Shown: in pieces, positions 1 to 64,000 of the stretch
Layout: each line of letters begins with the position of its first letter
Numbering within the stretch: the stretch's first letter is position 1
From: Bacteroidales bacterium
GTDB taxonomy: Bacteria > Bacteroidota > Bacteroidia > Bacteroidales > WCHB1-69
Direction: 5' to 3'
Assembly: GCA_017649855.1 (NCBI GenBank)
Contig: JAGCGA010000011.1
Span: forward strand, 1 to 64,000
DNA length: 64,000 bases
Translations under genes and position numbers: made by a program
Notes under the pieces: model-generated
Database searches by the model: none
What the model was told of the DNA's origin: nothing
The model's input: the letters and a program-made list of their open reading frames with translations, nothing else

Positions 1-232
1 ACCACCGCACCACCGCACCCAAATGGACCAACGTCTCTATCAAGACGGCCGTCTGGATGGTCATGTGCAGGGAGCCCATGATGCGCACGCCCTTGAGTGG
101 CTGGCTGTCCCCGTACTTTTCGCGCAAAGCGATGAGTCCGGGCATCTCCTTTTGTGATACTTCTATGTCTTTACGGCCCCATTCGGCCAGCGCCATGTCG
201 GCGATTTTGTATTGGATATTGTAATCGGTCAT
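1..232 (-). CDS. ahcY: S-adenosylhomocysteinase, N-terminal part (cut by window edge)
   Basis: The first 77 codons are visible, reading leftwards from an ATG at 230-232. The translation contains the family's N-terminal signatures: [14 protein letters not shown], then EMPGL, and [14 protein letters not shown], which belongs to the substrate/cofactor region. The enzyme hydrolyses S-adenosylhomocysteine to adenosine and homocysteine in the cytoplasm, recycling the product of SAM-dependent methylation; metK, which makes SAM, lies 23 kb away in this window. The start is well supported because homologues begin a few residues before this motif. The rest of the gene lies outside the window. Confidence 0.93.
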
Positions 233-256
233 GTTGTGTTCAGTATTTGTAAAACA

Positions 257-282
257 TAGAGACGCAATGTGTTGCGTCTCTA
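257..282. repeat. TAGAGACG palindrome, copy 1
   Basis: An 11-bp perfect inverted repeat, TAGAGACGCAA (257-267) and TTGCGTCTCTA (272-282), with the 4-nt loop TGTG. It lies between the M16 peptidase stop and the ahcY start, both on the minus strand, and a short T-run follows it in that direction, so it could act as a terminator. The same core occurs at 23206-23232 and 45735-45811. Confidence 0.8.
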
Positions 283-313
283 CCATATTTGAATAAAGGA
301 TCACCTGCCTTTT

Positions 314-3142
314 TTAGTGTTGCATCGTGGTCGGATGCATGTCAACGCGGGTGTAGATTTCAGGTTTGAAGTATTTGCTCATGAACTCGATCATGTCTTT
401 CTTGGTGATGGAGTTGACGATGTTATTGTATTCTTCCGTGGCGATGATCGGTTCATCGTTGATGATTTTGCCGTTGATGTAGTTGAGCCAGAAGTTGTTG
501 GTCTGGATGTTCTTGGCGCGGGTGCTGATCATCTGCTTCTTCACGAGGGCCAGGGTTTTCTTGTCCGGACCTTTGGCCTTGAAGTCGTTGAGGATCTTGA
601 GGCTGGCGGTGGCCAGTTTGTCAGTCTTCGCAGGATCACAACCCAGCAGGACCATCAGCTGGAGCTCAGGATGCGGAAGTTTGACGGCGGTCATGCTCAC
701 CATCGGAGAATAGACATCGCCCATCTTTTCACGCACAATGCGCACGAACTGGATGTCGAGAGATTCACCAATCATGTCGGCGATGATGGAATTGCGATAA
801 CTCCATTCGATGGGGTTGTTGATCATCATGCCCATCCAGCCTTGCTCTTCTGTGCCGGCATAGACGGTTTGGGTGGAAGACTTGTCGGGACGCGGCTTCA
901 GCACGCTGATGTTGTAGTTCTCTTTCTTGTTCGGATTGGTCTTCATGGAACCAAGGTACAGTTCTACCAACTCCTTCATCTGCTTTTCGTCGTAGTTGCC
1001 CACGAAGAAGAAGTTGAAGTCGGCGGGATTGGCGAAACGCTCTTTGTAGATTTGTACAGCACGGTCGAAGTTCACCTGGTTCAGATATTCATCATCGAAG
1101 GTGAACATCTGCTTCATGTAAGGATCGTTGTTGTAAGCGGCATCAACCAACTTGCCCAAGAATTGGTACATCGGCTGGGCGGCAATCATCTTGATACCCT
1201 CGCGGGTCTCTTGCATCACCAACTCGAAAGCGTTCGGGTCGATGCGGGGGTTGGTGAAGAATGCGTTGAGGTATTGGAAGAAGAACTCCAGATCTTTCGG
1301 GGAGGAGGAGCCGGAGAAACTTTCAGACAGCAGGTTGATCTCGGGAGAAACGCCCGCATCTTTACCTTTCATCTTCTTCATCAAGGAGTTGTAATCGATT
1401 TCAGCGATACCGCCACGGTCGATGATGTCGGCAGCAAAATCAACGGAGGCCAGATCTTTCACAGGATAAAGGCTCTTGCCACCCTTGCTGCTGGCTCTGA
1501 AGAGGATCTCATCATTCTTATAGTCGGTTTTTTTCAGATAAACGGTGACGCCGTTGGAGAGGGTCCACTTTTCAGCACCCACGGATTCGATCTTCTCCAC
1601 AGAGGTGATCTTGCCGGGGGTCAGTTTTTCCTTCTCCAAGATCTCTTGTTCCTTATAGGTGTCCACATAAGGTTGTACGTTAGCTAAGGATTTGTCTTTC
1701 AAAATATTGAGGATTTCCCCTTTGGTCGGAACGGAGACACCTTCCTTCTCGGGGGCGGTGACGATGGCGACCATGTTGTCTTCTGTGATCCAGTTCTTGG
1801 CCAGAGCGTTGATTTCAGCCAGTGTGATGCCTTCCACCAGTTTCTTGGCGTAGGTGTTCTCACGTTTAGCACCCGGGATGGGGTCTTGGCGCAGGAAGTT
1901 GTTGATATATTGGGAGGCGAAACGGGCAGACTCGGTCTTGTCAGCCTCTTTGGAAGCTTTGTCGTATCTTTCCAACAGCTCTTCTTTGGCACGGTCGAGC
2001 TCGGTTTGCAGGAAACCGTATTTCAGCACGCGATAGTCCTCTTGCAAGAGTACGCGCAAAGCGTCGGGAATACGATTTTCCTTGGCCATGGCTTGGCAGG
2101 CATACGCATCAGTGTTGCCGATGAATTCGCCGTAACCGGCACCAGCGCCCACGAACGGGCATTTCGGATCCTGGGTCATCTCTTCAAAACGGGCATCGAA
2201 CATGGCATTGTAGAGATCGATGCAGAGTTGCTGGCGGAAGTCGCCGATGGTCTTCATCGGAGTGTGTTTGTGCTTGCGGATGAGCATCACCTGGTTGCCG
2301 GTGGCCTCTTTGTCGGTGCAGACAGCCACAAGCGGCTCCTGGTTGGTGCCAATGCCGTAAATCTCTTTCTTTCTGGGGTTCTGCTTGGCGGGGATGTTGC
2401 CAAACATCGTCTTGATCTTCGCTTCCACTTCAGCCACGTTGATGTCGCCAACTACGATCACAGCTTGCAGATCCGGACGATACCAGTCTTTGTAGAAGTC
2501 TTTGATGACTTGATACTCAAAGGTTTGCAGGATGTCGAGTTTTCCGATGGGCATACGGTCGGCATAACGGGAGTCCTTCATGAGGACAGGCCAGTACTCT
2601 TTGCGCATACGGTCATCGGCACCCAGACCGAGACGGTATTCCTCAATGATAACACCGCGCTCCTCGTCAATCTCCTTGTTGTCGTAGAGCAGACCGGCAG
2701 CCCAGCCTCTCAGGATTTTGAGGCCGAGGTCTATGTTGCCGGGATCGTCGGTCGGCATGGGGATCATATAGACGGTCTCGTCAAAGCTGGTGTAGGCGTT
2801 GAGGTCGGCACCAAACACCACACCCTTGCTACGCAGGTGGTCCACCACGCTGTTGCTCGGGAAACCCTCAATGCCGTTGAAGGCCATGTGCTCGGTGAAG
2901 TGTGCCAGACCCTGCTGGTTGTCGTTTTCCTGGTTGGAACCGGCGTTCACGGCAAGACGGAACTCCACGCGGTCCTTCGGGTAGGTGTTCTTGCGAATGT
3001 AATAGGTCAGGCCATTGTCCAACTTGCCAATGGTCACATTCGGATCCGCTTTGATGGGATCATTCAGGTTGAGGTCACTTTTCTGCGCGAAGATAGGCAG
3101 CGAGCAGAAAAGCACCATCACGAAGACAAATAATTTTTTCAT
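314..3142 (-). CDS. Secreted M16 (insulinase/pitrilysin) family zinc peptidase
   Basis: A 942-residue protein with a clear signal peptide (MKKLFVFVMVLFCSLPIFAQ), so it is exported to the periplasm or beyond. The inverted zinc motif HxxEH is HFTEH at residues 81-85, and the distal glutamate ligand is E160 or E161 in DEERGVIIEE. The length fits two tandem M16 units: an active N-terminal one and an inactive C-terminal one starting near residue 530 (KWTLSNGVTVYLKKTD). It starts 42 nt after the gldG stop on the same strand and may be cotranscribed with gldFG. Substrate unknown; M16 peptidases usually degrade peptides. Confidence 0.92.
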   Translation of the reverse strand: MKKLFVFVMVLFCSLPIFAQKSDLNLNDPIKADPNVTIGKLDNGLTYYIRKNTYPKDRVEFRLAVNAGSNQENDNQQGLAHFTEHMAFNGIEGFPSNSVVDHLRSKGVVFGADLNAYTSFDETVYMIPMPTDDPGNIDLGLKILRGWAAGLLYDNKEIDEERGVIIEEYRLGLGADDRMRKEYWPVLMKDSRYADRMPIGKLDILQTFEYQVIKDFYKDWYRPDLQAVIVVGDINVAEVEAKIKTMFGNIPAKQNPRKKEIYGIGTNQEPLVAVCTDKEATGNQVMLIRKHKHTPMKTIGDFRQQLCIDLYNAMFDARFEEMTQDPKCPFVGAGAGYGEFIGNTDAYACQAMAKENRIPDALRVLLQEDYRVLKYGFLQTELDRAKEELLERYDKASKEADKTESARFASQYINNFLRQDPIPGAKRENTYAKKLVEGITLAEINALAKNWITEDNMVAIVTAPEKEGVSVPTKGEILNILKDKSLANVQPYVDTYKEQEILEKEKLTPGKITSVEKIESVGAEKWTLSNGVTVYLKKTDYKNDEILFRASSKGGKSLYPVKDLASVDFAADIIDRGGIAEIDYNSLMKKMKGKDAGVSPEINLLSESFSGSSSPKDLEFFFQYLNAFFTNPRIDPNAFELVMQETREGIKMIAAQPMYQFLGKLVDAAYNNDPYMKQMFTFDDEYLNQVNFDRAVQIYKERFANPADFNFFFVGNYDEKQMKELVELYLGSMKTNPNKKENYNISVLKPRPDKSSTQTVYAGTEEQGWMGMMINNPIEWSYRNSIIADMIGESLDIQFVRIVREKMGDVYSPMVSMTAVKLPHPELQLMVLLGCDPAKTDKLATASLKILNDFKAKGPDKKTLALVKKQMISTRAKNIQTNNFWLNYINGKIINDEPIIATEEYNNIVNSITKKDMIEFMSKYFKPEIYTRVDMHPTTMQH

Positions 3143-3184
3143 TTTAGATGATTTTTATGGATTATTAATGATTCAACGTTATGA

Positions 3185-4978
3185 TTAGTTTGATTTTTTC
3201 GAGAACTTGAATTTCCGGGATAAGATCAAAATAACACCCATAATGGCTATTAGGGCCAGCGGGATCACGATGTTGAGCGTGGCAATCATCGTCTTGTTCT
3301 TTCGTATTTTCTCTTGGTTGAGCGAGCCGATTTTGAAGTTCTTGGCACGCAGTTGCAGCAGATCATCGTCGGCACAAAGGTAGTTGATACAACTGAAGAT
3401 GAAGTCTGCATTGTCGTACATGGTACGGGTGTAGATGTCGTAACCGGTAGGATAGGGTTGGTTGCGTTTCCGGTCGAAGGGGTTGCGGATAATGTCACCG
3501 TCAGACACAAAGATCTGCCGGGTATAAACGCTCTTGTCGCGGTAGTCCAGTTGTTTGATCGTGTCGAATTCGATGGGCAGGATGCCTTTGAAGGCGGAGG
3601 TGAACTCACCTTCCACTAGGACGGCGACAGGCAGGTTGCGGAAGGCGAACTCCTGCGGATTGGGTTTGGTGAGACCTACGCGCAGGGTCACGATGGAGGG
3701 CGCAGGGGTCAGCTTGGTGCGCTCGGAGGTGGTCATCAAGACGGTCTTGGTCAGGTCGTTCTCGCGTCCCACCAGGTCGATGCTGCTGGCAAACTCGGAA
3801 CGGATCTCTTTCATGTTGCGCACGATGGGATGGTCGCTGAAGTTGACGATGTCCAACACGTAGGGGAAAGCCATGAACTTGTATTGTGGCTGGTCACCGA
3901 TCATGCTGACCTGCTGCGGGATGGGCAGGCAGCTGAGGTCCTGGATCAGGTTGCTGTTGATACGTACCCCGTAAGTGAAGAGGAGGTCGTTGATATAGAG
4001 GGAGCGTGGGGTTGCGAAAAACTCCGGCGTATTCTGCAGGCTGTCCAGAGAGGCCGTGGTGTTGTCGATGAGCCACAGCACCTTGCCGCCACGCATGATG
4101 AACTGGTCGATGATGTATTTGTCGTATTCTCTGAACGGTTGGGTGGGCTGGGCGATGATGAGCACATCATATTTGTTGTCCCCCAGCTTGAGCTCATCGC
4201 TGGTGGAATCTACCAGGGAGATGTTGCGCAATGCGTTGATCTTACCATCCAGGGTGATCCGGTCCACATTGTAAAAGCGTTGCAGTTGTGCAGCCGCCCA
4301 ATAAGTGCTGAAGAAATCCAACTCCCCGTGGCCATCCAAAAAGGCGACTTTCGGCTTCTCCGTCTTGAGCAGCCGGCGGATAGGGGCTACCAGATTGTAT
4401 TCCAACTCTTCGGTGGAATACTGCAGCCAGTTGGCACCGGAAGGATCCGCCACCACCAGTTTGGCCGGATACTCCTTGTTGCGGTAGGAGATGATGGCCC
4501 CGGGAATGACCATGTGCGTGGAGTAGCCGTTGGCGTCTTCCCGGCTGACGGGGATGGGCTCCAACCCTTTTTTCACAAACTCGCCTAAGATGTTGTTGAC
4601 CTCTTCTGTGTTTTGGCCATCCAGCGGATCAATGAACTCGTAATAGACGTTCTGGTTGTAGCTGCGGAAGTCCTGTAACATCTGTTCCACCTGCTTGGCA
4701 AAGAGCTGATAGTCGGCAGGCTGGTCCTTGCCTTTCAGATATACCCGCACATAGACTTTGTCTTCCAGCCCTTTCAACATTTCAATGGTGGAAGGGGAGA
4801 GCGAGTGCCGTTTGTCTTTGGTCAGGTCGATGCGGAAGAAGAAAAAGGAGGAGAGTATGTTGAGGATCAACACAATCACCAGGGCTGCCACAAGTCCTAT
4901 GACGGTGTTTTTCTTGAATTGGATACTGCTATTTTGATTTTTGTTGTTCTTCATAACTGTCTGATTAAAGGTTACCAT
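3185..4978 (-). CDS. gldG: GldG-like ABC transporter auxiliary protein
   Basis: A 597-residue membrane protein with one membrane segment near residues 28-50 and another near the C-terminus (about 570-590), enclosing a large extracytoplasmic domain of the GldG / ABC-auxiliary type (for example VAFLDGHGELDF and the LWLIDNT segment). In Flavobacterium GldG works with GldF and the ATPase GldA, and loss blocks gliding; in non-gliding Bacteroidales its role is not settled. The ATG overlaps the gldF stop by 7 nt (AAATGGTAA), which suggests translational coupling; a second ATG at 4954 (MKNNKN) is an alternative start. No gldA is in the window. Confidence 0.85.
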   Translation of the reverse strand: MVTFNQTVMKNNKNQNSSIQFKKNTVIGLVAALVIVLILNILSSFFFFRIDLTKDKRHSLSPSTIEMLKGLEDKVYVRVYLKGKDQPADYQLFAKQVEQMLQDFRSYNQNVYYEFIDPLDGQNTEEVNNILGEFVKKGLEPIPVSREDANGYSTHMVIPGAIISYRNKEYPAKLVVADPSGANWLQYSTEELEYNLVAPIRRLLKTEKPKVAFLDGHGELDFFSTYWAAAQLQRFYNVDRITLDGKINALRNISLVDSTSDELKLGDNKYDVLIIAQPTQPFREYDKYIIDQFIMRGGKVLWLIDNTTASLDSLQNTPEFFATPRSLYINDLLFTYGVRINSNLIQDLSCLPIPQQVSMIGDQPQYKFMAFPYVLDIVNFSDHPIVRNMKEIRSEFASSIDLVGRENDLTKTVLMTTSERTKLTPAPSIVTLRVGLTKPNPQEFAFRNLPVAVLVEGEFTSAFKGILPIEFDTIKQLDYRDKSVYTRQIFVSDGDIIRNPFDRKRNQPYPTGYDIYTRTMYDNADFIFSCINYLCADDDLLQLRAKNFKIGSLNQEKIRKNKTMIATLNIVIPLALIAIMGVILILSRKFKFSKKSN

Positions 4979-5703
4979 TTACGACGAAGCAGTACAATTT
5001 CGGTGGCGAAGAGGAATAAAAAGATGACGCTGAGGAAGTAGATGACGTCGCGAGAGTCAATCACGCCTTTGCTGATGGAGGCGTAGTGATGTTCGATGCC
5101 CAGGGTCTTGATGTAGTAACCGACAGCGCCAAGCGATTCGAAAGAATAGATGAAGGCGAAGCCGAAATAGCAGATAAAGCAGAGCAAGGCAGCGATGATG
5201 AAGGCGATGATCTGGTTGTTGGTGATGGAAGATGAGAACAGCCCAATGGAGATAAAGGTGGCACCGAGGAAGACAAGTCCGAGATAGGAGCCCCACGTGC
5301 TACCCATGTCGATATTGCCGACGGGGTTGCCGAGCAGATACACGCTGATGATATAGATGAAAGTGGGGATTAAGGCTATGACGAGCAGGGTGAGGCAGGC
5401 CAGGAATTTGGCGCTGATGATCTGCAAGTCGGTAAGGGGCTTGGTGAGCAGGATGTCCATGGTTCCGGTGCGGCGTTCCTCAGCAAAGGAGCGCATGGTG
5501 ATGGCAGGCACCAAGAAGATGAACAAAAACTGCGAAAGGTTAAAAAGTCCGTGTATGTCAGCCATGCCAGCTTCCATGATATTGTCCATGTTGGGGAACA
5601 CCCATAGAAAGAGACCGGACACAATCAGGAAGACCCCTACAAAAATGTAGCCTAGAATGGAGCTTAAAAAGGCCTTTATTTCTTTGAGATACAGATAGAA
5701 CAT
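4972..5703 (-). CDS. gldF: GldF-like ABC transporter permease
   Basis: A permease of about 243 residues with six hydrophobic segments of the ABC-2 type, containing the family-typical RTGTMDILLTKPL loop after the second segment. It would form the membrane channel partner of GldG. The open frame extends to an upstream ATG at 5730, but that codon lies inside a good minus-strand -7 box (5724-5731), and homologues begin like the 5703 start (MFYLYLKEIK), so 5703 is chosen. First gene of a probable gldF-gldG-(M16) unit. Confidence 0.86.
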   Translation of the reverse strand: MFYLYLKEIKAFLSSILGYIFVGVFLIVSGLFLWVFPNMDNIMEAGMADIHGLFNLSQFLFIFLVPAITMRSFAEERRTGTMDILLTKPLTDLQIISAKFLACLTLLVIALIPTFIYIISVYLLGNPVGNIDMGSTWGSYLGLVFLGATFISIGLFSSSITNNQIIAFIIAALLCFICYFGFAFIYSFESLGAVGYYIKTLGIEHHYASISKGVIDSRDVIYFLSVIFLFLFATEIVLLRRKW

Positions 5704-5723
5704 CGTATTAAATTTTAAGCCTG

Positions 5724-5753
5724 CAAACATACATAAATTTCGCCAATTTTCAA
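5724..5753 (-). promoter_or_regulatory. Bacteroidetes-type promoter for gldFG
   Basis: On the minus strand the -7 box TATGTTTG (5724-5731) matches TAnnTTTG, and a -33 TTG (5751-5753) lies 19 nt upstream, the expected spacing. It fits transcription starting just ahead of the 5703 start codon. Confidence 0.7.
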
Positions 5754-5792
5754 TAGCGAATAGCTAGGGAGTAATAGCTAATGGCCAACGGC
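5754..5792. repeat. Degenerate 7-bp tandem repeat
   Basis: Reads as consecutive heptamers of the type AATAGCT, TAATAGC, TAATGGC, CAACGGC. It lies directly downstream of the M3 peptidase stop codon. Related units occur at 7856, 9832, 12604 and 17884. Confidence 0.65.
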
Positions 5793-5796
5793 TTCT

Positions 5797-7836
5797 TCAC
5801 TTCAGTCCGTCACGATGCAGAAGGGCGTCGGGGGAGGGCTCGTGACCAGCAAAATCGGTGAACATCTGCATGGCATCCACGCTGCCGCCTCTGGATAGGA
5901 TGGTCTTGCGATAGCGTTGGGCGGTTTCCACATTCATCACACCCTCTTGGACAAAGCAGTTGAAGGCGTCGGCCTCCAGCATCTCGGCCCATTTGTAACC
6001 GTAATACCCTGCCGCATAGCCGCCTGAGAAGAGGTGGCCGAAGGAGGTGCTCATACAGGTGCCGGGCACCACGGGGAACAACTCCACGGTGTCGAAGACG
6101 CTGCGCTCCACCGCATACACATCCTGAAGCTGGTCGGGTGGGGTGGTGTGCCATTTCATGTCGAGATAGCCGAAGGAGAGCTGGCGGGTACAGGCATACC
6201 CCGCCATGTACTGGCGCATCTTGCGTATCTGGGTGATGAAGGTCTCCGGTATGCGCTCGCTAGTCTGATAGTGGCGAGCGAAGGTCTCCAGGAAGACGGG
6301 CTCCACGGCCCAGTTCTCATTGAGTTGCGAGGGCAGCTCCACAAAGTCACGCGGGGAGTTGGTGCCCGACAGGGAGGCATAGGGCACCTCCGACAGGATG
6401 CTGTTGAGGGCATGGCCGAACTCGTGCAAGAAGGTGGTGACCTCCCCGAAGGTCAGCAACGAAGGCATCTGCTCCGTGGATGGGGTGAAGTTCATCACCA
6501 AGCTGACCAGCGGACGCACATCCTTTCCGTCCTTATCCCGATACTGTTCCCGGAAGTTGGTCATCCAGGCACCACTGCGTTTGGTGGCCCGTGGATGGAA
6601 GTCCAAATACAACACCGCCATGAAACGGTCACCGTCATAGACCTCATAAACTTTCACGTCCGGGTGGTATTTTTCAATCTCGTCGCTAGCTACAAAGCGC
6701 AGCCCATACAGTCTTTCGGCTAATCCCAACACTCCCTTGATGACTTGCTGGAGTTCAAAGTAGGGCTTCAGCGCTTCGGTGCTCAGATGGAAGAGCGCCT
6801 GTTGCTGTTTTTCGGCATAATAGGCATAATCCCATCGTTGCAGGGGCCCTTCAAAGCCGATGGATTCCGCATATTGCTGCAACGTCGCGATCTCTCGCCG
6901 ACCGGCAGGCAGGGCGTAGGTCTTCAACTCATCCAACAACCCATACACCCGATCCGTACTCTTGGCCATGCGGTCATGCAAAGCATAGTCGGCATAGGTC
7001 TGGTAGCCGAGCAACTGTGCTATCTCGTGGCGACAGGTTACAATGTCGAGGATGTTCTGGCAGTTGTCATAGGGATCGTGAAAGGCTTTGCAGGAGGAGT
7101 GCATATACATCTCGTGGCGCAACTTCCGGTCGTCGGCATATTTCAGGATGGCCGTGACGCAAGGGGCCGACAGGTCGAAGAGATATCCCTCTTTTTGTTG
7201 CTCTTGCGCTTTGTGGGCAGCCAGACTGAGTGCGGATTCCGGCACTCCTTGCAGCCGTGTTTTGTCGGGCAGAAGCAACGTGTAGGCGTTGTTGGCCTCC
7301 AAGGCTTGGTGCCCGAAAGCGAGGGTAAGGTTCGCCAGCCGGATGCTCAACTCGTTGAAGCGCTTCTTGCCGGCCTCGTCCAGGTCCGCCCCACTGTGGA
7401 TGAACCCATCATAGGTGTCTTCCAGCAACTTCCGATCCAATGGATTCAAGGAGTCTAACTCGTTCTGATAGACCGTCTTGATGCGCTGGAACAATTCGGC
7501 ATCCAGATGGATGCTGTTGGAGAACTCGGAGAGCAGGGGTTGCACCTTGTCCGCGATGGCGTGCATTTCCGGGGTGCCGTCACATTCCAAGATGTTGAAA
7601 AAAATCTCCGTGACACGATTCAACATACTGCCTGTATGCTCTAAAGCAACCACCGTATTCTGAAAGGTGGGGGCCTCCGGATTGGTACGGATAGCGGCAA
7701 TCTCCGCCTTGGCCTGCCGGATGCCCTCCTCAAAGGCGGGCTGGTAGTGTTCTGTCTTGATCTGGCTGAAAGGAGGTGTCTGCCGAGGCGTATTCCATGC
7801 TCGGCAGAAAGGATTTTGAAGCAAATTATCACGCAT
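5797..7836 (-). CDS. M3 family oligopeptidase (Dcp/PrlC-like)
   Basis: A 679-residue protein without a signal peptide, hence cytoplasmic. The thimet-oligopeptidase zinc motif is HEFGH at 471-475, and the third ligand is E500 in DFVELPSQ; the substrate-binding tail includes YAAGYYGYKWAE near residue 610. Length and order match peptidyl-dipeptidase Dcp and oligopeptidase A, which clear short peptides in the cell. Dcp versus oligopeptidase A cannot be settled from the sequence alone. Confidence 0.92.
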   Translation of the reverse strand: MRDNLLQNPFCRAWNTPRQTPPFSQIKTEHYQPAFEEGIRQAKAEIAAIRTNPEAPTFQNTVVALEHTGSMLNRVTEIFFNILECDGTPEMHAIADKVQPLLSEFSNSIHLDAELFQRIKTVYQNELDSLNPLDRKLLEDTYDGFIHSGADLDEAGKKRFNELSIRLANLTLAFGHQALEANNAYTLLLPDKTRLQGVPESALSLAAHKAQEQQKEGYLFDLSAPCVTAILKYADDRKLRHEMYMHSSCKAFHDPYDNCQNILDIVTCRHEIAQLLGYQTYADYALHDRMAKSTDRVYGLLDELKTYALPAGRREIATLQQYAESIGFEGPLQRWDYAYYAEKQQQALFHLSTEALKPYFELQQVIKGVLGLAERLYGLRFVASDEIEKYHPDVKVYEVYDGDRFMAVLYLDFHPRATKRSGAWMTNFREQYRDKDGKDVRPLVSLVMNFTPSTEQMPSLLTFGEVTTFLHEFGHALNSILSEVPYASLSGTNSPRDFVELPSQLNENWAVEPVFLETFARHYQTSERIPETFITQIRKMRQYMAGYACTRQLSFGYLDMKWHTTPPDQLQDVYAVERSVFDTVELFPVVPGTCMSTSFGHLFSGGYAAGYYGYKWAEMLEADAFNCFVQEGVMNVETAQRYRKTILSRGGSVDAMQMFTDFAGHEPSPDALLHRDGLK

Positions 7837-7855
7837 GTCGTTTGATACTTTTCAA

Positions 7856-7978
7856 CTGTGAACTTTGGCCATTAGCCGTTAGCCCTGAATTACCAACTCT
7901 TAACTTTTAACTCTTAACTTTTAACTCTTCCCCATCCCCCACAACTATTATCTATTATCTGTCAACTATTATCTAACT
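7856..7978. repeat. Long degenerate 7-bp tandem repeat tract
   Basis: About 120 bp between ispF and the M3 peptidase made of related heptamers. On the minus strand they read AGTTAAA/AGTTAAG alternating, then ATAATAG units, ending in GGCTAACGGCTAATGGCC. No gene, promoter box or terminator was seen inside it. It is the longest tract of this repeat type in the window. Confidence 0.7.
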
Positions 7979-7979
7979 C

Positions 7980-8468
7980 TCAACTCTCTCCTCCCTTAAT
8001 CAGCGACACTATCGCCATGGCTGCCACGCCTTCCTTCTGTCCGGTGAAGCCCATCTTTTCGTTGGTCTTGGCTTTGATGGAGAGGCTGTCAGGGTTGAGG
8101 TGAAGAAGGGGGGCCAGGGTCTCCACCATCGGGTCGATGTAGGGTTTCATCTTAGGTTCTTCCAGAATGAGGGTACAGTCAAGGTTGTTGACGGACCAGC
8201 CTTTCTCTTGAATGAGGTCCACGACTTTTTCGAGAAGGAGCTTGCTGTCGATATTCTGGAATTGATGGTCATTGTCTGGGAAATGCGTGCCAATGTCTTT
8301 CAATGCGGCGGCGCCGAGCAGTGCGTCACAGATGGCATGGATGAGCACATCGCCATCTGAATGGGCGGCCAATCCCTTCTCAAAAGGAATGCGAATGCCC
8401 CCGATGACGAGTGGTCTGTCGAGGGCAAATCGATGTGAGTCGTAACCAAGTCCTACACGGAATTGCAT
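7980..8468 (-). CDS. ispF: 2-C-methyl-D-erythritol 2,4-cyclodiphosphate synthase
   Basis: A 162-residue enzyme of the non-mevalonate isoprenoid pathway that cyclises CDP-methylerythritol 2-phosphate to MEcPP with release of CMP. Metal ligands D10, H12 (GYDSH) and H44 are present, each two residues later than in the E. coli enzyme, and the AHSDGDV, FPDND and KTNEKMGFTG motifs are intact. It starts 1 nt after the porV stop, so the two are surely cotranscribed. The porV-ispF order resembles Porphyromonas gingivalis as I recall it. Confidence 0.96.
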   Translation of the reverse strand: MQFRVGLGYDSHRFALDRPLVIGGIRIPFEKGLAAHSDGDVLIHAICDALLGAAALKDIGTHFPDNDHQFQNIDSKLLLEKVVDLIQEKGWSVNNLDCTLILEEPKMKPYIDPMVETLAPLLHLNPDSLSIKAKTNEKMGFTGQKEGVAAMAIVSLIKGGES

Positions 8469-8469
8469 A

Positions 8470-9708
8470 TTATCTCAGTCTTCCTTGTTGTTTGATTTCG
8501 TCTTTGTTGAAAGAGGTGAAGTCCAAGGAGAGGGTGAAGCGCAGGGTGTTGGCCAGCGGGTGGTATTGTTGTATAGCAAACAGATAAGCTACATCAATAT
8601 TCAGGATGTTGTACTTGAATCCCACACCCATGGTTAAGAATTTACGATTACCCTTGTTCTTGTTCTCGTTAAAGTAACCGGCTCTTACATAGAAGAAGTC
8701 ACGGTAGCTGTACTCCAAGCCCAAAGCGAAGTTGATCTCATGCATCTCCTCAAGGAAGCCGCCAGGGGCATCGTAGAAGGATTGGAAGATGCCGACGGGC
8801 ACGGAGACGTCCGGATTGCGGCCCGAGGCGATGACGGGATTGTTGGACTCGTCGTAGATGATGCGTCCGGCAGAGTCGGTGGCATATACCGGAGGAGTGG
8901 GAACTAACAGCTTGTTGATTTCACCCGTGACAGCCAGCTTGTTGTAACCGTCAAAGTTCATCTCGTAGCCAACACCAAGCTTGAGGTTGGTGGGCAGGAA
9001 GTCGCGGCGAAGGGTACCGGAAGAGTAGGACATCTTGTTGCCAATATTGGAGATGGCAAGACCGGCACGAAGGGTTTGACCATCCATGTTACGGGCTTTG
9101 AAATCCTGCTCGTAGAACAGGGCGACGTCGGCGGCACCGGCTAAGCCGGGCTTGGTCTCCACACCACCAACATACTGGTTGGCCGTGAGGTTGGAGTATA
9201 TGAAACGCGGTGTGATGGCAATGGATAATTGGTCAATCAACTTGCGCGAATAGGAAAAGTCAAGGGAGAACTCATTGGGGTTTTGAGTGCTCATATTATG
9301 GCCCTGCTCGTCGGTGAACTGGATGTCGCCGAGTGAGAAATAGCGAAGCGAGAAGGCGATGGCATCCATATCGGTCATTTTCCAGTAGGTGGACAGATAG
9401 GCCAAGTTAATATCGTTAACCAACTTGCGAAGCCAAGGACTGTAAGAGAGCGATACGCCGAAGGTATTCTTGTTGAAGACGTATTTGGCAGAATTGTATG
9501 CCTGGGAGTTTACATCGGCGGAGGTTGCCACCCCAATATCACCCATGGCGCCCGCACGGGAGTCCGGGGCTATCAGTAGGAAGGGTACAGCCGTGGTGAT
9601 GGCGTTCAAACGACCCAGATAGTCATGCGGGTCATCAGGAACAGTTTGTGCATATCCAGAAGTGGCTAATGTAAGAATAATCAGGAGGAAAACCGATACT
9701 TTTTTCAT
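8470..9708 (-). CDS. porV: T9SS outer-membrane protein PorV (LptO-like)
   Basis: A 412-residue outer-membrane barrel protein with signal peptide MKKVSVFLLIILTLATSGYAQ. It has the family opening AITTAVPFLLIAPDSRAGAMG followed by alternating amphipathic strands and an arginine-rich end. PorV is the shuttle that carries type IX substrates from the translocon to the PorU attachment complex; two likely substrates are encoded at 17955-18944 and 38973-40244. The usual neighbour porU is not upstream; an Fe-S protein gene is there instead. Family assignment strong, exact paralogue slightly less so. Confidence 0.9.
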   Translation of the reverse strand: MKKVSVFLLIILTLATSGYAQTVPDDPHDYLGRLNAITTAVPFLLIAPDSRAGAMGDIGVATSADVNSQAYNSAKYVFNKNTFGVSLSYSPWLRKLVNDINLAYLSTYWKMTDMDAIAFSLRYFSLGDIQFTDEQGHNMSTQNPNEFSLDFSYSRKLIDQLSIAITPRFIYSNLTANQYVGGVETKPGLAGAADVALFYEQDFKARNMDGQTLRAGLAISNIGNKMSYSSGTLRRDFLPTNLKLGVGYEMNFDGYNKLAVTGEINKLLVPTPPVYATDSAGRIIYDESNNPVIASGRNPDVSVPVGIFQSFYDAPGGFLEEMHEINFALGLEYSYRDFFYVRAGYFNENKNKGNRKFLTMGVGFKYNILNIDVAYLFAIQQYHPLANTLRFTLSLDFTSFNKDEIKQQGRLR

Positions 9709-9831
9709 TTGTTTGCTTTACTGTTTTTTTTCTATGATGATTTTTAATGGCCTATATAACGAGCTTTTTTCGATATTATTATAAACGAGGGGATTTTTTT
9801 TCTGCCAATCTGCTGATTGAACCTTGACTTC

Positions 9832-9934
9832 CAACTCCTAACTCCCAACTGACAACTGTTTTTCTACCGAGCTCTTGTCCCTAACGGGACTGCTCAAGGA
9901 AAGCTTTCAACTTCTAACTCCCAGCTGACAACTG
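9832..9934. repeat. Hairpin element copy A flanked by 27-bp direct repeats
   Basis: Two copies of CAACTYCTAACTCCCARCTGACAACTG (9832-9858 and 9908-9934, two mismatches) flank a CTACCGAGC box (9864-9872) followed by a hairpin with stem GTCCC/GGGAC (9877-9881/9886-9890), loop TAAC, and an outer GAGC/GCTC pairing. The right copy runs up to the stop codon of the Fe-S protein gene. Same family as 34314, 44785 and 52993. Confidence 0.75.
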
Positions 9935-11230
9935 TTAACTGTTAAGTACCAGGGCATCGGCGACCACCTCGGCGAGGGATTTGACCTCCACGCCCAACTT
10001 ATAGGTATGGTTAAGCTGGTTGAGTTGGTCCACGCAGTTGTGGCATGGGGTGATGACCACGTTGGCGCCGGTGGCGATGATCTGGTCGGCTTTGATTTTG
10101 CCCACCGCAAGACGACGCTCGTTGTATTCGCTCATAGCCAACATGCCGCCGCCGCCGCCACAACAGAAGTTGTCGCTTCCCGTTGGAGTCATCTCGATCA
10201 ATTCGGGAACGGCTGCCTTTGCCACAAATCGAAGAGATTGGAATAGTCCCCCGTTGCGAGTGATGTTGCAGGGGTCGTGAATGGTGTATTTCTTGGTATT
10301 CAACGACTTGTCCAGTTTGATTTTGCCCTCTTTGATGTAGGATTCCAACAATTCTATAAGGGTGATGATCTTGAAGTCGGGGTGTTCTTTCAGGAAGTTG
10401 GGGGCTTCCCAGCGGGCGGCGCGGGAGCCATGTCCGCACTCGCCGAGCACAAGAGTCTTGCAACCCATGCGGTGAACCTCGTCAAAAAGGTTTCGGGCGA
10501 TTTGTGAGGCATGCGCGTCATTGCCGGAGAAGTAACCGTAGTTGGTCACGTCGTACATGTCCTTGGAAAGGGTCCAGTTGGCGCCGGCGGCATAGAAGAT
10601 CTTGGCGGCGGCGGCAATGGAGAGCGGGAAGAACTTGGGCTCGCGTGGGTTCAGCGTGTAGAAGAGCTCCGCACCTTCCTTGTTCAGCGGGATGGGATTT
10701 TCAATGCCCAGTTCGTCCTCCAAGTCTTCTGCCATCCAGTCGATGGTGTCCACGAAATCCTCCTCAGGGATGGCCATGTTGTTCTTAGTCTCCAAGGCGG
10801 CATCCACGGTGGCTTGAAGTGACTGCGGAACACAGCCCATGGCGGCCAGCATCCTGCGGCCTGTGCGCACCACAAAGGGGATGTCCACCCCGATGGAACA
10901 GTGCTTCACACAGCGTCCGCACATGGTGCAGGCGCCAAACAGCTCGTCTACCATCTCATCAATCACCTCGTCGGTGAGCTCACGGGCATTGTTCAACTTC
11001 GGAACGGCGCGCCCGAGCAACGTGCAGTAGCGACGATAGATGGAAGAGACCATGTCCACCTTCTTGCCGGGGATGAATTTGGCCTCGGGAAAGGTCTTGT
11101 AGAAAAGACAGCTGGTACTGCAAAGACCGCAGTGAACGCAAGCGTTGAGATGTGTCAAGAGCTTACTGTCCGTGTGCTTTGTGAGAATGTTGACAGCCTT
11201 TTGGATGCTCTCAGGAGATGCTTTTGCCAT
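9935..11230 (-). CDS. Heterodisulfide-reductase-like (CCG domain) 4Fe-4S protein
   Basis: A 431-residue cytoplasmic redox protein. It has two ferredoxin-type clusters, CVHCGLCSTSC and CTMCGRCVKHC, then a degenerate first CCG-like segment (GECGHG) and a full C-terminal CCG domain (HDPC ... CCGGGGG ... CHNC), which in HdrB/HdrD and DsrK holds a special 4Fe-4S centre. It resembles the DsrK/HdrD-like electron-transfer subunits; no membrane partner is adjacent. The start is placed at ATG 11230 because the longer frame begins with TTG inside a -7 box. Its last codons lie against a repeat. Confidence 0.85.
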   Translation of the reverse strand: MAKASPESIQKAVNILTKHTDSKLLTHLNACVHCGLCSTSCLFYKTFPEAKFIPGKKVDMVSSIYRRYCTLLGRAVPKLNNARELTDEVIDEMVDELFGACTMCGRCVKHCSIGVDIPFVVRTGRRMLAAMGCVPQSLQATVDAALETKNNMAIPEEDFVDTIDWMAEDLEDELGIENPIPLNKEGAELFYTLNPREPKFFPLSIAAAAKIFYAAGANWTLSKDMYDVTNYGYFSGNDAHASQIARNLFDEVHRMGCKTLVLGECGHGSRAARWEAPNFLKEHPDFKIITLIELLESYIKEGKIKLDKSLNTKKYTIHDPCNITRNGGLFQSLRFVAKAAVPELIEMTPTGSDNFCCGGGGGMLAMSEYNERRLAVGKIKADQIIATGANVVITPCHNCVDQLNQLNHTYKLGVEVKSLAEVVADALVLNS

Positions 11231-11248
11231 AATGTAAAAATTAAGGCG

Positions 11249-11256
11249 CAAAAATA
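11249..11256 (-). promoter_or_regulatory. -7 box of the Fe-S protein gene
   Basis: The minus strand reads TATTTTTG, an exact TAnnTTTG match 18 nt upstream of the start codon. No clear -33 TTG at the right distance was seen. Confidence 0.6.
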
Positions 11257-11432
11257 ATAAAGTTTCGCCAATGCACGACGCGTGGAAGGGTGAAAATTTT
11301 CGATGAGGCGATTAAAGGTTAGGAGGTTAGATCATTGTGCGTGTCCCATCCCTACGAGACGTTCGGAAAGTACGACACAAGGTGGTCCCAACAATAAATC
11401 AATTAAACAATTAAACATTTCAACATTTTTCC

Positions 11433-11440
11433 TATTTTTG
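11433..11440 (+). promoter_or_regulatory. -7 box of prfA
   Basis: TATTTTTG, 26 nt upstream of the prfA start codon. The preceding 100 nt are AT-rich without a clear -33 TTG. Confidence 0.6.
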
Positions 11441-11466
11441 CCGCCCCTTTTGAAGACCATTTCATT

Positions 11467-12546
11467 ATGAACGATTTACTGGAAAAATTAGAACTGATAT
11501 ACAAACGTTGGCTCCAGATAGGAGAGGATATTGCCCAGCCCGACGCGATGAACGACATGAAGAAATTCATCAAGATGAGCAAGGACTACAAAGACCTGCA
11601 GCCGGTGGTGGATGCCTACAAACAATACAAAAACGTGATTGGCAACATCGCCAACGCCAAGGAGATTGTGGCCAACGAAAAGGATGAGGAGTTCCGCGAC
11701 ATGGCCAAGGCCGAACTTGACAACTTCGTGGAGGAACGGGACAAGCTCGAAGAAGACATCCGGTTCCTGTTGCTGCCCAAGGATCCGCAAGACAGCAAGA
11801 ACGCGCAGATGGAGATCCGCGCGGGCACTGGCGGCGACGAGGCCAGCATCTTCGCCGGCGACCTCTTCCGTATGTATCAGCACTATTGCGACAAGAAAGG
11901 CTGGAAGATTGAGGTCCTCTCCATGACGGAAGGCACCATGGGTGGCTACAAGGAGATCGACTTCGCCGTGAATGGTGATGGCGTCTATGGCATCATGAAA
12001 TACGAGTCGGGCGTGCACCGCGTGCAGCGCGTGCCGCAGACCGAGTCCCAAGGACGTGTGCATACTTCTGCCGCCTCCGTGGTCGTGCTGCCCGAAGCCG
12101 ACGAGTTCGATGTGGAACTCAAGCAGAGCGATATCAAGAAGGAGACCTTCTGCGCCTCCGGTCCTGGCGGCCAGTGCGTCAACACCACCTACTCCGCCGT
12201 GCGCCTCACCCATATCCCGACCGGCATCGTGGTCTCCATCCAGGATGAGAAATCTCAGATCAAAAACCTCGAGAAGGCCATGCGCGTGCTGCGTACCCGC
12301 CTGTTCGAGATGGAGTACAAAAAATACTTGGACGAGATAGCCTCCAAGCGCAAGACGATGGTCTCCACCGGCGACCGCTCCGCCAAGATCCGTACCTACA
12401 ACTATCCGCAAAACCGCGTCACCGACCACCGCATTAACTACACGATGTACAACCTGGGCAATTTCATGAACGGCGACATCGAGGAGGTGCTGAATGCCCT
12501 GCAGGTGGCCGAGAACGCCGAGCGTCTGAAAGAGGCGGTTGAATAA
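11467..12546 (+). CDS. prfA: Peptide chain release factor 1
   Basis: A 359-residue release factor that recognises UAA/UAG in the ribosomal A site and triggers hydrolysis of peptidyl-tRNA. The GGQ motif is at 234-236 (SGPGGQCVNTT), and the RF1-specific tripeptide is PQT at 190-192 within HRVQRVPQTESQGR, in place of the SPF of RF2. Length is normal (E. coli 360). It is flanked by its own promoter and by an inverted repeat downstream, so it is probably a single-gene transcript. Confidence 0.97.
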   Translation: MNDLLEKLELIYKRWLQIGEDIAQPDAMNDMKKFIKMSKDYKDLQPVVDAYKQYKNVIGNIANAKEIVANEKDEEFRDMAKAELDNFVEERDKLEEDIRFLLLPKDPQDSKNAQMEIRAGTGGDEASIFAGDLFRMYQHYCDKKGWKIEVLSMTEGTMGGYKEIDFAVNGDGVYGIMKYESGVHRVQRVPQTESQGRVHTSAASVVVLPEADEFDVELKQSDIKKETFCASGPGGQCVNTTYSAVRLTHIPTGIVVSIQDEKSQIKNLEKAMRVLRTRLFEMEYKKYLDEIASKRKTMVSTGDRSAKIRTYNYPQNRVTDHRINYTMYNLGNFMNGDIEEVLNALQVAENAERLKEAVE

Positions 12547-12551
12547 AAAAA

Positions 12552-12592
12552 TCGCGTGCCATCGAAAAGGCTATAAAAACGACAGCACGCGA
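12552..12592. repeat. Inverted repeat after prfA
   Basis: An 8-bp perfect stem, TCGCGTGC (12552-12559) and GCACGCGA (12585-12592), with a 25-nt loop. It starts 6 nt after the prfA stop codon. No T-run follows, so it is not a classical intrinsic terminator, but it may protect or end the prfA message. Confidence 0.5.
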
Positions 12593-12603
12593 AACAAATA
12601 AAA

Positions 12604-12675
12604 AGTTGTAAAAAGTTGTCAGTTGTCAATTATCAGTTTTAAGTTGGCCAACAGCCAACAGCTAATAGCTAATGG
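12604..12675. repeat. 7-bp tandem repeat after the subtilase gene
   Basis: Reads in strict heptamer phase: AGTTGTC, AGTTGTC, AATTATC, AGTTTTA, AGTTGGC, CAACAGC, CAACAGC, TAATAGC, TAATGGC. It abuts the stop codon of the minus-strand subtilase gene. Confidence 0.75.
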
Positions 12676-14925
12676 CTAAAACAGCTGCACACCCACTTCT
12701 ATCTTGGGAAGATCGGTGGAAAAGACATCCTTCTTCCAGAGGTTGGAGATTCTATACTGGCCGTAGATGGAGAAATGCTCCCAGCCGACGCGCAGACGTA
12801 CGCCCCACGCCAGCTTGTTCATCTGCGGACGCATGAAGTTCTGGTCTGTCATGATGATCTCATCATCGCCTTCGCTGAGGAATTTCCCCTTCAGACGACT
12901 GCCCGTATTCCACATTCCATAGATGCCCATGTCCAAGACGCCTCTGTTTCGGCTGCTCTTGCTCAGGTAGAAACGCTGGTAGAACTCCAGGTCAAAGGAG
13001 GTGACCTTCACATTCTTCTTGCGTAACTCATACCCCGCAGTAGTCTGCTCTATGTGCATAGGAAGTGCGGCACTGTCCACGGCAAACCAGGTGGAGCCGA
13101 AGCTGAGGTTCAAACCCAAAGCATACACTTTGGCCAACTTGAAGGTGTTGCTCCAAACGGCAAACAGGGAGCGGGAAACACGATCCGCCGTGTGAATGTT
13201 GCCCGCCGGCGACCACATGGCAGGAATGGTAAAACCCGTGCGGAGACTGAACCCAGCCGAGTAGAATTTGCTTTTCTTGTCATAATAATTATCCTTATCG
13301 GCTTCCCACTCATAATACACTATGTTGTTGGTGATATTGCTGTCCGGGGGCGCCGGGAGATTGTCCTTGTTGAGCGTGTAGGTTTTGTAAGTGCCATCAT
13401 ACCAAAAATGAACACTCTGACCTTTTTCCAAGTCTGCTTTGTCAAAAACGAATCCTTTGTAAGATTTTGGAACAAAATCGTTGCCATACTTCACGATAGA
13501 GCCGTCTCCATTGGAAACTTTGTAAAATACTGTAATGCCGCTTTTGGTCGCGGTGTCGTTGGGTATGAGATAGACGTTGTCCTTGTCTTCATAAAGTTTA
13601 AAGGATTCTGGTTTGGCTTTTTCACCGGTGAAATAGCCGGCTTGAGGGATGCCATAGCCAAACTGATAATCATAGAAAGGATAATGGTTGCCCGATTTCT
13701 CGATCTCCTTCAGCAGTTGGAGGGCGGTATATTCGGGGTGCATCTGCTTGACACAGGCGGCGAAACCCGTCACCATCGGTGTGGCAAAGGAGGTGCCTTG
13801 ACTGTAAGTGTAGTCGTCAGAGCCATTGGCAACCAAGTCATATCCAGGGGCTACCACATTGGGTTTCAGCCGGCCGTCGGCGGTGGGCCCGAAGGAACTA
13901 TAGTAGGCAATTGTACTCAAGGTGTGCACGGAACCTACTGAGAGCACCTTGTCCACATCGGCAGGGGTGACCAGCACTTTCCAATCTTTCTTGGCGCCTT
14001 CGTTGCCCATGGCGGTGCAAACGAGAATGCCCTTGTCGGCGGCAGTGGCGGCACCTTTGGCCACGCGGGAGGTCATGCCGTCCATCTCCTTGACATAGTG
14101 GAGAGGATCGCCATAACCCAAAGAGCTGTTCACGATGTCAGCGCCGTTCTGGTCAGCCCATTCCAGAGCCTGCACCCACCAGACCTCCTCTTTGATTTTC
14201 TCCGCTTTCACTTCCGTGCGGGCCAACAGGAACTGAGCGTCCGGGGCAAGACCCAGATGTACGGTGTCGTCCTTGATGCCGGTAATACAACTCAACACCA
14301 TCCGGCCGTGATAATGACCATGATAGACGTTTTCCTTTCTCTTGGTGAAATCCCAAGTCTTTACAATCTGGTTGTTTTTAAAAAGATGGGCAAAGGCAGG
14401 ATGCTTGTCCACTTCGTCAAAACCGCCGTCAAAGACCGCGATGCGGACACCCTTGCCAGTGAATCCCGCCTGATGGAACTTCTCTCCCTGCATCCAGGTG
14501 AGCTCCTCCATGAAATGACCGGTGGAGTCGGTGTCCCATTCCGAGACCTCATCCGTGCTCTCCTCCGCCATAAGGGCTTCTGAAGCTATCCGTTGTACAT
14601 CGGCCACATAGGGTAGCGCGCGGATGGCTGCCAGCTGCTCCTCGTCAGCCGTCACCGCGGTGGCATTGAACCAACGGGATTCGCCCACATATTCGGTGGC
14701 CAAAGCCGTCACACCCTGTACGTATGCCGGGGTGACCGGATAGTTGGTCTCGTCGTACAAGTCGGCGCCGACCAGTTGATAACGTACGATGGCCTTGGCA
14801 TCAAAATATTCGTACGGGTTGAAGTTGTCATGCTGCTTGTCGGTGAAAAACACCCAGTAGAGATCCTGTGCGGACAGCTGTGCGGCACAGAAGAAGAGAC
14901 AAGCGATTAAAAGAATTCTTTTCAT
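12676..14925 (-). CDS. Secreted S8 subtilisin-like protease with barrel-like C-terminus
   Basis: A 749-residue protein with signal peptide MKRILLIACLFFCAAQLSAQ. Residues about 20-120 resemble a propeptide. The catalytic triad is D166 (AVFDGG), H206 (HYHGRMV) and S379 (QGTSFATPM), with the oxyanion N308 in GNEG. From about residue 560 to the end the sequence alternates in the manner of outer-membrane strands (SAGFSLRTGF, LGLNLSFGS, FDLEFYQRFYL, WGVRLRVGWEHF) and ends in phenylalanine. This suggests the protease is tethered to, or inserts into, the outer membrane; that part is inference. No T9SS sorting domain is visible. Confidence 0.88.
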   Translation of the reverse strand: MKRILLIACLFFCAAQLSAQDLYWVFFTDKQHDNFNPYEYFDAKAIVRYQLVGADLYDETNYPVTPAYVQGVTALATEYVGESRWFNATAVTADEEQLAAIRALPYVADVQRIASEALMAEESTDEVSEWDTDSTGHFMEELTWMQGEKFHQAGFTGKGVRIAVFDGGFDEVDKHPAFAHLFKNNQIVKTWDFTKRKENVYHGHYHGRMVLSCITGIKDDTVHLGLAPDAQFLLARTEVKAEKIKEEVWWVQALEWADQNGADIVNSSLGYGDPLHYVKEMDGMTSRVAKGAATAADKGILVCTAMGNEGAKKDWKVLVTPADVDKVLSVGSVHTLSTIAYYSSFGPTADGRLKPNVVAPGYDLVANGSDDYTYSQGTSFATPMVTGFAACVKQMHPEYTALQLLKEIEKSGNHYPFYDYQFGYGIPQAGYFTGEKAKPESFKLYEDKDNVYLIPNDTATKSGITVFYKVSNGDGSIVKYGNDFVPKSYKGFVFDKADLEKGQSVHFWYDGTYKTYTLNKDNLPAPPDSNITNNIVYYEWEADKDNYYDKKSKFYSAGFSLRTGFTIPAMWSPAGNIHTADRVSRSLFAVWSNTFKLAKVYALGLNLSFGSTWFAVDSAALPMHIEQTTAGYELRKKNVKVTSFDLEFYQRFYLSKSSRNRGVLDMGIYGMWNTGSRLKGKFLSEGDDEIIMTDQNFMRPQMNKLAWGVRLRVGWEHFSIYGQYRISNLWKKDVFSTDLPKIEVGVQLF

Positions 14926-14998
14926 ATTACAAATTTTTATTTTGGATTATCCTTTTTACAGTATTGCATTAGTAAGATTGAACGGAATAATGCCGTTT

Positions 14999-15358
14999 TT
15001 ATTGTTTATACTCCTTGTATTGCTGCATCACCTCCTCCATGGGAATGTCGAGCAGGGTGATGTTCTTGAAGAAGAGCGGTAGCTCCACCTCCATGAACTG
15101 TTTTTTGCGGATTGCCATGATGACCTCCTTGGCCTCGGGAGCCACATAGAAGCCGATGCCCCGGCGGTTTACAATGATTTCGCGCTGTTGCAGATAGTCG
15201 TAGGAACGCATTACCGTGTTGGGGTTCACCTCAAAACGGACCGCCGCCTCACGCACGGAAGGGATCTTGTCTCCCGCATTCCAAGCTCCTTTCAGGACCT
15301 GCTCGAAAACCCAATCCACAATCTGCATGTAGATAGTCTGTACGTTATTGAAATCCAT
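14999..15358 (-). CDS. GntR family (YtrA-type) transcriptional regulator
   Basis: A 119-residue repressor-type protein: an N-terminal winged helix-turn-helix (IYMQIVDWV ... IPSVREAAVRFEVNPNTVMRSYDYLQ, then RRGIGFYV) and a short C-terminal helical dimerisation tail, the arrangement of the YtrA subfamily. Such regulators control neighbouring ABC transporters. It is the last gene of the ABC operon, starting 1 nt after the permease stop, and probably represses that operon, its own gene included. The effector is unknown. Confidence 0.9.
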   Translation of the reverse strand: MDFNNVQTIYMQIVDWVFEQVLKGAWNAGDKIPSVREAAVRFEVNPNTVMRSYDYLQQREIIVNRRGIGFYVAPEAKEVIMAIRKKQFMEVELPLFFKNITLLDIPMEEVMQQYKEYKQ

Positions 15359-15359
15359 A

Positions 15360-16136
15360 TTAAGCCTCCGTTTCTCTTAATCTCAAAAAGCTGAGTACAT
15401 AGTTATAGATGATAACGCAAGATCCTATCGTATAGGCTATAGCCTTGCCAGCCTTCTCTGACAAATGCCAGTTCGGCCAGAGGGGGAAAGAGAGGTCAAC
15501 ATCAAAAAAGGTGATCGGACCAATTTGGCCCACCTGAAGCCAAAAAGTCAGGAAGAACAACAGGCCGAAAGCCCATCCGATGACAATCAGGGAGCCCAAA
15601 GTCTTCAGCAGCGCTCTTTTCTTGAAATAGATGGCGCCGAAGAAGGCCACAGAGATGAGTATAAACATCGGGAACAGCACGTCCCGGATGGCTTTGAGCA
15701 CTAAGATGTAGCTCTTGGAGAACACCTCCGCCGGGGTGATTACCACCGTTTGTTTAAAGCTCAAGACAACCGCAATGGCAATGCTCAGGCCCAGCATGAT
15801 GGCCGCGAAAGAGAGCACCACATAATACACGTTGGCCAAGAACATATTGGCCACCACCTTTTCCCCTGTGGAAGCCGGGATGGTCAAATAGTGGATACTG
15901 GAAGATGTTTTGGACAGATGCCTGAACAGATAGGAGACCAGCACAAAAGCCGCAAAGACCATCCAAAAATCCATAGAAGAGTTAATATAATGAAATCCTG
16001 CACTTACTTCGCTCACAAACCGGAAGCTCATCATGAAAGCGCAGCCGGCCAGCACCAGGAAATAGCTCAATAAATCGCGCCGCCAATTCTCGATAAAGTA
16101 GGCGCTCCACAATCTTTTTATATTTTGAAAGTTCAT
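15360..16136 (-). CDS. ABC transporter permease-like membrane protein
   Basis: About 258 residues with six hydrophobic stretches (near residues 25-45, 55-75, 100-130, 150-180, 185-205 and 230-250) and no other recognisable domain. Its position between the ATPase and the GntR regulator makes it the likely membrane subunit of the exporter. The longer frame would start at a TTG at 16145, so the ATG at 16136 (MNFQNIKR) is preferred. Substrate unknown. Confidence 0.75.
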   Translation of the reverse strand: MNFQNIKRLWSAYFIENWRRDLLSYFLVLAGCAFMMSFRFVSEVSAGFHYINSSMDFWMVFAAFVLVSYLFRHLSKTSSSIHYLTIPASTGEKVVANMFLANVYYVVLSFAAIMLGLSIAIAVVLSFKQTVVITPAEVFSKSYILVLKAIRDVLFPMFILISVAFFGAIYFKKRALLKTLGSLIVIGWAFGLLFFLTFWLQVGQIGPITFFDVDLSFPLWPNWHLSEKAGKAIAYTIGSCVIIYNYVLSFLRLRETEA

Positions 16137-16154
16137 AATCGTCAATTTTTAAGG

Positions 16155-16385
16155 TTATAATGATTCCTTTACTTTTCCGTCCGTAATCACCACTGTGTCT
16201 TCATCCGTCGTGATCGTAATCGTATTTTGAGGGTCATCCACACGTGGTTCATATTTCTGGCATTTATCCGGATTTTCGCGCATCCATTTCTTCGCTTTCT
16301 GAATGTTGATGGTCAGAAACACCACCATGAGAAGTGCCAGGATGGCAAAGGTGATGATCAAAATCTTATTGGTATATTTTTTCAT
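16155..16385 (-). CDS. Small single-pass membrane protein of the ABC operon
   Basis: A 76-residue protein with one N-terminal membrane segment (ILIITFAILALLMVVFLTI, residues 8-26) and a short charged extracytoplasmic tail containing KWMRENPDKC and TITTDEDTVVITDG. It sits 8 nt after the ATPase stop and 18 nt before the permease, so it belongs to the operon and may be an accessory subunit. No family recognised. Confidence 0.7.
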   Translation of the reverse strand: MKKYTNKILIITFAILALLMVVFLTINIQKAKKWMRENPDKCQKYEPRVDDPQNTITITTDEDTVVITDGKVKESL

Positions 16386-16393
16386 AACCGGTA

Positions 16394-17227
16394 TTATTTA
16401 TCGTTAAACAAAGAGGATATTTCTTGCGGATTGTGCATGATGGCGTTGAAGAGCAGCTCCAGGTCCACATTGGAGTCTTCACCGTTGGGGTTATCCATGA
16501 TGGCACTGACACCGCCGGCAAACTCTTCCTGGTAATAGGCCTTGCGACATTCCTGATAAGCGCCGAAATAGAGCTTCTCGGTGAGGTCGTAAATGGAGGT
16601 GTTCATCAGTATATGGCCTTTCTCCAGGATGGTGACCATGTCAATGAGACTGTGGAGGTCGCGCACTTGATGGGTGGAGATGAGGATGAGACGGTTCTCG
16701 TCGGCCGCCGAAGCCATGATGCGGCGGAACGCGCTCTTGGAGGGGATGTCCAGTCCGTTGGTGGGCTCATCCATGATGAGAATCTTCGTGTTGGTGGCCA
16801 GGGCAAAGGCAATCAAGAATTTCTTCTTCTGGCCATGGGAGAACTTGTCGGCGTAACCATGACATCCATCCATCTCCAACTCGGACATATAATATTGGAA
16901 ACGCTCATGGTTGAAATAGGGATAAAAGGGGGCGTAGGATTTCAGATAATCCTCCACCGTCAAGTGCGGCACGAAGATCTCCTCCTGCAAGAAGTAAAGG
17001 TCTTGCAGCGTCTCCGCTTTGCGCAGGGAGGCGTTGATGCCAGAGATTTCAGCGGTGCCGCTGTTGGGGAAGAGCAGTCCCGCCATGATTTTCAACAGGG
17101 TGGTCTTGCCTGCCCCGTTTTTTCCAAGAAGGCCATAGATGTGGCCGGGCTCCATCGTCATGCTGACATCCGTGAAGAGGATGTGCTTGGGACTGTAGCC
17201 GAACCGGATGTTTTGTAATTGTATCAT
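16394..17227 (-). CDS. ABC transporter ATP-binding protein
   Basis: A 277-residue ATPase. Walker A is GLLGKNGAGKTT, the signature is FSHGQKKK (a variant of LSGGQ common in GntR-linked exporters), Walker B is ILIMDEPTNGLD, and the switch histidine follows in LISTHQVRD. It energises the permease encoded two genes downstream. The ATG at 17227 (MIQLQNIRFGYS) is chosen over an upstream TTG at 17269 because the latter lies in a -7 box. First gene of a four-gene unit. Confidence 0.9.
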   Translation of the reverse strand: MIQLQNIRFGYSPKHILFTDVSMTMEPGHIYGLLGKNGAGKTTLLKIMAGLLFPNSGTAEISGINASLRKAETLQDLYFLQEEIFVPHLTVEDYLKSYAPFYPYFNHERFQYYMSELEMDGCHGYADKFSHGQKKKFLIAFALATNTKILIMDEPTNGLDIPSKSAFRRIMASAADENRLILISTHQVRDLHSLIDMVTILEKGHILMNTSIYDLTEKLYFGAYQECRKAYYQEEFAGGVSAIMDNPNGEDSNVDLELLFNAIMHNPQEISSLFNDK

Positions 17228-17266
17228 CGTATTATTGAATTGGTGTATTAATAAACTAAAACACCG

Positions 17267-17274
17267 CAAAAATA
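17267..17274 (-). promoter_or_regulatory. -7 box of the ABC/GntR operon
   Basis: TATTTTTG on the minus strand, about 40 nt upstream of the ATPase start. The regulator's operator probably lies around it, but no clear palindrome was identified. Confidence 0.6.
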
Positions 17275-17423
17275 TAGTTTAGATGAATAGGTTGTACACT
17301 TTGATGAAAATTTTTTCTTGCTTATTATCAACAACTTATATTTTTTATGAAAGAAAAGCATCTCAAAAAGGGCGGATTTTTCGGAGGAAAAGTGTATGGG
17401 TGTGATAATACAGTGATTTTTTC

Positions 17424-17454
17424 TTGGGAGTAAAACGAAAAATAATTATTTTTG
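17424..17454 (+). promoter_or_regulatory. Promoter of the small membrane protein gene
   Basis: TTG at 17424-17426 and TATTTTTG at 17447-17454 are separated by 20 nt, the Bacteroidetes -33/-7 pattern. Transcription would begin near 17461, leaving a leader of about 40 nt. The rest of 17228-17423 is AT-rich and holds nothing else I recognise. Confidence 0.75.
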
Positions 17455-17502
17455 CAGGCGTATATATAATATAGTATTCATCAATTTTAAAAGAATAAAG
17501 CA

Positions 17503-17877
17503 ATGAAGAACAAAACAATGCCATTGGTTATTTTAGTTTTAGCCGTTATTTTGGCCCTCCTGATCGCCATTTTAGTAAGCACCAGCACCGGGCACAAAAT
17601 CAAGAAACTGGACAAATTTGCCGACTTGGTGGAGCAGGAATACACCCAATATTCCGCTTCCGACTTGGAGAAGGCGCAGGCCAAGTATGAAAAGCTCGTG
17701 GCCAAGGTGGAGAAAAAAGAGTTGTCGGGGGAACAACAATCCCAGGTCAATGAGCTCAAGGGCAGATGCAAGGGTTACTTTGCGCAGGCCAAGGCACGTT
17801 TGATTTTGGAAGAATTCAAAAATGCCGTTGACGAGGCTGGTGACGATGTGAAGGACGCGATAGAGTCGATGCAGTGA
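17503..17877 (+). CDS. Small membrane-anchored coiled-coil protein
   Basis: A 124-residue protein: an uncleaved-looking N-terminal membrane segment (PLVILVLAVILALLIAILV, residues 7-25) followed by a highly charged helical domain of about 95 residues with coiled-coil character (DLEKAQAKYEKLVAKVEKKEL). Resembles the small DUF6565-type proteins of Bacteroidales, for which no function is known to me. It has its own promoter and is followed by a heptamer repeat, so it is probably monocistronic. Confidence 0.75.
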   Translation: MKNKTMPLVILVLAVILALLIAILVSTSTGHKIKKLDKFADLVEQEYTQYSASDLEKAQAKYEKLVAKVEKKELSGEQQSQVNELKGRCKGYFAQAKARLILEEFKNAVDEAGDDVKDAIESMQ

Positions 17878-17883
17878 GGAACG

Positions 17884-17937
17884 ACGATTAGCCATTAGCT
17901 GTTAGCTGTTGGCTAGCATAGCGAATAGCTGACGTCC
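17884..17937. repeat. 7-bp tandem repeat
   Basis: TTAGCCA, TTAGCTG, TTAGCTG, TTGGCTA, GCATAGC, GAATAGC in heptamer phase, beginning about 8 nt after the stop codon of the preceding gene. Confidence 0.7.
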
Positions 17938-17954
17938 AGCACCTTATGGATATT

Positions 17955-18944
17955 ATGAAAAAGCTTGTCCTGGTTCTCATTCCCATGTTCTGCCTGCTCA
18001 ATGCCCGCGGGCAGTACATGTCGTTTTTCGGCGACAGCACCTGGGAGTACCATATCACCTATATCACCAACCCCCCGGAGGATTATGTGAACTATCCACC
18101 GGAAGAACCAAATGAGTTGGGGGTGTATTGCAAAACATACATCTATCGTTTTGATAAAAGTCATTATAGTTATGTATGGCATGGTTATTTGGTTGATGAG
18201 AGTAATTATGCTTATCCGAATTGGCTCCCTGGCATGAAATTTTTGACTGAGGATACCTCTACTGGTCGCTTATATAGTTCAAGCGGCTACGTTTGTTGTG
18301 ACATGTCTCTTACTGTTGGGGACACATTTGTATTGACTGAACAAGGGCTTGATTCTGGGTCTCTTATAGAACCCGTAGGAGACAGGAATATGATTGTGGA
18401 TAGTGTCAGGTACATAGATGGCAGAAAAACAATTTTTCTATCCTTACTTGACCATCAAAACGATTTTTTTTTCGGATCCGAATCCCCTCTTCAAAGCTTC
18501 AAATTCTCCATCCGTTTCATTGAAGGTATAGGTGCCTCTTATGGTTTATGGCCAGAGACTTCAGATCTCACATGGGGACCGGGATTGCACCATCCACCTT
18601 TGATGACTCTTATGCAATGCGTCTATAAGGACGACTCTTTGGTCTATATGGCGGACGAACGTTTGGGGTGCGACCAGACATGCGTGGGTTTGAACGATTA
18701 TCTGCAATCCTATATGAACCTCTACCCCAATCCAGCCTCGTCCTATCTTGTGCTGGACATGGGAACCGGGGAGGAGATGGATGGCGACGTGATGATCTCG
18801 GATATGATGGGACGGGTGTGTCTCCAGCAACACATCGCAGGGCTGAGCAACCGCATCTCCGTGGCGGGGTTGCCTCCGGGCATGTATTTCCTGACCTATA
18901 TCCATGAACAAAGAATCATAACACGGAAATTCATCAAAGAGTGA
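17955..18944 (+). CDS. Secreted protein with T9SS type A C-terminal sorting domain
   Basis: About 329 residues with a signal peptide (MKKLVLVLIPMFCLLNARGQ); an upstream ATG at 17946 adds three residues. The middle (residues 20-245) matches no family I recognise. The last 75 residues form a type IX sorting domain: NLYPNPASSYLVLD, VMISDMMGRV, VAGLPPGMYFLTY and a basic end, RKFIKE. It should be exported by Sec and then carried over the outer membrane by the PorV-dependent system and anchored at the surface or released. It lies 4 nt before a secreted glycosidase and is probably cotranscribed with it. Confidence 0.85.
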   Translation: MKKLVLVLIPMFCLLNARGQYMSFFGDSTWEYHITYITNPPEDYVNYPPEEPNELGVYCKTYIYRFDKSHYSYVWHGYLVDESNYAYPNWLPGMKFLTEDTSTGRLYSSSGYVCCDMSLTVGDTFVLTEQGLDSGSLIEPVGDRNMIVDSVRYIDGRKTIFLSLLDHQNDFFFGSESPLQSFKFSIRFIEGIGASYGLWPETSDLTWGPGLHHPPLMTLMQCVYKDDSLVYMADERLGCDQTCVGLNDYLQSYMNLYPNPASSYLVLDMGTGEEMDGDVMISDMMGRVCLQQHIAGLSNRISVAGLPPGMYFLTYIHEQRIITRKFIKE

Positions 18945-18948
18945 CCTC

Positions 18949-21471
18949 ATGAAAAAGCGCATTTTGGCATATGGTATTCTGTGGGTCGCCTGCTGGCTCG
19001 GCTTGTCCGGCCCCACAAGTCTCTCCGCCCAGAACGGATTCGCCAACTATATCTCCATCTCCAATGGCAAGTTCATGGATGGGAATAACACCTTTTTGCC
19101 ACTGTGTGTCAATTATCTGGTGGATTACTTTTACGATTTCTATTCTACCGATTATTATATTTCCCCGCACGGCAATTATAGTTCCCAATGGGGATATCCG
19201 GACAATACTAATCCTGTCCATATTCCTGGTGATGGTCGTTTTTGTTTTGGTGAGGAACATGGTTTAGATTTCTTGTATGAGCGAGATTCCGCTACCCAAA
19301 AGTTAGAGCGAGATCTCCACTGCATCGACTCTCTCGGCTTCAATGTGGTGCGACTGCGTCCGGTCACCATTTGGAATAACAACACCTTGCATGTCCCGAC
19401 GGATTCCTACGAACGTTACTTTGCCCTGCAGGACTCCCTCATCGCCCAATGCGCCCGCCACAACCTGCGGGTCATCCTGGTGCTGGAGGCCGACACCCAT
19501 GCTTACCTCGCGTTTGAACAATACTGCACCTACCTGGACAGTGTGTCGCGTCATTACAGCACCAACAAAACGGTGATGGCCTACGTGATCTATGCAGAAC
19601 CCTCCTACAAATGGGGAAGAGCCAATGCCAACGACAAATTGGTGGTCTCCAATTGGTCCAGAAAGTGGTACTACATCGTTAAGAATAATGCCCCCAACCA
19701 GCTGGTCACCTACGGGCTGGATGGCATCGAGAACGTCCTCTTCTGGGATCCCTCCGCCCTCACCTGTGATTTCCTTTCCATGCACTTTTATTACAACGTC
19801 CCCGATGTCAATGTCGCCCAAAACGCTGTCCACACCTACTTCAAATGGATGAACCACAATGTGGAGAATGTATGGATGCTCGGAGAGACAGGCTTCAGCG
19901 GAACTTCCGAGGACTCCTGTCACTCCCGGCCCTCTCTTATTGGTACAGAAAACGACCAATCCCTATACGCAGACTACACCATGCAAAAATCCTTGGAGTG
20001 TGCTTGCCAAGGCTATTCCTGGTGGCAGTACCAAGAGGTCATGTGGGCCTCCTGCCTCCAGAACTATTTCGGTTTCCTCACCTACTATCCCGACGAAAGG
20101 CTGAAGCCTGTCGCCTCGCTCTTCCCCTCTTTTTCATCCAGATTCTATGTGGAGAACCTTTGTCCCAAGCCCAGTTGTTACTACAACATTCCAGGCTACA
20201 CCCACCCCAACATCAGCGGCAGGGTGTTGGATGAAGACAACAACCCTGTCGAGGATGCTCTGGTGGTAGGCTGGAGTGAACACTGGAAAGAATCCTACTC
20301 GACATTCACCAATGCGCAAGGGGAGTACACCCTATACACACCCCAAGATACCACCATCAGACTGGTTTGGATATCCCAAAAAGGGTACACCGCCATCTCT
20401 TTCAATCCGAGAGAGTATCAACCTGCATTTTTAACCTTAACGCAGATCAACCATGACGGATGGATGAAGAACTGGACCAACAGCTCCTTCCCCGAGCAAG
20501 ATGCCATCCCCGTTATCGAAAGCACGACCCCTATGGTGGTGGGCAACTTCTATGGCGATGAGGCGCAGGAGCTGCTTTTGTTCAACACCTCCAACCATAC
20601 CGCCAAGATGTACAGTTATCAGATCCACCACTGGGAAGAGGTGTGGAGCGGCTCGATAGACGGATGGTATATCCGAAGTACCGACCAGTTTTCCGCAGGC
20701 GATTTTGACGGCGACGGTTATGATGAACTGCTGTGTGTGCAGAGTCTTCGGAACCCTTGGGCCAAGACTTACAGCTTTGCTCCCCAAAACCCAACCAATC
20801 CTTGGCAAAACGACTGGTCCAACGGTGGCAACGGCCATATCGGCAGCTGGGCCATCTCCTCCGGGGACATCATCCTCTCCGGCCACTTCAACGACACCTC
20901 CCATTGCTCCCTGCTATGCATCCGGAAACAGCCCAATCCCCAAGCGTTATGCCAAGCGTTTGCCTCATCCGCCTGGAGCACGGTCTGGTCAGGCTCCGCC
21001 AACATCGGGGGACAGTGGTACATCAGCAATGTGGACCAATATTACGTGGGCGACTTCAACGGCGACGGGCTGGATGAACTGCTCTGCACCCAGGTGACCA
21101 ACGGCGACTCCGACTGGATGTCGCTGCTCCATTACGGTACTTCCTGGAGCACGCTCTGGAGCAACTACGGGATCTCGGAGGGTAGTGGCATCTATCCCTA
21201 CCGAGGCAACTTCCTGGTCGGAAACTTCGACCCCGACCATGCCGATGAACTTCTGGGGGTTGGCAGCTGGGCCACCAAGTTCGACTTCAACATCTCCAAC
21301 GGCTGGGACTGGTCGTGGAGCACGTATCAGTCTGCCCGGCTGTCCGACTGGACCGTAAGCACCGACTGGCGGTCATTCTTCATCAAAGCCATCTCTGGCG
21401 TTCCCGACTATCTGGTCACTGCTTTGAAAGGTCGCCAGTACTGGATGAACGCCTATTCGTTTAACCCATAA
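18949..21471 (+). CDS. Secreted glycoside hydrolase (clan A-like) with FG-GAP repeats
   Basis: An 840-residue protein with a long signal peptide (MKKRILAYGILWVACWLGLSG, cleaved near SLSAQ). Residues 30-410 look like a TIM-barrel glycosidase of the GH5/GH-A type: acid/base candidate E217 (YAEPS) and nucleophile candidate E313 (MLGETGFSG). Residues about 423-490 form a carboxypeptidase-regulatory-like beta domain (ISGRVLDEDNNPVEDALV). The rest carries FG-GAP/integrin-alpha-like repeats with calcium-type loops (FDGDGYDELL near 585, FNGDGLDELL near 702). It probably attacks a polysaccharide outside the cell; the exact GH family and substrate are not clear. Confidence 0.78.
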   Translation: MKKRILAYGILWVACWLGLSGPTSLSAQNGFANYISISNGKFMDGNNTFLPLCVNYLVDYFYDFYSTDYYISPHGNYSSQWGYPDNTNPVHIPGDGRFCFGEEHGLDFLYERDSATQKLERDLHCIDSLGFNVVRLRPVTIWNNNTLHVPTDSYERYFALQDSLIAQCARHNLRVILVLEADTHAYLAFEQYCTYLDSVSRHYSTNKTVMAYVIYAEPSYKWGRANANDKLVVSNWSRKWYYIVKNNAPNQLVTYGLDGIENVLFWDPSALTCDFLSMHFYYNVPDVNVAQNAVHTYFKWMNHNVENVWMLGETGFSGTSEDSCHSRPSLIGTENDQSLYADYTMQKSLECACQGYSWWQYQEVMWASCLQNYFGFLTYYPDERLKPVASLFPSFSSRFYVENLCPKPSCYYNIPGYTHPNISGRVLDEDNNPVEDALVVGWSEHWKESYSTFTNAQGEYTLYTPQDTTIRLVWISQKGYTAISFNPREYQPAFLTLTQINHDGWMKNWTNSSFPEQDAIPVIESTTPMVVGNFYGDEAQELLLFNTSNHTAKMYSYQIHHWEEVWSGSIDGWYIRSTDQFSAGDFDGDGYDELLCVQSLRNPWAKTYSFAPQNPTNPWQNDWSNGGNGHIGSWAISSGDIILSGHFNDTSHCSLLCIRKQPNPQALCQAFASSAWSTVWSGSANIGGQWYISNVDQYYVGDFNGDGLDELLCTQVTNGDSDWMSLLHYGTSWSTLWSNYGISEGSGIYPYRGNFLVGNFDPDHADELLGVGSWATKFDFNISNGWDWSWSTYQSARLSDWTVSTDWRSFFIKAISGVPDYLVTALKGRQYWMNAYSFNP

Positions 21472-21564
21472 ATATCTACCCAAATTATTCACCCTTGTCA
21501 TTGTTTTTAAATAATCGAATTATCATAACAATATTATTATAAACCCTATTAATCATTCACGCGT

Positions 21565-23154
21565 ATGTACGACAACGAACACGGGCTATACATAGCACAT
21601 TGCGCCGAAGGGGCGCTTTCCATCCAAGGTAAAATGGCCAACCGACATGGTCTCATCGCCGGAGCTACCGGTACAGGAAAAACGGTAACGCTGCAGGTGA
21701 TGGCCGAATCTTTCTGTCAGGCAGGAGTACCCTGCTTCATGGCCGATATGAAGGGCGACCTCTCCGGCATCAGCCAGTCGGGAGCCCTGAGCGGTTTCAT
21801 TGAGAAGCGGCTGCCGGAATTCGGCATTGAGAACCCTCAGTTCCAAGCCTGCCCGGTCCGCTTTTATGATGTCTTCGGAGAACAAGGCCATCCCATCCGG
21901 GCCACCATCTCGCAGATGGGTCCGCTGTTGCTCTCCCGTTTGCTGGGTCTGAACGACACCCAGGAAGGCGTGCTGAACATTGTCTTCCGCATCGCCGACG
22001 AGCGGGGCTTGCTCATCCTCGACATGAAAGATCTTCGCTCCATGCTCGACTATGTCTCGAAGCATGCCAAGGAGTACACCACCACCTACGGCAATATCTC
22101 CGCTGCCACTGTGGGCGCTATCCAACGGTCGTTGTTGCAACTGGAAGACCAAGGCGCCAACAAGTTCTTCGGGGAGCCTTCCTTCGACATCCACGACTTT
22201 CTGCAGACGGAAGGAGGCAAAGGAGTGATGAGCGTGCTGGCTGCCGATAAGCTGATGATGCAACCCAAACTGTACAGCACCTTCCTGCTGTGGCTGCTCT
22301 CCGAACTATATTCCACCCTGCCTGAGGTCGGTGATCTGGACATGCCCAAGCTGGTCTTCTTCTTCGACGAGGCCCACATGCTCTTCGAGGATACCTCCAA
22401 AGCCTTGACCGAGAAGATCGAGCAGGTGATTCGTCTCATCCGCAGCAAAGGGGTGGGTATCTACTTCATCACCCAGTATCCCAACGACTTGCCAGACAAT
22501 GTGTTGGGACAGTTGGGCAATCGTGTGCAGCATGCCTTGCACGCCTATACGCCCAAAGACCAGAAGGCTGTGCGCACGGCAGCCGACACCTTCCGGGCCA
22601 ACCCCGAATTCAAGACCGAAGAGGCCATCACCACCTTGGAGACGGGCGAGGCTTTGGTCAGTTTCCTGGATGCGAAGGGAGCGCCGGGCGTCGTGCAACG
22701 TGCCAAGATCCTCTTCCCATTGTCGCAGATTGGCGCCATCACCCCGGGTCAGCGCAGCGACATCATCCGACAGAGCCGCATCTTTGGTAAGTATGACGAG
22801 ACCAAGGATAGCGAGAGCGCCTACGAAATCCTGATGAGAGAAACCGAGGAGGCCGCCACTCCCGCAGTGCCGGAGAAGGGCGGAAGTATCCGGCAAGCCG
22901 ATGAGGAGAAGCCTGCCAAAGGCGAAAAGAAGAAAGCCAACATCTTCTCCAAGGTCGTCAAAGCCGTCATCACCGCTCTCACCGCCACCCTGGGTACCAT
23001 CGTGGGCACAGCCGTCAGCGACAAGGTGACAGGCAAGAAGACCAAATCGACGAAGAGCACGGCTGAGAAGGTAGTCAAGAGCACCACCTCCGCCGCCACC
23101 AGGACCATCACGCGCGAAATCACCCGTGATATTCTGGGCAATCTGGTGAAATAG
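21565..23154 (+). CDS. HerA-like ATPase, DUF853 (YjgR type)
   Basis: A 529-residue cytoplasmic ATPase. Walker A is GATGTGKT at 33-40, preceded by ANRHGLIA, and Walker B is [11 protein letters not shown] near residue 270. The arginine-bearing [12 protein letters not shown] segment is typical of the HerA/FtsK superfamily. The C-terminal 80 residues are lysine- and threonine-rich and low in complexity. Biological role in bacteria is unsettled. It is followed by a very strong terminator. Confidence 0.9.
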
Positions 23155-23184
23155 AACGCCCTATTCATTTCGCAGATACGTGAT

Positions 23185-23258
23185 AAAACCGTAACGGTAC
23201 CGTTGTAGAGACGTCATAATAGGGCGTCTCTACGGTACCGTTACGGTTTTTTGTTTTT
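23185..23258 (+). terminator. Long hairpin terminator with nested TAGAGACG palindrome (copy 2)
   Basis: An 18-bp perfect outer stem (AAAACCGTAACGGTACCG at 23185-23202 with its complement at 23233-23250), a 3-nt bulge, then an 8-bp inner stem TAGAGACG (23206-23213)/CGTCTCTA (23225-23232), followed by TTTTTTGTTTTTT. The inner stem is the same palindrome seen at 257 and 45735. Confidence 0.9.
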
Positions 23259-23294
23259 TAAAAAATAAACCCCCCATTATATTATAAAATATTG

Positions 23295-23302
23295 TATTTT
23301 TG
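23295..23302 (+). promoter_or_regulatory. -7 box of metK
   Basis: TATTTTTG. Transcription would start near 23309-23312, exactly at the 5' edge of the riboswitch-like sequence. Confidence 0.65.
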
Positions 23303-23313
23303 CCGCCCGAAAA

Positions 23314-23360
23314 CGTGGACGGATTTGTTATGATTGCAACCACACAAAAAAATGCTAAAC
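23314..23360 (+). promoter_or_regulatory. SAM-II-like riboswitch upstream of metK
   Basis: The conserved core of the SAM-II (metA motif) aptamer is visible: GATTT (23322-23326), six bases, ATTGC (23333-23337), sixteen bases, GCTAAA (23354-23359). A short P1 stem GTGG/CCAC (23315-23318/23340-23343) encloses the loop and an A-rich linker follows. The spacing agrees with my memory of the metX reference aptamer. P1 here is short and has extra bases (ACG) before GATTT, so the match is good but not perfect. Binding of SAM would be expected to lower metK expression. The GCTAAA segment is 64 nt upstream of the start codon, so the mode of control is not obvious. Confidence 0.75.
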
Positions 23361-23423
23361 CATTCAGATTCAGCCCCGTTTTCAGTAGTTTATTTTTAGT
23401 ATTAACCATTAAAAAAGTTAATT

Positions 23424-24653
23424 ATGAGCTATCTGTTCACATCTGAATCAGTATCTGAAGGACACCCTGACAAATTGTGTGATCAAATTTCAGACGCTTT
23501 GCTGGACGCTTTTTTAAAGCAGGATCCGGAATCCAAAGTGGCTTGCGAAACCTTAGCAACAACCGGTCTGGTGGTCTGCGCCGGCGAGGTGAAGACCGAG
23601 GCCTATGTCTCTATCGACGACGTGGTTAGGGGCGTAATCCAAGAGGTGGGCTACAACAAGAGCGACTATCAGTTTGATTACAAGTCTTGTGGGGTCATCT
23701 CCACCATCCACAGCCAATCGCCCGACATCAACCAGGGTGTTGAGCGCACAGACGCAAAAGCGCAAGGAGCTGGCGACCAAGGCATTATGTTTGGCTATGC
23801 CTGTAACGAGATGGACAACTACATGCCGCTGCCGGTAGAGTTGGCCCACCGTTTCGTGCAGGAGTTGGCTTACATCCGCAAACAGACCGACTTGATGCCC
23901 TATCTGCGTCCCGACTCCAAATCACAAGTTACCGTACAGTATTCTGACGATCATCAACCGGAGCGCATTGACACCATTGTGCTCTCCACGCAACATGATC
24001 CGGACTATAAAGGAATGAAACTCACTTCTGAACGTATTGCGGAAGACATCCGCCAATATCTGATCCCCCGAGTGATCGAGAGTTGTCCCGTGAAGGTGCG
24101 CCAACTTTTTGGCGATGATTATCATTTATATGTCAATCCTACGGGCTCCTTCGTGATTGGCGGCCCGCACGGCGACACCGGTCTGACGGGCCGTAAGATC
24201 ATCGTGGACACCTACGGTGGTCGCGGAGCGCATGGCGGTGGTGCCTTCTCCGGCAAAGACCCCTCCAAGGTGGACCGTTCCGCCGCATACGCCGCCCGCC
24301 ATATCGCCAAGAACATGGTGGCCGCAGGCATCTGTGAGCAGGTGCTGGTGCAACTCAGCTACGCCATCGGCCGCGCTGAGCCGGTCGGCATCTATATCGA
24401 CACCTATGGGACCGCCAAGGTGAACATGAGCGACGGCGAGATAGCCCGAATCATCGAAAAAACCTTTGACCTGACCCCTTACGGCATCATCGAGCGTTAC
24501 CAGCTTAAGAACCCCATCTACCAACCGACGGCCACTTACGGCCATTTCGGACGGGATCCTTATACCGAAGTTGTGAATGGACGCGAGGTCACCTTCTTCC
24601 CGTGGGAGAAATTGGATTCTATAGAGCTGTTGAAAAAAGCTTTTGCATCATGA
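23424..24653 (+). CDS. metK: S-adenosylmethionine synthase
   Basis: A 409-residue enzyme making SAM from methionine and ATP. Signature motifs are intact: SEGHPDK near the N-terminus, [12 protein letters not shown] in the middle and [16 protein letters not shown], which carries catalytic lysines and the phosphate loop. The stop codon overlaps the fabD start (ATGA), so the two are translationally coupled. It is preceded by a promoter and a SAM-II-like element, consistent with feedback by its product. Confidence 0.98.
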
Positions 24654-25543
24654 GTCTTGCCTATATTTTCCCGGGACAGGGGGCGCAGTATTGCGGCATG
24701 GGAAAAGATCTGTACGACCGCTTCGAGTTGGCGAGGGATCTCTTTGTCCAAGCCGACGAGCTCTTAGGCTTCTCCCTCTCCGAGGTCATGTTTCATGGTA
24801 GCGAAGAGGAACTGAGGGCCACCAAGGTCACCCAGCCGGCCACCTTCCTGCATTCGTATGTGGCCTACCGTTGTTTGGCCGATCGCCGGCCCGACATGGT
24901 GGCTGGGCACTCCTTGGGAGAATATTCCGCCTTGGCGGTCAGCGGAGCCTTGCGCTTTGAGGACGCCCTGCGCCTGGTCGCCTATCGCGCGGAGGTCATG
25001 CAGCAGTGCTGCCTCCAGCAGGAGTCCGGCATGGCGGCTGTCGTCAAGTTTGATACGGCTAAGATCGAGGAGGTCTGCGCCAGCCTTACCGATGAGGTGG
25101 TGGTGGCGGCCAACTACAACAGCCCGCAACAGGTGGTCATCTCCGGCAGCCTCACCGGACTGCAGCGCTCCACGGAGCTCCTACAGCAGGCCGGTGCCCG
25201 AATCATCCTTCCGCTCAACGTCAGCGGTGCCTTCCACTCCCCATTGATGGAGCCGGCCCGGAAACTGCTGGCCCAGGCGATTGAATCAACGCCCTTCAGA
25301 GAGCCGGATTGCCCTGTTTATCAGAATGTTGATGCACTTCCCAAAACGGATGTCGAAAGCATCAAGCACCATCTCCTGATGCAGCTTACCCATCCCGTTC
25401 TTTGGACTCAGAGTATCCTCAATATGGTGAAAAACGGTGCCGATACCTTTGTCGAAACAGGCCCTGGAAATGTACTCCAAAACCTATTGAAACGTATCGA
25501 TCCGACGGTTTCCGCCCGCAGTATTTTTACAGATTTTTCCTAA
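24650..25543 (+). CDS. fabD: Malonyl-CoA:ACP transacylase
   Basis: A 297-residue enzyme that loads malonyl groups onto acyl carrier protein for fatty acid synthesis. The nucleophile is S88 in GHSLGEYSA; the second catalytic residue is the histidine of SGAFHSPLM near 200, and PGQGAQ opens the fold. The start codon shares bases with the metK stop (ATGA); the longer frame reading into metK is not used. A strong terminator follows 35 nt downstream, ending the metK-fabD unit. Confidence 0.96.
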
Positions 25544-25577
25544 AATGAATAGGAAAAAAAATGAATTATCCAACAAT

Positions 25578-25609
25578 AAAAAGCGCCGCTTGTGCGCTTT
25601 TTTTTTATT
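25578..25609 (+). terminator. Rho-independent terminator of metK-fabD
   Basis: Stem AAAAAGCGC (25578-25586) with GCGCTTTTT (25594-25602), a 7-nt loop, then a continuous T-run. Confidence 0.92.
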
Positions 25610-25850
25610 TATCTCATAATCAAAAAGAAAAATTATCAACGTCATTTTGTTGAAATAAAAACCTGTTTTGCTGGAAATATAACTTGCCAAATTTCTATTT
25701 TAGCAGTCAAGTAATTTATGTCAGAAAAAACTGGTAATCACTTCTGATTCAAACCATTGACCAAACAGGTGCTTGTCGTAATCTACAAACTATGGGACAA
25801 AGGCCGGTTTTTATGACACATTAACACTTTTCAAGCCAACCAAAAAACCT
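25610..25850. other. AT-rich leader region of nrdJ without a recognised element
   Basis: No gene is visible. A weak -7-like TATTTTAG lies near 25696. A loose inverted repeat GGTTTTT (25806-25812)/AAAAACC (25843-25849) ends at the nrdJ start and could mask it. I looked for a cobalamin riboswitch core because the downstream enzyme uses B12 and found none. Confidence 0.4.
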
Positions 25851-28559
25851 ATGAGCGAAGATTTATCTCTTTTCGGATTTGAAGATGAAAGCGAGACCGA
25901 GCAAATGGAATTCTCGGAGAAGAATTCCCAATCGGCGTTAGTTCAGTTGCGGGAGCAGACCGTCTTGGAGCATCAAAAGAAGCAGGCCGTCACAGTAGTG
26001 GAAGAGTCCCAGCCTGTGGAGGCGGAACCGAGACGGATCTACACCAAGCAGGAAATCTTGCCCGATGTGGTCCGATATTTTGGCGGCGACGAGTTAGCTG
26101 CCGGAGTGTGGATTGACAAGTATGCCTTGAAGAACAAGAACGGCGAGTTGATGGAGCGCACACCGGAAGACATGCACCGACGTATGGCTCGGGAGTTTGC
26201 CCGCATAGAGCGCCGGTACATCCACCCGTTGAGCGAGGAGGAGATCTTTTCCCTCTTTGATCATTTCAAATACATCATCCCGCAGGGGAGTCCGATGGCC
26301 GGCATCGGCAACAACGACCAGATTGTGTCGCTGTCGAATTGCTTTGTCATTGGCAATAGCGGAAATTCCGACTCCTACGGTGGCATCATCCGGATGGACG
26401 AGGAGCAGGTGCAACTGATGAAACGGCGCGGCGGCGTAGGACATGATCTGTCCGACATCCGTCCTTCCGGCAGTCATGTGCAGAACTGCGCCCTGACCTC
26501 CACAGGCGTGGTCCCCTTTATGGAGCGTTTCTCCAACTCCACCCGCGAGGTGGCCCAAGACGGCCGTCGCGGTGCCTTGATGCTTACCATCTCTATCAAA
26601 CATCCCGATTCCGAAAAGTTTATCGACGCCAAAATGACGCAGGGGAAGGTGACGGGCGCCAACGTCTCTGTCCGTATTGATGACGACTTCATGAAGAGCG
26701 TACAGAACAAGACCCCCTATATCCAACAGTACCCTATTGAATCCCCCAACCCCAAGGTGACCCAGGAGGTGGACGCCTCCAAGCTGTGGGACAAAATCAT
26801 CCACAATGCCTGGAAGTCTGCCGAGCCCGGTGTCCTTTTCTGGGACACCATCACCCGCGAATCCGTGCCGGACTGTTATGCGGATGAGGGCTTCAAGACC
26901 ATCTCTACCAACCCGTGCGGGGAGATTCCTCTCTGCCCTTACGACAGCTGCCGCCTGATTGCCATGAACCTCTACAGTTACGTGGAGGATCCTTTCACGG
27001 AAAATGCCCATTTCAATATGCCGCTCTTCCGCCAGCACGTGCAATACGCCCAACGCCTGATGGATGACATCATCGATCTGGAGTTGGAAAAGATTGACCG
27101 TATCCTGGAGAAGATTGAGAGCGATCCGGAAGATGACGACCTGAAGACCGTTGAACGCAACCTCTGGCTGAAGATCCGCAACCAGTCTTTGAAAGGCCGT
27201 CGTACCGGACTGGGTATCACCGCTGAAGGAGACATGCTGGCAGCCTTGAACATCCGCTATGGCTCCGATGAGGGCAACGCCTTCTCCACGGAAATCCACA
27301 AACAGCTGGCCCTGGCCGCCTATCGTTCCTCTGTCAACATGGCTAAAGAGCGTGGCGCATTCCCGGCTTACAGCTGCATCAAAGAGGGTCACAACCCGTT
27401 CATCCAGCGTATCCGCAAGGCCGACCCCAAATTGTATGACGACATGGTCCGCTATGGCCGCCGCAATATCGCCCTGTTGACCATCGCCCCGACCGGAAGC
27501 GTCAGCATCTGCACCCAGACGACCTCCGGCATCGAGCCTGCCTTCAACGTGGTCTATAAACGCCGCCGTAAAATCAACCCCAACGACATCAACATTTCCA
27601 AGAGTATTGTCAAGGACTCTATGGGTGACCAATTCGAAGAGTATATGGTCTTCCACCAGAAGTTTGTGATTTGGGCTGAAACCAAAGGCTACACTCTCGA
27701 ACAGATGCAGCAGATGGATGAGAAGGAGATCATGAGCCTTGTGGAGCAGTCTCCCTATTACAAGTCCACCGCCGCCGATACCGATTACCTGAAGAAGGTC
27801 GAACTCCAAGGCTCCGTGCAGAAATGGGTAGACCATTCCATTTCCGTCACCGTCAACCTGCCGAGCGACATCTCCGAGCAGACCGTTGCTGACCTCTACA
27901 TGAAGGCTTGGCAGTGCGGTTGCAAAGGCCTGACGGTCTATCGGGAGGGCTCTCGCGACGGCGTGCTGAACAGCATCACCCCGAAGAAAGAGGAAAAACA
28001 AGCTCCGAAGAACTTCAAACGCCCCAAAGAGCTGCAGGCCGACATCATCCACTTCAAGAACAACAATGAAGACTGGGTGGCCTACATCGGTCTGTATAAC
28101 GGTCATCCCTATGAGATCTTCACGGGCAAGACCGGCGATGAGCACTTCCTGCTCCCCAAATGGGTGGAACATGGCATCATCATCAAGAACAGACACGAGG
28201 ACGGCTCCAAGACGTACGATTTCAAGTACTATGACAAGGCAGGCTATGAGGTGCTGCTCCGCGGCCTCGACCGCTGCTTTGACCAGGAGTTCTGGAACTA
28301 TGCCAAGTTCACCTCCGCACTCCTGCGTAATGGAATTCCGATCCTCAACATCGTCAACATCATCTCCAGCCTGAACTTCCGTCAGGAGAGCATCAACTCT
28401 TGGAGAAACGGTGTCTGCCGCGCCCTCAAGAAATTCATCCAGGATGGTACCAAACAAAAGGGAGTGGTCTGTCCCAAATGTGAACAGAAAGACACGATGG
28501 AGTTCAAGGAGGGCTGCTTGGTCTGCTCCAATTGCGGCTATTCAAAATGTGGTTCCTAG
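25851..28559 (+). CDS. nrdJ: Adenosylcobalamin-dependent (class II) ribonucleotide reductase
   Basis: A 902-residue enzyme reducing ribonucleotides to deoxyribonucleotides with a B12-derived thiyl radical. C164 (LSNCFVIG) is the first of the redox pair and C356 (NPCGEIPL) the thiyl-radical cysteine; the substrate loop APTGSVS follows near residue 545. A linker and TSCPD-like region come after residue 700, and the C-terminus has a zinc-ribbon-like CPKC ... CSNCGYSKC that probably reduces the active site. The first 60 residues are acidic and variable. Suited to growth without oxygen. lutA-like follows after 9 nt. Confidence 0.95.
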   Translation: MSEDLSLFGFEDESETEQMEFSEKNSQSALVQLREQTVLEHQKKQAVTVVEESQPVEAEPRRIYTKQEILPDVVRYFGGDELAAGVWIDKYALKNKNGELMERTPEDMHRRMAREFARIERRYIHPLSEEEIFSLFDHFKYIIPQGSPMAGIGNNDQIVSLSNCFVIGNSGNSDSYGGIIRMDEEQVQLMKRRGGVGHDLSDIRPSGSHVQNCALTSTGVVPFMERFSNSTREVAQDGRRGALMLTISIKHPDSEKFIDAKMTQGKVTGANVSVRIDDDFMKSVQNKTPYIQQYPIESPNPKVTQEVDASKLWDKIIHNAWKSAEPGVLFWDTITRESVPDCYADEGFKTISTNPCGEIPLCPYDSCRLIAMNLYSYVEDPFTENAHFNMPLFRQHVQYAQRLMDDIIDLELEKIDRILEKIESDPEDDDLKTVERNLWLKIRNQSLKGRRTGLGITAEGDMLAALNIRYGSDEGNAFSTEIHKQLALAAYRSSVNMAKERGAFPAYSCIKEGHNPFIQRIRKADPKLYDDMVRYGRRNIALLTIAPTGSVSICTQTTSGIEPAFNVVYKRRRKINPNDINISKSIVKDSMGDQFEEYMVFHQKFVIWAETKGYTLEQMQQMDEKEIMSLVEQSPYYKSTAADTDYLKKVELQGSVQKWVDHSISVTVNLPSDISEQTVADLYMKAWQCGCKGLTVYREGSRDGVLNSITPKKEEKQAPKNFKRPKELQADIIHFKNNNEDWVAYIGLYNGHPYEIFTGKTGDEHFLLPKWVEHGIIIKNRHEDGSKTYDFKYYDKAGYEVLLRGLDRCFDQEFWNYAKFTSALLRNGIPILNIVNIISSLNFRQESINSWRNGVCRALKKFIQDGTKQKGVVCPKCEQKDTMEFKEGCLVCSNCGYSKCGS

Positions 28560-28568
28560 CAAGTTGTC

Positions 28569-29318
28569 ATGAGCAAGCCTACTGAGAATTTCATCAATAT
28601 CTTTATTCCTTGCCAGATGGATCTCTTCCAACCGGCAAGTGCCCAGAGTTTGCGCTCTGTGCTGGAAAGGATAGGTCTACACTGCCATTATTTCAGCGAC
28701 CTCACCTGTTGTGGACGCCGCTTTATGATGGAAGGGAAGGAGGAATATGCTATCCAGTTAGGAATCCAAGTTGTGGATATGCTGCCCGCCAAGACACATA
28801 TTGTGGTTCCAGACTGCAGCTGTGCGGGCTACATGAAGAAGCATTTCAAACGCTTGTTAGTCAATAGCCATTCCCAGCAGGTGCTTCAAGACTTTACCCG
28901 CAACATCTTTGAGGTGTGCGACTATATCGTGAATATCCGCAAAGTGGAGTGCTTGGGTAATGAGTTCAACCATAGGGTCTATTATTTCAAATCCTGTGCC
29001 GCCCGAAATCTGTATCCCGAGAATGATGCACCCGAGATCCTCTTGTCCAATACCAAAGGTCTGGATCTGCTGACGTCTCCCAACCAGCCCGTCTGTTGTG
29101 GCGCCAATGGCAGTTTTCCAATGGTCAACCCTGCCGTGGCAGAAGGTCTGACAGGACAAATTGTGGATCAAGCCTATCAGATGGGGGCGGAGTATATCAC
29201 CTCCACCGATATCCATTGCCTGCAAATGATTGATGCTTACAAGACGGCCCACAATGTGGACATCGAGGTGATGCACATTGTAGATATTCTCCAAGGAGAA
29301 CAGCCCGCCACCTTCTAA
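28569..29318 (+). CDS. LutA/YkgE-like Fe-S (CCG domain) protein
   Basis: A 249-residue cytoplasmic protein with two CCG half-domains: PCQMD ... CCGRR ... DCSC, and SCAAR ... CCGANG ... HCL. This is the layout of LutA, a subunit of the iron-sulfur L-lactate dehydrogenase complex, but the partners LutB and LutC are not adjacent, so a lactate role is only suggested. It follows nrdJ by 9 nt. Its stop codon overlaps the stop of the convergent era gene by 4 nt. Confidence 0.82.
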   Translation: MSKPTENFINIFIPCQMDLFQPASAQSLRSVLERIGLHCHYFSDLTCCGRRFMMEGKEEYAIQLGIQVVDMLPAKTHIVVPDCSCAGYMKKHFKRLLVNSHSQQVLQDFTRNIFEVCDYIVNIRKVECLGNEFNHRVYYFKSCAARNLYPENDAPEILLSNTKGLDLLTSPNQPVCCGANGSFPMVNPAVAEGLTGQIVDQAYQMGAEYITSTDIHCLQMIDAYKTAHNVDIEVMHIVDILQGEQPATF

Positions 29319-30214
29319 TCTCCGTAATCGTATCCAAACCGGCGCATCTGCAACTCGCTGTTACGCCAATCTTTCAACACCTTCACAGTAATATCCAGGA
29401 AGACATGCTTCTGGAGAAAATCTTCTATGGCCATGCGAGCTTCAGTGCCCAACTTTTTGATGGCTGAGCCCTCTTTCCCAATAATGATGGCCTTTTGAGT
29501 GTTACGCTCCACGTATAGGGTGGCCCCAATGCGTACCATCTGGTCATCTTCCTTGTAGCTGTCCACTACCACCTCCACGCTGTAAGGTATCTCTTTTTGA
29601 TACTGGAGCAGTATCTGTTCGCGAATGAGTTCGGAGACAAAGAAACGCATCGGCCGGTCGGTGAGTGCATCTTTGGGAAAATAGGGAGGACAGAGCGGCA
29701 GCAAATCGATGATACGGTCGCGAAGCGCCTCCACATTGATGCGCTGTAGCGCGGAGATCGTGAAGACATCCGCTTCCGGGAACACCTGTGTCCATACGGC
29801 ACGTGTCGCCCCGACCTGTTCCTCTGTGGCTTTGTCTATTTTGTTGATGACCAAAATAATAGGTTTTCCAAGATCTTTGATCTTTTCAATCAGCTCCTCA
29901 TTGTATTTGGTCTCGTTGCACTCCACAAGGTACAAGATGATGTCGGCATCCTGAAGGGAGTCCACCACAAAACGCATCATCATCTTCTGCATCATATAGG
30001 CGGGGTCCAGCACCCCAGGAAGGTCCGAATAGACGATTTGGAAGTTGTCCCCATTGACGATGCCTTTGATGCGGTGACGCGTGGTCTGGGCTTTGGAGGT
30101 CATGATGGAAATCCGCTCCCCGACCAGTTGATTCATCAAGGTGCTCTTTCCTACATTGGGATTGCCGATAATATTAACAAAACCGGCTTTGTGGTTATCA
30201 GGTATGTTATTCAT
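29315..30214 (-). CDS. era: GTPase Era
   Basis: A 299-residue GTPase needed for 16S rRNA processing and 30S assembly. G1 is GNPNVGKS (17-24), G3 is DLPG, G4 is NKID, and the C-terminal KH domain contains IIGKEGSAIKKLG. The start codon is ATG 30214, which overlaps the lpxH stop by 8 nt (ATGAATAA); the longer frame begins with GTG inside lpxH. Last gene of the plsC-gt9-lpxH-era unit. Confidence 0.96.
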   Translation of the reverse strand: MNNIPDNHKAGFVNIIGNPNVGKSTLMNQLVGERISIMTSKAQTTRHRIKGIVNGDNFQIVYSDLPGVLDPAYMMQKMMMRFVVDSLQDADIILYLVECNETKYNEELIEKIKDLGKPIILVINKIDKATEEQVGATRAVWTQVFPEADVFTISALQRINVEALRDRIIDLLPLCPPYFPKDALTDRPMRFFVSELIREQILLQYQKEIPYSVEVVVDSYKEDDQMVRIGATLYVERNTQKAIIIGKEGSAIKKLGTEARMAIEDFLQKHVFLDITVKVLKDWRNSELQMRRFGYDYGD

Positions 30215-31001
30215 TATTAATATCTTCGTTAAAATCACACAGGGTAGGTCCCTGCTCGTTGGACATAAAAAGGAGATACGACTTATGGGTGAGCCAATCC
30301 CCGCAATTGAAATAGGATGACTGTTCCGTCAGAGGATAATGGTAGGGTAGGTGCAGGTGCGCGAAGATGAAGTAGTCGACAGGTTCGGACTGCAGCACTT
30401 GGCGGGCAAATCGGATCTGGGGTTCTTCTTCGTTCCTGAAACTGAGTTCCTGGTTTTCGTGGGCTTTCCGACTCTTCCAGGAGAAAAAGCGCGCGATGCT
30501 GAAAGCAATGCGAGGGTGTAGCATGCTATACACAAACTGGTTCGGCTTAAAAGCAAATATCGATTTGATAAACCGATAGCCATATTGTTTTCCTCCAAGG
30601 CCATCCCCATGTCCGACGAGGCATCGTTTTCCATTGATGACAAACAGCTGGGTCTCGTGAAAGACCTCACAGCCGATCTGCTCGGGGAAAAAATCCTGCA
30701 ACCACATGTCGTGATTACCTGTAAAATAGTAGATCTGAACCCCTTTGCAGCGGAGATCATAGAGGGTGTTGAACAGCTTGAAGTACCCTTTAGGCATCAC
30801 ATCCTGATATTCAAACCAGAAGTCGAAGATGTCCCCTAGCAGGAAGAGATGGTGGAGTTGATGGCCGATCTGATGGAGAAACTGCACCAGCAGCTCTTCA
30901 CGAAAACGGCTTTCATCATCGGCAGGCACCTGGAAGTGCATGTCTGAGACAAAGCAGGCATTCCCTTGAATGGTGATAGGCTGGTCAGGGCTTCTCTTCA
31001 T
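30207..31001 (-). CDS. lpxH: UDP-2,3-diacylglucosamine diphosphatase (LpxH-like)
   Basis: A 264-residue calcineurin-type metallophosphoesterase of lipid A synthesis that cleaves UDP-diacylglucosamine to lipid X and UMP at the inner face of the membrane. The metal ligands are visible in order: D20/H22 (SDMHF), D57 (GDIFD), N96/H97 (GNHD), H131 (GHGDG) and HLH near 219. Its neighbours, a heptosyltransferase and an acyltransferase, support a lipid A/LPS role. It starts 10 nt after the glycosyltransferase stop. Confidence 0.9.
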   Translation of the reverse strand: MKRSPDQPITIQGNACFVSDMHFQVPADDESRFREELLVQFLHQIGHQLHHLFLLGDIFDFWFEYQDVMPKGYFKLFNTLYDLRCKGVQIYYFTGNHDMWLQDFFPEQIGCEVFHETQLFVINGKRCLVGHGDGLGGKQYGYRFIKSIFAFKPNQFVYSMLHPRIAFSIARFFSWKSRKAHENQELSFRNEEEPQIRFARQVLQSEPVDYFIFAHLHLPYHYPLTEQSSYFNCGDWLTHKSYLLFMSNEQGPTLCDFNEDINNE

Positions 31002-31011
31002 GGTCTACGTT

Positions 31012-32022
31012 TTAAAATTTATTCACCCATTCGGCCACCTCGATGGACGAGATCTTGCGCATGCATTTGAAATGTTTTCTCGGACATTTCTTATAGCCTA
31101 GCTTGGAGCAGGGGCGGCAGTGCAGCGGCACCACTTCAAAGTTCCGGAAGGAGGTTCGAAGCCCCGGCATATAGGGGTACATTCCAAATTCCGGGATGGT
31201 GTTGCCCCAGAGCACGGCGATCGGTTTCTGGAAGGCTGCCGCTATGTGCATCAAACCAGTATCACCCGTGATGATGCAGTCGGCCTGTTGCAGGATGGAG
31301 GCAGTCTGATAGAGCGTGTATTTGCCACATCCGTTGTAAGCTCGGTCACCCAATGCATCCTCCACCTCCTGGGCGGCTTTTTTCACATCTTCTCCGCCTA
31401 AGAGCATGACAGGTCTGCGGAGAATCCGGCCGATCTCTATGACCTTGTCAGCCGGAATACGCTTGGTGGCATGGGCACCTGCCATCACAATGGCTACAAA
31501 ACCATCTTCAAAGACCATGGGGAAGTCATCTTCATCGAACACCCCGCTTGCCGGGATGTGAAACTCCAGCCCTTTGTGGTCATTATACACACTCAACATA
31601 CGGACCGTTTCAAAATAGCGGTTGACGATATGAACGTCCGGCATAAAGTTGACCTTCAGCCGCACGCAGACCCACTTTTTTAAATTCAACTTGCGGAGAC
31701 GCAAAGGACTGATTTTGATGCGCCGGCACAACTGTCGCGAGCGGTGATTGTTTTGTAAATCTACCACAGTGTCAAATTTCTCGGCAGCTAACTCCCGGAA
31801 CAATTCTTCTTTCGTATTCTGGTCATAAAGGTGTAGCCGGTCGATATGCGGATTGTAGGCCAGCACGTCCTTCATAGACTTTTTCACCAAAAAATGTAAA
31901 GAGGCATTTGGAAATTGCTCTTTTACAGCTCTGATGACAGGGGTCGTCAACACAATATCTCCGATTGAACTCAACCGGATAATCAGTATTTTCATCGACG
32001 ACGGGGGTTGTATCTCATCCAT
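31012..32022 (-). CDS. Family 9 glycosyltransferase (LPS heptosyltransferase type)
   Basis: A 336-residue GT-B enzyme, typical opening MKILIIRLSSIGDIVLTTPV with the catalytic acidic residue of GDIVLT, and the donor-binding GDTGLMHIAAA and AVLWGNT motifs in the second half. It likely adds heptose or a related sugar to the LPS core. The start may instead be the ATG at 31995, where the family usually begins; the version given adds nine residues (MDEIQPPSS). A cysteine-rich tail (CRPCSKLGYKKCPRKHFKC) is seen, as in many Bacteroidetes members. Confidence 0.88.
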   Translation of the reverse strand: MDEIQPPSSMKILIIRLSSIGDIVLTTPVIRAVKEQFPNASLHFLVKKSMKDVLAYNPHIDRLHLYDQNTKEELFRELAAEKFDTVVDLQNNHRSRQLCRRIKISPLRLRKLNLKKWVCVRLKVNFMPDVHIVNRYFETVRMLSVYNDHKGLEFHIPASGVFDEDDFPMVFEDGFVAIVMAGAHATKRIPADKVIEIGRILRRPVMLLGGEDVKKAAQEVEDALGDRAYNGCGKYTLYQTASILQQADCIITGDTGLMHIAAAFQKPIAVLWGNTIPEFGMYPYMPGLRTSFRNFEVVPLHCRPCSKLGYKKCPRKHFKCMRKISSIEVAEWVNKF

Positions 32023-32034
32023 AATAGTATAAAA

Positions 32035-33180
32035 TTATTGACGTTCGTGAATGGGTTTATGGTAATAGTTGTCCACCGGCGTGCCGTAGATGCGCAACAG
32101 ATAATGCATCATCTTTTCTTGTGACACATCCGGGCACACTGATTTCAGCTGCAGATACTCTTGGAATTTCTGTTTGTCCTCTTCGTTATAATACGCTGAG
32201 TAATGAGTCGTATCATGCAACAGATCATTGGCTATATAATTGTTGGGATAAAGTTGATAGTTCTGATATATCTGTCCATCAATCAACTTGCAAACGGCAT
32301 CCAATTTGAGGTTGTTGTGCAAATCAGGGTCAATTTGGTCGAGTTCCTCATTCAACGGAGTGCCCAGAACCAGCGACACGCGCCCTTTCTGCTGAAAGAC
32401 GCCCTGTTTGATGCTGTTGAAATCCTCACCCGGCTGTTTTTCATAATGCCCCAACTCTTTCATGGCCTCTTCGCGGGCCTTCAAAGCATCGCATGGCTCA
32501 TACTCATACGAGATGGTCATCGGCACGATGTTCATCGCTTTGATGGTTTTCAGCAAATCTTTTGAATGCCCCATCGTGATCATCTTGAGAAGACCTTGTT
32601 TGGTATAGTCATCCCCATTTTTGGTGCGGCCGTCGCGCTGGGCGATCCAGACAGACTCCTTTTCCTCAAAAAGGCTGTATTGGATATATTCCGAGAGTTG
32701 CTGGAAGTTGGCCAGACGCTCGCGGATGTCAGCACTGTCACGTTTCACCACGATCATCTTGTTGGCACGACCCAACTCCTCCACCAGAGGGGTGGACAGC
32801 AGGTTGTTCCCGATACAGATTTTGGTGGTCTGCCGGTTGGTGATGAAAAAATAATACTCCAACATGGCAGGATCGAAGGTGATGTCGCGATGGTTGCTGA
32901 TGAACAGATAGGCTTTGTCGTCAGGCAGGTGCTCAATGCCTTGCAAGGCGACTCCCTTTGTGCTGATTTTGACGAAGACCTCTACGATTTTGCGGATGAA
33001 GCCCTGTTGGATATCATACACCGAATGTGCTTGATCCAACACCTCCCGAAGACTTTGCATGGGATACCCGGGGAGGCACTTCGCCACAGCCTCATGGAAA
33101 CGGGCATCCTCCATCAGGCGAAAATACGCGGCTCTGGTGCCTTCAAAATCGTATGGTCCTATGTCTTCAAATTTACCCAT
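32035..33180 (-). CDS. Glycerol-3-phosphate/lysophosphatidate acyltransferase-like protein
   Basis: About 381 residues with a PlsC-type acyltransferase domain: the HxxxxD motif is NHRDITFDPA near residue 98, and the phosphate-binding region follows (WIAQRDGRTKNGDD). Longer than PlsC because of an extra C-terminal region of about 130 residues. It probably acylates glycerol phosphate or a related lipid at the inner membrane. The frame extends upstream to 33330, but a -7 box at 33204-33211 places the start at ATG 33180 (MGKFEDIGPYDF). First gene of the operon. Confidence 0.82.
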   Translation of the reverse strand: MGKFEDIGPYDFEGTRAAYFRLMEDARFHEAVAKCLPGYPMQSLREVLDQAHSVYDIQQGFIRKIVEVFVKISTKGVALQGIEHLPDDKAYLFISNHRDITFDPAMLEYYFFITNRQTTKICIGNNLLSTPLVEELGRANKMIVVKRDSADIRERLANFQQLSEYIQYSLFEEKESVWIAQRDGRTKNGDDYTKQGLLKMITMGHSKDLLKTIKAMNIVPMTISYEYEPCDALKAREEAMKELGHYEKQPGEDFNSIKQGVFQQKGRVSLVLGTPLNEELDQIDPDLHNNLKLDAVCKLIDGQIYQNYQLYPNNYIANDLLHDTTHYSAYYNEEDKQKFQEYLQLKSVCPDVSQEKMMHYLLRIYGTPVDNYYHKPIHERQ

Positions 33181-33203
33181 TTTAGGGAATAAAAAATCCG
33201 CTG

Positions 33204-33211
33204 CAAAAATA
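33204..33211 (-). promoter_or_regulatory. -7 box of the acyltransferase-lpxH-era operon
   Basis: TATTTTTG on the minus strand, 24 nt upstream of the chosen start codon. The facing purC gene has a near match, TATTTTCG, at 33281-33288 on the plus strand. Confidence 0.65.
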
Positions 33212-33344
33212 ATGAAAATATCAATATGGGGAAAATATGGATTTTCGGACGACAGGTGAAAAAGGATATGACAAAAAATGTATTTTCGCATTTTCTTTTT
33301 TATAACTGCAAACCATTCTTTCATTACCAATAAACCAACATCTT

Positions 33345-34292
33345 ATGGAAGCGTTAACCCACACCCAATTTGAATTTCCGAAACAGAAGAACGTGTATCA
33401 CGGCAAAGTGCGTGATGTGTACAACATTGACGACAAGGTCTTGGCCATGGTGGCCACCGACCGCATCTCAGCTTTTGATGTGATCCTGCCGAAGGGCATT
33501 CCGTGCAAAGGTCAGATTTTAAACCAGATAGCGGCCAAGTTCTTGGATGCCACGGCCGACATCTGTCCGAACTGGAAATTGGCCACCCCGGACCCGCGCG
33601 TGACGGTGGGCGTTTTGTGCAAAGGATTTCCGGTGGAGATGATTGTGCGCGGCTACTTGTGCGGCAGTGCCTGGCGTTTCTATAAGAATGGCGGGCGCAA
33701 CCTCTGCGGCCACATCCTGCCCGAAGGCATGCGCGAGAACCAAAAGTTCCCCGTGCCGCTGATCACCCCGACCACCAAGGCTGAGCAGGGCGAACACGAT
33801 GCCGACATCTCCAAGGAGGAGATCCTCGCCAAGGGACTGGTCTCTCCGGAAGACTACGCCGTCATCGAGGACTACACCATGAAGCTCTTCGAGCGCGGCA
33901 CCGAGATTGCCGCCAAACAGGGCCTCATCCTGGTGGACACGAAATACGAATTTGGCAAGGCTGGTGACAAGATCTACCTGATCGATGAGATCCACACTCC
34001 CGACTCCTCCCGCTATTTTTATGCAGACAAATATGCGGAGAACTTTGAAAAGGGTCTTCCGCAGAAACAGCTCTCCAAGGAGTTTGTGCGTGAGTGGCTC
34101 ATGGCCAACGGCTTCCAAGGTCAGGAGGGACAGCAGGTGCCCGAGATGACGCCCGAGGTGGTGGAGAGCATCACCAAGCGCTATGTCGAGCTCTATGAGC
34201 ACATTACGGGAGAGAAGTTCGAGCCCGCTTCGGCTGTAAACGTGGAGCAGCAGATCTTCGAGAACGTCAGCAAGTGGCTGGAGAACCGATAA
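33345..34292 (+). CDS. purC: Phosphoribosylaminoimidazole-succinocarboxamide synthase
   Basis: A 315-residue purine-synthesis enzyme joining aspartate to CAIR with ATP. Family motifs: GKVRDVYN with the nucleotide-binding lysine, [26 protein letters not shown] and [11 protein letters not shown] ... [13 protein letters not shown]. The length fits the longer (about 310-residue) bacterial form. It is a lone plus-strand gene between a divergent operon and the convergent beta-galactosidase gene. Confidence 0.96.
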
Positions 34293-34313
34293 AACCACGC
34301 TATAGCTTTATTC

Positions 34314-38252
<3,939 letters not shown>

Positions 38253-38299
38253 TTATGGAAATTTGCGTATGGAATCTATTGGTGTAAAGATACATTTTT

Positions 38300-38898
38300 T
38301 CAATTTGAACATCTGATTCGTCGTAGGGTCATCCGACCAGCAAAAAAGGCGATGAAGGCACCAACAACCATCGAAATCCATCCTAATGGTTTCGTCACTT
38401 GCGCTATCCTTTCATCATAGAATTGCTTTACCGGCACTAATTTCCACGTCTCTTCCACTGGTTCATCCGCATATCGGCCCGTTTTCATATCCAACACAAA
38501 GTCTTTTTTGTCCAACGGTCCGAAACGTCATAACGCCAGCCATAAACCTTGTCTCCATCCATATATAATCCTCCTACCTCATCCACAACGACAAAATTTC
38601 GTCCGTTGACAATATCTCCTGCACTATGGCCAGTATCTGTATAGCAAAACAAAGCGTATCGGTGTTTCAGCGGGGCGTCTTCGCCCATTGGGTCCATACC
38701 AACGATCCATAGACAAATCGTGTCCACCAGCAAAGAGCTGATAATAAAGGCCAAAATAGCCATGCCTGGAACCATTACACCCACGTATCGTTTTCTGGTA
38801 TTTTCATTTTTCCCGATGGAAGAAAACACCTTCGCCACGGCAAATAGCAACGCAATGACCACGATCACAACCAAGACGACAAGCAATTTGACGGCCAT
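38300..38898 (-). CDS. Membrane protein gene in two frames, possible -1 frameshift at A AAA AAG
   Basis: The frame starting at ATG 38898 encodes 137 residues with two membrane segments (VKLLVVLVVIVVIALLFAV and MAILAFIISSLLVDTICLWIV) and stops at 38485. The -1 frame overlaps it, has no ATG near its start (TTG at 38515), and continues sensibly to 38300 with a third membrane segment (WISMVVGAFIAFFAG). Both frames share the heptamer A AAA AAG (38509-38503), in the correct phase for a -1 slip; the product would be about 199 residues with TKK followed by DFVLDMKTG. A one-base deletion in the A-run (sequencing error or decay) explains it equally well. Function unknown. Confidence 0.6.
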
Positions 38899-38921
38899 AT
38901 ATTTTCGTTTTAGTAAAAATG

Positions 38922-38929
38922 CAAAGTTA
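38922..38929 (-). promoter_or_regulatory. -7 box of the two-frame membrane gene
   Basis: TAACTTTG on the minus strand, matching TAnnTTTG, 23 nt upstream of the ATG at 38898. Confidence 0.6.
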
Positions 38930-38972
38930 CATTTTTTTCATGTTTATTTTATGATAATCTGCGATTTAGATT

Positions 38973-40244
38973 TTAATATTCCTGCTTGATAAACGAGAAA
39001 GTCTTGATAGTCTTGTTTTTACGAATCACCAAGATATATTCACCGGCGGACATGTTTCGATCACTCAACGAAACAGAGCGTTCCGTCAGCACCCCTTCCG
39101 CCACTCGTTGGCCGTTGAGGCTGAGTATTTCGTAATGGGCCCCGCAGAACTCCTCCGGACAATCAATGTAGAGTCGGTCTGTGGCCGGATTGGGATAAAC
39201 AAGCCATTTTGAAGGAAGATTATCATGAACAGAAACCCCAAAATCACTTAAATAGGGGAGCAGATAATCTCGCAAGTCCAATCGGCGCAACAGTGCGGGG
39301 AGTTCAATGGTCACATCCCCAAAAGAGGTGGTGAAATACTCATTGGTCACATAATAATCCAATGCGTTGTGGGTGGCTATGGCTTCCACTTGAGCCCTTG
39401 TGGAATAGTCGAAATCCAATCTTCTTTTATTCCCTGAAAAGAAATTATGATCTTGAAAATCATATAGTAAGATAAGGAACGGATGGAGAGCCGAAGCGTA
39501 ATTAGCCATATCAAATTCGTAACCGCAAAGGGTTACCAGCCGATATTCGGGCACATAGGTAGCCCCTGTTATTAATCCATTTACCGGATAGGTCTCTCGT
39601 CTTTGGGCAATGTGGGTGCCGGGGGTTTTCGGAAGAACATAGAGGGTCGTCTGCATGGAAACCCACTGCTTGGTAAACAGATAAATGCTATCTTCGGTAA
39701 CGACAAAAGCCTCGCAATCAAAATCGGTGGCTTGCGGGAGATAGGAGAAATCGGTTTGGTCTTCATAGGAAAACCAGAGGGTGTCCATTTCTATGGTCCC
39801 CGCCAGAAGTGATTCCTTGCTCACTCGCAGGATGTGCAAATCTTGCCTGAACCCATTATTGTTGCCTACATCGCCGAGGTAAAGATAAAGACTGTCTTGG
39901 GAGATTTCCTCCATATCATAATTGTCTATTCCATTGACACATAAAGACTCCAATATGGACGCATCGGTGGTGTCAAGGTGGTATAGGCAGCTGTCGCCAT
40001 GGTCATTCCAAGTCCAGTAACCGTTGATCCAACAAATCAGGGAAGAGGATCCTTCCAGCATCGTATCCAGCGTGTCCACCACTGTCGGTTCTATGGTGGT
40101 GGAAGCATAGATACAGCCGCCATCGTTGACGGTGGCCTCGGGATTGTAATTGGTGGCTAACGGGTCCGTGCAGCCGCACACCTGCGCCCGACACACGCTG
40201 AGTGTGGTCATCATCAGGACGGTTAGGAGCATTACGGTACGCAT
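38973..40244 (-). CDS. Secreted protein with T9SS type A C-terminal sorting domain
   Basis: A 423-residue protein with a signal peptide (MRTVMLLTVLMMTTLSVCRAQ). Directly after it comes one copy of the cysteine motif CGCTDPLATNYNPEATVNDGGC, frequent in T9SS-exported proteins. The middle resembles a beta-propeller-like domain (repeated LYLYLGDVGNN and IYLFTKQW strands), but no catalytic motif is seen. The last 75 residues are a sorting domain: WLVYPNPATDRLYID, ILSLNGQRV, MSAGEYILVI and SFIKQEY. It starts 19 nt after the trmO stop. Confidence 0.85.
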   Translation of the reverse strand: MRTVMLLTVLMMTTLSVCRAQVCGCTDPLATNYNPEATVNDGGCIYASTTIEPTVVDTLDTMLEGSSSLICWINGYWTWNDHGDSCLYHLDTTDASILESLCVNGIDNYDMEEISQDSLYLYLGDVGNNNGFRQDLHILRVSKESLLAGTIEMDTLWFSYEDQTDFSYLPQATDFDCEAFVVTEDSIYLFTKQWVSMQTTLYVLPKTPGTHIAQRRETYPVNGLITGATYVPEYRLVTLCGYEFDMANYASALHPFLILLYDFQDHNFFSGNKRRLDFDYSTRAQVEAIATHNALDYYVTNEYFTTSFGDVTIELPALLRRLDLRDYLLPYLSDFGVSVHDNLPSKWLVYPNPATDRLYIDCPEEFCGAHYEILSLNGQRVAEGVLTERSVSLSDRNMSAGEYILVIRKNKTIKTFSFIKQEY

Positions 40245-40263
40245 CTTTATGGATAGCTTTATG

Positions 40264-40950
40264 TTATTTAAGCACCTCCTTCACCACCACTTTGCCGTCG
40301 GTCACCATAAAGCGGATTTCGAAGCCGTCGAAGGGAAACCCATAGATGCGGGTCTCGTCATCATGGTAGGCAGGGCGCGGGTCCTGGGCCAATACTTCCC
40401 GCAGTTTCTGCACGCGCTCCGCGGGCCATTTTTTCACCAATTCCGCTGGAATCTCCACGGGCAATTGGTAGTTTTCATGCTCTTGCGTGAAGCCCTTGGT
40501 AGCTTCCGGATGGCAGTCGGTGGTGAGCAGATAGGGCTTGATGTCGTAGATGGGAGTGCCGTCCATCAGGTCGGCGCCACCCACGAGGAGAGTGGGGTTT
40601 CCTGGGGTCAGATCCGCCTCGATGAGTTCCACGCAGGAGAGCCCGATCGGGTTGGGGCGGAAGGGCGAGCGGGTGGCGAAGACGCCCATGCGCCGGTTGC
40701 CGCCCAGTCGTGGAGGACGCACCGTAGGCGACCAGCTCTCCTGATGCACCTCCGAGAAACCCCAGATCAGCCACAGATGTGAGAACTCTTCGATGCCGCG
40801 CAAGGCCTCTGCATTGCGGTATTCCGGCTCAAAGACAATGCGCGCCCGCAACGAGGGCACCAAGCCGCTCTGCCGCGGAATGCCAAACTTGGAGGGGAAC
40901 TCACTGCGCACCCGCGCAATAATCTTAGTCTCTACTACCTGGTTGTCCAT
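40264..40950 (-). CDS. trmO: tRNA (N6-threonylcarbamoyladenosine37-N6)-methyltransferase
   Basis: A protein of about 228 residues with the TrmO/YaeB fold: IARVRSEFPSKFGIPRQ at the N-terminus, LWLIWGFSE, and the RMGVFATRSPFRPNPIGLS motif that binds SAM, followed by the GADLMDGTPIYDIKPYL segment. It methylates t6A37 in threonine-type tRNAs. The start is ATG 40950 (MDNQVVETK); the longer frame runs through the terminator and tRNA upstream and is not credible. Confidence 0.93.
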   Translation of the reverse strand: MDNQVVETKIIARVRSEFPSKFGIPRQSGLVPSLRARIVFEPEYRNAEALRGIEEFSHLWLIWGFSEVHQESWSPTVRPPRLGGNRRMGVFATRSPFRPNPIGLSCVELIEADLTPGNPTLLVGGADLMDGTPIYDIKPYLLTTDCHPEATKGFTQEHENYQLPVEIPAELVKKWPAERVQKLREVLAQDPRPAYHDDETRIYGFPFDGFEIRFMVTDGKVVVKEVLK

Positions 40951-41016
40951 AGTTGTTCTGAGAAAATGACAAGGCAAAAGTGCGAAATAATTTTGAAACA
41001 ATGGAAAACTGAGGCA

Positions 41017-41045
41017 CAAAAAAAGAGGATGAATCATCATCCTCT
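41017..41045 (-). terminator. Terminator of the tRNA-Phe transcript
   Basis: On the minus strand a 9-bp perfect stem (plus-strand AGAGGATGA at 41024-41032 and TCATCCTCT at 41037-41045) is followed by seven T residues. It lies 8 nt downstream of the tRNA. Confidence 0.92.
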
Positions 41046-41052
41046 CTCGGTG

Positions 41053-41125
<73 letters not shown>

Positions 41126-41144
41126 ATCTCAGTTAATGAGGCTG

Positions 41145-41152
41145 CAAAAATA
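41145..41152 (-). promoter_or_regulatory. -7 box of tRNA-Phe
   Basis: TATTTTTG on the minus strand, 19 nt upstream of the mature tRNA 5' end. Confidence 0.65.
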
Positions 41153-41296
41153 CACTTTTTTTTAATTCCTCCAAAAGATTGTGAAAAATTTTTTACAAGT
41201 CTGACAATCAATTGTTTATATTTCAAAACCATCTCCAAAAAGAGCTTTTTCCTACGTTGTCAACAGAAAATTTTGCGGAAAACACTCCGGAAAGGG

Positions 41297-42067
41297 TCAT
41301 TCGTAGGTGATTTCTATGGTACTGTCCTCGTTGATGTCAGCCAATACCGAAACCTTGCCTTGAGGATAGGCAATCTCCAAACATCCCAACGGGTTGTCGG
41401 TGAGCATGAAACTCTGACAGTCTTTGTAATCATCGGCGTAGATGACCGTCTGCCAGTCATTGGAGCTCTTCACCACTGCCCGGAAAGGTCTGTCTCCCAC
41501 CGCCTCCTTGAACATCTTCACGGGAATGTTGGTGATGGCATTGAAAAAGGCATCTACATACATGATCTTACCTTCGATCAGATGCTGGTTCTGATTGTGA
41601 TAGGCCTGCTCCATCAGTTTCAGATTGAAATGGTCATATGCGGTGGTGACTTGTCCGATAGTGCCGTCCAACAACGCTGCCACCATGCGCAGCATCTTCT
41701 CCACGGAAGTTGCCGTGTCATCCACTAACTGCCGACCCTCCAAAGGTACACCTGCATCTTTGAACATCATCGTGAAGATGCCATTGTCTTCTCCAATAAA
41801 GTGATGCCCCTCAAAAGAGAACAGCACCGGATGGTAAAGGGAGGTGAAGGTGGTGTTGGTGAGCATCAGATGGATGGAGCCTTCCGGAAACCGGTGGTAA
41901 CTCTGCTTCATCAGAAAAGCTGTCTGCCCAATGCTGTACATGTCGATATGGTGGGTGATGTCCAAGATGACAGCCTCGGGGGCGGTATTCAACAGGGCCG
42001 CTTTCAGGAAAGCCACATAAGGATCGCGTAATCGCCAATCGCTGATTAGAGTAATGGTCGGTCTCAT
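41297..42067 (-). CDS. DUF62-type SAM hydroxide adenosyltransferase-like protein
   Basis: A 256-residue protein that aligns with the SAM hydrolase/chlorinase family: LISDWRLRDPYVAFLKAALL (family TDFG..D.YVG), VILDITHHID, AFLMKQSYHRFPEGSIHL, EDNG (family PDNG) and DAFFNAITNI. The family's VDPGVGxxR loop, which carries two of the three DHR residues, is replaced here by MLTNTTFTSLYHP (68-80), and the later HGRD histidine motif is not seen. It may therefore be a non-hydrolysing variant. The start is ATG 42067; the longer frame begins with TTG in a -7 box. Confidence 0.8.
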   Translation of the reverse strand: MRPTITLISDWRLRDPYVAFLKAALLNTAPEAVILDITHHIDMYSIGQTAFLMKQSYHRFPEGSIHLMLTNTTFTSLYHPVLFSFEGHHFIGEDNGIFTMMFKDAGVPLEGRQLVDDTATSVEKMLRMVAALLDGTIGQVTTAYDHFNLKLMEQAYHNQNQHLIEGKIMYVDAFFNAITNIPVKMFKEAVGDRPFRAVVKSSNDWQTVIYADDYKDCQSFMLTDNPLGCLEIAYPQGKVSVLADINEDSTIEITYE

Positions 42068-42085
42068 TGTTCGGAATTTTCGCGG

Positions 42086-42093
42086 CAAAAATA
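42086..42093 (-). promoter_or_regulatory. -7 box of the DUF62 gene
   Basis: TATTTTTG on the minus strand, 18 nt upstream of the start codon and divergent from the M64 peptidase promoter at 42128. Confidence 0.65.
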
Positions 42094-42127
42094 ATCTTTT
42101 TACGCTTCATTTCCATGATAATAATTG

Positions 42128-42135
42128 TATTTTTG
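42128..42135 (+). promoter_or_regulatory. -7 box of the M64 peptidase gene
   Basis: TATTTTTG, 23 nt upstream of the ATG at 42159. It excludes an earlier start in the same frame. Confidence 0.65.
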
Positions 42136-42158
42136 CTCCTTCAAAATTCGTAAAGGCA

Positions 42159-43445
42159 ATGATGAAAAAGACGACATTTCTTTTTATGTTGGCATTCGTA
42201 TTCACTTTGGGTGCCAAAGCACAGCATTTCGACCAATATTTTGAGGATAAGACTGTCAGAATAGACTATATGCATATTGGGAATGCCCATTCTGAGAGCA
42301 TCCGTATTGAGCAATACAAAGTGGGCAACGGCTGGTTCGGGACCCGAGCCTTTTTGGAGGAGCCCAACCATTACGGAGATATCATGGTGGAGGTGTTCGA
42401 CTCCGTCAGCAACAAACTGATATATAGCAGAAGCTACTCTGCTCTCTTCTGCGAGTATAGGACTACTGAGCGAGGCGAGACCGAGATTGCGGAGATGGAG
42501 GAGAGTGTCAACATACCGATGCCCAAGCAGACTGTCCGCATCGTGTTCACCTCCTTCGACCGGAGCCGGAAGCCGACCGTGTTGCTGGATTTCTTCATGA
42601 ATCCGGCCAAAACGGTCATGCAACCTATGACGAAAGACTATCCGGTGATGAACCTCCATAAGGGTGGATCTCCAAAACAGGCTATTGACATCCTGTTGAT
42701 TCCCGACGGCTACGCCAAAAGCGATGCCAAGATTTTGAAGCATGATATGAAACGGTTTGCCTCCTATATCATGAACTGCTCGCCCTATAAATACATGGCG
42801 AAGAAGGTCAACATCCGTGCCATCAAAGGCTTCTCCGAGCAGTCGGGCATTACCCAACCGCAGAACAATTTCTATGTGAAAACCTTGCTCAATTGCACCT
42901 ATAATGCCATTGACCTCGATCGCTATCTGATGTGCCTCGGCGTCTGGAATCTGCACGATGTGGCCGACGATGCACCCTATGACGCCATCATCATCATCTG
43001 CAACAGCGAGAAATATGGTGGCGGCGGCATCTATAACTTCTATTGCACTGTCTATAACCATGGCGAATATCCTGATTATGTGGTAGTACACGAGATGGGA
43101 CACCTTATCGGAGGACTGGCTGACGAGTATTACACGTCGGAAGTCAGCGTCCAAGACTTCTATCCCGAAGGGGTGGAACCCACAGAACCCAACTTGACTA
43201 CACTGGTGGACTTTGACAGTAAATGGAAAGACCTCGTCAAGGAGGGAACGCCCATTCCTACCCCAACGACGTACAAGTCTTCACCCGATTATGACAGAAT
43301 TGGTGCTTACGAAGGTGGTGGTTATGTGTCCAAGGGAGTTTATCGCCCCTCGCAGCACTGCACCATGAACACCATCGTCTATGATGACTTCTGTCCTGTA
43401 TGCCTTCGTACCCTGGAGGCCATGATAGAATATTACTCCAAGTAA
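42159..43445 (+). CDS. Secreted M64 family metallopeptidase
   Basis: A 428-residue protein with a signal peptide (MKKTTFLFMLAFVFTLGAKAQ). The zinc site is HEMGH at 311-315, followed by LADEY at 320-324, the extended HExxHxxxxLxDEY motif of the IgA-peptidase (M64) family, and a cysteine-rich end (HCTMN ... CPVCLRTLE). The N-terminal 150 residues form a beta-rich domain typical of Bacteroidetes members. An ATG at 42162 is an equally good start. Protein substrate unknown; secreted outside the inner membrane. Confidence 0.92.
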   Translation: MMKKTTFLFMLAFVFTLGAKAQHFDQYFEDKTVRIDYMHIGNAHSESIRIEQYKVGNGWFGTRAFLEEPNHYGDIMVEVFDSVSNKLIYSRSYSALFCEYRTTERGETEIAEMEESVNIPMPKQTVRIVFTSFDRSRKPTVLLDFFMNPAKTVMQPMTKDYPVMNLHKGGSPKQAIDILLIPDGYAKSDAKILKHDMKRFASYIMNCSPYKYMAKKVNIRAIKGFSEQSGITQPQNNFYVKTLLNCTYNAIDLDRYLMCLGVWNLHDVADDAPYDAIIIICNSEKYGGGGIYNFYCTVYNHGEYPDYVVVHEMGHLIGGLADEYYTSEVSVQDFYPEGVEPTEPNLTTLVDFDSKWKDLVKEGTPIPTPTTYKSSPDYDRIGAYEGGGYVSKGVYRPSQHCTMNTIVYDDFCPVCLRTLEAMIEYYSK

Positions 43446-43568
43446 GGAATGGTGTCGGGGCCCGTTTTTTGTGTCTGCCCCCGTGTTTTTATAAATAGTT
43501 TTTAAGGTTGCTTGACCTCTTCCATGGGTTCATCACAGGGTGTCTCCCCAAAAAATGTAACCTTTTCG

Positions 43569-43576
43569 TATTTTTG
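43569..43576 (+). promoter_or_regulatory. -7 box of the ECF sigma gene
   Basis: TATTTTTG, 29 nt upstream of the start codon. It looks like a housekeeping promoter, not an ECF-type one. Confidence 0.6.
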
Positions 43577-43605
43577 CATCTTCTTAATGTACGACAAAGC
43601 GAAGG

Positions 43606-44121
43606 ATGACGAAAGAAGAGTTCTGGTCGAAGCAGTATAAGAGCCACATCGGCAAGATGGTGGGCGTGTGTTACCGCTATGTCGGCGACTGGCAGGTGGC
43701 GGAGGATTTGGCGCAGGATGCTTTCTTGAAGGCAATGGAAAAGGGGAGCTCGTATCACGCGTGGGGCAGTTTCGAGGGGTGGCTCAAGAAGATAGCCGTC
43801 AACGAGGCGCTGATGTACCTGCGCGACCAGCCCGAAACGATGGTGCTGGACGAGGGGATGGCTGTTGAGGAGCCGCTGGCCGACGAGCCCCAGGAGGTGA
43901 AAGTGGATTTCTCTCAGGAGGAGTTGTTGGGATTCATCCAACAGTTGCCCGTCAAACAGCGCACGGTCTTCAACCTCTATGCGGTGGAGCACTGGTCGCA
44001 CAAACAGATTGCCAAGGAACTGGACATTTCCGTTGCCAACTCCAAGGTGCTGCTCTCCCGCGCGAGGGCGGAGTTACAAGGGATGCTGGCGGCGATGAGA
44101 ATTAAGAAGTTAAGAAAATAA
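43606..44121 (+). CDS. ECF-family RNA polymerase sigma factor
   Basis: A 171-residue sigma-70 family protein. Region 2 is CYRYVGDWQVAEDLAQDAFLKAM (residues 22-44), and region 4 is QLPVKQRTVFNLYAVEHWSHKQIAKELDISVANSKVLLSRARAEL (128-172) with the helix-turn-helix; the acidic linker between them is short. It should direct polymerase to envelope genes in response to a signal relayed by an anti-sigma factor, for which the protein at 45383-45925 is a candidate. Followed by a lipoprotein gene after 20 nt. Confidence 0.93.
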   Translation: MTKEEFWSKQYKSHIGKMVGVCYRYVGDWQVAEDLAQDAFLKAMEKGSSYHAWGSFEGWLKKIAVNEALMYLRDQPETMVLDEGMAVEEPLADEPQEVKVDFSQEELLGFIQQLPVKQRTVFNLYAVEHWSHKQIAKELDISVANSKVLLSRARAELQGMLAAMRIKKLRK

Positions 44122-44140
44122 GAAACTAAGAAATTAAGAT
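44105..44140 (+). repeat. 8-bp tandem repeat spacer
   Basis: GAAGTTAA, GAAAATAA, GAAACTAA, GAAATTAA in octamer phase; it overlaps the last codons of the sigma gene and ends at the next start codon. Confidence 0.7.
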
Positions 44141-44141
44141 T

Positions 44142-44753
44142 ATGGCAACATTATTCCTTAAGCAGTCCATTCCCCATCTTTTAGAAGGGGTGCCCGAAGG
44201 ACGGGGTAGTTCAAGGGGCAAGAGCTCGACAGGGCAAGTAACCACACCCAAGCGCAGCGCAGTGTGGAGCGTAGCTGTCCTCCTGATGGCTGTCGCTTTC
44301 CTGATGGCCGCCTGCACGAAACCCGAAAAGAAAGCGCTCGACGGTACTTGGCGGTGGACCGTCACCACGGGCGGCATCGCCGGCGTATGGTTTACCCCCG
44401 AAAGCGAAGGTTTCGAGGCCGAACTCGTCTTCAACGGCAGCAGTTTCACCCTGTTTAAAGATGGCGAGGCGGTTGCCTCCGGAACTTATCACATTGATTA
44501 TGACGTGGATGAAACGTTATACACCGACAAGGGAGACCAGGACGAACCCTTCTATTCCTGGTTCAACATACGCTTCCGCCTCACCGAGTCGCAACATAAA
44601 AAAATCGCAGAGGCCTTCAACGGGAAGATTTCGTTGGCCACGCCGCACAAGTTTCTCGCCACCCTCGGTTACAGCGAGGCAGAGGGGCAAGTGTTTTCGA
44701 TGTGCGAAGACGGAATGTATGATGGTTTCTGCTATACTTTTGTAAAGAAATGA
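44142..44753 (+). CDS. Lipoprotein with repeat-derived N-terminal extension
   Basis: A 203-residue frame. The lipobox is LMAAC with C58, preceded by a normal signal core (KRSAVWSVAVLLMAVAF), so about 35 residues in front of it are unusual. Those codons lie in a sequence that begins with CCCC...GGGG (44172-44190) and GCCCGAAGGACGGGGTAG and looks like an inserted intergenic repeat. The mature part (WRWTVTTGGIAGVWF, LVFNGSSFTLFKDG) suggests a small lipocalin-like beta domain. The true start may be internal. Second gene of the sigma-factor cluster; function unknown. Confidence 0.7.
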   Translation: MATLFLKQSIPHLLEGVPEGRGSSRGKSSTGQVTTPKRSAVWSVAVLLMAVAFLMAACTKPEKKALDGTWRWTVTTGGIAGVWFTPESEGFEAELVFNGSSFTLFKDGEAVASGTYHIDYDVDETLYTDKGDQDEPFYSWFNIRFRLTESQHKKIAEAFNGKISLATPHKFLATLGYSEAEGQVFSMCEDGMYDGFCYTFVKK

Positions 44754-44784
44754 GAAGTTAAGAAGTTGGATAGGAGACCTCGGG

Positions 44785-44872
44785 TGCAGGCCGTCAGGTC
44801 TGCAGGGCTCGGTAGGGAAGGACGATGTCGATAAAGGTTCGCACGCCGCAGGTGCGCGGGCAACAAGAAGAA
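44785..44872. repeat. Structured repeat element, copy D (minus orientation)
   Basis: On the minus strand: CACCTGCGGCG, about 35 bases, CCTACCGAGC (box at plus 44807-44815), then an 8-bp hairpin TGCAGACC/GGCCTGCA with loop TGAC (plus 44785-44804, one G-T pair). It fills the 148-bp gap between two lipoprotein genes. Confidence 0.65.
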
Positions 44873-44901
44873 AATGATGGTAAATTCCAAATAATACAGA
44901 T

Positions 44902-45393
44902 ATGAAATTGACGATACGATTCACAGCGATTATCTTGCTAACGGTACTGGCCACCGCTTGCGATCCAGGCTACAACGAGGATATGCTCATCCGTAACGCC
45001 TCTTCGCACAGCGTGACCGTCATCCCCGCCCCATACAGCTGGTACGATAGTGGAACGGACTCCACCCACACCTGGACAAACGAAAGTTACACGCTTGTCC
45101 CCGGGCAGGAAGTGGTGATACATCACTCCGGCGGTATCGGTGCTGCCAGTTTTGAAGAAGGGGTACAGGCATTTCTCCAATATTACAGTAACAGCGTGAC
45201 TTTTCGCTTCGATGGGGAACTTGGGCCGCAAGTAGTGTATTATGCTGGGGACACAACGGGCATCAGTCCCTATAATTTCAGTTCCACCCTCTATCAATAT
45301 GAGGAGACACGCCACTACGGCCGCTGGTTCAACGGTCATCCATCCTATGGGAAACTCACTTTTACCATCACGGACGAGCATTATGAGAAATAA
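44902..45393 (+). CDS. Small lipoprotein of the sigma-factor cluster
   Basis: A 163-residue protein with lipobox LATAC (C20) and a mature domain of about 143 residues rich in beta strands (NSVTFRFDGELGPQVVYYAG). No family recognised. Its last 11 bases overlap the next gene, so the two are coupled. It should be attached to the outer membrane, next to the barrel encoded two genes downstream. Confidence 0.75.
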   Translation: MKLTIRFTAIILLTVLATACDPGYNEDMLIRNASSHSVTVIPAPYSWYDSGTDSTHTWTNESYTLVPGQEVVIHHSGGIGAASFEEGVQAFLQYYSNSVTFRFDGELGPQVVYYAGDTTGISPYNFSSTLYQYEETRHYGRWFNGHPSYGKLTFTITDEHYEK

Positions 45394-45925
45394 CCATACG
45401 AATATAGACCGAATGTTTGAGCGAGGCGTTTCCGATGTCTCCCGTATGCCGCAGGCCCCGATGACAGACGCCCAGATTGCCTCTGCCGCAGCCGCCTCCA
45501 AAACCGGTGCCGGCATCTGGCTGCTGTCACACGCCAAGGAGATCCTGATAGGGGCCGTCTCATTCACCGTGGGTGTGGGCGGAACCCTGCTCGCCACACA
45601 CACTCTCGGTGACCGCAACACGACGTCACAACCTGCCCAGAGCACCGTCATCGTTGTATCAGCCGACACAACCATGCTGGCCGACGACACGGTATCGGCC
45701 ATCGATGAGACGTCAGCATTGTCCAACACCCCCGTAGAGACGTGGCGTGGAACGTCTTCAACAACGACATCGCAAAACGCCTCTCAAGAAACGTTCCACG
45801 GAACGTCTCTAAAAACCGCACAACCCGCTGCAACGCCCGTCATCGTCACCAAAACGGTGATCCGCCGCGACACCGTGCACATTCACGAAACCATCACTAT
45901 CAAAGACACTGTATATGTACCGTAG
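45383..45925 (+). CDS. Single-pass inner-membrane protein, candidate anti-sigma/signal relay
   Basis: A 180-residue protein: a cytoplasmic N-terminal part (1-52, opening NIDRMFERGVSDV, reminiscent of Bacteroidetes ECF-linked anti-sigma-like proteins), a membrane segment (ILIGAVSFTVGVGGTLLA, 54-71) and a periplasmic tail ending in KTVIRRDTVHIHETITIKDTVYV. The same DT-rich pattern opens the next protein. A TAGAGACG palindrome lies inside the tail-coding region. The start is ATG 45383, overlapping the upstream lipoprotein gene; the longer frame from 45242 is within that gene. The anti-sigma role is inference from position and topology. Confidence 0.65.
   Translation: MRNNHTNIDRMFERGVSDVSRMPQAPMTDAQIASAAAASKTGAGIWLLSHAKEILIGAVSFTVGVGGTLLATHTLGDRNTTSQPAQSTVIVVSADTTMLADDTVSAIDETSALSNTPVETWRGTSSTTTSQNASQETFHGTSLKTAQPAATPVIVTKTVIRRDTVHIHETITIKDTVYVP
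45735..45811. repeat. TAGAGACG palindrome, copy 3, inside a coding region
   Basis: Left arm TAGAGACGT-GG-CGTGGAACGT (45735-45755) pairs with ACGTTCCACG-GA-ACGTCTCTA (45791-45811): 19 of 21 positions pair around a 35-nt centre. It encodes part of the periplasmic tail of the 45383-45925 protein. Confidence 0.75.
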
Positions 45926-47615
45926 CATCTGTTTGATTATTGCATTCACACTGTTCGCACTATCACTGGGCGCTCAACATCGCGACACCATCTACGTGAT
46001 TGAGACACAAAAGGTTTATGACACCATCATCTCCCGTGACACGGTATTCCTGCACGATACGATTCAGTTGCATAAAGAGGTACGTAATGATAATGTTACC
46101 GGAAAACAAAATGTTGAGGAGAATATATTTGCCACAAATTCGGACACTACCGCCCAAACAGTCCGAGCGACTGCTTCGAAAGAGTCTCTCTCTCAGAAAG
46201 AGCCTAAGAAGAAGTGGTATGCCGACCTCCCGGACGCCCTGTTCTTCAAGGGTTTCCAACTGGGTTATGTGCTGGAGGCCGACATCCTGTCCAAAGCGAA
46301 GCTGTCCAACACACAGTATATGAAGGCGAAGAACTCTATCGGCGGCCATGTCGGGCTGGAGTTCGCCTATCACTTCGCCAAGTACCTCGGCCTCTCGGCA
46401 GGACTCGAATACGGCACCACAGGGGCACTCCATTTCCACAATCGCAATGACGAGACATGGATAACACACGATAACATAGTGCCCTTTAACAACACCAGCT
46501 ACGGCATCTACAGCACCGGTTTCTCGATGCCGGTGAAGTTTGAGTTCCACGCGCCCATCTCCCCGAAAACATGGGTGACGCTCTCCGCCGGCGTGCGCCT
46601 CCGCATGCCGTGGTACACCTTCATGGCCGGTTACGACGACGATGTCAGCAGTCCGTACTCCATGCCTGGCCTGATATTGCCTGACACCACCGAGTATTAC
46701 GACCATCTGCGACTGGCCCCGGAAGTGCTGGATGCCAATCGCTTCCATGTGGACTTGCTGGCGAATGCGGGTTTCTATTTCCGGTTGGGTTACGGTGGAC
46801 TGCTCCGCTGGACCGTCGGCATAGACCTCCCGTTCAGGGATTTCGCCAGCGGCAACTATTCGGTACGGATTGACGGTTATAATGGAGTTGACCACATAAT
46901 GCCAGTCTCATACGACAACGGTACTTTCCGCTTGCGCAGCAATATGTTCAACACGCAAATCACTTTCATCCAGACATTTCAAAAGTCGAAACGGTGTGCT
47001 GAGAAATGTGAAAAGTGGAGAGAAGAAGGGCTGTATCGCCACGAGTTCAAATTTGACGTGTGCGACCCCACGGGCGTGATGCTCTTCGACCGCTACTTTG
47101 TGTTCGTCTATCCGAACGGCATGGAACCCAACCGCAGCTGGCGCAACGAGGATTTCTTCAGCACACCGGTGTTTTCCATCGGCTACCACTATCGTGTGGC
47201 TAAATGGTTCTGGCTTGGCCTGTCGCTCAGTACAGCCTACTATCGGGATCCTGAAAAGATACAAAACGGTTCAGATTTCATAGCTTCCTGCAACCGCGAA
47301 TTCTATTCGGTTGCCTTGATGCCCGAGGTGCGATTCTCCTATCTGAACCGTCCGCACGTCACCCTCTATTCGGCCCTGTCGGTCGGGTTCGCGCAATTTT
47401 TCGGCACCGAGGATTGCTACTATGTCACCTACCCAGAGCACCGTCATCCGTGGCTGAGCGGCGAAATTAACGGTGACTATTCACCCACCCGATTCTCCAC
47501 CCTCCACGTAACGCTTTTCGGCGTGAAGGCAGGTTGGAAACATCTGTTCGGCAGCATCGAACTGGGCGCTGGATACAAAGGATTGGGAAGTGTTGGCATA
47601 GGGTATGAGTTTTAA
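45915..47615 (+). CDS. Outer-membrane beta-barrel protein with DT-rich periplasmic head
   Basis: A 566-residue protein with signal peptide MYRSICLIIAFTLFALSLGAQ. Residues 22-58 repeat the motif RDTIYVIET / YDTIISRDTVFLHDTI, then a linker to about 100, then a long region of amphipathic strands (GFQLGYVLEAD, GGHVGLEFAYHF, LGLSAGLEYG, VTLSAGVRLRM, FGVKAGWKHL) ending in GYEF, an outer-membrane barrel signature. No TonB box or plug domain is seen. It overlaps the preceding gene by 11 nt, so the two are made together. A role in sensing at the outer membrane is suggested by context only. Confidence 0.78.
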   Translation: MYRSICLIIAFTLFALSLGAQHRDTIYVIETQKVYDTIISRDTVFLHDTIQLHKEVRNDNVTGKQNVEENIFATNSDTTAQTVRATASKESLSQKEPKKKWYADLPDALFFKGFQLGYVLEADILSKAKLSNTQYMKAKNSIGGHVGLEFAYHFAKYLGLSAGLEYGTTGALHFHNRNDETWITHDNIVPFNNTSYGIYSTGFSMPVKFEFHAPISPKTWVTLSAGVRLRMPWYTFMAGYDDDVSSPYSMPGLILPDTTEYYDHLRLAPEVLDANRFHVDLLANAGFYFRLGYGGLLRWTVGIDLPFRDFASGNYSVRIDGYNGVDHIMPVSYDNGTFRLRSNMFNTQITFIQTFQKSKRCAEKCEKWREEGLYRHEFKFDVCDPTGVMLFDRYFVFVYPNGMEPNRSWRNEDFFSTPVFSIGYHYRVAKWFWLGLSLSTAYYRDPEKIQNGSDFIASCNREFYSVALMPEVRFSYLNRPHVTLYSALSVGFAQFFGTEDCYYVTYPEHRHPWLSGEINGDYSPTRFSTLHVTLFGVKAGWKHLFGSIELGAGYKGLGSVGIGYEF

Positions 47616-47657
47616 TGGAGAATTAAGAAACTAAGAAATTAAGAAACTAAGAAAGTT
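47614..47657 (+). repeat. 8-bp tandem repeat spacer
   Basis: GAATTAA, then GAAACTAA, GAAATTAA, GAAACTAA, GAAAG: octamer phase filling the gap between the barrel gene and the last lipoprotein gene. Confidence 0.7.
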
Positions 47658-48086
47658 ATGAGAATAATGAAAAAGATTGGATTATTAGCATTAGTGATTA
47701 TGTGTGTCGGCTTGATGTCATGTGAGCGGCCGAAGGTGGACCCGAACGTGCGGTTTTACATGGACGGTCAGGAAATCACCACCGACACCGTTGTGGTGGC
47801 GTTGAACTCCTATCAGGAAATCACCATCAAGACCATTTCCCCGGATATGTTCTTCAGTTACTACTGGCAGCTTCCGACTGGCTATCCGGTGGAGCTGGGC
47901 AATGGGTCGGAGAATTTCCAGATTTTCCAGCAAAGTACAGGGTATAACGGGAACAGCGCCGTACACACCACAAATGCCCTGTTTAAGATGTTTTTCAGTG
48001 ACACCTTGTACCAGGCAGGCGATGTGTGCCGCTTGAGGGCATACAGTTCTGACTATCAACGGGTGCTGAATGTGGTGGTGGAATGA
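47658..48086 (+). CDS. Small lipoprotein at the end of the sigma-factor cluster
   Basis: A 142-residue protein with lipobox LMSC (C22) and a compact beta-rich mature domain (PNVRFYMDGQEITTDTVVVALNS ... YQRVLNVVVE), possibly Ig-like. An ATG at 47667 (MKKIGLL) is an alternative start. No family recognised; outer-membrane location expected. It is separated from the barrel gene only by a repeat spacer. Confidence 0.72.
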   Translation: MRIMKKIGLLALVIMCVGLMSCERPKVDPNVRFYMDGQEITTDTVVVALNSYQEITIKTISPDMFFSYYWQLPTGYPVELGNGSENFQIFQQSTGYNGNSAVHTTNALFKMFFSDTLYQAGDVCRLRAYSSDYQRVLNVVVE

Positions 48087-48174
48087 GGTGCCGCGAACCT
48101 ATCCTAAAGTGGAGGGGTTGAACCGACAGCACAATAATTGATTTGTCTTATGGGTAAGATATGCGAGAATTTGC

Positions 48175-48182
48175 TATTTTTG
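48175..48182 (+). promoter_or_regulatory. -7 box of the pseudouridine synthase gene
   Basis: TATTTTTG, 23 nt upstream of the ATG at 48206. It falls inside the longer frame beginning at 48161, which it therefore argues against. Confidence 0.65.
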
Positions 48183-48205
48183 CCGCGCAAAATTTACCCT
48201 CATCA

Positions 48206-49318
48206 ATGGAAAGAAGATTCAACACTGAAGATATGGGAGACGATAGCGCTTTCGATAACGGCCGAGGCCGCAAATCGGATCGCCCCCGTCGCGACAACAA
48301 CCGCAATAAAAAGTATTCCCCTCGTTCGAAGGAGGGCTTTCAATCCCGTCCAAGACGCCGTTTTGACGACGATGATACCAGTGCCTACTCTGGCAAACGA
48401 TCCTTCAAGGGCGGTAGAGACCAGCGCGGTCGCTATAAAAAAGAGGACAACCGTCCCCGCCGTCGCGACATCACAGGCGAATCTTCTATCTTGAGCGAAA
48501 TCGTGGAACGTCGCAAGCAGGAAGGTCGCCTGAAACCGCGCAAGCAAAAGATTTTGACCTTGGAGTTTGAGGAACAACACGGCCCTATCCGCCTTAACAA
48601 ATACATTGCCAATGCGGGTATCTGCTCCCGTCGTGATGCAGATGTGCTCATCGCCTCCGGTGCCATCACCGTCAATGGGGAGGTGGTGACCGAGATGGGC
48701 CATAAGGTGATGCCTACCGACGAGGTACGCTATGGCGATAAGGTGCTCCAACGCGAGAAACCAGTCTATGTGCTTCTCAACAAACCCAAGGATTATATCA
48801 CGACTACCGATGACGAACGCGACCGCGCCAACGTGATGGAACTGGTGCGCGATGCCTGCCAAGAACGGATCTATCCCGTCGGCCGTCTCGACCGCGACAC
48901 GACAGGCCTGCTGCTCCTTACCAATGATGGAGACCTGACTAAGAAACTGACACATCCTAGCTCTCATATCGAAAAGACCTACATGGTGGAACTCGACAAG
49001 CCATTCGCCTCTGTGGACATGGATACAATCCGCCATGGTATTGAGTTGAGTGATGGTGTGGTAACCCCTGATGATGTGGAGTATGTGGAAGGTGCTGACT
49101 CTAAAAAGATTGTCGGCATCACCATCCATTCTGGCAAGAACAGGGTGATTCGTCGTATGTTTGACGCGCTGGGCTATGAGGTCGTCAAACTCGACCGGGT
49201 TATCTTCGCCGGCTTGACCAAGAAGGATCTGCCGCGCGGCAGATGGCGCTTTCTCACCAAGAATGAGATCTCTTTCCTGAAGATGATCTCTACCAAGAAC
49301 AAAGAAGAGGAAAAATAA
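48206..49318 (+). CDS. 23S rRNA pseudouridine synthase (RluB/RsuA family) with basic N-terminus
   Basis: About 370 residues. The first 110 are disordered and rich in arginine, lysine and aspartate, probably RNA-binding. An S4 domain follows (RLNKYIANAGICSRRDADVLI), then the catalytic domain with the key aspartate in GRLDRDTTGLLLLTNDGD and the KNRVIRRMFDALGYEV segment. It isomerises a uridine in the large-subunit rRNA; RluB-like by order, but RluE/F cannot be excluded. The U32 gene follows after 2 nt. Confidence 0.9.
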   Translation: MERRFNTEDMGDDSAFDNGRGRKSDRPRRDNNRNKKYSPRSKEGFQSRPRRRFDDDDTSAYSGKRSFKGGRDQRGRYKKEDNRPRRRDITGESSILSEIVERRKQEGRLKPRKQKILTLEFEEQHGPIRLNKYIANAGICSRRDADVLIASGAITVNGEVVTEMGHKVMPTDEVRYGDKVLQREKPVYVLLNKPKDYITTTDDERDRANVMELVRDACQERIYPVGRLDRDTTGLLLLTNDGDLTKKLTHPSSHIEKTYMVELDKPFASVDMDTIRHGIELSDGVVTPDDVEYVEGADSKKIVGITIHSGKNRVIRRMFDALGYEVVKLDRVIFAGLTKKDLPRGRWRFLTKNEISFLKMISTKNKEEEK

Positions 49319-49320
49319 CG

Positions 49321-50565
49321 ATGAATCATCTTGAGTTGATGGCCCCTGCCGGCTCCTATGAGTCGCTGATGGCCGCTATTCAAGCAGGCGCCAAAGCGGT
49401 CTATTTCGGTGTGGGCGCACTCAATATGCGCTCCCGCTCAGCAGCTAATTTTACCCTGGACGACCTTCAACAGATCGCTGATATCTGTCGCCAGCATGAG
49501 GTCAACTCCTATCTTACCGTGAACACTATTGTCTATAATGACGAATTGCCTTTGTGCCATGACCTGCTTGATGCAGCTAAAAAGGCACAGGTCACCGCCA
49601 TTATCGCGTCCGACATGGCCGTCATCCAGTATGCCCGCCAGATAGGCCTCGAAATTCATCTCTCCACACAGTGCAATGTCACCAATGTCGAAGCGGTGCG
49701 CTATTATGCCCAATTCGCCGATGTGGTGGTGCTGGGTCGCGAGTGCAACCTCCGTCAGGTGGCCGACATCTGTCAGACTATCCGGGAGGAACATATCACA
49801 GGCCCCAAAGGAGAACTGGTGCAGGTGGAGATGTTCGTCCATGGCGCCCTGTGCATGGCCGTCTCCGGCAAGTGCTATCTGAGCCTCGACAATTACAACT
49901 ATCCAGCCAATCGGGGCGCATGCATCCAGCCGTGCCGCCGTGCCTATCGTGTCACCGACTATGACAATGAAATCGAACTGCTGGTGGATAACCAGTATAT
50001 CATGTCCCCCAAAGATCTCTGTACCATTGGCTTTATCGACAAAATGATCAAGGCCGGCGTCTCCATCTTCAAGATTGAAGGTCGAGGCCGCTCACCCGAG
50101 TATGTGAAGATCGTGACGCAATGCTATGGGGAGGCTATCCAAGCTGTGCAAACACAAACGTTCACCCAAGAGAAGGTGGAGGCCTGGACGCAGCGTCTGC
50201 GTAGTGTCTATAACCGTGATTTTTGGGATGGCTACTACCTGGGCCGTAAGATGGGTGAGTGGTCGGAACGCTACGGCTCCCAAGCTACCCGCGTGAAGCA
50301 GCATGTGGGCAAGGTGACCAACTTCTTCAGCAATATCTCTGTCGCGGAGGTCTCCGTCGAGGAGGATGCCCTCTCAGTGGGCGATGAGATTCTGGTAATC
50401 GGGCCGACTACTGGCGTGTACGAGGAGACCGTTTCAGAGATCCGCGTGGACCTCAAGCCGACGGAAAAAGCCCTGCAAGGGGAACTCTGCTCCATACCCG
50501 TCCAGCAGCTGGTACGCCGCGGTGACCAAGTCTATAAGTGGGTGACAACCGTGGACGAGTTTTAA
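49321..50565 (+). CDS. U32 family peptidase-like protein (TrhP/YegQ type)
   Basis: A 414-residue protein with the U32 core: ELMAPAGSYESLMAAIQAGAKAVYFG at the N-terminus, LSTQCNVTN, VEMFVHGALCMAVSGKCYLS with conserved cysteines, and FKIEGRGRSPEYVK. Members such as E. coli YegQ act in prephenate-dependent hydroxylation of U34 in tRNA and not as proteases. It is coupled to the pseudouridine synthase gene upstream, consistent with an RNA-modification pair. Its stop shares TTAA with the recG stop. Confidence 0.88.
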   Translation: MNHLELMAPAGSYESLMAAIQAGAKAVYFGVGALNMRSRSAANFTLDDLQQIADICRQHEVNSYLTVNTIVYNDELPLCHDLLDAAKKAQVTAIIASDMAVIQYARQIGLEIHLSTQCNVTNVEAVRYYAQFADVVVLGRECNLRQVADICQTIREEHITGPKGELVQVEMFVHGALCMAVSGKCYLSLDNYNYPANRGACIQPCRRAYRVTDYDNEIELLVDNQYIMSPKDLCTIGFIDKMIKAGVSIFKIEGRGRSPEYVKIVTQCYGEAIQAVQTQTFTQEKVEAWTQRLRSVYNRDFWDGYYLGRKMGEWSERYGSQATRVKQHVGKVTNFFSNISVAEVSVEEDALSVGDEILVIGPTTGVYEETVSEIRVDLKPTEKALQGELCSIPVQQLVRRGDQVYKWVTTVDEF

Positions 50566-52676
50566 CTGATCCTAGTCCAGTTTTTCTCTCTCTTCATGAT
50601 CTCTCTCAACGTGACCGCAATCCGCTGGTGCTCCGGCTGGGAAAGCGCCGGGTCATTATCCAAGATCTGCATGGCCAGCTTGCGGGTGTAGGCCACCAGT
50701 TGCTCATCTTTGCTGAGGTCCGCAATCTTGAAGTCCAGCATGCCGCTCTGCTGCGTGCCTTGAATGTCGCCCGGTCCGCGTAACTTCAAGTCAAAATTGG
50801 CTATCTCAAAGCCGTCGGTCGTGCTGACCATCGCGTTGAGGCGCTGTTTGCCCTCACTGCTGAGTTCGTATTTGGACATCAGGATGCAGTACGACTGGTT
50901 GCCGCCACGTCCCACGCGCCCCCGCAACTGGTGCAACTGCGATAAACCAAAACGCTCGGCATTCTCAATGACCATCACGGTGGCGTTGGGAACGTCAATG
51001 CCAACCTCAATGACCGTCGTGGATAGCAATATCTGCGATTGGTTTTTCGCAAACCGTTGCATCTCAAAGTCTTTGTCCTCCGCACTCATCCGACCATGCA
51101 CCATCCCGATACCAAATTCCGGCTCCGGGAAATCACGCTGGATGGCCTCGTAGCCGGCCTGGAGGTCTAACAAATCCAACTTCTCAGACTCCTTGATGAG
51201 CGGATAAACGATGAACACCTGCCGGCCTGCCGCTATCTGCTTCTTTAAAAATCCATATAAGGCTAACCGGTCTTTGTCATATAAATGTTTGGTGATGATG
51301 GGTTTGCGCCCCTGAGGGAGTTCGTCAATGACCGAGATATCCAAGTCTCCGTACAAGGTCATGGCCAAAGTTCTCGGGATGGGCGTGGCTGTCATGACCA
51401 AAATGTGGGGTGGAGTAGTGTTCTTGCGCCATAACTTCGCCCGCTGCTCTACGCCGAAGCGATGCTGCTCATCAATGACTACCAATCCTAAATTGTTGAA
51501 TATCACATTGTCCTCAATCAGGGCATGTGTTCCGATCAGAATATCCACATCTCCGTTTTGTAGCCCCTCCAGAATCTGCCTGCGCTTGGCTGTCTTGGTA
51601 GTGCCCGAGAGGAACTCAACCCGTAACCCCAAGGGAGCCACCTGCTTGCTGATCTTCTCAAAATGCTGGGTGGCCAGGATCTCCGTGGGCGCCATCAGGC
51701 ACGATTGATAGTGGTTGTCCTTGGCTAACAACATGATGAAGAGTGCAATGATGGTCTTGCCACTGCCCACATCACCCTGCAATAGCCGGTTCATCTGCCG
51801 CCCGCTGCCCACATCCGCCCGGATCTCCTTGATGACCCGCTTCTGCGCGTTGGTCAGCTCGAAAGGAACATAGTGTTTGTAGAAATTGTTGAAATAGTCC
51901 CCCACCTTGGAGAAAAGATGCCCTTTGATGGTTTGGATGTTGATGAGCTTCAGCGAGAGCAATTTCATCTGGGTGAAGAAGAGCTCGTCAAACTTAAGGC
52001 GCAAGGCTGCCCGTGCCAGATGCTGGCTGCTAGCTGGATAGTGGATGTTGCAATAGGCCTCCTTAAGTGGCATTAGCTTCAATTCCTGCACCATCCGATC
52101 CGACAAGGTCTCCGGAATCACATCCTTGACAACAGGTAGCAAATTCGTCACCAGCTTGCTGATAGCCTTGGAATCCAAGGTCTTCTTCTTGGCCATGTCG
52201 GAGGTGTTGTACAAGGGCATGAAGTTCATCGGCACGGCAGAAGTGGACTGTACCGTGGGGTCTATCATCTCCGGATGTGTCATGTTCCATCGGCCGTTAA
52301 ACAGCGTGGGCTTCCCGAAGATGATGTAGTCTTGACGCTTCTGCAACATCTCCTCTACCCATTTCAGACTGTTGAACCAGACCAGCTCCAAGGTGCCGGT
52401 GTCGTCACGGAAAACCGCTGTGAGCCGCTTGGCCCGCTGCTGCCCGATCACTTGCACATTGGAGATAGTACCCCTCAACTGGATGTAGCCGCCATTCTCC
52501 ACAATGTCACGCACCTTATACACGTGCGTCTTGTCAATATGGCGGTAGGGATAATAGGTCAAGAGGTCCCGATAGGTGCAGATGCCAAATTCTTTGCGCA
52601 AGACCTCTGCCCGTTTGGGCCCCACTCCCTTCAAATACTCTATGGGAGTCTGTAATATGTCCGTTTCCGTTATCAA
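50562..52676 (-). CDS. recG: ATP-dependent DNA helicase RecG
   Basis: A 704-residue superfamily 2 helicase that reverses stalled forks and migrates Holliday junctions. An N-terminal wedge/OB domain (LKGVGPKRAEVL, then LRGTISNVQVIG) precedes Walker A GDVGSGKT (301-308), the DEQH box (402-405) and the QLHQLRGRVGRGG helicase motif VI. No ATG occurs in frame between the upstream stop (52713-52715) and residue 137, so translation must begin at TTG 52676 or another rare codon. Confidence 0.95.
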   Translation of the reverse strand: MITETDILQTPIEYLKGVGPKRAEVLRKEFGICTYRDLLTYYPYRHIDKTHVYKVRDIVENGGYIQLRGTISNVQVIGQQRAKRLTAVFRDDTGTLELVWFNSLKWVEEMLQKRQDYIIFGKPTLFNGRWNMTHPEMIDPTVQSTSAVPMNFMPLYNTSDMAKKKTLDSKAISKLVTNLLPVVKDVIPETLSDRMVQELKLMPLKEAYCNIHYPASSQHLARAALRLKFDELFFTQMKLLSLKLINIQTIKGHLFSKVGDYFNNFYKHYVPFELTNAQKRVIKEIRADVGSGRQMNRLLQGDVGSGKTIIALFIMLLAKDNHYQSCLMAPTEILATQHFEKISKQVAPLGLRVEFLSGTTKTAKRRQILEGLQNGDVDILIGTHALIEDNVIFNNLGLVVIDEQHRFGVEQRAKLWRKNTTPPHILVMTATPIPRTLAMTLYGDLDISVIDELPQGRKPIITKHLYDKDRLALYGFLKKQIAAGRQVFIVYPLIKESEKLDLLDLQAGYEAIQRDFPEPEFGIGMVHGRMSAEDKDFEMQRFAKNQSQILLSTTVIEVGIDVPNATVMVIENAERFGLSQLHQLRGRVGRGGNQSYCILMSKYELSSEGKQRLNAMVSTTDGFEIANFDLKLRGPGDIQGTQQSGMLDFKIADLSKDEQLVAYTRKLAMQILDNDPALSQPEHQRIAVTLREIMKREKNWTRIS

Positions 52677-52921
52677 TGCAGCAGTAAAATTCTTGTTTTC
52701 TGTTTGATATGATCAGATTATAGTAAAACGTCAAGATCTCTTTTCCAGCCGCAAAAATACGGAAAAATGTGAAATCTCTGCAGCCATTCCTGAAGAAAAT
52801 ACTCGCTCGCATCCCTTCCCCTACAACACCTCGCAGAGGCGTATTCTCAATAGCCCCGGACTAAACACAGTGCCGTCTGGGATGGAAAAGCCCCGTAAGA
52901 CACTATCCGATAGCCACCCTC

Positions 52922-52954
52922 TTGTTCCGTCAGGTAAGTAATTTTCCAAAAAAA
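52922..52954. repeat. 33-bp direct repeat, left copy
   Basis: TTGTTCCGTCAGGTAAGTAA then TTTTCCAAAAAAA; identical to 53485-53517 except G/A at one position. Weaker similarity (CTTTTTT) continues about 12 bp further. Confidence 0.9.
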
Positions 52955-52992
52955 CTGTCTTTTTTGGAATTATATACATGCTGGCACAGCCT

Positions 52993-53106
52993 CCCCTTTC
53001 GCGGCGGGCACGACACATGCATCTTGGCAGATGTCATCCGCGCCGCGACCTATCACCTGCACACGCCTTCACCCGGGCTACCGAGCTGTATCCCCTGCGG
53101 GGAACC
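52993..53106. repeat. Structured repeat element, copy C (full length)
   Basis: Alignable with copy B (34314-34428): CCCCTTTCGCGGCG, ATGTCATCCGCGCCGCGA (53031-53048), the CTACCGAGC box (53078-53086) and the hairpin TCCCC/GGGGA (53091-53095/53099-53103) with loop TGC. Confidence 0.7.
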
Positions 53107-53364
53107 GCAAGCCCGCACAGGCGATATGGAATCAAGGAAATATTTCGCCATGGAGCACGCGGGCGGGAAGGCCGACATGCGGTGCGGACGCGGCGTGAAT
53201 GGCCGGCCTCTAACAGCGGCGTGCAAAGGCGCTTGCGTTTACAAAAATGCAAAGCCTTCGGAGTCACATATCCTTTTTGCTCCTGCCGGCATTTTTGTTC
53301 ACGTTTGCCGCCGCTGTCAGAGGGCGGACAGAGCGGGCGGCATTCATGTCGGCTTGATCTTTTG

Positions 53365-53390
53365 TAACTTTTCTATCAAGAGAAAAGTTA
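53365..53390. repeat. 10-bp perfect hairpin
   Basis: TAACTTTTCT (53365-53374) and AGAAAAGTTA (53381-53390) around the loop ATCAAG, next to TGATCTTTTG. It resembles a terminator stem but lacks a long T-run, and no gene ends before it. Confidence 0.7.
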
Positions 53391-53484
53391 AAGAATATAA
53401 TTATTTAAGAGACTGGCACTTGCCACAAAGCACAATGTTGCTCTTTGCAATCTCGAACAGAGAGGTTTCTTTTCACAATCACAT

Positions 53485-53517
53485 TTGTTCCATCAGGTAA
53501 GTAATTTTCCAAAAAAA
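53485..53517. repeat. 33-bp direct repeat, right copy
   Basis: Second copy of the repeat at 52922, ending 72 nt upstream of the tolC-like start codon. It is probably part of that gene's native upstream region. Confidence 0.9.
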
Positions 53518-53589
53518 ACATCTTTTTTTAAACCTTAAATAAATGTCAGGGTCAATCTCACTTTTAATATGTATGAAAAAATATAGCTA

Positions 53590-54918
53590 ATGAAAAAAAT
53601 ATTTTTGTTATTACTCAGCAATTTGCTGATACTGTTTGCATTAGCGCAGAATTCGGCAGGTGATCTGCCAGTCGACAAGTCCTCATTCACCTTGGAAGAA
53701 TGCATTCGCTATGCTGAAACCTACAACTATTCGCTCCAGAGTTCTGCCCTGAATGTGGATGCGTCCGAACTGAGCCTGAAATCAGCGAAAGAGCACATTG
53801 CACCTTCTGTATCCGCCTCCGCCTCCCAAGGACTGAGTACCAACCATTACCAGCAGAGAGTGAGCTGGAATGGTAACTATGGTATCAATGCCGGCATGAC
53901 GCTTTTCAACGGACTGAGCAACTATAATTCCATTCAGCAGAGCAAACTTCAGGTGGAACAGTCGCAACTGGAGGTTGAGAGGAACAAGAACAATGTTCGG
54001 ATTGCCATCATCCAGGCTTTCCTCGCGGTGATGATGAACGAGGACCTTCTGGAGTATCAATATGAGGTGATGAACAGCAGCAGGGAACAGATGGAACAGG
54101 GCGCCCAGCAGTTCCAGGTGGGCCAGATCTTGGAAAGCGACTATAAACTGTTGCAGGCACAATATACATCCGACCGCTATAATGTGGAGAATACCAAACT
54201 CAACATCCAAAACAACCTGCTGACACTCAAGCAACTTCTGTCCATCAACCCCAACCAGGCCTTTTCCATTGTTCGTCCCGACAGTACCACCCTTTTCAAA
54301 AGCCTGGAGATTCCTGAGCTGGACTATGTGCTTAATAGCGCCAATAGCTATCTCCCGGAGTTGAAAATCAGTGAGAATAACATTACGGATGCCAACTATA
54401 CTGTCAAATTGCAAAAAGCCAATTTCTATCCCTCCCTCTCCCTCAATGCCGGTGTGAGTACGGGTTATAATAACAGCAACCTGGTGGAGAATGAAAAATG
54501 GGGGACGCAACTTTGGCATGGCCTCGGCGAAAATGTGGGGTTGAGCTTGAATATCCCCATTTACCAACACAGCGATGTGCGGCATAATGTGCAGCAAGCC
54601 CAACTTCGTGTTCGACAGGCAGAACTGAGCAACATGGAAACCCAGAACCAGATTAACCAAGAGTTGCAACAGTACTATATCGATGTGCTCTCCGCCCAAA
54701 ACGACTATCTGGTGGCCGAGGCGCAAAAAGAAGCCTATGAGGCTAACTATCACGCCTATACCTTTAAGTTCAAGTATGGCTCGATCACGGCTGTAGACCT
54801 GATCCAACAGCAGACCAACTACTTGAACCAACTCAACAAATATATGCAGGCTAAATATTCCTATGTGCTTAAACGCAAAATCTTGGATGTGATGATGGGC
54901 CAAGAGGTGCGTTTGTAA
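53590..54918 (+). CDS. TolC-family outer-membrane efflux protein
   Basis: A 442-residue protein with a signal peptide (MKKIFLLLLSNLLILFALAQ). Two internally similar halves of long helices and short barrel strands are seen (FTLEECIRYAETYNYSLQS; later LNIPIYQHSDVRHNVQQAQLRVRQAE), as in TolC. It forms the outer-membrane duct for the MacAB-type pump encoded by the next three genes, with the order tolC-macA-macB ATPase-macB permease. The substrate may be a lipid, peptide or drug. Confidence 0.93.
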   Translation: MKKIFLLLLSNLLILFALAQNSAGDLPVDKSSFTLEECIRYAETYNYSLQSSALNVDASELSLKSAKEHIAPSVSASASQGLSTNHYQQRVSWNGNYGINAGMTLFNGLSNYNSIQQSKLQVEQSQLEVERNKNNVRIAIIQAFLAVMMNEDLLEYQYEVMNSSREQMEQGAQQFQVGQILESDYKLLQAQYTSDRYNVENTKLNIQNNLLTLKQLLSINPNQAFSIVRPDSTTLFKSLEIPELDYVLNSANSYLPELKISENNITDANYTVKLQKANFYPSLSLNAGVSTGYNNSNLVENEKWGTQLWHGLGENVGLSLNIPIYQHSDVRHNVQQAQLRVRQAELSNMETQNQINQELQQYYIDVLSAQNDYLVAEAQKEAYEANYHAYTFKFKYGSITAVDLIQQQTNYLNQLNKYMQAKYSYVLKRKILDVMMGQEVRL

Positions 54919-54958
54919 GGTTTCAGCGTTTTTTTAATTGAAAGTAAATCAAATTCAT

Positions 54959-56209
54959 ATGACAAAAAAAATATCTAAAAAAGCAAAATGGTTGATTGCC
55001 ATAGCTGTGGTCATTCTTCTAGCGCTCATTTTATGGATCGCTCTGAAGAAAGGGAAACATGCTGAAATGCAGATTGAAACCGTGCGCAGTGCCATCGATA
55101 GCATCGAGGTGACAGTGACGGCTACAGGTGAACTGCAACCCGTCTATAAAGTGGATGTCGGCACACAGGTTTCCGGTATTGTGCAACATATCTATGTGGA
55201 TTTCAATTCTGTGGTGAAGAAAGGTCAGCTGCTGGCCGAACTGGACCGATCGAATTTGAATGAACAGTTCGCACAGGCCCAGACGAGTGTGTCAAACGCC
55301 AAGAGCAACTTGACACTGGCTCAGCAACAGTTTGATCGTATCAAGGCCTTGTATGACAACAAAGCAGCCACTCAGGAGTCGTACGAGTCGGCAGTCAACT
55401 CGCTGAATCTGGCCAAGAACCAACTCAAGACGGCTCAGTCGGAACTGTCGCGTGCCCAGACCAACCTCTCCTACGCCACCATCTATTCGCCTATCGACGG
55501 TGTCATCATGGATAAGGCGGTGGAGGAGGGCCAGACGGTGGCTTCTTCCTTCAGCACCCCGACGCTGTTCACTATTGCCAACGACTTGACACAGATGCAG
55601 GTGGAGGCTTCCGTGGACGAAGCGGATATTGGCGAGGTGAAAGCCGGCCAGCCCGTGACCTTCACCGTGGATGCTTTCCCGGATGATGTCTTCTCCGGCT
55701 CAGTAAAAGAGGTCCGTATCAACCCGACGGTCACCTCCAACGTGGTCACCTACACCGTCATCATCAATGCCCCCAACCCCGAGTCCAAACTCTTCCCGGG
55801 CATGACCGCCAATGTGGTCATCACCACTAAGAAAGAGGCTGGCGTCTGCATCCCCATGACGGCCCTGTATGCCTCCATTGATCAAGAAGTACTCAAACAG
55901 TTCGAGAAGAAAGGTTACACCTTTAAGTCGCTCTATAAGAATCAAGAAGAGCTGACCCAAGGATTAAAGGATATCACTAAAAAAACCATCTGGGTGAAAC
56001 GTGGGGAGAAAAACTACGAGCAGGTGAGTGTCACCGTAGGATTGAACAATGGGGTCAAAACCTTGGTCACCGACGGCTTGCAAGAAGGAGCGGAGGTTGT
56101 TACCGGAGTCAGTGAGGCCATGCCAGGGATGCCTCCAGGCATGAATGCGAAAGAAAAGGGTAACTCAAATCCTTTTATGCCCGGACGACCGGAACGAAAG
56201 TCAAGATAG
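54959..56209 (+). CDS. MacA-like periplasmic adaptor (membrane fusion protein)
   Basis: About 416 residues: an N-terminal membrane anchor (WLIAIAVVILLALILWIAL), a biotinyl-lipoyl half-motif (VDVGTQVSGIVQHIYVDFNSVVKKGQLLAELD), a long coiled-coil hairpin (about 95-165, LNEQFAQAQTSVSNAKSNLTLAQ), the second lipoyl half (SPIDGVIMDKAVEEGQTVA) and beta-barrel domains. It links the inner-membrane ABC pump to the TolC duct. ATG 54959 is used; the frame also runs back to a TTG at 54938. Confidence 0.93.
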   Translation: MTKKISKKAKWLIAIAVVILLALILWIALKKGKHAEMQIETVRSAIDSIEVTVTATGELQPVYKVDVGTQVSGIVQHIYVDFNSVVKKGQLLAELDRSNLNEQFAQAQTSVSNAKSNLTLAQQQFDRIKALYDNKAATQESYESAVNSLNLAKNQLKTAQSELSRAQTNLSYATIYSPIDGVIMDKAVEEGQTVASSFSTPTLFTIANDLTQMQVEASVDEADIGEVKAGQPVTFTVDAFPDDVFSGSVKEVRINPTVTSNVVTYTVIINAPNPESKLFPGMTANVVITTKKEAGVCIPMTALYASIDQEVLKQFEKKGYTFKSLYKNQEELTQGLKDITKKTIWVKRGEKNYEQVSVTVGLNNGVKTLVTDGLQEGAEVVTGVSEAMPGMPPGMNAKEKGNSNPFMPGRPERKSR

Positions 56210-56241
56210 CAAAGGGCTCATAAGCTTTTTACTAAAAACTG

Positions 56242-56991
56242 ATGATTATGGCGAAAGACATCTTGAAAGTAGAGCATCTGGAGCGTGTGTTCCGTGTGGG
56301 TAGCGAGGACGTGCATGCCTTGCGAGGGGTCTCCTTTACCATCGCTGAAGGCGAGTTTGTGAGCATCATGGGAACGAGCGGTTCGGGAAAATCCACCCTG
56401 CTGAACATATTGGGATGCTTGGACACTCCCTCCGCTGGCGACTATATCATTGATGGTGTCTCCATCAAGAACCTGAGTAAAAATGAGTTGTCGACATTGC
56501 GTAACCGCAAGATCGGTTTTGTGTTCCAAAACTACAACCTGCTGGCCCGCACTACTGCCATCGAAAATGTGGAACTTCCCTTGTTTTACAATAACAGTGT
56601 GCCAGCCAAGGAACGGCGCGACAGGGCTATAGAAGCTCTGAAACTGGTGGGACTGGAGAACCGTATGGAACACATGCCCAACCAGCTCTCCGGCGGACAA
56701 CAACAGCGTGTGGCCATCGCCCGCGCACTGGTCAATGATCCTGTCATCTTGCTGGCCGACGAAGCCACCGGCAACCTGGACACCCGCACCTCCTACGAAA
56801 TCATGAGCCTGTTTCAGGATCTGCACAGCCAAGGCAAAACCATTGCCTTCGTGACGCACGAGCCCGATATCGCCACCTTCACTACCCGCAAAATCAAACT
56901 CCGCGACGGACAAGTCATCGAAGACGCTCCCATTGATACCCAGTCGGCTTCCGAAGCGCTGGCCGCCCTCAACCTCCAGAAAGAAGATTAA
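56242..56991 (+). CDS. MacB-like ABC transporter ATP-binding protein
   Basis: A 249-residue ATPase: Walker [10 protein letters not shown], signature LSGGQQQR, Walker [14 protein letters not shown], and H-loop VTHEPD. These sequences are typical of the LolD/MacB subfamily. Here the ATPase is a separate gene, while E. coli MacB fuses it to the permease. An ATG at 56248 (MAKDILK) is an alternative start. The permease gene begins 3 nt after the stop. Confidence 0.94.
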
Positions 56992-56994
56992 GTT

Positions 56995-58215
56995 ATGAAT
57001 ATAGGAAACCTCATCAAAATAGCCTTCCGATCTCTGCTGCGCAACAAGATGCGTACCGCCCTTACCATGCTCGGCATCGTCATCGGCATTGCCTCTGTGA
57101 TTGCCATGGTCAGCATCGGTCAGGCTTCCACCCAAAGTGTCAAATCCGAACTCTCTTCCATGGGTTCAAATATGATTATGATCATGCCTGCCCGCCAACA
57201 TCGTGGCGGTGTGGATATGGGAATGTCTTCATCCAAATCTTTGGACAATAAGGATCTGGAATCCTTGATCCAGAATACCCGCTACGTGGCTGCTGTCTCC
57301 CCCATGGTGAGTAGCAGCAAACAGCTGATATACGGTAATAATAACCACAGCTGCTCTGTGAATGGTGTCTCCGCCTCCTACTTGGAAATTCGAAAATATG
57401 ATCTTCAGGAGGGTGTGATGTTCACAGAAGAGGATGTGAAACGCTATAGCAAGGTGTGCGTCATCGGTCAGACAGTCGTAAAGGAACTGTTCACCAATGG
57501 GGAAGATCCCATCGGGAAATCTATCCGATTTGGCTCCATTCCCATGACGGTCATCGGAGTCTTAGCCTCCAAAGGCCAAAGTGGCATGGGCGATGACCAG
57601 GATGATATTGTGCTGGCTCCTTATACTACCATTCAGAAGCGTTTCTTGGGAATCACCCACTTCAATATGTTGTTCGCCTCTGCCACTTCGGAAGAGGAAT
57701 CCGAATTGGCTGCCACCGAAATCACCTACATCCTGCGTAGTAACCACGGCATCAAGAGTGGGATGGAGGATGACTTCGACATCCGCACGCAGGAGGAGTT
57801 GGTCTCTACCATCAGCTCTGTCACCGGCTTGATGACCACCTTGCTGGCCGCCATCGCTTCCATCTCCTTGGTGGTGGGCGGTATTGGCATTATGAACATC
57901 ATGTATGTTACCGTGACAGAACGTACCAAAGAGATTGGTCTGCGCATGGCAATCGGTGCTCACAACCGTGACATCAAGTTGCAGTTTCTCAGCGAGAGTG
58001 TCATCCTGAGTCTGATAGGTGGCATCATCGGCATTATCTTGGGTTTGATAATCTCGTATATGGCTTCCAAACTGATGAAAATGCCATATGTAGTGAGTGA
58101 AATGGCTATTTTGGGGTCTTTTGTGGTTTGTGCGCTCACCGGTATTTTCTTCGGCTGGTATCCGGCCAAGAAGGCTGCCAATATGGACCCGATTTCCGCA
58201 TTGCGTTACGAGTAA
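56995..58215 (+). CDS. MacB-like FtsX-domain permease
   Basis: A 406-residue membrane protein: first membrane helix at about 20-42 (RTALTMLGIVIGIASVIAM), a large MacB-type periplasmic domain (45-270) and three C-terminal helices, with the family motif GGIGIMNIMYVTVTERTKEIGLRMAIGA. It transmits ATPase movement to the periplasm (mechanotransmission) to push substrate through TolC. Last gene of the tolC-macAB-like unit. Confidence 0.94.
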   Translation: MNIGNLIKIAFRSLLRNKMRTALTMLGIVIGIASVIAMVSIGQASTQSVKSELSSMGSNMIMIMPARQHRGGVDMGMSSSKSLDNKDLESLIQNTRYVAAVSPMVSSSKQLIYGNNNHSCSVNGVSASYLEIRKYDLQEGVMFTEEDVKRYSKVCVIGQTVVKELFTNGEDPIGKSIRFGSIPMTVIGVLASKGQSGMGDDQDDIVLAPYTTIQKRFLGITHFNMLFASATSEEESELAATEITYILRSNHGIKSGMEDDFDIRTQEELVSTISSVTGLMTTLLAAIASISLVVGGIGIMNIMYVTVTERTKEIGLRMAIGAHNRDIKLQFLSESVILSLIGGIIGIILGLIISYMASKLMKMPYVVSEMAILGSFVVCALTGIFFGWYPAKKAANMDPISALRYE

Positions 58216-58221
58216 ACGAGC

Positions 58222-59451
58222 CTATTCAAACCGAATGGCCTCTACCGGAGTGATCTTGCGCCCAACTACCCAGGCGGGCAGCACCAGCACCAGCATGCAG
58301 ACAGCAAATACTCCGATATTCAACAAGAGAATGCTTCCCACATTGAAATGGATGGGTACCGCATTGACATAATAGGTCTCAGGATTCAGTTTTACCAGGT
58401 GAAAATGTTGTTGCAAGAAGCCCAATATCAATCCTAAGGCATTGCCAATCAGCATGCCCCGGAGCAGAATCTGTCCAGCTACCAACATGAAGGATCGCAT
58501 CACATGGCCTGTCCTCATACCCATGGCTTTCAGGATGCCGATGGTTTGGGTCTGTTCCAAGATGACTATGAAGAAAATGGAGATGATGGTGATGAGACAG
58601 ACGCAGGTGGTGATGGCCAACAGAATGGCCACGTTGGTGTCAAACAAGGCTAGCCAGTCAAAAATGTCAGGATACAGCTGTTTGATGGTCTCTGCCTTCA
58701 GATCATAGTCTGCATGGTGGTGAACATACTGCCCCATCTCGTCTATCTTGTCGTAATCGCGAATCAGCACCTCCATTCCGCTGATCTGCGAAGAGTCCCA
58801 GTCGTTAAGTTTCTGTATCTGACGAAGATCCACCAGCGCATAGCGTTCGTCATACTCGGTCATGCCGGTTTCGTAGAGCCCGCAGATGGTGAAACTGCGC
58901 GCTCGCGGAGGGTCCTGCACGAAATAGGTCTGCACCTTGTCCCCGACCTTCAACTGTAGTTTGCCAGCCATCCGCTTGGAAAGGATGATCTGGTTGGAGG
59001 CAGCACTGTCCGGCAGCTGTAGCAAGGATCCTTCCACCAAGTTCTGTTGGAACAACTCTGGCACAAAGGTCTCGTCAATGCCCTTGAGCACGATGCCTTC
59101 CACCTGGTCGGCAGTCTTCACCACACCCACCTTGGTGGCGTAGTTCTGCACCCCCACAATGTCTGGATGCCGGCGAAGCAGCGGTACTACGGCCTGCTCT
59201 TTGTCGATAGGGGTTTGTTCAAAGGAGTAGTTCTGGTCGAAATGGGTAATGCGGATGTGTGAACCCATGGCGATGACGCGGTCACGGATGGCTTTTTTGT
59301 ATCCCGCCGTAATACCCAAGGCCAAGATCATAATGACTAAGCCCAGGGAGATGCCGCATACCGAAAGCCGAATGATGGGGCGCGAAAAGGTGTTGCCCTT
59401 GTCTTTCAGGATGTGGTGCGACAAAAAGAGATGAAAGGGTGCCCGCGCCAT
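58222..59451 (-). CDS. LolC/LolE-like ABC transporter permease
   Basis: A 409-residue protein with the LolCE layout: N-terminal helix (SVCGISLGLVIMILALGITAGYKKAI), a periplasmic domain of about 220 residues, and three C-terminal helices with an FtsX motif (IVILEQTQTIGILKAMGMRTGHV). It probably works in releasing lipoproteins from the inner membrane towards the outer membrane. Its ATPase partner is not adjacent. Convergent with the MacB permease, 6 nt apart. Confidence 0.88.
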   Translation of the reverse strand: MARAPFHLFLSHHILKDKGNTFSRPIIRLSVCGISLGLVIMILALGITAGYKKAIRDRVIAMGSHIRITHFDQNYSFEQTPIDKEQAVVPLLRRHPDIVGVQNYATKVGVVKTADQVEGIVLKGIDETFVPELFQQNLVEGSLLQLPDSAASNQIILSKRMAGKLQLKVGDKVQTYFVQDPPRARSFTICGLYETGMTEYDERYALVDLRQIQKLNDWDSSQISGMEVLIRDYDKIDEMGQYVHHHADYDLKAETIKQLYPDIFDWLALFDTNVAILLAITTCVCLITIISIFFIVILEQTQTIGILKAMGMRTGHVMRSFMLVAGQILLRGMLIGNALGLILGFLQQHFHLVKLNPETYYVNAVPIHFNVGSILLLNIGVFAVCMLVLVLPAWVVGRKITPVEAIRFE

Positions 59452-59461
59452 GATGTATTGT

Positions 59462-60052
59462 CTAGAAATGGAAACGGATACCTATCCGGGCAAACATGGG
59501 GAATGGCCGGTAAATGGCATATTCAAACTTCCGGTCGCTATGATAGGGATACAGGATATACATGGCGTAGATACTCAACTTGTCGGAAATCATGGCGTTG
59601 GAATTGAATCCGATACCCGCCGCCACCGCATGCACGTTATGCCGGTATGGCATATCATCGTTGAGATCGATATAAGGATAGTTTAAAAACTCATAGCCCA
59701 CATGAAGGATCAGATAGTCCAATAACGTGACTTCTCCAAAAGCGCTGCCACCAAAACAATGGCTGACACTCTCTCTGGATAAGCTGTATTCCAACTCATA
59801 ACGGGGTCCGATGCCAATGGTGAACATTTCGTTGAGCCGTATGCCCGCCTCAGCCATGAGCGCTAGCCTGAAACCGAAATTAGAGTTGAGATTGCCTCCA
59901 ACGAAGAAGTCATAGTTGCGCTCTGGCTTCTCAGCCCTCTCCTGCTGTTTTTCTCCTGAACGCAGGCTGTAAGGTACGGATACGCTTTGTGCCCGCAGAA
60001 TGCCAGGCAGACACAATACAATGATGGACAAAATGAGAATTGCCTTTTTCAT
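59462..60052 (-). CDS. Small outer-membrane barrel protein
   Basis: A 196-residue protein with a signal peptide (MKKAILILSIIVLCLPGILRAQ), a short charged linker (GEKQQERAEKPERN) and an eight-strand-like barrel (FGFRLALMAEAGIRL, FTIGIGPRYELEYSL, FGEVTLLDYLILHVGYEFL, FARIGIRFHF) ending in phenylalanine. No specific family recognised. It lies 10 nt upstream of the LolE-like gene and has its own promoter, so the two probably form a unit. Confidence 0.78.
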   Translation of the reverse strand: MKKAILILSIIVLCLPGILRAQSVSVPYSLRSGEKQQERAEKPERNYDFFVGGNLNSNFGFRLALMAEAGIRLNEMFTIGIGPRYELEYSLSRESVSHCFGGSAFGEVTLLDYLILHVGYEFLNYPYIDLNDDMPYRHNVHAVAAGIGFNSNAMISDKLSIYAMYILYPYHSDRKFEYAIYRPFPMFARIGIRFHF

Positions 60053-60073
60053 AATTTTTCTTTTTTAAAAATG

Positions 60074-60081
60074 CAAAAATA
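60074..60081 (-). promoter_or_regulatory. -7 box of the small barrel protein gene
   Basis: TATTTTTG on the minus strand, 21 nt upstream of the start codon at 60052. Confidence 0.65.
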
Positions 60082-60174
60082 CAAAAAAATGATGATTACG
60101 CACTTCTTGGCCTAAGAAGTCTTCTTCAGCAAGTATTGCAGTGCTTCGGCGCAAGTGTAGGGGTGATTTCATCT

Positions 60175-60206
60175 GTTGGCAGGTATTCGTAATTTGTGTA
60201 CCTTTG
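60175..60206 (+). promoter_or_regulatory. Promoter of umuDC
   Basis: TTG at 60175-60177 and TACCTTTG at 60199-60206 are 21 nt apart, matching the Bacteroidetes -33/-7 pattern. No LexA-type palindrome was noticed around it. Confidence 0.7.
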
Positions 60207-60239
60207 CAGTCTGTTATCGAACCCTGTCAATCATAAGAT

Positions 60240-60677
60240 ATGGCCAAAGTTAAAATTCTGGGGAAAGGGTTTTCCCATCAAAATGAGTTGAAATTCGCGG
60301 ATGCTATCAAAGCGGGTTTCCCGTCGCCGGCGGAAGATTATCGCCATGATGGACTCGACTTCAACCGCGACCTTATCCGCCATCCGGAGGCTACCTTTTA
60401 TGGCCGCGTGGACGGAGACTCCATGATCGATGCCGGCATCTCTGATGGTGACCTGGCTGTCATCGACAGGGCAGTGGAGGCTACCCATGGCGATGTGATC
60501 GTGGCATATGTGAACGAGGAGTTCACCATCAAATACCTGGATCTGTCGCATCAAAAGGAAGGCTATATCGAACTGCGACCTGCCAATGCCAAGTACCAGC
60601 CTATCCGTATCAGCGCGGATGACGACTTCGAAGTGTGGGGCGTGGTGGTATGGACAATCAAACCTTGGAAACGTTAG
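60240..60677 (+). CDS. umuD: UmuD-like S24 autopeptidase (DNA polymerase V subunit)
   Basis: A 145-residue protein. The self-cleavage site is A25-G26 in KAGFPSPAEDY, and the serine/lysine dyad is S61 (DGDSM) and K98 (FTIKYL). After RecA-stimulated cleavage the C-terminal part joins UmuC for translesion synthesis. No DNA-binding domain, so it is UmuD and not LexA. It is followed by umuC after 3 nt. Confidence 0.94.
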   Translation: MAKVKILGKGFSHQNELKFADAIKAGFPSPAEDYRHDGLDFNRDLIRHPEATFYGRVDGDSMIDAGISDGDLAVIDRAVEATHGDVIVAYVNEEFTIKYLDLSHQKEGYIELRPANAKYQPIRISADDDFEVWGVVVWTIKPWKR

Positions 60678-60680
60678 GCT

Positions 60681-61976
60681 ATGTACGGCATCATCGATTG
60701 CGACAACTGCTATGTCTCCTGTGAGCGTGTTTTTCGTCCTGACCTGAAAAACAAGCCTGTAGTGGTGCTGTCCAACAATGATGGTTGCGTGGTGGCCCGT
60801 TCCAACGAGGCTAAAAAACTGGGCATCAAAGCTGGAATGCCCTATTATCAGTTGCAAGAGAAGTTCCCGGGTCAGCAAGTGACAGCCTTCTCCTCCAATT
60901 ACGAGTTGTATGGCGAGATGACAGGCCGGGTGGTCAGCCTTATCCGACAAGCCGCCCCTAACTATTTCCGCTATTCTATTGACGAGTGTTTTGTCAACCT
61001 GAAGAAGATGGAGACTCCTGACTTGAAGCTTTGGGGCGAACAACTCCATCAGAAGGTTATGCGCTATGTGGGCATGCCCATCAGCATCGGCATCGCTTCC
61101 AATAAAACGCTCGCCAAAGTTGCCAGTCATTTTGCAAAACGATATCCCGGTTACAAGCATTGCTGCCTTATCGATACCGATGCGAAACGGGAGAAGGCCC
61201 TGAAACTATTCCCTATCGAGGATGTGTGGGGTATCGGCCGCCGCTATGCCGCTAAACTCAAGTCCATGGGTGTGCTCACCGCCTGGGATTTTGCCATGCG
61301 GAGTCCCGACTGGGTACGTCACACCTTTCATAATGTTGTCATCTTCCGTACCTGGCGGGAACTGAATGGCGAAGACTGTGTCCCCGAAGAGGAAATGGCC
61401 AAGAAGAAGAGCATCTGCACCAGCCGTAGCTTTAACGGGATGATATCTGAATTTTCAGATCTGAAAACCCATATCTCCAACTATGCGGCCCACTGCGCTG
61501 AAAAACTCCGGCAAGAGGGCTCCGTAGCCTCCGCCGTGAGCGTCTTCATCCGCACGAACCCCTTCCGTGAGGACTTGCCCCAATATGAAAATTTTGTCGA
61601 ATATCCGCTCTATACGGCTACCAACTCTACCATCACCATCGTGAAGGCCTGTACGCAGGCTTTGGAAAGAATTTATCGTCCGGGATTTCAATACAAGAAG
61701 GCCGGCGTGATTGTCATGCAAACCTCTCCTGAAACGGCAGTGCAATCCTCCCTGTTCGACCTCAACGCGGACCAGTTCGACAAACTGAAAAAACTGGATC
61801 GTGTCCTCGACAGAATCAATAAGGTGAATGGCACAGAAACGGTAGTGCTCGGTTCGCAGCAATATACCCCAAAGACTCCTAACGGCAAAGCGGAGGTTTT
61901 TGCCAATGTTATCAAACATGACTTCCGCAGTCCAAATCCCACCACCCGCTGGAGTGATATCATCTTGCTGAAATAG
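60681..61976 (+). CDS. umuC: UmuC-like Y-family DNA polymerase
   Basis: A 431-residue translesion polymerase. Metal-binding residues are D6 (GIIDCDNCYVSCE) and D101/E102 (YSIDECF); the fingers motif (VVVLSNNDGCVVARS), the helix-hairpin-helix region (VWGIGRRYAAKLKSMG) and the little-finger domain are complete. It copies past damaged bases with low fidelity. It is cotranscribed with umuD. Confidence 0.95.
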   Translation: MYGIIDCDNCYVSCERVFRPDLKNKPVVVLSNNDGCVVARSNEAKKLGIKAGMPYYQLQEKFPGQQVTAFSSNYELYGEMTGRVVSLIRQAAPNYFRYSIDECFVNLKKMETPDLKLWGEQLHQKVMRYVGMPISIGIASNKTLAKVASHFAKRYPGYKHCCLIDTDAKREKALKLFPIEDVWGIGRRYAAKLKSMGVLTAWDFAMRSPDWVRHTFHNVVIFRTWRELNGEDCVPEEEMAKKKSICTSRSFNGMISEFSDLKTHISNYAAHCAEKLRQEGSVASAVSVFIRTNPFREDLPQYENFVEYPLYTATNSTITIVKACTQALERIYRPGFQYKKAGVIVMQTSPETAVQSSLFDLNADQFDKLKKLDRVLDRINKVNGTETVVLGSQQYTPKTPNGKAEVFANVIKHDFRSPNPTTRWSDIILLK

Positions 61977-62105
61977 GCTGACAATGAGACGGATAGATGT
62001 TGCAAATTATAGATGAGCAATCAGGAAGGCCCAAGGACTTGATAAGTTGTAAAAAAACAGACAATCCATATAATAACACACTTTTTTTTACGTTTTAGCA
62101 ACGCT

Positions 62106-62822
62106 ATGTATTTGGTTATCGATATCGGAAACACATTAAAGAAAGCGGCGCTCTTTGAAGAAGACGGATGCCTGGAAAAACAATTCTACTGGGAAGAGGT
62201 GGATTCCTTGCTGGATCTTCTGACCCCGTATGAGGTGCAGTCATGCCTTGTTTCCACGGTTCGGGACGACGGGCCGATGTTGGCCGATATCTTAAAACGC
62301 CATTTCCCGACCTTGCTTTTCACAACGGACATGCCCTTGCCTGTCGTTTTGCGTTATGACACCCCCCGCACTTTGGGCACCGACCGCATAGCCTGTGCTG
62401 TGGGAGCTCATTCTCTTTTTCCAGACAGGGATGTGCTTGCTATTCAAGCGGGAACGTGCCTGGTGGCCGATGTCGTTACCGCTAATGCGGAATATCTGGG
62501 TGGGTCCATTGCTCCGGGAGTCCGGATGCGCTTTGCCGCCCTTGCCCAAGGCACCGCCCATCTGCCTTTGGTGCAACCACAACCCGATAGCGATGTGATC
62601 GGTAAATCTACCGAGTCATCCATCCTTTCCGGCGTGATCCACGGGATCCGCTTTGAAATTGACGGCATGATTGATCACTATAACACCCTGTTTCCCGAGC
62701 TGCAAATTATCCTTACGGGTGGTGATCTGCCGCTGTTGAAAGATTTAATAAAAAATCGTATCTTTGCCGCTCCAAATTTAGTCCTGTCAGGACTATATCG
62801 AATACTGAGATATAATGCTTAA
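62106..62822 (+). CDS. coaX: Type III pantothenate kinase, with altered catalytic motif
   Basis: A 238-residue ASKHA-fold protein for the first step of CoA synthesis (pantothenate to 4'-phosphopantothenate). The first phosphate motif is DIGNT with D6, GTDRIA lies at 91-96, and the GGSIAPGVRMR segment (132-141) follows. In the DxGTxxTxD motif the first aspartate, the catalytic base in studied members, is Q114 here (AIQAGTCLVAD; codon CAA), while D122 is kept. Either activity is reduced or another residue substitutes. It overlaps the downstream outer-membrane protein gene by 8 nt. Confidence 0.88.
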   Translation: MYLVIDIGNTLKKAALFEEDGCLEKQFYWEEVDSLLDLLTPYEVQSCLVSTVRDDGPMLADILKRHFPTLLFTTDMPLPVVLRYDTPRTLGTDRIACAVGAHSLFPDRDVLAIQAGTCLVADVVTANAEYLGGSIAPGVRMRFAALAQGTAHLPLVQPQPDSDVIGKSTESSILSGVIHGIRFEIDGMIDHYNTLFPELQIILTGGDLPLLKDLIKNRIFAAPNLVLSGLYRILRYNA

Positions 62823-64000
62823 AGCAGTCACATATAAACTCTTTTGTTTGATGATGTTGTGCGCGGTCTTCCTTCCCTTGGGGGCCCAAAACAATATCAG
62901 CCAACCCTATTCCGAATTTGGCATAGGTCTTCTCAATAAAAATGCCAACGGTATCCTCGACGCCATGGGCAGCACCGCAGTTGCCATGCAGGATCCTTAT
63001 ACAATCAATTTTATCAACCCTGCTTCTTATGCGGCATTTGACTCCCTCTCTTTTGTCGGGGATGTCGGTGCCTCTATTTTCGTTTCTACCTTGAAACAGG
63101 GAAATCTGGCTCAAAAAAACAGTTTTGCCCGTCCGGGTTATCTGTCCGTAGGCCTTCCCGTGACCCGTCATTGGAGAACCAGTGTGGGTCTTGTCCCCTT
63201 CAGTTCGGTGGGCTATAGCGTCACCGACACTCGTAATATTGAGCATATCGGCAATGTGGCCTATGATTATTCTGGTAGCGGAGGCCTTTATCAACTCTAC
63301 TGGGGTAACGCATTTCGCATTTGCAAAGGCCTTTCCCTCGGTTTGAACACCTCATACCTGTTTGGTACACTTCAACATACTACAAACACCTCCTTTGAAG
63401 AAAGTCTGTACTATAACTCTATCATCCAGGACGAATTCCGGATCAACGGTATCTATCTGACCGCGGGCCTCCAGTACTTTTTCAACATCAAAGAGAAACA
63501 CCGTATCGGCTTGGGACTTACCTATAGCAATTCTGCCTATGTATGGAACCGGGAAGATCTGCTGATTAACTATTATACGGGAAACTATAGTGCTGTAACC
63601 ACCTATGACACCGTGGTCCATACCAATAGCCAGCGCGGCAATCTCCGCATTCCCCAGTCTATCGGGGCTGGTTTGAGTTATGCCTATAATAACAGCATCA
63701 CCGTGGCCGCAGATGTGACATGGCGCAACTGGGCTGATTTCAAATTTGTCCATATGCCTGATTCCATGGTGAATTCCATCACCAGTTCTGTCGGTTTCCA
63801 ATATATTTCGGATCCTCTCTCCAACAAATTCTTTAAACGAATGGCATTTAGAGCCGGAGTGAAGTATTCCATCGGAGAGTTGGTCCTGAGACATCGGGGT
63901 ATAGATGAATTTGGCGTAACGATAGGCTTTGGTATCCCGTTGAATACCTTCAATACACATTCTTCGTTGAATCTGATGTTTGAATATGGAAAGATGGGCA
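62815..64000 (+). CDS. Outer-membrane transport-like (OmpP1/FadL-type) protein, cut by window edge
   Basis: A frame open to the right edge, at least 395 codons, starting at ATG 62815 within the coaX stop region. Signal peptide LFCLMMLCAVFLPLGAQ, then SQPYSEFGIGLLNKNANGILDAMGSTAVAMQDPYTINFINPASYA, a conserved head of Bacteroidetes outer-membrane proteins that resemble FadL (glycine, alternating strands, an NPAS-like motif). Repeated strands follow (YLSVGLPV, SLGLNTSYLFG, IGLGLTYSN, FGVTIGFGIPL). In many Bacteroidales such a gene follows coaX. Cargo unknown. Confidence 0.8.
   Translation, partial: MLKAVTYKLFCLMMLCAVFLPLGAQNNISQPYSEFGIGLLNKNANGILDAMGSTAVAMQDPYTINFINPASYAAFDSLSFVGDVGASIFVSTLKQGNLAQKNSFARPGYLSVGLPVTRHWRTSVGLVPFSSVGYSVTDTRNIEHIGNVAYDYSGSGGLYQLYWGNAFRICKGLSLGLNTSYLFGTLQHTTNTSFEESLYYNSIIQDEFRINGIYLTAGLQYFFNIKEKHRIGLGLTYSNSAYVWNREDLLINYYTGNYSAVTTYDTVVHTNSQRGNLRIPQSIGAGLSYAYNNSITVAADVTWRNWADFKFVHMPDSMVNSITSSVGFQYISDPLSNKFFKRMAFRAGVKYSIGELVLRHRGIDEFGVTIGFGIPLNTFNTHSSLNLMFEYGKMG

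Follow-up and report, generated by a model that had tools for sequence, protein, structure and literature searches.

A putative two-protein sigma/anti-sigma switch spanning both membranes in a Bacteroidales genome

We propose that a single-pass inner-membrane (IM) protein and an outer-membrane barrel, encoded by adjacent genes downstream of an ECF sigma factor gene, form a two-protein trans-envelope sigma/anti-sigma switch with the IM protein acting as anti-sigma factor and the barrel as outer-membrane sensor. We consider this reading probable, in the absence of both binding data and a model of the complex. The genes lie in a window of 64,000 nucleotides, by which we mean the whole stretch of DNA analyzed (contig JAGCGA010000011.1, positions 1 to 64,000). 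Between positions 43606 and 48086, the order is ECF sigma, two lipoproteins, IM protein, barrel, and lipoprotein (Table 1). Reinspection of the open reading frames bore out this gene list as given in a first-pass annotation of the DNA, along with the 11-nt overlaps reported there (lipoprotein B/IM, 45383-45393; IM/barrel, 45915-45925; both exactly 11 nt). The host is a gut-type Bacteroidales genome.

Table 1. Features of the sigma/IM/barrel locus (window coordinates)
Feature	Position	Strand	Details
ECF-type promoter-like motif, GTAACCTTTTCGTATTTTTGCATC	43557..43580	+	-35 GTAACC, -10 GCATC
ECF sigma factor	43606..44121	+	171 aa; Pfam Sigma70_r2 E 8.5e-16, Sigma70_r4_2 E 2e-16
Lipoprotein A	44142..44753	+	Lipobox MAAC, Cys58; no Pfam family
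Lipoprotein B	44902..45393	+	163 aa; lipobox at Cys20; homologues in relatives' operons
Single-pass IM protein, proposed anti-sigma factor	45383..45925	+	180 aa; forms one open reading frame with the ECF sigma at sister loci
Proposed sigma-holding segment, IM residues 7-40, NIDRMFE...	45401..45502	+	Conserved N-terminal block
Transmembrane segment, IM residues about 54-72	45542..45598	+	Sequence hydrophobicity
IM C-terminal hexad tail, residues 152-180, ...RRDTVHIHETITIKDTVYVP	45836..45922	+	Hexad composition
Outer-membrane protein	45915..47615	+	566 aa; tandem pair of 8-strand barrels without plug; model and fold matches
Barrel N-terminal hexad tail, residues 24-49	45984..46061	+	DT spaced 12-6-6; invariant in alignment A3
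First 8-strand barrel, residues 108-356	46236..46982	+	OmpA/OmpW-like
Second 8-strand barrel, residues 375-566	47037..47612	+	OmpA/PagL fold matches
Lipoprotein C	47658..48086	+	142 aa; lipobox at Cys22

In the proposed switch, the IM protein would hold the ECF sigma with its cytoplasmic N terminus, span the inner membrane with one helix, and end, beyond a long low-complexity linker in the periplasm, in a short tail of [KR][DE]TV hexads. The double barrel would reach into the periplasm with a corresponding hexad tail, and docking of the two tails, which we infer, would couple the cytoplasm to the outer membrane. Disturbance of the outer membrane or the barrel, or binding of a ligand (the inferred stimuli), would alter this link, and the anti-sigma factor would then probably be cleaved. 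The genome encodes an RseP-like site-2 protease; release by proteolysis is inferred as probable by analogy only. The freed sigma would transcribe its own operon, giving more barrel and the three lipoproteins, as well as fresh anti-sigma factor to reset the switch. The same genes and tails could instead constitute a sigma-E-type misassembly sensor, in which there is no contact at rest, the tail or ends of an uninserted barrel bind the IM tail and lead to cleavage, and the location of the barrel in its own operon gives feedback. The RseP-like protease fits this alternative as well, and its sole difference from the switch proposed here is the sign and timing of contact. We consider misassembly sensing unlikely, though still viable; at two loci, L049 and L070, the barrel is permanently linked to the IM protein, which fits contact in the resting state better.

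At both of these loci, the IM protein and barrel are fused in one open reading frame (a Dma-like layout). The operon at L049 has the sigma and lipoproteins of the window, and L070 sits in the window's own genome. The window barrel is a gene of its own with its own N-terminal signal peptide. Its OMP_b-brl match was weak and below the cutoff, and its model consisted of two small 8-strand barrels, the first matching 9fzc (Z 13.7, rmsd 3.0, 163 aligned) and 2f1t (Z 13.5, rmsd 3.5, 180 aligned) and the second matching OmpA 2k0l (Z 12.7, rmsd 5.1, 134 aligned) and PagL 2erv (Z 11.3, rmsd 3.1, 118 aligned). These VIA-align comparisons, like those of the fused sigma below, cover parts of the models only. 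A Pfam search returned no match at E ≤ 1 for Plug, TonB_dep_Rec, or STN, consistent with the initial description of a barrel without a TonB plug.

Where the IM protein and barrel are separate, we observed the [KR][DE]TV hexad repeat on both the C-terminal tail of the former and the N-terminal tail of the latter. Residues T164, T170, D175, and T176 of the IM tail were invariant (alignment A2). Barrels scored beside a separate IM or sigma-IM protein carried the N-terminal DT repeats, and nearly all of the partner tails carried hexads, the exception (L119) having a frame break. No hexads were present in the two IM-barrel fusions or in stand-alone barrels with an intact N terminus. Searched as a DNA pattern, the DT tail yielded 51 sites in 24 genomes versus 3 in the reversed control, and 45 of the 51 adjoined a sigma-IM or IM gene. 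The motif was missing from G001 and G014, in which no member of the IM family was found, and from G007, in which IM protein and barrel are fused. DT tails also occurred on barrels unrecognized by barrel profiles and on unrelated barrels, and barrels from other families of the class bore them too.

These distributions bear on a second alternative, namely, that the IM protein does act as an anti-sigma factor but the barrel is merely a regulated product, with the hexad tails serving as generic spacers or binding peptidoglycan or a third protein. This would suit the position of the barrel within the operon and, at two loci, its own promoter copy. It also draws on two observations that count against a paired-tail switch: the IM protein of one split locus (L194) lacks the hexad tail, and both the N-tail of the barrel and the tail of a fused relative are modeled as disordered. 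Nevertheless, we judge it quite unlikely, given that IM-barrel fusions exist and lack hexads and that hexads track a separate partner, even on barrels that barrel profiles do not detect. Two DT-tailed barrels in the window's own genome (G000:C13), neither with an IM gene detected in its vicinity, also count against the paired-tail switch. More broadly, hexad tails may couple IM proteins and barrels non-covalently throughout the class, even where the barrels have no other relationship; in this view, sigma and anti-sigma were a single protein in the ancestor, and later splitting and rejoining of the parts gave at least three layouts (sigma/anti-sigma/barrel, sigma-anti-sigma/barrel, and sigma/anti-sigma-barrel); we hold this wider proposal to be evenly poised.

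The IM protein consists of about 52 N-terminal residues, one transmembrane segment, and about 80 low-complexity residues, and it has no cysteine. It had no Pfam match at E ≤ 1; thus, no FecR domain was found, nor, at this threshold and at the sequence level only, a class I (ASDI) or zinc-finger anti-sigma domain. On this domain evidence, membership in the FecIRA, class I, and zinc anti-sigma families was rejected. Its N terminus aligned with ECF-linked transmembrane proteins, including Dma-like ones (hhalign probability 87.6; E 3.5e-6). The sigma factor meets the ECF definition of sigma-70 regions 2 and 4 only (PF04542 and PF08281 above cutoff; 171 aa), and its best specific NCBIfam matches fell below their cutoffs. 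In many sister loci, sigma and IM protein are a single open reading frame. One of these fusions lies in the window's own genome (G000:C25:765-1775), and three further families of the class have them too. A sigma-IM fusion accompanied by a DT-tailed barrel was observed in G060, G559, and G571. The unfused window sigma nested within a clade of sigma-IM fusions (IQ-TREE). Sigma-IM and IM-barrel fusions arose separately and therefore provide gene-fusion support for both proposed contacts. The first-pass annotation had suggested that the cytoplasmic part of about 52 residues could hold the sigma and that the periplasmic tail could contact the barrel; both ideas are strengthened by these fusions, and neither contact has been measured.

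In the model of one natural fusion (L101), residues 191-220, the equivalent of the sigma-holding block, had a mean pLDDT of 89-94, and the tail was disordered. The modeled sigma of the natural fusion aligned with anti-sigma-bound SigW-RsiW (Z 12.8, rmsd 4.4, 141 aligned), versus an rmsd of about 26 for RNAP-bound sigma. The modeled sigma thus resembles the anti-sigma-bound form more than the RNAP-bound one; however, AlphaFold may predict a compact shape for free sigma as well. We conclude that the IM protein is most likely an anti-sigma factor, with inhibition of the sigma inferred without binding data. That it is an activator or membrane anchor of the sigma factor rather than its inhibitor appears very improbable. 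The fused clade does tether its sigma to the membrane, and inhibition itself has not been demonstrated, but the N-terminal block of the IM protein has relatives in Dma-like proteins, Dma1/Dma2 and Reo behave as inhibitors (PMC13088901, PMC13114119), and the fused anti-sigma part of IutY is cleaved off to free its sigma (PMC8999054).

Homologues of the IM protein were found in 21 of 40 genomes searched, all from the window's own genus, with gene order retained among relatives of the locus, which argues that the grouping is not chance. Absence of this gene order everywhere else had been named at the outset as grounds for refutation, and that refutation failed. The other ground named, lack of contact between the sigma and the IM protein, likewise failed, on the strength of the gene-fusion support alone. 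The IM/barrel overlap was 11 nt in 12 of 22 scored relatives and mostly 4 nt in sigma-fused relatives. Locus counts are not independent, since most loci share descent. Outside the genus, a class-wide search with the IM profile gave only weak matches; the fused-protein profile performed better. That the genes are grouped by chance or only loosely, with no functional connection, is hardly credible: in some relatives, lipoprotein genes are added or absent or the barrels are half size, but order, overlaps, and promoter are conserved, and the gene fusions already contradict it.

The window sigma gene and almost all of its orthologues have a near-invariant GTAACC-N13-GCATC motif shortly 5' of them. 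When up to 3 mismatches were allowed, the 2.36-Mb genome contained it at 2 sites only, one at this locus and the other at a sigma-IM fusion; the chance expectation in the window by shuffling was 0. Within the genus, 22 of 24 genomes carried the motif (the reversed-pattern control gave 0), and at L053 and L098 a second copy sits directly 5' of the barrel gene. Because the motif in its own genome sits only at sigma genes of this family, these data suggest autoregulation, the sigma transcribing its own operon from this motif, although recognition by this sigma is inferred. Against this, part of the motif coincides with the housekeeping -7 box of Bacteroidota (TAnnTTTG). Five further GCAACC-type sites found in the genome with a loosened pattern (up to 2 mismatches) are not claimed as targets, having no consistent downstream gene. 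Neither the paired tail repeats nor the ECF-type promoter at 43557-43580 had been picked up in the first-pass annotation.

The window system looks like a two-part version of the one-piece Dma anti-sigma factors, which were described recently. Dma/Das and EcfO/Reo of Bacteroides have an anti-sigma factor spanning both membranes as one polypeptide (PMC13088901, PMC13114119, PMC9308784; Dma features are drawn from the first, which cites Pardue et al. 2024). These Bacteroidota systems share with the window an ECF sigma gene adjoining a membrane protein with an N-terminal sigma-binding block, one transmembrane segment, a disordered tether, an outer-membrane barrel, and envelope lipoproteins in the output. 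In contrast, the window anti-sigma and barrel are two genes, the barrel having its own signal peptide; paired hexad tails replace the covalent tether; the sigma clade includes sigma-anti-sigma fusions; and the barrel is a tandem of two. The Dma criterion of one polypeptide is thus unmet in the window and met in L049 and L070. The system had been put forward as possibly undescribed, which holds for the two-protein, paired-tail form and for the sigma-anti-sigma fusions but not for the one-piece form, already known from Dma/Das and EcfO/Reo.

IutY of Pseudomonas putida (ECF243; PMC8999054, PMC5411451) is a sigma-TM-anti-sigma fusion, like the window's sister clade, and also has an outer-membrane partner; its sigma is freed by proteolysis. 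Unlike IutY, the window sigma and IM protein are separate, with no TonB-dependent receptor or FecR-type region found, so that the one-polypeptide criterion for IutY-type hybrids is unmet in the window and met in sister loci. FecIRA (PMC9249621, PMC11637429) likewise combines an ECF sigma, a single-pass IM regulator, and an outer-membrane protein whose N-terminal part reaches the periplasm, but with a 22-strand receptor rather than small OmpA/OmpW-like barrels. With no plug, STN, or FecR domain found in the window, the expected difference from FecIRA-type signaling stands. SigE-RseA class I systems (PMC7406223) also place a single-pass IM protein with a short cytoplasmic part beside an ECF sigma; no class I or zinc anti-sigma domain was detected by sequence in the window IM protein.

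Class I anti-sigma domains adjoin only 6% of Bacteroidetes ECFs (PMC7406223). Control of the remainder is largely open, and for one clade the present locus and those related to it offer a concrete, testable answer. The gene fusions are direct pointers to binding partners, and the natural sigma-anti-sigma fusions suit structure determination. Unlike in one-piece Dma proteins, the periplasmic link would be a separable, mutable contact, and the short hexad repeat could be used to find more outer-membrane sensors and their sigma factors.

Pfam and NCBIfam gave nothing useful for lipoproteins A, B, and C. Homologues of lipoprotein C are the last gene in most complete split operons of relatives, and homologues of lipoprotein A are present in relatives' operons, often in multiple copies. 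Because these relatives begin near residue 37 of lipoprotein A, its true start probably lies downstream, at about that residue.

The first-pass annotation had proposed a sigma factor signaling system spanning both membranes, in which the cytoplasmic part of a single-pass inner membrane (IM) protein holds an ECF sigma factor and its periplasmic tail contacts an outer membrane barrel. Gene fusions, paired tails, and a conserved promoter lend good support to this idea; experiments are still needed to establish the contacts, what triggers the system, and how release occurs. The predicted six-gene order was confirmed at the positions tabulated here, with the same direction throughout and overlaps of exactly 11 nt at both the lipoprotein B/IM and IM/barrel junctions. 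A Pfam/NCBIfam-type domain search detected sigma regions 2 and 4 in the first protein, no credible Pfam family for the IM protein or lipoproteins, and only weak OMP_b-brl matches for the barrel. No plug, STN, or FecR domain was found in the operon proteins by this search, in agreement with the view that the barrel lacks a TonB plug and departs from FecIRA-type signaling. The upstream neighbor, a gene for an M64-type peptidase, is apparently not part of the operon. The start of lipoprotein A was probably called too long; in most relatives, it lies near residue 37. The N-terminal extension is also present in the closest relative.

Coordinates of features in the window and in loci of relatives (L numbers)
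Feature	Sequence	Position	Remark
Promoter-like motif GTAACC-N13-GCATC	window	43557-43580	before sigma gene; near-invariant, also before sigma orthologues
Six-gene operon	window	43606-48086	
Lipoprotein A, doubtful start	window	44142-44258	
IM protein	window	45383-45925	180 aa
Barrel	window	45915-47615	566 aa
Split operon	L040	773-3401	
Sigma-TM-WG fusion	L076	4668-6038	PF14903
Sigma-TM-WG fusion	L054	9225-10613	PF14903
Sigma-TM-TonB_C-like fusion	L075	4220-5620	match weak, below cutoff
Sigma-IM fusion	L119	2838-3901	
Barrel pair	L300 (G000:C13:52000-63045)	5163-6941	window's own genome
Split IM and barrel	L194	2549-4237	another family

IM homologues were found in 21 of the 40 genomes searched, every one in the window's genus, and none was detected (E <= 1e-3) in 16 other genera of the order. 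The first-pass annotation had asked whether the gene order occurs elsewhere; around these homologues, the order sigma factor, lipoproteins, IM protein, barrel, lipoprotein recurs, within the genus. Relatives retrieved via the barrel were uncultured Bacteroidales, for the most part from ruminant gut samples. One of the loci, L040, is a split operon with two barrels, full-size and half-size, both bearing the N-terminal DT repeat described below.

In many sister loci, including one on contig C25 of the window's own genome, the sigma factor and IM protein form a single ORF; the IM part aligns from residue 9 through the C-terminal tail, and a barrel gene adjoins. Loci L049 and L070 have a separate sigma factor and an IM part fused to a barrel. 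Because natural fusions of each pair exist, both the sigma/IM and the IM/barrel contact are supported. The same sigma-TM scaffold carries other sensor ends, namely WG repeats (L076 and L054) and a TonB_C-like end (L075). Other families of the class also have the fusion layout (L082/L193, L085/L192, L186, L187, and L188), with a DT-bearing N terminus in the adjoining gene wherever its sequence is available. In L119, the tail of the fusion has seemingly moved to a different frame, through sequencing error or a recent break. In a sigma domain tree (short domain, midpoint rooting), the window group, with its separate sigma factor, nests inside the fused clade (UFBoot 98 for all fused forms plus the window, 90 for the window group plus fused L053, and 100 for L070 plus two fused relatives; the genus-alone node is weaker, at 77). 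From this nesting, the fused form looks ancestral in the clade, the window form would have split later, and the IM-barrel forms would be secondary.

Three hexads, with the approximate pattern [KR][DE]T[VI]x[VI], close the IM tails, and the barrel N terminus carries DT repeats, spaced 12-6-6, immediately after the signal peptide. Within the scored set, the repeat was on all barrels adjoining a separate IM or sigma-IM protein and was not found in the two IM-barrel fusions (the corresponding stretch in L049 is degenerate) or in stand-alone barrels with intact N termini. As a DNA pattern, it gave 51 sites in 24 genomes versus 3 in a reversed control; 45 adjoin an IM or sigma-IM gene, 2 (contig C13 of the window's genome) do not, and 4 were unchecked. 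The pattern also uncovered a further sigma-IM clade whose neighboring barrels have weak or no matches to the barrel profiles. Three genomes had no site: G001 and G014, in which no IM family member was detected, and G007, which has an IM-barrel fusion. Both tails are disordered in structure models, and their docking, the simplest reading, is inferred. L194 is an exception to tail pairing: its barrel has one DT and its IM protein no hexad tail. The two DT-tailed barrels of L300 have no sigma-IM gene near; at the equivalent position, a relative (L303) carries a sigma-IM fusion and L300 an opposite-strand, multi-TM ORF of 299 aa.

When up to 3 mismatches are allowed, the promoter-like motif occurs twice in the window's own genome, once at the sigma gene of the window and once at the C25 fusion; at up to 2 mismatches, 22 of the 24 genomes searched in the genus have sites (reversed control, 0). 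In the fused and WG types, the motif takes type-specific forms that end in GCGTC. Relatives have extra sites, some of them in front of small barrels and lipoproteins and, in L053/L098, in front of the barrel gene. From the placement of these sites, autoregulation is likely; recognition of the motif by this sigma factor is inferred. In L228, L230, and L247, a site precedes the gene for a small protein (135 to 146 aa), which is followed by an apparent radical SAM enzyme; this stretch spans about 70 to 1560 nt after the site.

In Dma/Das and EcfO/Reo, a single protein reaching from cytoplasm to outer membrane restrains an ECF sigma factor, and without this protein OMV output or surface lipoproteins increase (PMC13088901, PMC13114119, PMC9308784). 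The window system would work in a similar manner but is not a Dma as defined, because its barrel is a separate protein. IutY (PMC8999054) is a precedent for a sigma-anti-sigma fusion, activated by cleavage. We found no description of a two-protein form with paired tails in a literature search that was incomplete and did not cover the founding Dma paper.

The natural fusion L101 was modeled as a stand-in for the sigma/IM complex. Confidence was high for the sigma domains and for the block corresponding to IM residues 7 to 40 (mean pLDDT 89 to 94 for L101 residues 191 to 220) and mostly low for the remainder of the C-terminal part. The modeled sigma part resembled anti-sigma-bound sigma (SigW-RsiW, Z 12.8; rmsd 4.4; 141 aligned) more than RNAP-bound sigma (rmsd about 26), a result that counts only as mild evidence. 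The window barrel was modeled as two tandem 8-strand barrels (pTM 0.53), residues 108 to 356 (OmpA, Z 13.7; OmpW, Z 13.5) and 375 to 566 (OmpA 2k0l, Z 12.7), with which the half-size barrels of relatives agree.
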